33,480 nt of DNA from Planctomycetaceae bacterium (lineage in GTDB: Bacteria; Planctomycetota; Planctomycetia; Planctomycetales; Planctomycetaceae). Both the position numbers and the translations under genes were made by a program. The notes below the pieces were generated by a model. That model saw nothing but the letters and a program-made list of their open reading frames with translations. It was not told the origin of the DNA and did not search any database. The stretch covers positions 1-33,480 of the forward strand of contig JAKFVC010000153.1 in the NCBI GenBank assembly GCA_021732415.1. The letters run 5' to 3'. Every line of letters starts with the position of its first letter. The first letter of the stretch is position 1. Below, one piece after another: positions 1 through 33,480 of this stretch.

Positions 1-40
1 CCCCCAACCCCTCTCCCCGGAGTACCAGGGCGAGGGGGGA
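1..40. repeat. C-rich/G-rich palindromic element at left edge
   Basis: A C-rich arm (cccctctcccc) at about 8-18 faces a G-rich arm (gggcgagggg) at about 28-37, giving a hairpin of about 36 bases. It starts 27 bases beyond the stop codon of the minus-strand gene at 67, so it could also act as that gene's terminator hairpin, although no clear T-run follows. The same arm sequences recur at 2367-2413, upstream of the same gene, so this is a repeat family rather than a one-off terminator. The element may continue to the left of the window. Confidence 0.6.
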
Positions 41-66
41 AGCCGGTTCTGATAGATTCGCTGCTT

Positions 67-2286
67 TCAATCCGCATACGCAAACTCATTCAAATTGAAC
101 AACGCCCGGCACATCTGCACTAACGCTTGATGCGCGTCAATCGGAGGCTGCTGCGCCTCCTGCAAAAACTGCAACATGGCCGCGACTTCCCGTTCGGTCG
201 GTTCGCGACACAGAGTCAACCTCCAAGCCAGCACAATCTGTGCGCGTCGATCGGCCCCGGCTTCGCGTTCCACCCGCGCCGCCAGGTGTTGCGACTGGCG
301 ATTCACAAAGTCTCCATTGAGCATCGCCAGTGCCTGAGGAGCGACACTCGTCACATTCCGTTGTGCAGCCGAACGCGTCGTGTCGCACAAGTCCAGAACT
401 TCCAGGAGGGGGACTACCATCGAACGTTTGATGAAGGCATACACCGTCCGGCGAGATGCGTCCTTTTCATCGAACGGCTTCCAAATGGCATTCGGATCAC
501 TGTGTCCTTCCAAGGCCTGCCGCGGCACGAAGGGATACATACTCGGCCCACCCATCTCGCGATTGAGCCGGCCAGTCGCGACCAGCATGGCATCACACAG
601 GGGCTCGACATCCAGACGCCGATAGGGCATGCGCCAGAGGCGTTCGTTCGTCGGATCTTTCGCACCATATTCGGCATTCCAGGCTTTGCTCATTCGGTAC
701 GCGTTACTGGTCAGGATCAACCGATGCAACTTCTTCAGGGACCAGCCCCCTTCATTCACGAACCAGTCCGCCAGCCAGCCGAGGAGTTCCGGATGAGTTG
801 GGGAAGATCCCATCACCCCATAATCACTCGGAGTGCGAACCAGTCCCTCGCCAAAATGAAATTGCCAAACGCGGTTCACGATGACTCGCGCCGTCAGCGG
901 GTTCTCTCGGTTGGCAATCCAGTTGGCGAGTATCAATCGGCGCTGAGATGTCGGTCCCTTGCTCGCTGGGAAGGGAGGCTGTTTCGCCACAAGCACGGTT
1001 GGCAAACCGGGTTCCGCCACGGTTCCCGGTGCAGTGGCTTTGCCGCGGAGCAAGACATTCGTGACCGGCGGATTCGGTCGCGGTTCCGTGAAGAAATAAC
1101 CCCGCGGAAGGTCGGGTGTCGCCGCTCTCAGGTCCTGCTGCTGACGTTCGAACTCTCGGATTTCCCCACGTGTGGCTTCCGGCAACTCCGCGGTCACTTC
1201 CAGATCCAGGGCGGCCTGATGTTGCTGCACCAGTTTCTTCTGAGCGTCGTTGCGTTTGTCGGGCGCTGTTCGGAAGGCCGTCACCGCATCTGCTGGAAGT
1301 TTGCCGGGATACTCCGTGAGAAAAGTCGTTTGAAAGGCCGTTCGCCGCTGATCGATTTCGCGCTGGCGTTCTTGAATCGCTTGATCGCGAGCGGCCTCAC
1401 GGGCCAGTTGTTCGCGATTGCCGGCTGGCGATCCCAAGTCTGCTCGTCCAGCTTGAGGTCGTTGCAGCGTGTTGAAGATCGCCGCCATCCGGTAATAGTC
1501 CAGCGTGCTATAGGGTTCGAACTTGTGGTTGTGACAACGGGCGCAAGCCAACGTCATCCCGAGGAAGACTTGAGACGTCGTATTGACCATGTCTTCCAGC
1601 TGTTCGTAGCGATCCTCTTTCGGGTCGGCGGGTTCATCGTCCCACGGGCCCAGTCGGTAATAGCCTGTGGCGATGACGGTTTCCGAAGACGCGTCCGGCA
1701 ATTCGTCTCCGGCGAGTTGTTCCAGAATGAAGCGATCGTAGGGCTTGTCTTGATTGAGGGACTGGATGACGTAGTCGCGGTAACGCCAGACGTTTGGCTT
1801 GGTTCCATCGCGTTCGTAGCCGTTGGTCTCGGCGTAGCGGACTAGATCGAGCCAATGGCGTCCCCAGCGTTCGCCATACTCGGGGCGTGAGAGTAACTGG
1901 TCGACCAGTTGGTCGAACCGTTCTCCAACATCACCACCTGCCCCCCCGAGCGACTGCTCTTCCAGATTGGGTGGCAAGCCGATGACATCCAGGTACATCC
2001 TCCGCAACAGTTGCGGAGCCCCTGCAGCGGGGTTTGGACGCCATTGATGGCCTTCCAGTTTCGCGAGCACGAATGCGTCGATCGGATTGCGGACCCAGGT
2101 TGCATCAGTAACTTTGGGGATGGGGGGCCGCACGACCGTTTTGAACGACCAGTGATCTCGATCCGAGGGTTGCACGAAGGCGTCGTAGTCAGCGGCAGAC
2201 GGTGGACCCGAGGCCGGCTTGGGTTCCTCGGCGGCCAGGCTGGAGACGAATAGGACAAGGCCCAGCAACAGCAGCCTGATTCTCAT
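67..2286 (-). CDS. DUF1549 / DUF1553 domain secreted protein
   Basis: Large exported protein of the planctomycete DUF1549 (PSCyt2) plus DUF1553 (PSD1) family; its biochemical role is unknown. I chose the ATG at 2286 because it begins a clean signal peptide (MRIRLLLLGLVLFVSSLAAEE); an in-frame start 36 bases upstream would add a charged stretch in front of it. The product is 739 aa. The DUF1549 part covers roughly residues 40-290 and includes HWLDLVRYAETNGYERDG and CARCHNHKFEP near residue 247, which contains a CxxCH haem-attachment-like motif typical of this family. DUF1553 covers roughly 450-720 (LTARVIVNRVWQFHFGEGLV, HPELLGWLADWF). The N-terminal cytochrome domain (PSCyt1) found in many relatives is absent. 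Such genes are usually followed by a DUF1501 gene; that would lie left of the window, so it cannot be checked here. Confidence 0.93.
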   Translation of the reverse strand: MRIRLLLLGLVLFVSSLAAEEPKPASGPPSAADYDAFVQPSDRDHWSFKTVVRPPIPKVTDATWVRNPIDAFVLAKLEGHQWRPNPAAGAPQLLRRMYLDVIGLPPNLEEQSLGGAGGDVGERFDQLVDQLLSRPEYGERWGRHWLDLVRYAETNGYERDGTKPNVWRYRDYVIQSLNQDKPYDRFILEQLAGDELPDASSETVIATGYYRLGPWDDEPADPKEDRYEQLEDMVNTTSQVFLGMTLACARCHNHKFEPYSTLDYYRMAAIFNTLQRPQAGRADLGSPAGNREQLAREAARDQAIQERQREIDQRRTAFQTTFLTEYPGKLPADAVTAFRTAPDKRNDAQKKLVQQHQAALDLEVTAELPEATRGEIREFERQQQDLRAATPDLPRGYFFTEPRPNPPVTNVLLRGKATAPGTVAEPGLPTVLVAKQPPFPASKGPTSQRRLILANWIANRENPLTARVIVNRVWQFHFGEGLVRTPSDYGVMGSSPTHPELLGWLADWFVNEGGWSLKKLHRLILTSNAYRMSKAWNAEYGAKDPTNERLWRMPYRRLDVEPLCDAMLVATGRLNREMGGPSMYPFVPRQALEGHSDPNAIWKPFDEKDASRRTVYAFIKRSMVVPLLEVLDLCDTTRSAAQRNVTSVAPQALAMLNGDFVNRQSQHLAARVEREAGADRRAQIVLAWRLTLCREPTEREVAAMLQFLQEAQQPPIDAHQALVQMCRALFNLNEFAYAD

Positions 2287-2601
2287 CCCGAATTTGTCTT
2301 CAGGTTGCCTGGTGGACCTCATCCGAGTCTCCTGCAGTAATTAAACTTGGTGAGTGGGGGGAATTTGCTCCCCTCTCCCCGCCCGGTTCGTTTTTCCGGC
2401 CAGGGCGAGGGAGATAAAATCATTCTCGATGATTCAAAACCAGACTCCCCGCTTCCTGAACACATCCTCAATCGTCTCGTTGCTGAATCTGCGTGGTATA
2501 AGATACAACTCACGCAACCAACTTGATTCCCCATTGTGGGTTGTCGGTCTCGGCAATTCAATCGCGGATCGCCACAGTCTGTGCCAGAAGGAAGTATTCC
2601 C
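2287..2601. other. Divergent intergenic region with palindromic element
   Basis: This region separates two divergent genes. A palindromic element at 2367-2413 pairs a C-rich arm (ctcccctctccccgccc) with a G-rich arm (gggcgagggaga) and repeats the element at 1-40. A TATAAG at 2497-2502 on the plus strand could be a -10 for the cyclase gene, but no convincing -35 accompanies it. A good ribosome-binding site (gaaggaag, 2586-2593) precedes the GTG at 2602. I see no gene here. Confidence 0.5.
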
Positions 2602-4464
2602 GTGACTGCACGCATCCTTGCTCGGTTTGCCTACAAGGACTTCGAATACCAGGACGAATTCGATCGTCCCCTGTTGCTCGGACGGCAACGATCCAGCGAC
2701 GAACCCTGTTTTCAGAAGCTGCCCGAAGGCGCCGGCTGGCGGATGGCCGTGGCCACGCTGCAGGATCGCGGAGTGTCGCGATTGCACGCTTTGGTGGAAC
2801 CGCTGCCGGGGAACCGGGTGCGGATCACCAACGTCAGCGAAGCCAACGTGATCTATGTGGCCGAGATGCCTCCCAAGCAGATGATCCCCCAGGGGATCGA
2901 ACTCCGTGACCTGCCGGTCTCGTTCACGCTGGGAGACATGCTGATCAAGCTGTCAACCGTCCTCTCAGAGCAGGTTGACTCCGAAGAAGCCTATCAATCG
3001 CTGCCCTACGCCACGTTGAGCGCCAAGAGCGCCGTGATGCGCCGGCAACCCGTGACAATGTCGCCGCTGCCGGGGACCGCGACGGAGGCGGACGTCAAGA
3101 CATTATTGAAGTGGCTCCCCGCGTTGACCCATCTTCTGCAAAGTGCGGCGACGACTGACGAATTCTTTCAACAGGCGGTTGTCCTGCTGTTGGAGTTTGT
3201 GACTCTCGATTGGGCCACGGTCGTCCTTTACGACAACTCCAAGTTTGGAAATCCCTGGAAATGCGTTGCTGAAATGCGCGGTCCGTCGTTTGTGAGCGAC
3301 TCCGAAGAGAAAACTCCCAGTCGTACTCTGCTCGGAAGATTGCTCGCGGAGAAACGGACGATCCGTTACGTTCCCACTCCCACCGTAAGTTCAGTCGATA
3401 GTCTCACGGGAATTGATTCGGTCGTCGCCGCCCCGATTCTCAACGAGTCCGAAGAGATCATCGGTGCCTTGTACGGCGAGCGTCGAATCATCCCCGGCAT
3501 TGCGGCTCGGCAAGCGATTTCTGAACTGGAAGCTCAACTGGTCGATACTCTCGCCTCGGGAGTCGCGGTGGGGTTGGAACGGCAGCGTCAGTCCAAGGCA
3601 GCGTGGGAGGCTCAGGTCCAGTTCGAGCAATTTTTCACGCCGCAACTGGCGATCGAACTGCGGAAAGATCCCGAGTTGCTGAGAGGCCGGGATGCTCAAG
3701 TAACCCTTTTATTCTGCGATATCCGCGGCTTCAGCCGGATCAGCCATCATCTGGGACCGGCGAAAACGGTGGATTGGATCGTCGATGTCATGCGCGAGCT
3801 ATCGGAATGTGTGCTCGATCATGAGGGGGTGTTGATTGACTATATCGGTGACGAAATCATGGCGATGTGGGGAGCACCAGCGAGCGAACCGAAACACGCT
3901 GCGCTGGCCTGCGAAGCGGCGCTCGACATGCTGGATCGCCTGCCGGAAATGAGTGCTCGCTGGAAACCGATCCTGGGTTCTGATTTTGGATTCGGAATCG
4001 GCTTGAATTCGGGGAGTGCTTACGTTGGCAACACGGGCACGGTCTGGAAATTGAAGTACGGTCCGCTGGGCCCCGAAGTCAACCTGGCGAGTCGGGTCCA
4101 GGGTGCCACCAAGTATCTCAAGGTCGATCTCCTGGTGACTGCCGCGACCAAGCAACTTCTGCCGCAGGGGATCCTCACGCGGAAGGTCTGTTCGGTCCGC
4201 GTCATCAATATCCCGGACGCGGTCGAACTCTATGAAGTGCAACGCAACGCGACCAACGACTGGAAAGAATTAACGCGCGGCTATGAGGAAGCACTCAATC
4301 TGTTCGAACGGCAGCAGTTTCACCGGGCCGTGAAGATTCTAGGTGCGATCCTCAACGATTATCCCCACGACGGACCATCGATCGTGCTGCTCTCGCGGGC
4401 GTCAAAGGAGCTTGTTGAACCGAGCCTGCATTTCGATCCGGCGTGGGAATTGCCGGGGAAATAA
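2602..4464 (+). CDS. FHA-GAF-class III nucleotide cyclase
   Basis: Predicted cytoplasmic signalling cyclase of 620 aa, which would make a cyclic nucleotide from ATP or GTP. I chose GTG 2602 because a GAAGGAAG ribosome-binding site lies 8 bases upstream; the next upstream start adds 22 unstructured residues. An FHA domain (phosphothreonine-peptide reader) covers about 10-115, with VSRLHALVE and a later N-x-S-x-x-N-V-I-Y. A GAF domain covers about 185-330. The class III catalytic domain covers about 365-540, with metal-binding Asp373 (FCDIRGFS) and Asp417 (YIGDEIMAMWG) and transition-state Asn494 and Arg498 (VNLASRVQG). The position that is normally a substrate-binding Lys is Asp413, and the position that is normally Asp or Thr is Gly487. 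The C-terminal tail (YEEALNLFERQQF) looks like one TPR-type helical pair. Cyclase fold is clear; product identity is not. Confidence 0.92.
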   Translation: MTARILARFAYKDFEYQDEFDRPLLLGRQRSSDEPCFQKLPEGAGWRMAVATLQDRGVSRLHALVEPLPGNRVRITNVSEANVIYVAEMPPKQMIPQGIELRDLPVSFTLGDMLIKLSTVLSEQVDSEEAYQSLPYATLSAKSAVMRRQPVTMSPLPGTATEADVKTLLKWLPALTHLLQSAATTDEFFQQAVVLLLEFVTLDWATVVLYDNSKFGNPWKCVAEMRGPSFVSDSEEKTPSRTLLGRLLAEKRTIRYVPTPTVSSVDSLTGIDSVVAAPILNESEEIIGALYGERRIIPGIAARQAISELEAQLVDTLASGVAVGLERQRQSKAAWEAQVQFEQFFTPQLAIELRKDPELLRGRDAQVTLLFCDIRGFSRISHHLGPAKTVDWIVDVMRELSECVLDHEGVLIDYIGDEIMAMWGAPASEPKHAALACEAALDMLDRLPEMSARWKPILGSDFGFGIGLNSGSAYVGNTGTVWKLKYGPLGPEVNLASRVQGATKYLKVDLLVTAATKQLLPQGILTRKVCSVRVINIPDAVELYEVQRNATNDWKELTRGYEEALNLFERQQFHRAVKILGAILNDYPHDGPSIVLLSRASKELVEPSLHFDPAWELPGK

Positions 4465-4477
4465 GGTCCGTAGGACG

Positions 4478-4622
4478 ATCGTAGGACGGGACTCCAGGCC
4501 CGTCCGTCCCCTTCTGATTGATTGGGAATAGTCCACCGCGGAGTGTCGGTGATAAATAGGCGGAAACCTGATGTGTTCCGCGATGGGGAGTGACGGACAG
4601 GCCAGGAGACCCGTCCCACGAT
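4478..4622. repeat. Long inverted repeat, acgggtctcc family (diverged)
   Basis: A left arm at 4478-4511 (gtaggacgggactcc, then aggcccgtccgtcccc) faces a right arm at 4590-4622 (gacggacaggccagg, then agacccgtcccacgat), with some mismatches and a loop of about 78 bases. The sequence resembles the more perfect element at 23684-23820. It fills the gap between the stop of the cyclase gene and the 3' end of the converging lipoprotein gene, so it could act as a bidirectional transcription stop, though I see no T-run. Confidence 0.75.
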
Positions 4623-4632
4623 ACGACGCCCA

Positions 4633-5280
4633 CTACCAATGATGATGATGCCGGTAGGGGCGTCCATAATAGCCACGATACCCGTAATACGGCCGCGGCG
4701 CCACCACTACTCCGAAACCAATCGTCGGACGCGGAGCAACGTACACCGGCTGGACGATCGTCGTTGTCGGATACGAATAGCTCGTTGCAACCGGACGGAC
4801 GTTGTTCTGATTCTGAATCGTCAAAATAACGCTGTCGCTGACTCCGCGATTCTTCAGCTCGATGATCGCGGCAGGGCTCAGATCGAACTGGCCGCCACGG
4901 GTCTGCACCGCATTCACGATGACTTGATCGCTCAAGCCCGCTTGGGCCATCGTCATCAAATCCAAATTCGTGACCGCCTGCTGAGTCGCGAGATGTTGAT
5001 TGTATTGAGCTTGAGCCACCGCAACGTCGCGTTCTTCGCGAGCATCTTCGGCATCTCCAGCCAGTCCCCCCACGGTCGCCCCCGCCAGTGCTCCGACTAC
5101 CGCACCGCCTGCCGCATGGCCACTTTCGCCACCGATCAGGGCGCCCAAAACGCCGCCGACACCCGTGCCGACCATGGCGCCGGCTTCAGCGTTATTCCGC
5201 GCGACGCAGCCGGCAGAGGCTACCATCAGCCCGCAAATTACGCAGACTGACAATTTTCTCAATGAATTGAGTTTTAACAT
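4633..5280 (-). CDS. Glycine-zipper putative lipoprotein
   Basis: Probable envelope lipoprotein of 215 aa, function unknown. I chose the ATG at 5280 because GAGGGA lies about 8 bases upstream and the product begins with a basic-hydrophobic signal ending in a lipobox-like ASAGC (Cys near residue 25). After the Cys, a glycine zipper of about 55 residues (GAMVGTGVGGVLGALIGG, then GGAVVGALAGATVGGLAGD) could form a membrane-embedded helical hairpin. A region of about 45 residues follows with two copies of a short helical motif (GLSDQVIVNAV and GVSDSVILTIQ). The C-terminus is rich in Tyr, Gly and His and ends in RHHHHW. The gene lies downstream of lgt on the same strand, 182 bases away; Lgt would modify this Cys if the lipobox is functional. 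Confidence 0.8.
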   Translation of the reverse strand: MLKLNSLRKLSVCVICGLMVASAGCVARNNAEAGAMVGTGVGGVLGALIGGESGHAAGGAVVGALAGATVGGLAGDAEDAREERDVAVAQAQYNQHLATQQAVTNLDLMTMAQAGLSDQVIVNAVQTRGGQFDLSPAAIIELKNRGVSDSVILTIQNQNNVRPVATSYSYPTTTIVQPVYVAPRPTIGFGVVVAPRPYYGYRGYYGRPYRHHHHW

Positions 5281-5462
5281 CCGTGTCCCTCGCGAAGTCG
5301 ATTGCACCATCCGAGGTGCCAAGTCTCAACAGCCACATCACTTAGGGGTCATTGAGAAGTCGTGGTGAGGAGCAAGGGCGGGAGCGAACTGCGCGTGGAT
5401 CCAGCCCACATCCTTGCGTGCCTCTAGGTTGATTATCGGAGTGATTCGGAATCTGGCAACAT

Positions 5463-6560
5463 CTATTTCTGGTGGGCAACCTGAGACGTCGTCCGAGGCA
5501 ATTCAGGTGGACGCGGTGGCAATTCAGGCGGACGCGGTGGCAATTTGGGGCGAGTCGACAGATAAACCGCAAACCCCGCAGCACCAATCAACATGCCAAT
5601 GCTGACCCATTGGGCGATCGTCAGCGACGTCCCAAATTCGCCGGGAGTATCACCGCGGACGATTTCCAGACAGAACCGCGTGATGGGATAGAGAACCCAG
5701 CCCAACAGCAACACCGATCCATCCCGAGCCCGCCGCGGAAAGTAATTCCAGGTGATGATGGCCAGAATCAACGCATTGATGCTGCTGTAGATCTGCGCGG
5801 GATGTAACGGCAGACTGCAACTCGCTTTCGCGTCCAACACTCCCGCCTGAACTTCCATCACAAACGGGACGCTGCCGGGGGGAAACTGCACGGCCCACGG
5901 CAAATTGGTCGGATCTCCGTAGCAGCAGCCATTCAGGAAACAGCCGATGCGGCCGAACATTTCGCCGACGAAAATCGCCGGCAGCAGGATGTCCGCGAGC
6001 TTCAAGGCCGACAGACCCAGGCGATGACTGTGCCAGATGAAGGCGGCAATTCCCAGCAAAACGCCACCATAGAGGACCAGGCCCCCCTTGGTGAGGTTCA
6101 CAATCTCAAACAGAGACTGCTGCAGCGACATATTGCCACCGAAGAAGTTCTGCGGATTCTTCACGATATAGAACACGCGAGCTCCAATGACCCCGCTCAT
6201 CAGCACGGTCATCCCGATATCCCACATGACGGTCGGATCAATCCCCTCACGTTTGGCTCGCTCTCCCGCCAGCCACGCCGCCGCCAGGAAGCCGCAGACC
6301 ATCGCCGCGCCGTAGCCGTAAATGTTGATGACCGGGGTCAGGTTAGGGAGCTGCCAGAGCACCAGCGCAACCATGGTGTTAAAGCCCACTTGCACCCCGA
6401 GCTCGTTGTTGAATCCATATTGCCGATAGTGCTTATAGGCCCAGGAAGCACACAGCCCGAGCCAGATTCCCAGCAGCAGGCCGAAACCGAAGACGTGAAC
6501 CGGATGCCCAAACAACGGCACGGTCAGATTCATCGGAATTTGGAAAAGAATCTGTCGCAT
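5463..6560 (-). CDS. lgt: Prolipoprotein diacylglyceryl transferase
   Basis: Integral inner-membrane enzyme that moves diacylglycerol from phosphatidylglycerol to the lipobox Cys of prolipoproteins, the first step of lipoprotein maturation. The product is 365 aa, longer than typical Lgt of about 260-300 aa. Several transmembrane segments are evident. The Lgt signature appears as GRIGCFLNGCCYGDPT, a Cys-rich variant of the classical GRxGNFxNxE pattern that also occurs in other Lgt lineages. HPAQIYSSINA and RFCLEIVRGDTPGEFG match the later conserved blocks. About 35 residues with no known role (PPGSVPFVMEVQAGVLDAKA) lie between signature and HPAQ. The C-terminus carries a cytoplasm-like Pro-rich tail with a 7-residue repeat (PPRPPEL twice). 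ATG 6560 begins a plausible short amphipathic N-terminus. Confidence 0.95.
   Translation of the reverse strand: MRQILFQIPMNLTVPLFGHPVHVFGFGLLLGIWLGLCASWAYKHYRQYGFNNELGVQVGFNTMVALVLWQLPNLTPVINIYGYGAAMVCGFLAAAWLAGERAKREGIDPTVMWDIGMTVLMSGVIGARVFYIVKNPQNFFGGNMSLQQSLFEIVNLTKGGLVLYGGVLLGIAAFIWHSHRLGLSALKLADILLPAIFVGEMFGRIGCFLNGCCYGDPTNLPWAVQFPPGSVPFVMEVQAGVLDAKASCSLPLHPAQIYSSINALILAIITWNYFPRRARDGSVLLLGWVLYPITRFCLEIVRGDTPGEFGTSLTIAQWVSIGMLIGAAGFAVYLSTRPKLPPRPPELPPRPPELPRTTSQVAHQK
5497..5549 (-). repeat. 21-bp tandem repeat in the lgt tail
   Basis: Two near-identical 21-base units (5497-5517 and 5518-5538; one differing base) and half of a third encode the repeated heptapeptide PPRPPEL at the Lgt C-terminus. 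In-frame tandem units like this change length easily by slippage, so tail length may vary between relatives. Confidence 0.85.
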
Positions 6561-6595
6561 GCCGAAGACCTGTTGAGGGAAGAACTAGTCGCCAT

Positions 6596-6661
6596 GTAGC
6601 CGCGTTCACCAGAACGTGGGCGAGTCACCGTAAATGCCCACGCTCTGGCGAGCGTGGCTAC
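6596..6661. repeat. Inverted repeat, gtagcc-cacgctc family
   Basis: 26-base arms at 6596-6621 (gtagccgcgttcacc, then agaacgtgggc) and 6636-6661 (gcccacgctctgg, then cgagcgtggctac) pair with four mismatches and a 14-base loop. The right arm is itself a palindrome: cacgctc and gagcgtg around a 3-4 base loop. It fills the gap between the panC stop and the lgt start, both on the minus strand, so any transcript crossing from panC into lgt would carry this hairpin. Confidence 0.8.
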
Positions 6662-6665
6662 GACA

Positions 6666-7514
6666 CTACGGCAGCTCAATATTGTCGATCAATCGCGTGG
6701 CCCCGACCCGCACGGCGATCGCTGCCGTCAAACCGGGTTGATACTCAATCGCTTCTGCGAGCGTATCGGAATTGATGATTGCGGCATAGTCGACTATGAC
6801 GCCGGGCGTCCCGTCGAGGATCTGCCGCATCTCCTGTTGTAATTGTAACACGTTGCGATTTCCGGACTGAATCTGGTCGCGAACGTGGAACAACACCCGT
6901 GACAACGACAGGCCGGATTGCCGTTCGTCGGGGCTGAGGTAGACGTTGCGGCTGCTCTTGGCGAGACCATCGGGATCGCGAATTGTCGCACAGGTCTGGA
7001 TGGCATACGGCCAGTCCAGATCCTGGCACATCCGCTTGATGATCAGTTGCTGCTGAAAATCCTTGCGTCCGAAATAGGTGACATCGGCCTGAACAATATT
7101 CAGCAGCTTCATGACAACCGTGGTCACGCCACAAAAGTGCTCGGGACGAAAAGCTCCTTCCCAGACACTCGACAGACCAGTCACTTCGACTCGCGTCTTA
7201 AAACCGGGCGGATAGATCGTCGCCGGCTGCGGATGAAAAATCAGGCTCACCCCGGCCGCTTTACACAGCGCCACATCATTCTCAAACGGCCGCGGATACT
7301 TGTTGAGATCCTCTTTCGGTCCGAACTGCGTCGGATTGACGAAGATGGAAACCACCACAAATTCGCAATCGCGATGAGCCTCTTCTATCAGGCTGACATG
7401 CCCGGAGTGCAACGCCCCCATCGTCGGCACGAACCCAATCCTGGAACCCCGCTGACGGGCGGCACGCACGGCCTCGCGCACTTCGGCGATTTGTTCTACG
7501 ACCTGCAAATCCAC
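6666..7514 (-). CDS. panC: Pantothenate synthetase
   Basis: Cytoplasmic enzyme joining pantoate and beta-alanine with ATP to make pantothenate, the precursor of CoA. The 282-aa product has the usual family length. Nucleotidyl-transferase motifs are clear: PTMGALHSGH at about 30-39, FVNPTQFGPKEDLNKYPR, YFGRKDFQQ at about 150 (second ATP-binding block) and KSSRNVYLS at about 188. The start is GTG at 7514, giving MDLQVVEQIAEVREAV, the right N-terminus for the family; the ribosome-binding site is weak. A second CoA-pathway gene, coaC, lies at 20288 but is too far away to share a transcript. Confidence 0.97.
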   Translation of the reverse strand: MDLQVVEQIAEVREAVRAARQRGSRIGFVPTMGALHSGHVSLIEEAHRDCEFVVVSIFVNPTQFGPKEDLNKYPRPFENDVALCKAAGVSLIFHPQPATIYPPGFKTRVEVTGLSSVWEGAFRPEHFCGVTTVVMKLLNIVQADVTYFGRKDFQQQLIIKRMCQDLDWPYAIQTCATIRDPDGLAKSSRNVYLSPDERQSGLSLSRVLFHVRDQIQSGNRNVLQLQQEMRQILDGTPGVIVDYAAIINSDTLAEAIEYQPGLTAAIAVRVGATRLIDNIELP

Positions 7515-7575
7515 TTCGAAAAACTTTCTGGCTTCGAATTACGTCTGTAACGCCGTGAACAACATTTCGACGTCA

Positions 7576-7659
7576 TGGGAGGGTGAGGCTCCCGCCGAAC
7601 CGGATAGTCTGGCGAGGATCGAAAAACGCCTGCGGTTCGGCGGGAGCCTCACCCTCCCA
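7576..7659. repeat. Perfect 27-bp inverted repeat, gggagggtgagg family
   Basis: Arms at 7576-7602 and 7633-7659 are exact reverse complements over 27 bases (tgggagggtgaggctcccg, then ccgaaccg), with a 30-base loop. The flanks (tcgacgtca before, tcgactcga after) and the loop (atagtctggcgagg) match those of the element at 14443-14550, so the two are copies of one element. It lies between the panC start and the PAP2 stop. Read as protein, the arms give GSAGASPSH or WEGEAPAEP, a source of spurious gene calls. Confidence 0.92.
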
Positions 7660-7735
7660 TCGACTCGACCCTGAAATCGGGTCGGATTTCCGTTGAAAAT
7701 CGCTGCAAAAATCCTTGGCGGTGACGATCGCAACG

Positions 7736-8503
7736 CTATTCCATCTGAAATCTCGATTGCGGGGCGTCCTCAACCGCATTCAAATTCTCATGCTTATCAA
7801 ACCATTTTGACCACGGGGTTCCGCCTTGAAAGGTCAGCGCCGCGACCAATCCGATCGCAGCCCCGAAACACGTATCACTGACATAATGAGCCCCGGTCTC
7901 GACTCGTTGTAAGGCAATCATCGCCGCCAGGAAACTGAACCACCACCAGCCCAGCGGATACATCCGCGTCAGCGCGACGGCGAAAGCCACACCAGTAGCC
8001 GTATGAGCCGAGGGAAAACTCTGGTATTTCGAACCAACCGCCACGGCCCCCGACTGCAAAAATGGGAGCCAGCCGTAGAACGTGTCGGTCACGGATTCGA
8101 CTTGAAACAACCCGTCACCCGGAAAGCTGCGCGGACGCAATCGGGCGACGAAAAACTTGACGACATCTGCCAGCAGGCCTCCAGCGAGAACGCTAAAAAA
8201 TACACGCAACAGCTCGCGTCGTCGTGAGACCGCGACCAAGCTCAGCGTGATCAGCACGATCGCCACGCCCACACTGTCGCCAAGCGCCTCAACGACCTGG
8301 AGCGGTTGATGTAGTCCCTTCAGCCCCTGCCGCGTATGCATCCACTGCGACACTGGCAAGTCGATCACGAGGGCGAAACCGGCGAGCAGAGTGAGCAACC
8401 CCGCAATCCAGTAGCGGCGATCGATTTGAATCCGCGGTCGAACTCTCTGCGCTGGACCGGTCGCGGACAGAATCGAATTTGCAGTTCTTGTCAGCCCGTA
8501 CAT
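7736..8503 (-). CDS. PAP2-family membrane phosphatase
   Basis: Integral membrane phosphatase of the PAP2 superfamily, which removes phosphate from lipid phosphates such as undecaprenyl pyrophosphate or phosphatidic acid; the substrate cannot be told from sequence. The product is 255 aa with about six transmembrane segments. All three PAP2 motifs are visible: KFFVARLRP (K-x6-R-P), PSAHTATG (usual form PSGH) and RVETGAHYVSD (R-x5-H-x3-D). ATG 8503 has AGGGCG about 7 bases upstream. The neighbours do not suggest a pathway. Family assignment is firm; a more specific name would be a guess. Confidence 0.93.
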   Translation of the reverse strand: MYGLTRTANSILSATGPAQRVRPRIQIDRRYWIAGLLTLLAGFALVIDLPVSQWMHTRQGLKGLHQPLQVVEALGDSVGVAIVLITLSLVAVSRRRELLRVFFSVLAGGLLADVVKFFVARLRPRSFPGDGLFQVESVTDTFYGWLPFLQSGAVAVGSKYQSFPSAHTATGVAFAVALTRMYPLGWWWFSFLAAMIALQRVETGAHYVSDTCFGAAIGLVAALTFQGGTPWSKWFDKHENLNAVEDAPQSRFQME

Positions 8504-8628
8504 GGGTTCGCCCTAAATCCACCAGAAGCGTCTGGAAACTCCGCCGTCACGATGACCGTGGAGTTCTCGTCGAAGGTGGTATAGTCTCCCCCCCGGAATT
8601 CGCCAATCCCGATTTGCCGTAGCCCCCC

Positions 8629-8988
8629 GTAGCCCGACTCTCCGAGTCGGGTGAATGGCCTTCAGCACAATTCTAAACAATCGAGGCCGATCTAGATAAA
8701 ACCAGGTGAGCCGGGCGGCGTATGCCCCCGGATTCTTCGTCCTTCGCGTCCTTTGTGACCTTCTGTTCAAAATCTGACCGTCGAACGAAGGATGGGAAGA
8801 TAGAAAAAACACAGAGGCACAGAGGACACAGAGTTGTTGCATTTCTCTGTGTCCTCTGTGCCTCTGTGTTTCCAAATCTGCATGACGAAGAATCCGGGGG
8901 CTTACGCCGCCCGGCTCGCCTGAGGTCAATTGATGCGGCCGGCCAGTTGCGCGCTGGAAATTCGCCCGACACTGGAGAGTCAGGCTAC
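8629..8988. repeat. Three nested inverted repeats
   Basis: This 497-base gap (8504-9000) between clpB and the PAP2 gene holds three inverted repeats, one inside another. Outer arms 8629-8651 and 8965-8988 (gtagcccgactctcc family, imperfect). Middle arms 8703-8741 and 8884-8922, 37 of 39 bases pairing (ggtgagccgggcggcg, then cccccggattcttcgtc). Inner arms 8807-8833 and 8845-8871, exact over 27 bases (acacagaggcacagagg), with an 11-base loop. Parts of the middle layer recur near 11789-11900, and the outer family recurs at 18898-18996. Nothing here looks coding. Confidence 0.85.
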
Positions 8989-9000
8989 GAAACCGTCCCG

Positions 9001-11613
9001 CTACTCGCTCGAAAACGCCAGCTCATTCCCGTGTGCATCGACCACAATCTTCGTCCCCGCCGGATGTTCTTCCGACAGGATCTGATTCGCCAACGCATTC
9101 TGTAAGCGTTGCTGAATCACTCGCTTGAGTGGCCGCGCCCCGTAAACCGGATCGTAGCCTTCTGCCGCCAGCAAATCCTTCGCCCGATCGGTGACTTCCA
9201 GGCTGTAACCGTTCTCCACCAATTGCTTGTTAAGACGCTGCAATTGCATGTCGACAATCTCGCGCAGGTTTTCCTTGTCGAGCGGATGAAAGACGATCAC
9301 TTCATCCACGCGATTCAGGAATTCCGGCAGGAACTGACCCCGCAAGGCCTCCATGCACCGGCGTTGAATCTCGCCGTCGTCCTCTTTGCCGTTCAAATCG
9401 AGAATCGTCTGGCTGCCGATGTTCGACGTCATCACGACAATCGTATTGGTGAAATTCACCGTCCGACCATGACCATCTGTCAGCCGGCCGTCATCGAGCA
9501 ACTGCAACAGAATGTTGAACACATCTCGATGCGCCTTCTCAATTTCGTCCAGCAACAAGACGCAATACGGATGACGCCGCACGGCTTCAGTCAACCGGCC
9601 ACCTTCTTCATAGCCGACATATCCCGGAGGCGCTCCAATCAGCCGTGAGACCGAATGCCGTTCCATGAATTCGCTCATGTCGATGCGGACCATGTTGCGT
9701 TCATCATCGAACAGGAATTCAGCCAGCGCCTTACAGAGCTCGGTTTTTCCCACACCGGTCGGGCCCAGGAAAATGAACGAACCAATCGGCCGGTTGCGAT
9801 CCTGCAGTCCAGACCGCGAGCGTCGTACGGCATTGGCCACCGCGGTGACCGCTTCTTCCTGATTGATCATGCGACGATGAATCGCATCTTCCATCTCCAG
9901 CAGACGCTGTTTTTCACCTTGCAGAATCTTCGCAGCTTGAATTCCCGTCCATTGAGCGACGACCTTGGCGATATCATCTGCGGTGACTTCTTCACGCAGC
10001 ATTCGCTCGCCGCTGGACTGGATTTCCTGGAAGCGGGCGTCAACGGTCGACAATTCCGCCTCAGCCTGCTTGAGCTGCTGCTCGAGCTTAAACGCGGCTT
10101 CGAAATCTTCATTGCGATGCGTCTGCTGAGCTCGCGAAAAAGCCTGCTGAAAAGTGGTCCGCAGGCCGTTGATTTCTTCCTTCAGCGGCTTCACCTTGTT
10201 CAACGCCGCCTTCTCCGTCTGCCAGCGCGCCTTCAAACCATTGACTGCTTCTTCGCGTTCGGCAATCTGCTTCTGCAGCTGAGCCAGACGATCCTTGCTT
10301 TCCGGACCACTCTCCTTGGCGAGGGCCGTTGCTTCGATCTGCATGCGCGTCAATTGCCGAGTCGCTTCGTCGATCTCCTGCGGCATCGAATCAATTTCCA
10401 TTCGCAGGTGACTCGCCGCTTCATCGACGAGATCGATCGCCTTATCGGGCAACTGACGATCACTGATATAGCGATCCGACAGTGTCGCAGCAGAGATCAA
10501 CGCCGCATCAGTAATCCGCACGCCGTGGTGCGATTCGTAGCGTTCTTTCAAGCCACGCAAGATCGAAATCGTATCTTCCACATTCGGCTCATTGACCAGC
10601 ACGGGCTGGAAGCGTCGTTCCAGCGCCGGATCTTTTTCGATGTGCTTGCGGTACTCGTCGAGCGTCGTGGCTCCCACGCAATGCAGTTCGCCGCGAGCCA
10701 GGGCCGGCTTCAGCAAATTCGACGCATCCATCGCACCTTCCGCGTTGCCCGCACCGACGACGGTATGCAGCTCATCAATAAACAGGATCACCTGTCCGTT
10801 CGAGTCCGTCACTTCGCGCAGCACGGCCTTGAGGCGATCTTCAAATTCGCCCCGGTATTTGGCACCCGCGACCAACGCCCCCATGTCGAGGGACACGACC
10901 GTCTTGTCTTTCAGATTGGTCGGTACGTCGCCCGTGACGATGCGATGGGCCAGGCCCTCCACGATCGCCGTCTTGCCGACGCCCGCTTCACCGATGAGCA
11001 CCGGATTGTTCTTGCGTCGGCGAGACAACACCTGAATGACCCGGCGGATTTCGGTATCGCGGCCGATGACGGGATCGATCTTGCCCTGTCGAGCCAAGGC
11101 GACCAAGTCGTGCCCATATTTCTGCAGTGCCTGATACTTATCTTCGGGACTCTGATCAGTCACTTTCTGCCCACCGCGGACCGCTTTCAACGCGTTGAGC
11201 ACATCCTGCTCATCGACCCCGTTGAGGTCCAGCAAGCGTTTGACCTGATCGTCCACTTTGCAGAGCGCGAGCAGCAGATGCTCGGTCGACACAAACGAAT
11301 CCTGCATCTGATCGGCCGTCTTCTGCGCCGCATCCAGAATTTTTTGCGTGGCCGATGACAGACCCACATCGCCACTGCCACCAGACACCTTGGGGAGCCG
11401 CTTAACTTCGGCATCGACAATGCCTTCGAGCTGTCCGACATTCGTGCCGATCTTCTGCAGCAGCGGCTTCACGATCCCTTGCTCTTCGACCAGCATCGCC
11501 CCCAGGATATGCAGCGGCAGCAATTGCTGCTGCCCATTCTCCTGAGCCAGCGACTGCGCACGCTGGAGAGCTTCCTGAGCTTTGACAGTGAACTTATCCA
11601 GACGGTAGGCCAT
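9001..11613 (-). CDS. clpB: ATP-dependent disaggregase ClpB
   Basis: Hexameric AAA+ chaperone that threads aggregated proteins through its pore, working with DnaK. The 870-aa product has full family length. In order: N-domain with Clp repeats (1-145); first AAA module with Walker A GEAGVGKT near 206 and Walker [10 protein letters not shown]; coiled-coil middle domain (about 400-525), the DnaK-contact region absent from ClpA and ClpC; second AAA module with GPTGVGKT near 617 and [12 protein letters not shown]-terminal small domain ending in a short tail. ATG 11613 has GGGGAG about 9 bases upstream. dnaK lies upstream on the same strand, 346 bases away, so stress co-regulation is plausible. Confidence 0.98.
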
Positions 11614-11685
11614 ATTAAGAACTCCCCAAGGCTGAGCCTCAGTCGGTACGTGCGAAGTCGAAACGACCAGCCCATGCCGACGTTA

Positions 11686-11716
11686 ATTATAGGAATCAAA
11701 CGCTCAGTCGAGCGTT
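11686..11716 (-). promoter_or_regulatory. Candidate clpB promoter with operator-like inverted repeat
   Basis: On the minus strand, a perfect TATAAT (11686-11691) lies 72 bases upstream of the clpB start. A 7-4-7 inverted repeat, aacgctc-agtc-gagcgtt (11699-11716), covers the place where the -35 box should be, and the bases there (CGCTCG) do not look like a sigma-70 -35. The repeat is not CIRCE, whose half-sites (ttagcactc) and 9-base spacer differ. A site overlapping -35 would suit a repressor or activator of heat-shock transcription. This rests on position and symmetry only. Confidence 0.35.
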
Positions 11717-11788
11717 GTGGATTGTGAATTTACAGGGATGGTGCGAGAAATCTCGCGCTGCGAATGGACAGGCAAACCAAAGCATTTG

Positions 11789-11900
11789 TCTTTCTTCGTG
11801 TCCTTCGTGACCTTCTGTTCAAAACAGTATTGGAACAGAAGGTCACAAAGGACACGAAGGACGAAGAATCCGGGGGCTTACGCCGCCCGACTCGCCTGGA
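11789..11900. repeat. Inverted repeat plus half of another element
   Basis: Arms at 11789-11820 (cttcgtgtccttcgtgacc, then ttctgttc) and 11833-11866 (gaacagaaggtcac, then aaaggacacgaagg) pair closely around a 12-base loop. Directly after, 11861-11898 carries the right-arm sequence of the middle layer at 8884-8922 (aatccgggggcttacgccgc) with no matching left arm, so half of that element is missing. The repeat lies between dnaK and clpB. It may limit read-through from dnaK, but no T-run is present. Confidence 0.85.
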
Positions 11901-11959
11901 TTCAGGTTAGTGTAACCGGGCCGGAGGCGATATTGGCCCCCGGCCCGCGAATCCCATCT

Positions 11960-13864
11960 CTACTTCTTTTCAAACTCGGCATCGATGACATCGTCATCCG
12001 CCTTCGCGCCACCGCCGGCCGGACCACCTTCGGCACCCGGCTGGCCCTTGGCACCCTGCTCGTACATGTGCTTCGAGAGCGCATGAGCCGCCGTATTCAG
12101 CTCTTCGACGGCCTGCTCGATGGCCGCGGCGTCTTCGCCGGCTTCCTTTTCCTTGACCTTGGCAATGGCCGCTTCGATCGCCGACTTCGAACCCGCATCC
12201 AACTTGTCGGCGTGTTCTTTCAGCAACTTCTCGGTCTGGTAGGTCAGGGTCGAAGCCTGGTTGCGAGCTTCGGCCAGCTTGCGCTTCCGAGCGTCTTCGG
12301 CCGCGTTGATCTCGGCGTCCTTCTGCATCTTCTGGATTTCCGCTTCGCTCAGGCCGCTGGATTGTTCGATCCGCACGGTCTGTTCCTTGCCAGTCCCCAG
12401 GTCCTTCGCCGAGACATTCAAAATGCCGTTGGCGTCCAGATTGAAGGTGACCTGAATCTGCGGCACACCGCGCGGGGCCGGCGGAATGCCATCCAGGTTG
12501 AACTGTCCGAGCATCCGGTTATCGCGTGCCATCGGGCGTTCGCCCTGGAACACGGTCACCGTCACCGCGGTCTGGTTGTCGGCGGCCGTCGAGAACGATT
12601 CCTTCTTCTCGGTCGGAATCGTGGTGTTGCGTTCGACCAGCTTGGTCATCACGCCACCTTCGGTTTCAATACCGAGCGACAACGGAGTCACGTCGAGCAG
12701 CAGGATGTCCTTGACTTCGCCCGCCAGAACGCCGCCTTGAATGGCCGCGCCGATGGCCACGACTTCGTCAGGGTTCACACCCTTGTGCGGCTCTTTGCCG
12801 AACATTTGCTTGACGATTTCCTGTACCTTCGGAATACGGGTCGAACCACCGACCAGCACGACCTCATCAATGTCTTTCGGCGACAGTTTCGCGTCCTTCA
12901 ACGCGTTCAGCACCGGCTGACGGCAACGGTCGAACAAGTGGTCGCAGATCCGCTCGAATTCCGCCCGGGTGATCGACATCTGCAAGTGCTTCGCACCGCT
13001 GGCATCGGCCGTGATGAACGGCAGATTGATGTCGGTCTGCTGTTGTCCGGACAATTCCTTCTTGGCCTTTTCGGCTGCTTCACGCAACCGCTGCAACGCC
13101 ATCGCGTCCTTACGCAGATCGATGCCATGTTCCTGCTGGAATTTGCCGGCGATGACCTTGATCAACTCTTCGTCGAAGTCATCACCACCGAGGTGCGTGT
13201 CACCGTTGGTGCTGACCACTTCGAACACACCGTCGGAAGACACATCGAGGACCGATACGTCGAACGTACCGCCACCCAGGTCGAACACGACGATCTTCTC
13301 GTCTTTCTTCTTATCGAGGCCATAAGCCAAGGCAGCAGCAGTCGGTTCGTTGATGATACGAGCGACTTCCAAACCAGCAATCTGGCCGGCGTCCTTGGTT
13401 GCCTGACGCTGAGCATCGTTGAAGTACGCGGGCACCGTGATCACCGCCTGGTTGACCTTGTGGCCCAGGTAGGCTTCGGCCGCTTCCTTCAACTTACGCA
13501 AGACGTACGCCGAGATTTCCGGCGGCGTCATCTGCTTGTCAGCGATCTGTACTTTGACGTAATCCGCGGGACCACCGACGACGGGGTACGGCACCAGCTT
13601 CTCTTCCGAGGCGACTTCGTTGTGTCGACGCCCCATGAAACGCTTGATCGAGTACACCGTTTTCTTGGGGTTGGTGACGGCCTGCCGCTTGGCGGGGTCG
13701 CCGACCAGAATGTCACCTTTATCCGTGAACGCCACGACGCTCGCCGTCAGGCGGTTACCGTCTTGATTCGCGATGACCTTGGCCTCGCCGCCTTCCATGA
13801 TGGCGACCACCGAGTTGGTTGTTCCGAGGTCAATCCCGATGATCTTCTCACCACGCGATGCCAT
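11960..13864 (-). CDS. dnaK: Chaperone DnaK (Hsp70)
   Basis: ATP-driven chaperone that binds exposed hydrophobic segments of client proteins and hands aggregates to ClpB. The 634-aa product has normal length. The nucleotide-binding domain (1-380) shows [34 protein letters not shown] and [14 protein letters not shown]. The interdomain linker region reads [17 protein letters not shown], followed by the substrate-binding domain and a helical lid. The tail is Gly-rich and ends in [12 protein letters not shown], the usual C-terminal signature. ATG 13864 has CAGGAG about 8 bases upstream. No grpE or dnaJ lies in the window, so this is not the classical grpE-dnaK-dnaJ cluster. Confidence 0.99.
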
Positions 13865-14442
13865 GTTCCTGTCTCCTGAAATTGCTTGAAGTCTATCTAT
13901 TGAATCGAGTCATCCGGTGTGACCCGGAAGCTCGTTTCGGTAGTCAGCATCCTATCGATGAATGCTGCGGTAGTTGGTTTCATCCTGTCCGCCGAGACAC
14001 ATTTTCGACTTAACGTCTCGCCAGCAGGGACATTACCGCAATAAGGCAAAGCGTGTGCCAACTATTGTGAACTTCATCAATTCGCCGTAACCATTATTCA
14101 ATGAATGGGTTGCGAACACATCTGTGTTCATGCGAATCCAATTGCGGCCAGTTTTGCTGCCAGATTGGCAACCACTCAGGCAGCAGTCGAATTTTTAGAC
14201 GCTGTCAATTTGGCACCGCTCCGGCATTCAGAGCATCACAGCAGGGAGTCGCGCGGGTGCTCTGGGGATCAAGACCTTGAGGAAGGAAGTCCCGACAGGG
14301 ACGACAGAACCTAGCCGTAGGCGTGAGCCCACGGTCTCGACGAAGCAAGATCTAAGCCCTGAATGGGCGACACTTTGCCGACGGGGCGAAACTCGTGGTG
14401 CCGCCCTTTCGGGGCTACATCCTGAAGGGTATTTCGACGTCA
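13865..14442. other. Non-coding region upstream of dnaK
   Basis: No convincing gene. The part next to dnaK should hold its promoter. Two inverted repeats are visible there: cagcat with atgctg around an 11-base spacer near 13947-13969, and cgagac with gtctcg (13993-13998 and 14015-14020). No CIRCE operator is present. A further palindrome, gaacaca-tc-tgtgttc, lies at about 14113-14128. From about 14270 to 14425 the sequence has short palindromic pieces (gtcccgacagggac; cgtaggcgtgagcccacgg) that read like remnants of further repeat families. Confidence 0.4.
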
Positions 14443-14550
14443 TGGGAGGGTGAGGGACCCAGAGGGTACCCCGCCGAACCGCATAGTCTGGCGAGGGCCG
14501 ATAAACGCTTACGGTTCGGTGGGGTACCCTCTGGGTCCCTCACCCTCCCA
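14443..14550. repeat. 39-bp inverted repeat, gggagggtgagg family, longer arms
   Basis: Arms at 14443-14481 and 14512-14550 pair over 39 bases with one mismatch, around a 30-base loop. Both flanks, the loop and the arm ends match the element at 7576-7659, but each arm here has extra bases (gacccagagggtacccc replaces ctccc between tgaggg and gccgaaccg). The extra bases are present in both arms in mirror image. Read as protein it would give a spurious ORF. Confidence 0.92.
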
Positions 14551-14612
14551 TCGACTCGAGTCACAAATTCAGCCTGGGGATGGGCATTGAGGAAGTGCAT
14601 CGTTGCGATCGG

Positions 14613-14885
14613 TCAGCCAGGAATAACTATTAGCCAGCAAAAACAGTTTTGTATGAAATTGCCGCGCAGAGCGACTTTCCCCTTGAAGGTTCCTCGGCAG
14701 ATTGATCCACTCACAGCAAGAAGCGCACCAAGAAATCCAGATAAGTTTCCCCGTAACTTGACACCTGCGTGCGGGTCATGTACAAATTCTTGCCAAAATT
14801 GAGGCTTGTTTCTCACTGCTGAGAACAGCAAAGATTTTGCTGTCAAGCCCGAAATTTTCGCCAACGGAAGGGCGACTCGTTCCAT
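14613..14885 (-). CDS. Doubtful small ORF, possibly a gene remnant
   Basis: An open frame of 90 codons starts at ATG 14885, with GAGGA 7 bases upstream. I recognise no family. The translation has one or two weak hydrophobic stretches (LSGFLGALLAVSGSI; FIQNCFCWLIVIPG), which would fit a small membrane protein or the remnant of one. The surrounding sequence is more AT-rich than the flanking genes, and the frame ends about 60 bases from the palindromic element at 14443-14550. It may be non-coding. The palindrome cctcag-tctgtt-ctgagg (14893-14910) sits just upstream of this frame and also upstream of pheA. Confidence 0.2.
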   Translation of the reverse strand: MERVALPLAKISGLTAKSLLFSAVRNKPQFWQEFVHDPHAGVKLRGNLSGFLGALLAVSGSICRGTFKGKVALRGNFIQNCFCWLIVIPG

Positions 14886-14951
14886 TGCGGATCCTCAGTC
14901 TGTTCTGAGGGTTGTTAGATGTAGGCGCAGCAACTAGTCAGAAAGGCGCCG

Positions 14952-16103
14952 ATGGCCAAGAAGAGTCCCCCCGCGAAGAGCGTTCCCACCCCTGCCGAGA
15001 GGTCTGCTGGCAAAACCCCTGAACCAGTCAAAAAGACTGGACCGAATATAGACGCTGAGCTCCTGAAGCTGGACCGCGAGATTATTCGCCTGGTGAACAA
15101 GCGAATCGAAGTGACGTCCAAGAACTGGATGGCTCAACCCGTTCCGCATAAGGCGATGTTCGAGACCAATATCGAAGATTCCATCGGTTCGCTGATTTCC
15201 GAATCGGGAATCGGTGCCCCGACGGCGACCGCCATTCGCGGCGCATATCGCGAAATCCTGAGCGGTGCCCGGGGCCTGGTCAAGGTGCGGCGAGTCGCCT
15301 ACCTCGGACCGGCTTACAGCTACACGCACCTGGCGGCCATTGAGAAATTTGGCACGCAGGTCGACTTCGCACCGGTCAGCACCATTGCTGCCGTCTTCGA
15401 AGAAGTGAATCGGGGTTCGGTCGACTATGGAATCGTTCCGGTCGAAAACAGTACCGACGGCCGCATCGTCGACACTCTGGACATGTTCACTCGGCTGCCC
15501 CTGAAGATCTGCGCCGAAGTGCAGTTGAGTATCAATCACAACTTGCTGTCGCGATGTCCGCGGGCGGAAGTCACGGAGATTTACAGCAAGCCACAAGCCT
15601 TGTCGCAATGCCGCGACTGGCTGAGTCGCAACATGCCGCAGGCACGGCTGATCGAAGTCACCAGCACGTCGACGGCCGCTCAATTGGCTCGCGACAAGCA
15701 CGGTGTCGCCGCCGTCGCCAGTCGTCAGGCTGCGGTGATGTATGACTTGCAGGTCCTGGCCGAAGGGATCCAGGACAACAAGCACAACGTGACCCGGTTT
15801 GCCGTCATCGGTGATGAAATCGGCAAGCCAACCGGTCGCGATAAGACAGCCATCCTGTTGCAGATCGCCCACAAGCCGGGTGCCCTGGCGGACGCCTTGG
15901 CGATCTTCAAGAACAACAAGATCAACCTGTCGTGGATCGAATCCTTCCCATTGAAGGGCCCCGAGGCCGGCTATCTGTTCTTCGTCGATTTCGAAGGACA
16001 CATCGCCGATCAAAAGCCGAAGCGAGCCTTAGCGGAATTGGAGAAGTCCGCCGTGAGACTGGAAGTTTTGGGCTCTTATCCACGCAGCGATGCAGTAGAA
16101 TAA
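14952..16103 (+). CDS. pheA: Bifunctional chorismate mutase / prephenate dehydratase
   Basis: Cytoplasmic enzyme leading from chorismate and prephenate to phenylpyruvate, the committed route to phenylalanine. 383 aa, typical of the fused P-protein. After a Lys/Pro-rich leader (1-32) comes an AroQ-type mutase helix ([15 protein letters not shown], about 37-52); the rest of this domain is divergent, so mutase activity is less sure. The dehydratase domain (about 113-290) has [29 protein letters not shown] and NVTRFAVIG near 279, the last being the catalytic TRF motif. A C-terminal ACT domain (about 295-375) has [10 protein letters not shown] and IESFP near 329; the usual Phe-binding motif is ESRP, so feedback control may differ. 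ATG 14952 has a weak AAAGG site upstream. Confidence 0.95.
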
Positions 16104-16134
16104 GCGGGGCGACGATTTTCGACGGAGTATTACA

Positions 16135-16240
16135 GTGTGAGGGTACGAGCGTGTGAGTGATGGAGAGTTGGGAGTCGTGCTGCTCATCGGGGCTCTCGGT
16201 CTTTCACTCCGTTACTCTCGCACCCTGTCACTCTCACACA
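16135..16240. repeat. Imperfect GA-rich inverted repeat
   Basis: A GTGA-rich left side (16135-16172; gtgtgagggtacgagcgtg) faces a TCAC-rich right side (16201-16240; cgcaccctgtcactctcac). Pairing is imperfect and has several possible registers because both sides carry short internal direct repeats. It lies 31 bases after the pheA stop and could contribute to its 3' end. Confidence 0.6.
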
Positions 16241-16296
16241 TTTCCGGCGGAGCGATAAAACGCTCGACACGATAAGATTGTCCCAAAGATCAACAA

Positions 16297-16329
16297 ACCA
16301 CAGTGGTGCCTACACTGGCCCACTGTGGT
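16297..16329 (+). promoter_or_regulatory. Hairpin in the tpiA leader
   Basis: Arms accacagtgg (16297-16306) and ccactgtggt (16320-16329) are exact 10-base complements around a 13-base loop. The structure ends 30 bases upstream of the tpiA ATG and is followed by tctttc. It could be a weak upstream terminator, an operator or an mRNA-stabilising leader hairpin. The promoter is not clear, so I cannot say whether the hairpin is transcribed with tpiA. Confidence 0.4.
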
Positions 16330-16359
16330 CTTTCACTTTGACAGAGGATTTGAGTTTCC

Positions 16360-17139
16360 ATGCGTGCGCGTCGTCAATTGGTTGCTGGCAACTGGAAAAT
16401 GAACACCAACCTGAAGTCAGCGACCGAGCTGGCTGCCGGGTTGGCGGAAAAGCTGAAGCAGGATCTGCCCGGAACAGAAGTCGCGATTTGCCCCCCTGCT
16501 CCGTACCTGGCGGCCGTCTCGGCGGCGATTGCTGGCTCGGTGGTCAAGCTGGGCGGTCAGGATTGTTCGTTCGAAGAACCGGGAGCTTTCACGGGCGAAG
16601 TTGCTCCGGAAATGTTGCTCGATTTCAGTTGCCGCTACGTAATCCTCGGCCACAGCGAACGCCGACAGTATCACGCCGAGACCGATGCTGTGGTCAACAA
16701 GAAGGTCCACATGGCTCTCAAGAAGGGCCTGCACGTCATTCTGTGCGTCGGTGAAAAGCTGGAAGAAATGGAAGCCGGAGCGACCGAAACGGTGCTGGAC
16801 CGGCAGATGACCGGATCTCTGGCGAGTGTGACTCCTGAAGATCTGGCCAAGATCGTCGTGGCTTACGAGCCTGTCTGGGCGATTGGCACGGGAAAAACGG
16901 CGACTCCGGCCCAGGCCGAGAAATCTCACGTATTCCTTCGCCAATGGATTGCAAATCGCTACAATCCCCAAATTGCGGAAACGCTCCGAATTCTGTATGG
17001 TGGCAGCGTGAAGGCGGCGAACGCCCTGGAATTGCTGCAAATGCCCAACATCGATGGCGCTCTGGTGGGTAACGCCAGCCTGAAAGTGGACCAGTTCTGG
17101 CCCATCATCGAAGCGGGAAATACGGTAGGAAGTAACTAG
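16360..17139 (+). CDS. tpiA: Triosephosphate isomerase
   Basis: Glycolytic enzyme interconverting dihydroxyacetone phosphate and glyceraldehyde 3-phosphate in the cytoplasm. 259 aa, normal for a TIM barrel of this family. Active-site residues are all present: Lys in AGNWKMN (about residue 13-14), His98 in GHSERRQYH and Glu170 in AYEPVWAIGTGKTATP. Phosphate-binding loop YGGSVKAANA is near 212-221. ATG 16360 has AGAGGA about 12 bases upstream, slightly long spacing. secG follows 140 bases downstream on the same strand; tpiA and secG are neighbours in many bacteria, which supports both calls. Confidence 0.98.
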   Translation: MRARRQLVAGNWKMNTNLKSATELAAGLAEKLKQDLPGTEVAICPPAPYLAAVSAAIAGSVVKLGGQDCSFEEPGAFTGEVAPEMLLDFSCRYVILGHSERRQYHAETDAVVNKKVHMALKKGLHVILCVGEKLEEMEAGATETVLDRQMTGSLASVTPEDLAKIVVAYEPVWAIGTGKTATPAQAEKSHVFLRQWIANRYNPQIAETLRILYGGSVKAANALELLQMPNIDGALVGNASLKVDQFWPIIEAGNTVGSN

Positions 17140-17279
17140 CAGGAAGCAACTAACGTCAGCCGTCTTCGATTTACGAGTCAATCTAAGAACATCGAACGGC
17201 GAGCGAATTAAAATTGGACATCGGCGCAGGGAATGTGCCGGTCACGGCGGAGATCGAACGCGAGGGACGAGGACAAGCA

Positions 17280-17843
17280 ATGTCAATGTACGGGTTTTGG
17301 GCAGATTTCATTACAGTAATTCAGGTTCTGGTCGGGCTCTTCCTGATCTTCATCATCATGCTGCAACGCGGCAAGGGTGGAGGCTTGGTGGGTGCGCTGG
17401 GTGGCATGGGTGGGGCGAGTGCCTTCGGTCCCAAGGCTGACGTCCAGGTGCTGAAGCTGACCATCGGACTGGCCATCGCGTGGGTGTTCTTCGCCTGCGT
17501 CGGAATCTTCATCAATCGCGAATACGCTCCGGCCAATTACGGACCATCCGCCAAGCCCGCCGTCGCCGGCGAGACCAAGGCGACCGACAAAGCCGCTGAC
17601 AAAGCTGCCGAAAAGAAGATCGGTGACGAGGCCGCTAAGACCAAGCCAGGCACTGATGACAAGGCTGGCCCCGAGTTGACGCCGTCCGTGAAGACGGAAG
17701 ATAAGGGGGCCGAAAAGCCTGCCGACAAGAAGCCGGCTGAAGAGAAGAAGCCTGCCGCGACCGTACCGGCTGCAGAGAAAAAATCGGCTGCTCCCGCCAA
17801 GGAGGCGACTCCAGCCGCCAAGACTGAAGCCGAGAAGAAGTAA
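17280..17843 (+). CDS. secG: SecG with long charged C-terminal tail
   Basis: Small subunit of the SecYEG protein-export channel in the inner membrane. I chose ATG 17280 because GAGGAC lies about 8 bases upstream and the product begins directly with the first membrane segment; a start 66 bases upstream would add unrelated residues. The 187-aa product has the SecG core in the first 80 residues: TM1 ([18 protein letters not shown]), the conserved [14 protein letters not shown] loop with GGASAFG, and TM2 ([18 protein letters not shown]). The remaining 100 or so residues are low-complexity Lys, Ala, Glu and Pro, rarely seen at this length in SecG, which is usually 70-120 aa. The tail is probably disordered. 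Confidence 0.93.
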
Positions 17844-17880
17844 TCGGCTGACAGACCTATTCTCAGAGTCAAATGTACCG

Positions 17881-17900
17881 CCCGGTCTTAGACCGGGTTT
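17881..17900 (+). terminator. Short intrinsic terminator after secG
   Basis: Perfect 7-bp GC-rich stem cccggtc / gaccggg with a 3-base loop (tta), followed by ttt. It lies 37 bases after the secG stop. The T-run is short, so termination may be partial. Confidence 0.5.
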
Positions 17901-18010
17901 GGTCATTTCAGGTTCGACGCAAAAGTGCTCCTAAAATTGTGCTTGCCAAATTGTGGCCGTCGCGAACCCAGACATTAAAAGAATTTTGAAATTCAACGAA
18001 AGCGATCCCC

Positions 18011-18895
18011 GTGCTGCTTAGCATGACTGGTTTCGGTGAGGCCCGACGACAGGACGAAAAGCTGTCGGTCTCCGTCGAAGTCCGGACTGTCAATAACCGT
18101 TACCTCAAGGTTTCAATTCGCTGCCCGGATGCCTATGGTGCCCTCGAAGGCGAGATTGAAAAGACCGTCCGCGAAAAGATCAGTCGCGGAACGGTCAACA
18201 TCGGTATTCGAATCGAACACGTTTCGGCGACCCTCGAAAATCCGATCAACGAGCCCGTCCTGGCAAACTATGTCAATCGTTTGCAGGTCCTCGCCAGTGG
18301 CCTGGGTATTGCCTTCCAGCCCGATTTGAATGCGTTGGTATCGCTGCCCGGAGTCGCGACAGACGACAGCCGCCGCAACTACGATGTCGATGCCGAATGG
18401 CCGATCATCCAGGACGTCTTGCGAAAGTCGCTTGAGAAACTGCAGATCTTCCGCGTCGACGAAGGCCGGTCGATGCAGAATGAGCTGGTGCTCAACACGG
18501 GTATTATTGAAGAGCGGCTGCAACATGTGATTACGCTGGCTCCGCAAGTGGTCTCCGAGTATCGCACCAAGTTGCTGGAACGCGTGCGGCAGGTGTTGAC
18601 CGAGAGCAGCGTCAATGTGACCGAATCGGACTTGATTCGTGAAGTCAGCATTCACGCCGATCGGACCGACATCAACGAAGAAATCAAACGCCTGCGTTGC
18701 CACCTGGACCAGTTCCAGGCGTTCATCCAGGAAAAAGAATCAGCCGGCCGGAAGCTCGATTTCTTGACTCAGGAAATGTTCCGTGAAGTCAACACGATTG
18801 GCTCGAAGGCGAACAACGTGCCAATCGCCCACAGCGTGGTCGAGATGAAGGCGGCAGTCGAGAAGATTCGCGAGATTCTGCAGAACGTCGAATAG
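18011..18895 (+). CDS. yicC: YicC-family endoribonuclease
   Basis: Cytoplasmic protein of the YicC/YloC family, which has been linked to endoribonuclease activity and sRNA turnover. 294 aa, the usual family length. The N-terminus [12 protein letters not shown] matches the family hallmark SMTGFG. The C-terminal DUF1732 part shows [20 protein letters not shown] and [22 protein letters not shown], the most conserved block of the family. I chose GTG 18011 because it gives the usual 4-5 residues before MTGFG; an ATG 12 bases later is possible. gmk follows 121 bases downstream, as in many bacteria. Confidence 0.95.
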
Positions 18896-18897
18896 TC

Positions 18898-18996
18898 GTA
18901 GCCCGACTCTCCGAGTCGGGTGCTGTAGCCTGACTCTCCAGAGTCGGGCGAATCGTCGATTAGAATCAGAAATACACCCGACTCGGAGAGTCGGGC
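18898..18996. repeat. Three small hairpins of the gtagcccgactc family
   Basis: Three copies of one unit fill the yicC-gmk gap: 18898-18920 (gtagcccgactctcc, then gagtcggg), 18925-18949 (direct) and 18977-18996 (inverted). Each is a palindrome: cccgactc and gagtcggg around 3-4 bases. Direct plus inverted copies allow alternative longer folds. The first begins 2 bases after the yicC stop and the last ends 20 bases before the gmk start, so they should lie in any shared transcript. The same family forms the outer layer at 8629-8988. Confidence 0.88.
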
Positions 18997-19016
18997 AACA
19001 GGGATGGGAGACGCGG

Positions 19017-19604
19017 GTGAGTGCCGTGGCGATTGCAACCGATGTTCAAATTGTTGTCTTGTCGGGCCCCAGCGGAAGCGGCAAGTCAACCATTGTGCGC
19101 GAATTGTTGCGGCAGTCGCCCATCAAGCTGACCTTGTCGGTTTCGGCCACAACGCGGCCTCCGCGGCAGGGTGAAGTCCACGGCAAAGATTACTACTTTC
19201 TGTCGTCAGAAGAATTCAAACAGCGGCGTGAGCATAGTGAATTCCTGGAATTCGCCGAGGTTCATTCCACTGGCAACTGGTATGGAACACTCCGGTCGGA
19301 ACTCGATCGGGCCAAGTCCGAAGGGGCTTGGGCGTTATTGGAGATCGACGTTCAAGGAGCCAAAAGCGTCCTCGAACAATATCCCCACGCGATCAGCATA
19401 TTTTTGACAACGTCTGACTTTGAGCAACGCCTACGCAGCCGGGGAACCGAATCCGAAGCCGTGATTCAACAGCGTCTGGCGACGGCGAAAAGTGAGCTGC
19501 AAAGTGCGACGATGTATGGTCACCAGGTATTGAATGACGACTTGCAGACCGCAGTGCAGCAGGTCATTGAGATATTGAAAACGCAACAGCCGCCCCGAAG
19601 TTAA
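19017..19604 (+). CDS. gmk: Guanylate kinase
   Basis: Cytoplasmic enzyme phosphorylating GMP to GDP with ATP. 195 aa, normal length. P-loop GPSGSGKST at 17-25; GMP-binding region [19 protein letters not shown] at about 43-61; later [10 protein letters not shown] and [12 protein letters not shown] match the family. Start is GTG 19017 with GGGAG about 7 bases upstream. The order yicC-gmk-rpoZ-coaC is conserved widely and supports all four calls. Confidence 0.97.
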
Positions 19605-19649
19605 TACGCAATAGGCAGGAACGACGTGCTTGATCAATAGACTCGTGTT

Positions 19650-19721
19650 GGGTGCCACTGGCTCTGCCAGTGCTTGTTTTGCGACTCGGATCGCAAAGCA
19701 CTGGCAGAGCCAGTGGCACCC
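19650..19721. repeat. Perfect 26-bp inverted repeat, gtgccactggc family
   Basis: Arms at 19650-19675 (gggtgccactggctctgcc, then agtgctt) and 19696-19721 are exact reverse complements over 26 bases, with a 20-base loop. Each arm contains its own palindrome cactggc-tct-gccagtg. A diverged copy lies at 33289-33356. It sits between gmk and rpoZ. Confidence 0.92.
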
Positions 19722-19855
19722 AGCGACGGACTCAAACCATCAACACTGCAAACTGACGGGCGAACCAGATACAAATCGGATACGTTACACTTGTCAGTCA
19801 CACCTTTGGGCTTTCGCACGGTGTGGCTGTCTCATTCGAAGGGAGCAGGACTCCA

Positions 19856-20119
19856 ATGCACGAAGAACTAAAAGAAGAGATGATCGTCAACAAGGTCGGC
19901 GGGCGCTTTAAGCTCTCCACGCTGATCCAGAAGCGCCTGGTGGCGCTCAATCGCGGAGCCCGACCCCTCGTCGAGCTGGCGACCAAGAACCACATGGAAG
20001 TCGTGATCCAGGAAATCATGCAGGACAAGATTTTCCTGGACGCTACCGGCAACGTGGGCCTGAGCCCCGAAGCGGAAACGGCGATTAATGACGCTGGGCC
20101 GAATCTGAACGATATGTAG
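19856..20119 (+). CDS. rpoZ: RNA polymerase omega subunit
   Basis: Small subunit that helps assemble beta-prime into RNA polymerase. I chose ATG 19856 ([20 protein letters not shown], 87 aa) because AGGA lies about 8 bases upstream and relatives start here; an upstream in-frame start at 19823 would add 11 unrelated residues. The omega fold is visible as [18 protein letters not shown] and [11 protein letters not shown], the usual helix-turn with the RR/RGA region. The C-terminus is acidic. Position after gmk and before coaC is the standard arrangement. Confidence 0.9.
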
Positions 20120-20190
20120 TTCGATTTGTCCTTGGTCAGTTGTCCTTGGGTCAAGGCGACATTTGCACGAGTCGTCCAAGACGATCAGAG

Positions 20191-20212
20191 CGGCGGGGAA
20201 ACCCGCCGTTTT
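20191..20212 (+). terminator. Intrinsic terminator after rpoZ
   Basis: Perfect 7-bp stem cggcggg / cccgccg with a GAAA tetraloop, followed by tttt, 71 bases after the rpoZ stop. This implies that coaC (start 20288) has its own promoter or relies on read-through. Confidence 0.75.
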
Positions 20213-20287
20213 GCATTGGAGACTGATTCCCGCATGAGATCCCGCGTATAATGATGCAATTCAAGCGATGATCTGGGGAGACGGCAC

Positions 20288-20842
20288 ATGTGGCGCGGGC
20301 GTGAGATTCTGATCGGGGTAACGGGCGGCATCGCGGCTTACAAAGTCGCGGATCTGACGAGTAAGCTCGTGCAGACGGGTGCTGGCGTATCGGTCATGAT
20401 GACTGAAGCCGCCGAGCGTTTTGTCGGGCCCACCACGTTCGAAGCCCTCACGAGCCGCCCCGTCCATCGCAAGTTGTTCGCTCCTCAGGAGCATTTCAAA
20501 GGCGAGCACATTGGCCTGGCACAGCGGGCCGAAGTCCTGGTCATCGCCCCCGCGACCGCTGACATGTTGGCCAAGTTGGCGCTCGGTCTGGCGGACGATT
20601 TGGTCTCGACCGCGGCGTTGGTGGTGACTTGCCCGATCCTCGTCGCGCCCGCCATGAACTGCGAAATGTGGGCCAAACCGGCCGTCCAACGTAATGTCGC
20701 CACATTGCGAGCAGACGGGATTCACATCATCGAACCGGGTTCAGGGTGGCTCAGTTGCGGACAGGTTGGAGCGGGACGCATGGCCGAGGCTGCTGAGATC
20801 TTTGAGACGATTCGCAAGGTGCTCGGGGTGAAGGCGGATTGA
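20288..20842 (+). CDS. coaC: Stand-alone phosphopantothenoylcysteine decarboxylase
   Basis: FMN-dependent flavoprotein that decarboxylates phosphopantothenoylcysteine in CoA synthesis. At 184 aa it is only the CoaC half; most bacteria have a fused CoaBC of about 400 aa. The product starts [19 protein letters not shown] (flavin site). Active-site His74 lies in GEHIGLA, Asn124 in APAMN, and Cys157 in the substrate clamp [11 protein letters not shown]. The gene ends in a normal stop and no CoaB-like sequence follows, so this is not a frameshift in the window. ATG 20288 has GGGGAG about 7 bases upstream. CoaB must be encoded elsewhere if the pathway is complete. Confidence 0.93.
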
Positions 20843-20858
20843 TGAACAAGGGAATCGC

Positions 20859-20916
20859 CCCCGTGGCCGACGCTGCCAGCGTCGGAATACAGACGCTAGC
20901 AGCGTCTGCCACGGGG
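20859..20916. repeat. Inverted repeat, ccccgtggc family
   Basis: 25-base arms at 20859-20883 and 20892-20916 pair with two mismatches around an 8-base loop (ggaataca). Each arm also contains a palindrome (cgacgct-gcc-agcgtcg and agacgct-agc-agcgtct), so the element can fold as one long hairpin or as an outer stem (ccccgtggc) with two short hairpins. It starts 16 bases after the coaC stop. A second copy is at 30988-31046. The rest of this gap to 21153 is the leader of the next gene, where I see no clear promoter. Confidence 0.9.
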
Positions 20917-21153
20917 CCAGGCAACCAATTTCGAAAATTCCTACTCCCGCCGCCTCGACTCTCCAAAAATTCCTCTTTTCACTCCTCGCAAAATCTGATA
21001 TTGCACCTTTTCAAGATGTGATACTCGAGGTTGTCTACGATCATTGTCGCCGAACAGGGGTGTTCTGGCTGCAGTGATTTCAGCCTTGAAGAATCGCCTC
21101 TGATGGTCTCACCCAGGGAGGGGGACCCCGAAGTCTTTTAGGGGGATGCGCAC

Positions 21154-23676
21154 ATGGAAACGTGGGGGGAATTGTTTTGGGATGCGTGGATTCGTTTGCG
21201 CCTGTGGTGCCGAAGTCTCTATCGGACCTACTGGCCCCCGCACATCAAAGCCTGGCAAGTCTGTACCGTCACCGGGATCGTAAGCGTTCTGCTCACCCTC
21301 GTGGCGTTGAACTATCAACCTGCTGCAGCCAAGTCGACCGGTAAGGACCAGGACGTTGCCGACGCCGGCAAACCTGCGAATCCGAAGATCGCGGCCGCTG
21401 CGGTGAAACTCTCTGCAGAAAAAGATCCATTTGCTGAGGTAGAGGTCGCCGCAACGACTCCGCCGCTGCAAGATCCGGCCGAGGACAAGACTCTGGCGGG
21501 TGTCGACGATCTGTCGCCCGATGGAGTCACGGTCACCGATCATCCCGATCCTGGTTTCGAACCGATCGGGGCCCGCAAGTTCAAGAAAAATCAGCCGGCT
21601 GGCGAGGAAGTCGCCGCCGCTGACACGACGACACCCGACTTGTCGACCGAACTGACGACGCCTCCCACAGAAGAGATGGTCCCCGAGGCCACGCCGGAAA
21701 CGGCACTAACGTTGCCGCCAGATGTTCCGGAAGCAACGCCTGCCGCCGAACCGAGACTCGATACGCCGGCGTCAGAATTGTTTGAAGAACCTGCCGTCAC
21801 CGGTGCTCCCGGAACGGCGGCCCCTGTGGCTCAACCATTCAGCGAACCCGTTGAAGAACCGGTTGCCGAGCCAGCCGCTGTCGCGAAGGACCAGCCTGAG
21901 CCCATCAAGCACGAACCGTTGGTGACGCGGATCCGTTCGAAGAGTGGCTATTCGCGACTTGGTCACCATGAAGATTCCGAAGAGGATCGTCATTCCGTCC
22001 GCGATATCCGGCCGACGCGCGTCGGCGTGGTTTTGATCCCCGGCCGCGATGGTGGCCAGCGGGCTGCCAAGGGTGCGGCTCCTGAAGCGGATGTCCCCGC
22101 GGCCGACGCTCCAGTCGTCGAGACGGATAACACTCCCGTGGTCCCCGCCACGGAAAACCCCGCGGACAATTTGGTCCTGCCTCCTGCGGTCGCCGTCCCG
22201 ATGGAAGCGGTGCCGGTCGAAAGTGTTCCTCGGGAGCAGCCTGCGTTCGAACCCACTCCGGCCGAACCAGTCGTCGAGGGACCGCCGCCGCCAGTTCTGT
22301 TTGCCCCTGAGACGTCGGTCCCAGCCACAGAACCCACGCTGGCTGAAAAGCCGTTTACCAAACCGAAAGAATATCACGGTCCGGTACTGTCCACGGATGG
22401 TCTGGATCATGAAGCTCATCAGGAAGAGGACATCTTCTCCAACCAGAAGCGGAAGACGCCTCTGTTGAGCGATCCCACGCCCGCACCCCCGAGTCCCCCT
22501 GTCGCTCCACCCATTGCGGAACGCCGCAAGCCGGTCGCACCGGCCACGGATGGGGAGGACCATGAAGTTCATCAGGAAGAGGACATTTTCTCCAACACGA
22601 AGCGGAAGACGCCCTTGTTGAGCGATCCACCGCCCGCACGACCGGTTCCCCCTGTTGCTCCGCCCATTGTGGAACGCCGCAAGCCGGTCGAACCGGCTAC
22701 GGAACCGCGGACCTCGAGACGGGCTGTTCCCCGCGAGATTCAAGACGATAGCGATGCTCGTCCGGCAACCGACATTGTTGTGCCTGACAGTCGCGTGGTG
22801 CCGATGGCCGTGCCTGATGCCACTCGTCAACGAGGACCAGAACGAATCACCGTCCCGGATCGCATGCCACCCGTTGCCCCTGTCGAACGGACCGAACCGC
22901 GTGGCCGGCAAGAGTCGAGTTTCGCCGTGCCTCCCACCACTCAAAGCGTACGGCCGGAAACGGCACCGCGCCTGGTGATGGGTATTACGGGTCCGAAGCA
23001 GGCTCCGGTGGGGACGCAAGTCGTCTGGCACTTCAAGATTCAGAATGTGGGCTCGGCGCCTGCCACGGGAATTCTCGTGTCGGACGTGCTGCCGCCCGGT
23101 CTGCAGCATCGCCTCAGCCCGGATCTGGAATATGCGATTGAACGTCTGGAGCCAGGCGAAACACGTGAGACGAACCTCACGGTGCAATGCGTGGCCGCCG
23201 GTACGATCACCAATCGAGCCGTCCTGCGAGCTGACGGCGATTTGTCAGCCGAAGCCGAAATCCAGATCGACGTGGCTGGATCGTCACCCGGCAATTCGGC
23301 CCCTGCCGGGAAGTCTCCGCTGACCGTGGCACATCACGGGCCAGAACGCTGGCTGGTCGATTCCACCGGCCAATTTCTGGTGACGGTCACCAATACCAGC
23401 CATGAACGGCTGCGAAATGTCACGATTTCTCAGTCGTATCCCAAGGGGACGAATCTGGTGCATGCGACGATCGGCAACAAGGTCGATCAGAACAATCGCA
23501 CGGTGACCTGGACGATTCCCGACTTTGCTCCGGGAGCCTCGTACATTCTGGAGACCGAACTGCACTGTATCGCAGGTGGGCCCGGCACCAGTAACGTGCG
23601 CGTGAAAGTGGGCGAGACTTTGGTTGCGGAAGACCGTTGGACCGCAGTGTCGTTTATTGCGGATGGTCGGCCGTAG
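21154..23676 (+). CDS. Membrane-anchored Pro-rich protein with two DUF11 domains
   Basis: Probable envelope protein of 840 aa; no specific function is recognisable. One membrane segment lies near the N-terminus (VCTVTGIVSVLLTLVALNY, about 36-54) after an aromatic and basic stretch, suggesting a signal anchor with the rest outside the cytoplasm. Residues 60-600 are low-complexity, rich in Pro, Ala, Glu and Val, and probably an extended spacer. Within it a 51-residue unit occurs twice (415-465 and 466-516; HQEEDIFSN, KRKTPLLSDP, ERRKPV). The C-terminus has two Ig-like DUF11 domains, at about 605-707 (PVGTQVVWHFKIQNVG, LPPGLQHR) and about 720-840 (DSTGQFLVTVTNTS, TWTIPDFAPG). This resembles planctomycete surface proteins with DUF11 heads on long stalks. 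ATG 21154 has AGGGGGA about 8 bases upstream. Confidence 0.88.
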   Translation: METWGELFWDAWIRLRLWCRSLYRTYWPPHIKAWQVCTVTGIVSVLLTLVALNYQPAAAKSTGKDQDVADAGKPANPKIAAAAVKLSAEKDPFAEVEVAATTPPLQDPAEDKTLAGVDDLSPDGVTVTDHPDPGFEPIGARKFKKNQPAGEEVAAADTTTPDLSTELTTPPTEEMVPEATPETALTLPPDVPEATPAAEPRLDTPASELFEEPAVTGAPGTAAPVAQPFSEPVEEPVAEPAAVAKDQPEPIKHEPLVTRIRSKSGYSRLGHHEDSEEDRHSVRDIRPTRVGVVLIPGRDGGQRAAKGAAPEADVPAADAPVVETDNTPVVPATENPADNLVLPPAVAVPMEAVPVESVPREQPAFEPTPAEPVVEGPPPPVLFAPETSVPATEPTLAEKPFTKPKEYHGPVLSTDGLDHEAHQEEDIFSNQKRKTPLLSDPTPAPPSPPVAPPIAERRKPVAPATDGEDHEVHQEEDIFSNTKRKTPLLSDPPPARPVPPVAPPIVERRKPVEPATEPRTSRRAVPREIQDDSDARPATDIVVPDSRVVPMAVPDATRQRGPERITVPDRMPPVAPVERTEPRGRQESSFAVPPTTQSVRPETAPRLVMGITGPKQAPVGTQVVWHFKIQNVGSAPATGILVSDVLPPGLQHRLSPDLEYAIERLEPGETRETNLTVQCVAAGTITNRAVLRADGDLSAEAEIQIDVAGSSPGNSAPAGKSPLTVAHHGPERWLVDSTGQFLVTVTNTSHERLRNVTISQSYPKGTNLVHATIGNKVDQNNRTVTWTIPDFAPGASYILETELHCIAGGPGTSNVRVKVGETLVAEDRWTAVSFIADGRP
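22396..22701 (+). repeat. 153-bp in-frame tandem duplication
   Basis: Two consecutive 153-base units (22396-22548 and 22549-22701) encode a 51-residue repeat in the Pro-rich stalk. Both units include caggaagaggacat and ccagaagcggaag or a close variant, and end with ccggtcg and cggccacgga or a close variant. High similarity suggests a recent duplication. Confidence 0.85.
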
Positions 23677-23683
23677 GTCGCTC

Positions 23684-23820
23684 GTGGGACGGGTCTCCGA
23701 CCCGTCTGAGCCCGTAACGATCGATTTTGCATACCAGAAGAGCCTCGCGAAGTTCGCGAGGCTCTTTTCTTTTGCTGAGTCGAAGGTTACAGGCTCAGAC
23801 GGGTCGGAGACCCGTCCCAC
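23684..23820. repeat. 35-bp inverted repeat, acgggtctccgacccgt family
   Basis: Arms at 23684-23718 (gtgggacgggtctccgaccc, then gtctgagcccgtaac) and 23786-23820 pair over 35 bases with one mismatch. The arm contains the palindrome acgggtc-tcc-gacccgt. The loop of 67 bases holds an intrinsic terminator (23738-23772). The element fills the gap between two convergent genes: 7 bases after the DUF11 protein stop and 11 bases before the kinase stop. Confidence 0.92.
23738..23772 (+). terminator. Strong intrinsic terminator between convergent genes
   Basis: A perfect 14-base stem (aagagcctcgcgaa / ttcgcgaggctctt, centred on one base) is followed by ttttctttt on the plus strand. It terminates the DUF11 gene. 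On the minus strand the stem starts with aagag and is followed by few T residues (ttctgg), so it is weaker in that direction. Confidence 0.88.
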
Positions 23821-23831
23821 ATTAAAATTGC

Positions 23832-25430
23832 CTACGGCAAGCGGCGGTCATAAAAACGGCTTAACGCCCGCACGCGTTTGACTTGATAGGCCGTCGCCGC
23901 TCCGATCATGGTGAGCACCGTCAGGACGAGCAACGGGTAATGCCAGGGATCGCTCAGTTCCGGTTTGATGGTCATCAAAACCAGAAAGCCCAGGGCGGTC
24001 ACGGCCGTCGTGATCCAGACGAGGGGCTCTCGAAACCACAGACCTGAGGCCGTGATCAACAACGGATAGACCACGAGCAGGGAACTCACGGGACCATCAG
24101 AAATCGAAAGGGCCACGGTCAGCAGAATCACATCGGTCAAGACGTTCGCGAGGTGGGCCTGGGGTGATCGTCCCTCGCGTTCGAGCAACAACTGGCAGAG
24201 ATAAGAGAGCCCCGCCCACGCCCCGAGGATCCCCATCAGGATCCAATGCCGTGCCGCATACTCGGGCCCGATGGCGATCCAGTAATGGATTTGAATGATC
24301 ACCGCGGCGGCCCCCAAGGCACCCCAATGACAGGCGAGCCCCGGCCGGCGTCGTGTCCAACGGCGAATCGCTGGCAACAGACCACTGCGAGCTGCGACCG
24401 CTTCCCCGTGCAGAAATCTTTCCAGGTCGGCCGCCAATTCTGCCGCGGACGGATATCTCTTCAAGGCATCCTTATCGAGGCAGCGCAGGCAGATCAGTTC
24501 CAGATCGCGCGAGATGACTCGATTGAGCCGGCTGGGGAGCGTGGGCTCGCCTTCCAGTACTTGGACCAGTGTTTCCAGGACCGTCTCTTCGCGAAACGGA
24601 GGGCGACCGGTCAGCATTTCATAGAACATGGCCCCCAGGCTGTAGACATCGCTCCGCGGTGAGATCAGGCTGTTACGCCCCGCAGCTTGTTCGGGGGACA
24701 TGTAACTGGGAGTCCCCACGATCGCGCCGCTGCGAGTCTGCCCGCCGTCGGTGTCGAAGATTTTTGCTAGCCCGAAATCGGTGACAAACGGTTCCCCGGT
24801 CTGATCCAGCAGGATGTTGGACGGCTTGATGTCGCGGTGAATGACTCCTTGCGTGTGGAGATGATGAACCGCCTGTGCGATGCTGACGAGCAAGCGTGAC
24901 GCCTCATCGGGAGACAGCGGGCCGCGACTCAGGCGCGTTGCCAGGCTCTCTCCGGCCACAAAGTCCATGACGAAATAGTGCCGGCCGTCGCGTTCGCCGA
25001 TTTCGTGGATGGCGACGATATTCCGGTGTCGCAAGCCGGCCGCGGCGCGGGCTTCTGTCTGAAAGCGGCGAACTTCCTCGGAAGTGGCCAGTTGATTGGA
25101 CAGGATCATCTTCACCGCGACGATCCGCTGCAGATCCAGCTGGCGGGCTTTATAGACGACGCCCATCCCGCCGCGGCCAATCTCTTCCAACAGTTCAAAG
25201 CGGCCTAAGTCTGGCGGTGCGGATGCTGATTCAGTGGGCGCAGCGGGAATGGCCCCGGCGAACCGATGGAGAACGTCCAGGCAACCGCTCCAGTCCCGCA
25301 ATTCGGGATGGAGTCGATACAAATCCGCCTGCCGCGTACGGTCGTTGGATTCGATCGCCGCCAGCAATTCGTCGAGCAACTCGGGGGTGGGAAACGAATC
25401 AACTGTGCTCGGCTGGGGAAGGGGTTCCAT
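23832..25430 (-). CDS. Ser/Thr protein kinase with C-terminal multi-pass membrane domain
   Basis: Hanks-type kinase of 532 aa. I chose ATG 25430: it gives MEPLPQPSTVDSFPTPELL, and longer frames only read the sigma gene in another phase. Residues 1-75 are a helical leader (TPELLDELLAAIESNDR, LHPEL) seen in planctomycete kinases. The kinase domain (about 78-340) has the P-loop IGRGGMGVVYKA, VAVKM (catalytic Lys near 107), HRDIKPSNILL near 199, DFGLAK and MSPEQAA. The C-terminal 165 residues contain about six hydrophobic segments (HYWIAIGPEYAARHW; SSLLVVYPLLITASGLWF) of no family I recognise, possibly sensing membrane state. The start lies inside the upstream ECF sigma gene (32-base overlap), so translation is probably coupled. 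Confidence 0.92.
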   Translation of the reverse strand: MEPLPQPSTVDSFPTPELLDELLAAIESNDRTRQADLYRLHPELRDWSGCLDVLHRFAGAIPAAPTESASAPPDLGRFELLEEIGRGGMGVVYKARQLDLQRIVAVKMILSNQLATSEEVRRFQTEARAAAGLRHRNIVAIHEIGERDGRHYFVMDFVAGESLATRLSRGPLSPDEASRLLVSIAQAVHHLHTQGVIHRDIKPSNILLDQTGEPFVTDFGLAKIFDTDGGQTRSGAIVGTPSYMSPEQAAGRNSLISPRSDVYSLGAMFYEMLTGRPPFREETVLETLVQVLEGEPTLPSRLNRVISRDLELICLRCLDKDALKRYPSAAELAADLERFLHGEAVAARSGLLPAIRRWTRRRPGLACHWGALGAAAVIIQIHYWIAIGPEYAARHWILMGILGAWAGLSYLCQLLLEREGRSPQAHLANVLTDVILLTVALSISDGPVSSLLVVYPLLITASGLWFREPLVWITTAVTALGFLVLMTIKPELSDPWHYPLLVLTVLTMIGAATAYQVKRVRALSRFYDRRLP

Positions 25431-26052
25431 TCTGAATTTCTTCGATACCTTCGCCCAGGATTTCTCGGAGTCGATGGAGAGCTCGCATCCACAGCATTTG
25501 GACCGCTGGACGAGACCGTTCCATTCTGACCGCGACCTCGTCGAAGGGCAATCGCTGGACGTTCCGCAAGAAGACGACTTCGCGATAGTCGTCAGGCAAC
25601 TGCGAGATGGCCTCCGCCACAGCCAGTTCCTGCTCCTGTCCGAGAATGATCTGGCTGGGGGTATCACCCGGGCTGGCGGGGTCGAACCCCTGTCCTTGGG
25701 AATCAGCCTGTGATCCACTATTGGCCGCTGACTGGAGGGAGAACTCGCGCTGGATCTGCCGTTTGTCGGCCGCGAAATGGCGATACGCGTCGCCGGTGTT
25801 GTGAGCGAGAATTTTTCTCAACCAGGCGAGCCATTCTTGTTCGGTCGTGCCGGCGAATTGAGAAAAGTCGCGATGAGCGTCCATCAACGTCTGCTGAACC
25901 AGATCGGAGGCATCCACCTTGGCCTGCAACCGGCGTTCGAGCGTCGCGCGGGCGATCAGTCCGACATAGCTGCGGCAGGCAGCGAACAGGCGGTCGCGCG
26001 CGGCCGTGTCCCCCTGGCGGGCTCGGGTGAGGCATTCGTGGAGGTCGTTCAT
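25399..26052 (-). CDS. ECF-type RNA polymerase sigma factor
   Basis: Alternative sigma factor of 217 aa that would direct RNA polymerase to a small regulon. Region 2 spans about 20-95 (VDASDLVQQTLMDAHRDFSQF, WLRKILAHNTGDAYRHF). A linker of about 35 Gln/Ser-rich residues follows. Region 4 (about 145-200) has ISQLPDDYREVVFLRNVQ and LPFDEVAVRMERSRPAVQML, a helix-turn-helix for the -35 element. No anti-sigma gene is beside it; the overlapping partner is a Ser/Thr kinase. Planctomycetes have several ECF groups tied to Ser/Thr kinases, where phosphorylation is thought to replace an anti-sigma factor. ATG 26052 has no strong ribosome-binding site. Confidence 0.93.
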   Translation of the reverse strand: MNDLHECLTRARQGDTAARDRLFAACRSYVGLIARATLERRLQAKVDASDLVQQTLMDAHRDFSQFAGTTEQEWLAWLRKILAHNTGDAYRHFAADKRQIQREFSLQSAANSGSQADSQGQGFDPASPGDTPSQIILGQEQELAVAEAISQLPDDYREVVFLRNVQRLPFDEVAVRMERSRPAVQMLWMRALHRLREILGEGIEEIQNGTPSPAEHS

Positions 26053-26072
26053 CGTAAGTGATCAATTCGGGT

Positions 26073-26210
26073 TGATGGGAGGGCGAGGCTCCCGCCGAGC
26101 CTAAGACGAGCTTTAGCTCGGCGTCCGCCGGAGGCATTTTAACATCCGGCCTCCGGCGGACGCCGACCTGCGGTCGTGTTAGGCTCGGCGGGAGCCTCGC
26201 CCTCCCATCA
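26073..26210. repeat. Perfect 32-bp inverted repeat enclosing a second hairpin
   Basis: Arms at 26073-26104 (tgatgggagggcgaggctcc, then cgccgagcctaa) and 26179-26210 are exact reverse complements over 32 bases. Inside, a second inverted repeat has arms 26118-26135 (tcggcgtccgccggaggc) and 26149-26166, exact over 18 bases, with small hairpins on each side (gagctttagctc). It is a diverged relative of the gggagggtgagg family. It separates the divergent sigma gene and DUF2339 gene, 20 bases from the sigma start. From 26211 to 26445 no gene or clear promoter is evident. Confidence 0.92.
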
Positions 26211-26445
26211 GCCGTGTCCGACAATCGACTTCTGGTATTTGTCTTTCAAGCTCAATCATGCCAATCGTTTTCCCCATTCGCAACAAATTCCCGCATCCAT
26301 GCGTGATATTCGTTACGAGATTCCGCCTCAATTGCTGGGAACTCCCCGAAATCACTGTCGCCAGCTGTATTTACACCGTACTGTGCGTGAGAGCATCTGT
26401 TTTCGATGCGTCATGCTGGTTGCTGCGGAAAGGCTCGGATCCATC

Positions 26446-29400
26446 ATGGAAGTCCTGTTTGGCCTGGTATTTGGGTTCGCGGCCCTGGCCTATCTGATTT
26501 GGGCCTTTGCCACACCGTTCGTGGTCGTCAGCCTCAGCACGCGTGTCACGCAGCTTGAAGAGCAATTGAAGGAACTGCAGCGCAAGCTGGCGGCCAGTCG
26601 CTTGCCAGAAAAGACCTTCGAGAAACCACCCGTAGTGTCTTCGGCACCTGTCTCGCCCGTCGTCACGAGCCCCCCGCTGGGTGCATCGCTGGCGGCGGCC
26701 AGCGACATGAAAGTCGAACCCGAACCGCAACTCAAGCCACCGGTTCCGCCCAGCCGGCCAGTCCCGCAATACGACGTGCCGCGAGAAGAGTCGCGTAAAC
26801 CAGCGGAACTCATCACCCCGCCAGAGCCGGTCGTCCCTCCTTCGATTCCGGTGGTCCCCCCTTCTCTTCCGACGCCAGTTCCCGTCCCGACGAGACCTGT
26901 CGATCCCGCGATCACTCCCTATCCCGTCGCCAAGCCACAGCCGGCTCCCGCTCCACTACCAATGCCGACACGCGTTCCCGCGCCGGTCGCAGCCGCGGTG
27001 CCGGTCGCCCACAAGTCGCTCACGGCCACCAGCGAGGATGAACCCTCAACACTGGAAGAGATTCTGGCGGGAAAATGGCTTACTTGGGTGGGAGCCCTCG
27101 CGGTCATTATCGGTGCGGGCTTCGGGTTCAAGTATGCCATTGAAAACCACTGGATCGGGAACAACGAACGGGTGCTGATCGGCATCTTCACCGGCCTGGC
27201 CTGCTTCGCTGGCGGGGCGTATGCGATGACCCGCAAGTACCGGTTCCTGGCTCAAGGTCTGACCGGTTCGGGATTGGGCGTGCTGTATCTGTCTTTGTAC
27301 GCCGCCTTCGGCTGGTACAACGTCCTGTCTTACGAGACCGCCTTCCTGGGGATGATCCTCACCACTACGCTGGGTCTTTCGTTTGCCGGGTATTTCGATG
27401 TGCAGCCGACCGCGGTGCTGGGCATGTTGGGCGGGTTCTTGACGCCGGCCATGTTGTGGCCCAGCCACGATCCGTTCTGGACGTTGTTTCCCTACCTGTT
27501 GATGCTCGATCTGGGAGTCCTGCTGATCGCCGGCATCCGCCGCTGGGCAGGGCTCGAAATTGTCGCGTTCTGTGGCACGCTGATTATCTGGTTCAGTTGG
27601 CACCGGCAATTCTATGACGGTGAACACCTCGCCGTGACCGCCGGTTTCATGACCGCCTTCTTCGCACTGTTTGCACTCCTGAGCGTCTGGCACAACGTGA
27701 TTCGACGCCGGAAAGCCTCGGCGGCCGACTTCTTCCTGATCATGGCCACGCCGACGGCGTACTTCGCCACATTGTATGCACTGACTTACAAACAACTACC
27801 GCAATGGCAGACCGAATTCGCCTTGCTGATGATGCTGTTCTACGCGGCGATGGCCTATCTCGCCCGAGTCTGGCATCCGGCGGGAAAATCGGTCATCGCG
27901 GCGCTGGCGGGACTGTCGGCCACCTTCCTGATCATTTCAGTACCGGTCGAACTGACAGGGCACTGGGTCACCATCTGCTGGATCGCTCAGGCGGTCTTGC
28001 TGGTCGAACTGGGTCTGTACTTCCGCGAGAAAGCGCTCCTCTGGACGGGCCTGGCGTTGCTGTTCAAAGTCCAGGGCATTCTGCTGATTTACTTCTTCGG
28101 GACGCTGGCCGACCCGGTGCATTTCCAAACGCAGTTCGTGCGGATCCAGCTCGAGTTGATTGGCCGTCCGGAAATTCCTCTCGATACTGCCCAAGGCTGG
28201 ATGTCGCTCATCAACGGCCGGTCGCTGAGCTACCTGGCGGATGTCCTCGGATTTGCCCTGCTGGCTTGGGAACTGGGCCGGCGTAAGGATGATCCGGAAC
28301 TGCGGGCGCTCTGGCCGCAGAGTGACGTCTGGCAGATGTGGATCAACATCGCGGTGCCCCTGATGGCCCTGACGATGATCACTCTCGAGACCTTCGCCTG
28401 GGGTGTCATCTCGCGCTGGGACATGGCGACGATCGTCAGTGCCTGGGCGATCTGGGCGTCGGTGTTCGCGTGCGGAACCATTTTCTGGAGCAAGGCGTTC
28501 CGGGCTCAAGGCCTCGAAGGTCTGGGGTGGATGCTGTGCCTGCTGGTGGGTGGGTTCCTGTTCTTCACGACTACGGATGCGATGCGCTATTCGGCAATGA
28601 GCGGCGATCTGATTCCGCTGCATCGTGTGCATGCCATGTGGCTCTTCAATCCGCGTGGTTTCGGCGTGCTGACAGCCATTCTGTCGAGTGCCGTGATCGC
28701 CTGGATCTACCAATGGGAAGCCTCTCGGAAATCACGCGAGGGAAATACCGACCAGGCTTTCTCTACGGAGCAACTGGCCTGTTGGTTTGGTTCATGTGCG
28801 TATCTGTTGGGATTGGGACTGGTCCTGATGGAAACGCGGGTCTGGGCCATTCATCACCATTGGCTCGTGGCGACGCTCCTCACGGCTAGTGTCACCTGGG
28901 TGGCCGTGTTCATGCAGGGTCCCATTTCATGGCGGGTCACTCGTCGAGACGATTGGGTTGAGGCGTTGATTTATCCGACTTTGATCCTGATGGAATTCTT
29001 CCTCGTCTGCAGCGGATTGAGCATGCTGGCGACCCTCGAGACTCCGGAACGAGCCTTGACGATTGGAGAATGGTGGTTCGTCAATCAACGTAGCGCCGGG
29101 TTCGGGATCGCGATCTTGGGATGCCTGCTGGGTGTTGTGATCTGCCGCCGGCTGCCGCGTGGGACCGAACCGCGTCCACAGGCGGATGTCAGTCTGCCCA
29201 ACGTGCTGGCTGTGGCCGCCTTCTTAAATGCTCTGGCGATGGTCTGGCTGGAAACGTTTGCCTGGGGAAAACTTCACGGCTGGGATCAGTCACTGATCGC
29301 CAGCGTGTGGACCATCTGGACCGCAGGGTTCGCGTGCGGAGCGATCTACTGGAGTGAGACCACCAATTCCCGCCACATCGAACGCCTGGGTTGGGCGCTG

Positions 29401-30915
29401 TGGATGGTGCTGGCCGGCCTGGTGGGATTCAATTCTCTGGAAGCCTTGTCGCTGGCCCAACCCAACTCGATCATCCCGGCACATCGACTGGCCGCCTACT
29501 GGTTGCTGAATCCCAGGGGAATCAGTTTTCTGACCGTGATCCTCGCCGGTATCGCTGTGTCGTACATCTACGGAGCCCTGCGCCGCCGCAATGCTGCAGG
29601 AGACTGGGCGTCGCCAGATCTCAATTCGGAGAATCTGTCGGCACTGTTCGCTGGGGCGATTTTCTACCTGGGGCTCTGGACGGTGCTGCTGGAGACGTGG
29701 GTCTGGGGAGGGAATGCCGTCTGGTTGCCGCCCACCAAATTGAGTGCCTGTGCCAGTTGGGTCAGCCTGTTTATGTTGGGTGCCGTCCTCTGGCGGGTGG
29801 AGCGGGCGACTCGCTGGGTTGAGCAATTGGTGTCGGCGACGTTCGCGATCCTGTTTGCGTTCCTGATTCCCAGTACGATCAAGATCCTGGTCACGCTCAG
29901 TTCCGACGTGAATGCGGGGACAGATACGGCAATCGACTGGTGGTTGATCAATCCGCGCGGCCTCGGTTACCTGGCCGCGGTCGCGGGATGCGGGCTGGGG
30001 GCCTTGTGCTACCGCCGACTGGCGCCGGACAATCAAATCCCCAGTCAGTTCGGCCAGGGGACCCAGTTGGGCATCGCGGCCTATGTGCTGGGTCTGTGGA
30101 CGGTCCTACTGGAGACGACCGCGTGGGGTTACCCGCACGGTTGGCTGGTGGGGACCCTGGTCGCCGCCAGCGCGATCTGGATTGCCCTGTTCCTGGTGGG
30201 GTTGGTCGGCTGGTCGGTACGTCAGCGGACGGCAGACTTCGACGCGTTGGTGGTCCTGGTGTTTGCCGGTTTGATTCTCAGCTTGTTCGCACTGTCGGCG
30301 GGCTCTATGGCCAGTGTCAATCTGCATGAAGTGGTGGCGAAACGTGCGTTCCGACTGGAGCTGGAAAACTGGATCCTAAATCCTCGGTTCATCGCGTTCC
30401 TGGTCTCGATCCTCGCGACGGGAATCTCCGCACGGCTGTATCGTGGACCGGATCACAAATGGAAAATTGCCGATGCCACAACCAGCAGTGTCGAAAAAAC
30501 GCTGAATCTGGGGATGGAGTTCGCCATCGTGTCCTACCTGGCAGGCTTGGTGATGTTCTCGCTGGAAGTCTTCGTCCAGGGAACTTCCCGCGACTGGCAC
30601 ACCGCGACCAGCCTGGCGATCACGTTGGTCTGGACGACCTACGCCACGTTGACGCTGATCGGCGGCATCTATTGGAAGTCAGGCTGGATCCGGGCGTTTT
30701 CGCTAGGTTTGCTGGTGATTACCGTCGGCAAAGTCTTCCTGTTTGATGTCTGGCATCTGGACACCGTGATCCGCGTCTTCGCGTTCATCTCGCTGGGGGT
30801 GGCGTTGTTGCTGGTGTCGTTCCTGTATCGGCGGTACCGCGAACGGATCCGGTCGTGGATTGTGCCGGTCGCGCGCCCGCCTGAGGCAGTTGTCGGGCAA
30901 CCCGATGCCGAATGA
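26446..30915 (+). CDS. Giant DUF2339 multi-pass membrane protein
   Basis: Integral membrane protein of 1489 aa, function unknown. I chose ATG 26446 (MEVLFGLVFGFAALAYLIW); the frame is open upstream, but that part reads through a palindromic repeat and looks non-coding. The ribosome-binding site (GGAAAGG, 12 bases upstream) is only moderate. Order: one TM helix (1-30), a coiled coil (TQLEEQLKELQRKL), a Pro-rich linker (about 60-200), then the DUF2339 hallmark LEEILAGKWLTWVGALAVIIGAGF (first 20 residues quoted in part: EEILAGKWLTWVGALAVI) and dozens of TM helices. From about residue 500 two anchors alternate with a period near 145: LETxxWG-like (500, 647, 794, 935, 1082, 1222, 1373) and W-x-x-NPRG-like (588, 733, 876, 1019, 1166, 1308). 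DUF2339 proteins are usually shorter, so the module seems amplified. Confidence 0.88.
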   Translation: MEVLFGLVFGFAALAYLIWAFATPFVVVSLSTRVTQLEEQLKELQRKLAASRLPEKTFEKPPVVSSAPVSPVVTSPPLGASLAAASDMKVEPEPQLKPPVPPSRPVPQYDVPREESRKPAELITPPEPVVPPSIPVVPPSLPTPVPVPTRPVDPAITPYPVAKPQPAPAPLPMPTRVPAPVAAAVPVAHKSLTATSEDEPSTLEEILAGKWLTWVGALAVIIGAGFGFKYAIENHWIGNNERVLIGIFTGLACFAGGAYAMTRKYRFLAQGLTGSGLGVLYLSLYAAFGWYNVLSYETAFLGMILTTTLGLSFAGYFDVQPTAVLGMLGGFLTPAMLWPSHDPFWTLFPYLLMLDLGVLLIAGIRRWAGLEIVAFCGTLIIWFSWHRQFYDGEHLAVTAGFMTAFFALFALLSVWHNVIRRRKASAADFFLIMATPTAYFATLYALTYKQLPQWQTEFALLMMLFYAAMAYLARVWHPAGKSVIAALAGLSATFLIISVPVELTGHWVTICWIAQAVLLVELGLYFREKALLWTGLALLFKVQGILLIYFFGTLADPVHFQTQFVRIQLELIGRPEIPLDTAQGWMSLINGRSLSYLADVLGFALLAWELGRRKDDPELRALWPQSDVWQMWINIAVPLMALTMITLETFAWGVISRWDMATIVSAWAIWASVFACGTIFWSKAFRAQGLEGLGWMLCLLVGGFLFFTTTDAMRYSAMSGDLIPLHRVHAMWLFNPRGFGVLTAILSSAVIAWIYQWEASRKSREGNTDQAFSTEQLACWFGSCAYLLGLGLVLMETRVWAIHHHWLVATLLTASVTWVAVFMQGPISWRVTRRDDWVEALIYPTLILMEFFLVCSGLSMLATLETPERALTIGEWWFVNQRSAGFGIAILGCLLGVVICRRLPRGTEPRPQADVSLPNVLAVAAFLNALAMVWLETFAWGKLHGWDQSLIASVWTIWTAGFACGAIYWSETTNSRHIERLGWALWMVLAGLVGFNSLEALSLAQPNSIIPAHRLAAYWLLNPRGISFLTVILAGIAVSYIYGALRRRNAAGDWASPDLNSENLSALFAGAIFYLGLWTVLLETWVWGGNAVWLPPTKLSACASWVSLFMLGAVLWRVERATRWVEQLVSATFAILFAFLIPSTIKILVTLSSDVNAGTDTAIDWWLINPRGLGYLAAVAGCGLGALCYRRLAPDNQIPSQFGQGTQLGIAAYVLGLWTVLLETTAWGYPHGWLVGTLVAASAIWIALFLVGLVGWSVRQRTADFDALVVLVFAGLILSLFALSAGSMASVNLHEVVAKRAFRLELENWILNPRFIAFLVSILATGISARLYRGPDHKWKIADATTSSVEKTLNLGMEFAIVSYLAGLVMFSLEVFVQGTSRDWHTATSLAITLVWTTYATLTLIGGIYWKSGWIRAFSLGLLVITVGKVFLFDVWHLDTVIRVFAFISLGVALLLVSFLYRRYRERIRSWIVPVARPPEAVVGQPDAE

Positions 30916-30931
30916 TTAGGTTCGCATTTGA

Positions 30932-30976
30932 TGGGACTTATGGGACACATGGGACGGATGGGACTTATGGGATTGG
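30932..30976 (+). repeat. 9-bp tandem repeat, five units
   Basis: Five consecutive 9-base units of the form tgggacnna (tgggactta, tgggacaca, tgggacgga, tgggactta, tgggattgg). It begins 17 bases after the DUF2339 gene stop. The period is a multiple of three, but no surrounding gene is in frame with it. Confidence 0.9.
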
Positions 30977-30987
30977 ACTAGTCGATG

Positions 30988-31055
30988 CCCCGTGGCCGAA
31001 ACTGCCAGCGTCGGAGACACGGACGCTGGCAGCGTCCGCCACGGGGGCGTGCCCC
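30988..31055. repeat. Inverted repeat, ccccgtggc family, second copy
   Basis: 25-base arms at 30988-31012 and 31022-31046 pair with three mismatches. They share ccccgtggccga and ctgccagcgtcgga with the element at 20859-20916. A small extra hairpin (ggggcgtgcccc) overlaps the right end. The remaining bases to 31206 form the mutL leader, with no gene visible. Confidence 0.88.
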
Positions 31056-31206
31056 CATAGGCCAACAATTTGCCCAACGTTCGCCCAAACAGCGACCAGT
31101 CGTTATCATGCAAAGTTGACCTGCCACAGCGGGCCAGGGGTGACTGCGAACGTGTTGCGAAGTCCCCCAGCCGCTTCCACTTTGACTGATATACCACTTT
31201 CAACGC

Positions 31207-33216
31207 ATGGCCCGCATCAATCAACTCAGTTCGAGTGTCGTCAATCGCATCGCTGCCGGGGAAGTCATCGAACGACCGGCCAGTGTGGTCAAGGAACTGC
31301 TCGAAAACAGCGTCGATGCCCTGGCCAATCGGATCGAAGTGGATGTCGTCGATGGCGGAGCCGAACTGATTCGCATCAGCGATGACGGCGAGGGGATTCA
31401 TCGCGACGATTTGTTGCTCGCGGTGACGACGCATGCGACCAGCAAGCTCAGCGAAGCGGATGATCTGTTTCGCGTGCAGACGATGGGCTTCCGTGGGGAG
31501 GCCCTCGCGTCGATCGCGGAAGTCAGCAACTTTCGACTACGGACCCGGCAGGCCGACAATGACGCCGGGATGGAGCTGGAAGTCAACGGTGGCGTCATTT
31601 CCCCGCCACGCGAATGTGGCTGCCCGCTGGGGACGACGATTGAAGTCAAACAGCTCTTTTTCAACACACCGGTACGCCGCAAGTTCATGCGGTCTTCGGG
31701 GACCGAACTCGGCCACATTTGCGAGCAATTTACCCGCATTGCCCTCGCCAATCCGCGGTTGCACCTCGTGCTGCGGCACAATCAAAAGGTGGTCTACGAA
31801 CTCCCGGCCACGGACAAACTGCTCGACAGGTTGAAACTGTTCTACGGGGCCCAATTGGCCGAGCAGTTGATCTGGGTGGAAACGACTCTCAACAACTATC
31901 GAGTCTGGGGTTATGCAGCTCATCCGAGTCAAAGTAAGGCGACGCGTAAGGGCGAATACCTGTTTCTCAACGGACGCTGGATTCAAGACCGTTCACTGCA
32001 ACACGCCTTGACCGAGGCCTACCGCGGCCTGTTGATGGTGGGCCGCTATCCCATCACCTTCCTCTTCCTGGAGATGCCTCCGGACGAAGTCGACGTCAAC
32101 GTCCACCCGACCAAGGCCGAGGTCCGATTTCAAGACAGTCAAACGTTGTTCCGCCTGCTGTTGTCGGCATTGCGGACCAAGTTCCTGGGGATGAATCTCG
32201 AAAGCCAGATCAAGGTCCCGTCGGCTGGTTCCGGAGAACTCAAGCCGCAACCGGTGCCAGAGCCTCAACGGCCGTTGCCGCTACGAGAAGAGTTGAATTC
32301 CTGGGCCGACTCGCAATTCGGTGGCAGCTCACCGGCACCTACCGGCGGCACACCGCGGAGTTCGTCCATCCCCTGGTCGACGACATCGCAGGCCCCGTTC
32401 AAACCCTTCCCTGACAACGGACAGCCGTCGTATCGCCCAGCAACTACGAATTGGTCCGAGCCGACTCCGATCGTTGCGCAGCGGGAAAACTCAGAAGGTT
32501 CCGCAGTCGCGGTTGTCGAGGAATCCGTTCCCTCGACCGTGGAATCGACTGAATCGACATCGGAGTCAGCGATCCATCCCGTTTCGGCCCCGGCCCCCTC
32601 CGCGCCGACGGAATCGAACTCTCAAGCTTCCAGCTTACCACCCGCATTTCGGGCGATGCAGGTTCATGACTGCTATCTGGTCGTCGAATCGGATGAGGGA
32701 TTGACCGTCATCGATCAGCATGCCTTGCACGAACGGATCATGTACGAGCATCTCCGCGAGCGCGTGCTGGGTGGAAATGTCGAATCGCAGCGTCTGCTGC
32801 TGCCGGAGGCGATTGACCTGAGTCCCCCGGAAGCGTCGGTGTTGTTGGAACATGCGGCAATCCTGGCCCAGATCGGATTGGAGATCTCGGATTTCGGCGG
32901 CCATACGGTCTTGCTGAGCCGCTATCCGGTGATGTTGCGGAAGCTGAATTTGGCGGAACTCGTCAAGGACATCGCCCAGCAGTTGTGTGAAAGCGGCCTG
33001 GCGCCGACTCGCCGCGATATTCTGGATGAATTGCTGCACATGATGTCGTGCAAGGCCGCCATCAAGGCGGGGCAGCGACTGACCGCCGAGGAAATCGAAA
33101 GCCTGCTCGCCCAGCGGCACCTTATCGACGATGCGCACCATTGCCCACATGGCCGGCCGACGTCGCTCACGCTAAGCCGCATGGAGTTGGATCGCCAGTT
33201 TGGTCGGCTGGGATAA
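31207..33216 (+). CDS. mutL: DNA mismatch repair protein MutL
   Basis: Cytoplasmic mismatch-repair ATPase and nicking enzyme that links MutS recognition to strand excision. 669 aa. The N-terminal GHKL ATPase (about 1-330) shows VVNRIAAGEVIERPASVVKE, ELLENSVDA, DDGEGI and TMGFRGEAL. A Pro/Ser-rich linker covers about 335-475. The C-terminal dimerisation and endonuclease domain carries DQHALHERIMYE at 503-514 (D-Q-H-A-x2-E-x4-E), SCKAAIKAG at 614-622 and CPHGRP at 646-651. These endonuclease motifs mean that this MutL nicks DNA itself, as in most bacteria without MutH. No mutS is in the window. ATG 31207 fits the family start; the ribosome-binding site is weak. Confidence 0.98.
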   Translation: MARINQLSSSVVNRIAAGEVIERPASVVKELLENSVDALANRIEVDVVDGGAELIRISDDGEGIHRDDLLLAVTTHATSKLSEADDLFRVQTMGFRGEALASIAEVSNFRLRTRQADNDAGMELEVNGGVISPPRECGCPLGTTIEVKQLFFNTPVRRKFMRSSGTELGHICEQFTRIALANPRLHLVLRHNQKVVYELPATDKLLDRLKLFYGAQLAEQLIWVETTLNNYRVWGYAAHPSQSKATRKGEYLFLNGRWIQDRSLQHALTEAYRGLLMVGRYPITFLFLEMPPDEVDVNVHPTKAEVRFQDSQTLFRLLLSALRTKFLGMNLESQIKVPSAGSGELKPQPVPEPQRPLPLREELNSWADSQFGGSSPAPTGGTPRSSSIPWSTTSQAPFKPFPDNGQPSYRPATTNWSEPTPIVAQRENSEGSAVAVVEESVPSTVESTESTSESAIHPVSAPAPSAPTESNSQASSLPPAFRAMQVHDCYLVVESDEGLTVIDQHALHERIMYEHLRERVLGGNVESQRLLLPEAIDLSPPEASVLLEHAAILAQIGLEISDFGGHTVLLSRYPVMLRKLNLAELVKDIAQQLCESGLAPTRRDILDELLHMMSCKAAIKAGQRLTAEEIESLLAQRHLIDDAHHCPHGRPTSLTLSRMELDRQFGRLG

Positions 33217-33288
33217 GCCAGGTGAGCGTCCGGCGTGAGCCGGATGGTTGTTAGCGACTCACAAAAATCAATAAAGCCAGTATTCCTT

Positions 33289-33356
33289 GGGTGCCACTGG
33301 CTATGCCAGTGCTCGCAGTCTATCGACTCACTGTCCGGCAAAGCACTGGCACAGCC
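33289..33356. repeat. Diverged inverted repeat, gtgccactggc family
   Basis: Left arm 33289-33313 (gggtgccactggctatgcc, then agtgct) faces right arm 33341-33356 (agcactggcacagccc), which lacks about 8 bases (agtggcac) present in the copy at 19696-19721. The outer bases agtatt and aatact still pair, leaving a bulge. A small hairpin, tccggc-gtga-gccgga, lies at 33229-33244 just after the mutL stop. Confidence 0.8.
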
Positions 33357-33480
33357 CAATACTGTCCGGGATTTTCCATAACGAAGTTGTAAGGTTGCGC
33401 TTCGGCCACGACGTCGTCACAATGCACGTTGATGTCACGCCGCCCGCCACCACCGAATGCGAAGGATGCCGCAGCAGCGG
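33357..33480. other. Window edge, possible end of a gene
   Basis: The last 124 bases are open on both strands. On the minus strand a frame runs from the edge to a stop at 33320-33322 (53 codons visible; VHCDDVVAEAQPYNFVM part way), but its last 15 or so codons lie within the palindromic repeat. On the plus strand another frame (MHVDVTPPATTECEGC) is also open. Neither matches a family I recognise. Which strand is coding, if either, cannot be decided here. Confidence 0.2.

Follow-up and report, generated by a model that had tools for sequence, protein, structure and literature searches.

Amplified middle modules in a DUF2339 (Arc3A-family) membrane protein of a Planctomycetaceae bacterium

Introduction

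A long membrane protein with a repeated module is encoded in a stretch of 33,480 nucleotides from a Planctomycetaceae bacterium (contig JAKFVC010000153.1; the whole stretch is here called the window). The locus raises the question of what exactly has been repeated, how the copies relate to the ordinary parts of a DUF2339 protein, and what the additional copies may do. According to the consulted parts of its published description (PMC8926400), Arc3A of Pseudomonas aeruginosa has 35 predicted transmembrane (TM) segments, and its relatives are composed of DUF2339 and have ‘large, yet varying numbers’ of such segments. Arc3A is needed in this species against a phospholipase effector, and its loss leads to the accumulation of lysophosphatidylethanolamine and monolysocardiolipin; a neighbouring arc3B gene (DUF3999) is usual yet dispensable for the assignment of a protein to Arc3A (PMC8926400). 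Protection by Arc3A against lipase effectors is confirmed in the consulted part of a 2025 paper (PMC12663445). No account of modules in DUF2339/Arc3A was found in the literature searched, including these parts of both papers, and the word ‘repeat’ is absent from the main text of PMC8926400.

Gene and domain layout

The gene product (Table 1) shows 35 hydropathy peaks and matches Pfam PF10101 (DUF2339) at 272.3 bits (cut-off 33.6, E 1.4e-80), the match being significant across the core and the ends of the protein; the N-terminal core and the last module that are conserved in the family are both present. The organism’s own genome (9.87 Mb, 350 contigs, 98% complete) contains two DUF2339 matches, both inside this gene. 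A longer frame, 26176-30915 (+), opens at GTG 26176 and is probably not used. ATG 26446 is the likely start, favoured because the frames of two congeners open just ahead of the equivalent Met, and residues are numbered from it (M1). The region before the core evolves fast, with 73% identity to congener L050 for residues 1-195 compared with 95% for the core.

Table 1. Predicted features of the DUF2339 gene and its product, in window coordinates
Feature	Position	Strand	Basis or remark
DUF2339 (Arc3A-family) gene	26446..30915	+	1489 aa from ATG; Pfam PF10101 272 bits, cut-off 33.6
N-terminal hydrophobic anchor, residues 3-21, without cysteine	26452..26508	+	hydropathy peak and sequence
Linker, coiled-coil-like then Pro-rich (by eye), fast evolving	26509..27030	+	identity to L050
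N-terminal membrane core, residues 196-473, family-conserved, not detectably modular	27031..27864	+	
Module U1, family ‘first’ module, without TM1 Glu	27865..28290	+	
Module U2, type A, amplified middle	28291..28731	+	
Module U3, type B, amplified middle	28732..29157	+	
Module U4, type A', basis of the structure model	29158..29595	+	groups with U2 at 100/98
Module U5, type B'	29596..30018	+	groups with U3 at 99/53
Module U6, type C, middle	30019..30468	+	joins module 4 of 5 of sister L043 (85/47)
Module U7, family-conserved ‘last’ module	30469..30855	+	
Short C-terminal tail	30856..30912	+	fused DUF3999 (Arc3B) begins here in eight relatives

The neighbouring genes are a kinase gene and mutL, an arrangement that two of the three congeners examined share and that is absent in all six other relatives. 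As a clue to function the neighbourhood was rejected, kinase and mutL being uninformative on lipids and the genes in the relatives scanned being unrelated. The window also contains PSD1/PSCyt2 domains (Pfam). A frame at 11717-13879 (+) matches Pfam NAD-GH (565 bits), and a clear Hsp70 gene runs antisense to it (11960-13864, -); the NAD-GH frame is probably a shadow frame, and NAD-GH itself may be a shadow-frame family. A 157-aa frame beginning at the DUF2339 stop (30912-31385, +) overlaps mutL by about 180 bases, has no Pfam match and is probably not a gene.

Evidence for the repeat

Residues 474-1470 of the protein consist of seven tandem homologous modules of about 145 residues. LETxxWG-like anchors start at residues 501, 647, 795, 935, 1082, 1222 and 1373, and NPRG-like anchors at 588, 733, 877, 1020, 1167 and 1310. 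The constant spacing of both had been proposed in a sequence-only reading, whose numbers are 1-2 residues off at most. That reading placed the repeat at 27940-30600, where it is indeed found; the array is slightly longer (27865-30855). Self-comparison of the protein gave the off-diagonal signal expected of a repeat. Autocorrelation peaked at a lag of 287 (Z 7.8), equal to two modules, with weaker peaks at 140 and 147 (Z 3.5 and 3.0); the longer lag is the strongest because U2 with U4 (41% identity) and U3 with U5 (37%) are closer than adjacent modules. Smith-Waterman comparison of the seven units, with 300 shuffles per pair as baseline, gave Z 4.5-43 for the 15 pairs among U2-U7, although for the lowest of these, U5-U7 (Z 4.5), the top shuffle score (71) exceeds the real one (64). 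For the six pairs involving U1, Z was -0.4 to 3.8, and single sequences are thus not enough to establish U1 securely. A profile of U2-U7 finds modules in relatives, and on iteration the profile recovers U1.

Profile-based detection also returned seven modules in the window protein (33.5-93.2 bits, E 1.2e-10 to 4.2e-29) with a held-out HMM made of 121 modules from outside the genus, these training modules having originally been picked by iteration from the window units. The same HMM found seven modules in each of the three congeners as well, the scores across all four proteins of the genus spanning 20.6-93.4 bits. The lowest score was that of a module in L051, a protein whose N-terminus is lost at a contig end and whose seven modules all lie within the remaining part. 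With each of the other two module HMMs, 52 reversed control sequences gave no match at E<1e-3, and 52 locally shuffled ones gave one and three matches (best 11.0 and 15.4 bits); a chance repeat was ruled out by these controls. Pfam DUF2339 matches only two of the 14 single modules of the window protein and of L060, a protein found by contig scan on the same contig as L050. No second Pfam-A family matched the modules convincingly at loose thresholds (best other E 0.0047, in one member), and profile search of the rest of the window revealed no further module copies (next best E 0.47). That the array is an artefact of assembly or chance might be suspected, most of the assemblies being drafts, but seven modules occur in four separate assemblies and the window copies are mutually only 20-41% identical, a divergence beyond what assembly error makes; an assembly artefact is refuted on both grounds, and we regard artefact of either kind as practically negligible.

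First, middle and last modules

Separate ‘first’, ‘mid’ and ‘last’ profiles were built from 47 three-module proteins, with the genus of the window organism left out, and match one another at 94.6-96.9% probability. Of the profiles built from the genus itself, W1 matches ‘first’ at 99.6%, W7 matches ‘last’ at 99.9% and W2-W6 match ‘mid’ at 94.5-96.5%, with W4 matching ‘last’ (94.9%) about as well as ‘mid’. The W1 profile, that of U1 built from the congeners, reaches only 9% with ‘mid’ and 61% with ‘last’, which shows how far U1 has diverged from the other modules. In a tree of 105 of 173 modules, from 29 proteins, the first modules cluster together and the last modules, with few exceptions, occupy a single region. 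Window modules U2-U6 sit among 39 middle modules, while the other nine, from the clade with an Arc3B operon, adjoin the last modules of their own clade; ‘middle’ is therefore not one group.

By these profiles and the tree, U1 and U7 correspond to the ordinary first and last modules of the family, and the amplification concerns the five modules between them (U2-U6). The suggestion that the later copies are amplified versions thus holds for U2-U6, while U7 is the ordinary C-terminal module. Profiles and module counts bear out that ordinary DUF2339 proteins contain the module too and that it has expanded here. Those with three modules have the same first and last module as the window protein and differ in having one middle module compared with its five.

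The idea that the module is the structural unit of the whole family stands for the C-terminal part and is not supported for the N-terminal core, in which no secure module was detected. Compared with halves of the core (residues 196-473), the ‘first’, ‘mid’ and ‘last’ profiles stayed at or below 1.0% and single window-module profiles did not exceed 5.2%, except where 16-25 columns matched along the border of two pieces. These border matches persist after trimming and are put down to cuts being placed differently in different proteins. Weak lone matches occur in the core of a few distant proteins, such as L093 and L062 (10.9 bits each).

Pattern of expansion and module number in relatives

In three of the four congeneric proteins, that of the window among them, the order of modules is first-A-B-A'-B'-C-last, A grouping with A' at 100/98 and B with B' at 99/53. 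L051 (= L106, genome G001) has first-A-B-B-B-C-last, its modules 3-5 forming one clade (100/95) with 44-60% mutual identity, a pattern resembling the overwriting of a module by an adjacent one. Since the middles of L051 differ from those of its congeners, the equal total of seven has been reached with different middles. Part of the expansion went by pairs (A-B-A'-B'), which accounts for the lag of 287. Between the window protein and two congeners, dN/dS is 0.05-0.11 for the core, U1 and U7 and 0.09-0.36 for U2-U6, and in both comparisons the middle modules have a higher dN than the core and ends. These rates point to a slowly evolving core and ends and to middle modules that change faster but, like all parts, are under purifying selection.

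DUF2339 is present in 82 of 150 genomes of the family and in 102 of 294 of the phylum. Modules were counted in 94 proteins, namely the window protein and those of 93 loci (91 from genomes and two from plasmids), the homologues being picked by score with unusual lengths favoured, so that the tally is not a random sample. Three modules were detected in 50 proteins, two in 19, one in 12, four in six, five in three (L083 and L086 among them) and seven in four, the window protein and three congeners. Among these 94, three is therefore the usual number and seven is confined to the genus, an outcome of the homologue survey that fits the proposed expansion. The counting was iterated on proteins that were later counted; two intermediate rounds produced one and two reversed matches and the last round none. 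Proteins with one or two detected modules probably include long distant ones in which the profile misses modules. Because the profile is weak far from the window family (one module in 12 of 94 proteins, which reach 1405 aa), seven is not an established maximum for DUF2339. In four proteobacterial relatives (L125-L128) reliable detection was limited to one first-like module and one last module, with space for others between the two. A search of viral contigs for relatives confirmed none.

The sister of the genus (99/94), L043 from genome G129, resembles the window protein in its core and likewise has no Arc3B found, but carries five modules compared with seven.

Module structure and conserved residues

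A single-module model of U4, with the 14 modules of the window protein and L060 as input rows, reached pLDDT 79.8 and pTM 0.66. It has helices at 13-39, 44-69, 72-99, 108-117 and 119-144, that is, four long helices and a short one right before the NPRG anchor. Each module is accordingly modelled as four predicted TM helices with a short helix before this anchor; four hydropathy peaks are present in all seven modules at the looser cut-off of 1.0, with U1 and U5 showing three at 1.3. A two-module model has the same helix order in both modules at low confidence (pLDDT 53.7), so that a shared fold is only indicated. No clear match of the module to a solved structure was obtained by sequence. Foldseek comparison of the module model with PDB chains gave 64 matches, none at E 0.001 or better, and the best VIA Z (9.3) was to a soluble helical bundle, the top VIA-align rows being soluble or designed bundles below the tool’s level for helical models.

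The division into modules allowed conservation to be compared across 149 modules of 52 proteins, in which an Arg is kept in 145 and a Trp in 140. All 49 middle modules and all 48 last modules have a Glu, and 47 of the 52 labelled first have Pro in its place; the Glu-Arg pair is thus not obligatory. In the 14 modules of the window protein and L060, Lys and Arg make up about 18% of the TM2-TM3 loop and the inter-module linker, compared with 4% and 10% of the other two loops, and by the positive-inside rule this concentration would place the Glu and Arg towards the periplasm. The natural fusions described below agree, having an Arg-rich end of the last module followed by a hydrophobic stretch and then the Arc3B domain, which is expected in the periplasm according to the part of the Arc3A description consulted (PMC8926400).

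Arc3B in relatives of the window protein

No Arc3B was found in the window itself, nor in the genome of the window organism with either Pfam DUF3999 or a planctomycete profile, so the whole Arc3 complex is probably absent. In the phylum sample Pfam DUF3999 matched six of 98 genomes and exceeded its cut-off in three, in all three adjoining DUF2339, which ties these relatives to the Arc3 operon. In this sample the Pfam model lacks sensitivity: it gives nothing in G007, yet a profile built from the three cases over the cut-off detects a clear Arc3B-like frame just downstream of the DUF2339 gene of this genome. With that profile 37 of 94 loci have such a frame on the downstream side, usually one that is already open where DUF2339 stops. 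Fewer than 600 downstream bases are available at 39 of the 94 loci, which makes a lack of Arc3B beside these weakly informative.

In eight proteins of the same planctomycete family (L013, L014, L024, L026, L031, L032, L040 (= L111) and L048), some of them close kin, DUF3999 is fused to the C-terminus of DUF2339 as an extension of about 430 aa, which in L048 is cut by a contig end. The four fusions scanned with Pfam DUF3999 score 51-78 bits, all above its cut-off of 30. In profile comparison the seven long extensions jointly match stand-alone Arc3B genes at 100%. All eight have a hydrophobic, signal-peptide-like stretch before DUF3999, with an AxA-type end in six (by eye), and a fusion might therefore be cut into two chains. 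The fused proteins belong to the same 19-row clade as the window protein (98/99) and, unlike it, have three modules (four in L040) and a C-terminal Arc3B domain.

On the Escherichia coli plasmid pF16EC0470-1, the DUF2339 gene (L128) is followed by two short annotated frames, one of them a DUF3999 gene that looks incomplete, and the locus adjoins recombinase and tail-fibre genes. At one further locus a CDP-alcohol phosphatidyltransferase lies close by on the upstream side.

Proposed function and alternative explanations

Like Arc3A of P. aeruginosa (PA5114), the window protein is a DUF2339 protein with a large number of TM segments, 35 in both, counted in the window protein as hydropathy peaks by a cruder method than the published one; it differs in its gene neighbours and in the lack of an Arc3B match in its genome. 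On this analogy we favour, with a probability of about 0.6, the reading that it is an inner-membrane lipid-homeostasis protein of the DUF2339/Arc3A family, composed of an anchor, a core, fixed ends and an amplified middle, with putative headgroup sites. The five middle modules would be the product of successive tandem duplications, some of them involving a two-module block, and with four TM helices per module any number of modules could be added without a change of topology. Each module after the first would present a putative lipid-headgroup site near the periplasmic side, formed by the Glu that ends TM1 and the Arg that begins TM4, together with a Trp within TM2, and additional modules would increase the number or the variety of lipid sites. 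With a lipid function inherited from the family, the protein would prevent an accumulation of lysophospholipids, or of damaged lipids of another kind, like Arc3A in Pseudomonas. A role for the copy number itself is something that we infer. The organism’s genome also encodes, on another contig than the DUF2339 gene, an MFS-acyltransferase-AMP-binding protein with the layout of LplT-Aas (G000:C9:42498-43772, L119), which makes a lysophospholipid repair route plausible in this organism; its LplT match (NF008397) is 113 bits, far under the curated cut-off of 297.

The number of copies may instead reflect neutral drift, in which duplicates arising from unequal exchange are tolerated and seven copies have no meaning of their own. 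Each copy adds an even number of helices and could for this reason be tolerated, detected module numbers span one or two to seven, and within one genus the same total is built from different middles (three B-type modules in L051, B-A'-B' in the others). Yet all four congeners keep seven even though the middles of L051 are only 27-45% identical to the window modules in the same places, and U2-U6 still show dN/dS values of 0.09-0.36 in comparison with the two nearer congeners, which makes drift somewhat unlikely. A role of the middle modules as structural spacers, widening the membrane part for a partner or a membrane domain without lipid sites of their own, is in our opinion unlikely. The Glu, Trp and Arg would then hold helices together; conservation of Trp and Arg in every module type also fits such a role in folding, and the higher dN of the middle modules than of the core and ends is what a scaffold would show. 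Purifying selection on these modules and the Glu in all the middle modules examined speak against it, and some of the extra copies might be expected to have lost charged residues that serve in packing only.

It is also conceivable that the extra modules replace a lost partner, Arc3B. A 58-row tree of the core and last module, outside which L083 and L086 with their five detected modules lie, contains one clade of 36 rows, all with three modules and 31 with Arc3B downstream. The clade of the window protein consists of the eight fused proteins and 11 in which no Arc3B was seen, and these 11 have seven (four proteins), five (one), four (two) and three (four) modules, so that in this tree five and seven modules occur only in members without Arc3B. 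The planctomycete profile gave no Arc3B match elsewhere in any of the genomes of these 11, three of which are 85-88% complete; the only positives of this search were G031 and G068, both with rows in the profile. Four window-type proteins without Arc3B still have three modules, however, as do G072 and G035 of the other clade, where no Arc3B match was found either, and the fused L040 has four. With so few independent events a connection of Arc3B loss with module gain is worth following but not established, and replacement appears very doubtful. A wider proposal would make DUF2339/Arc3A proteins extensible lipid-handling arrays with a Glu/Trp/Arg headgroup site on the periplasmic side of each middle module, enlarged to as many as seven modules in lineages without Arc3B to take over its work; we offer it as speculation and think it quite unlikely in this full form.

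Implications for the DUF2339 family

The DUF2339 family was known, and what is new is the expansion of middle modules between two fixed ends. DUF2339 proteins thereby gain a parts list, with one core, a fixed module at either end and a middle of variable length that may explain why ‘varying numbers’ of TM segments have been published for them. The division into modules also shows which residues recur from one module to the next. That these form an extensible set of putative lipid sites is an idea, with the function taken by analogy from Arc3A. The natural fusions with Arc3B constitute independent genetic support for the reported association of Arc3A and Arc3B, and the handling of lysophospholipids by Arc3A becomes testable through the removal of whole modules.
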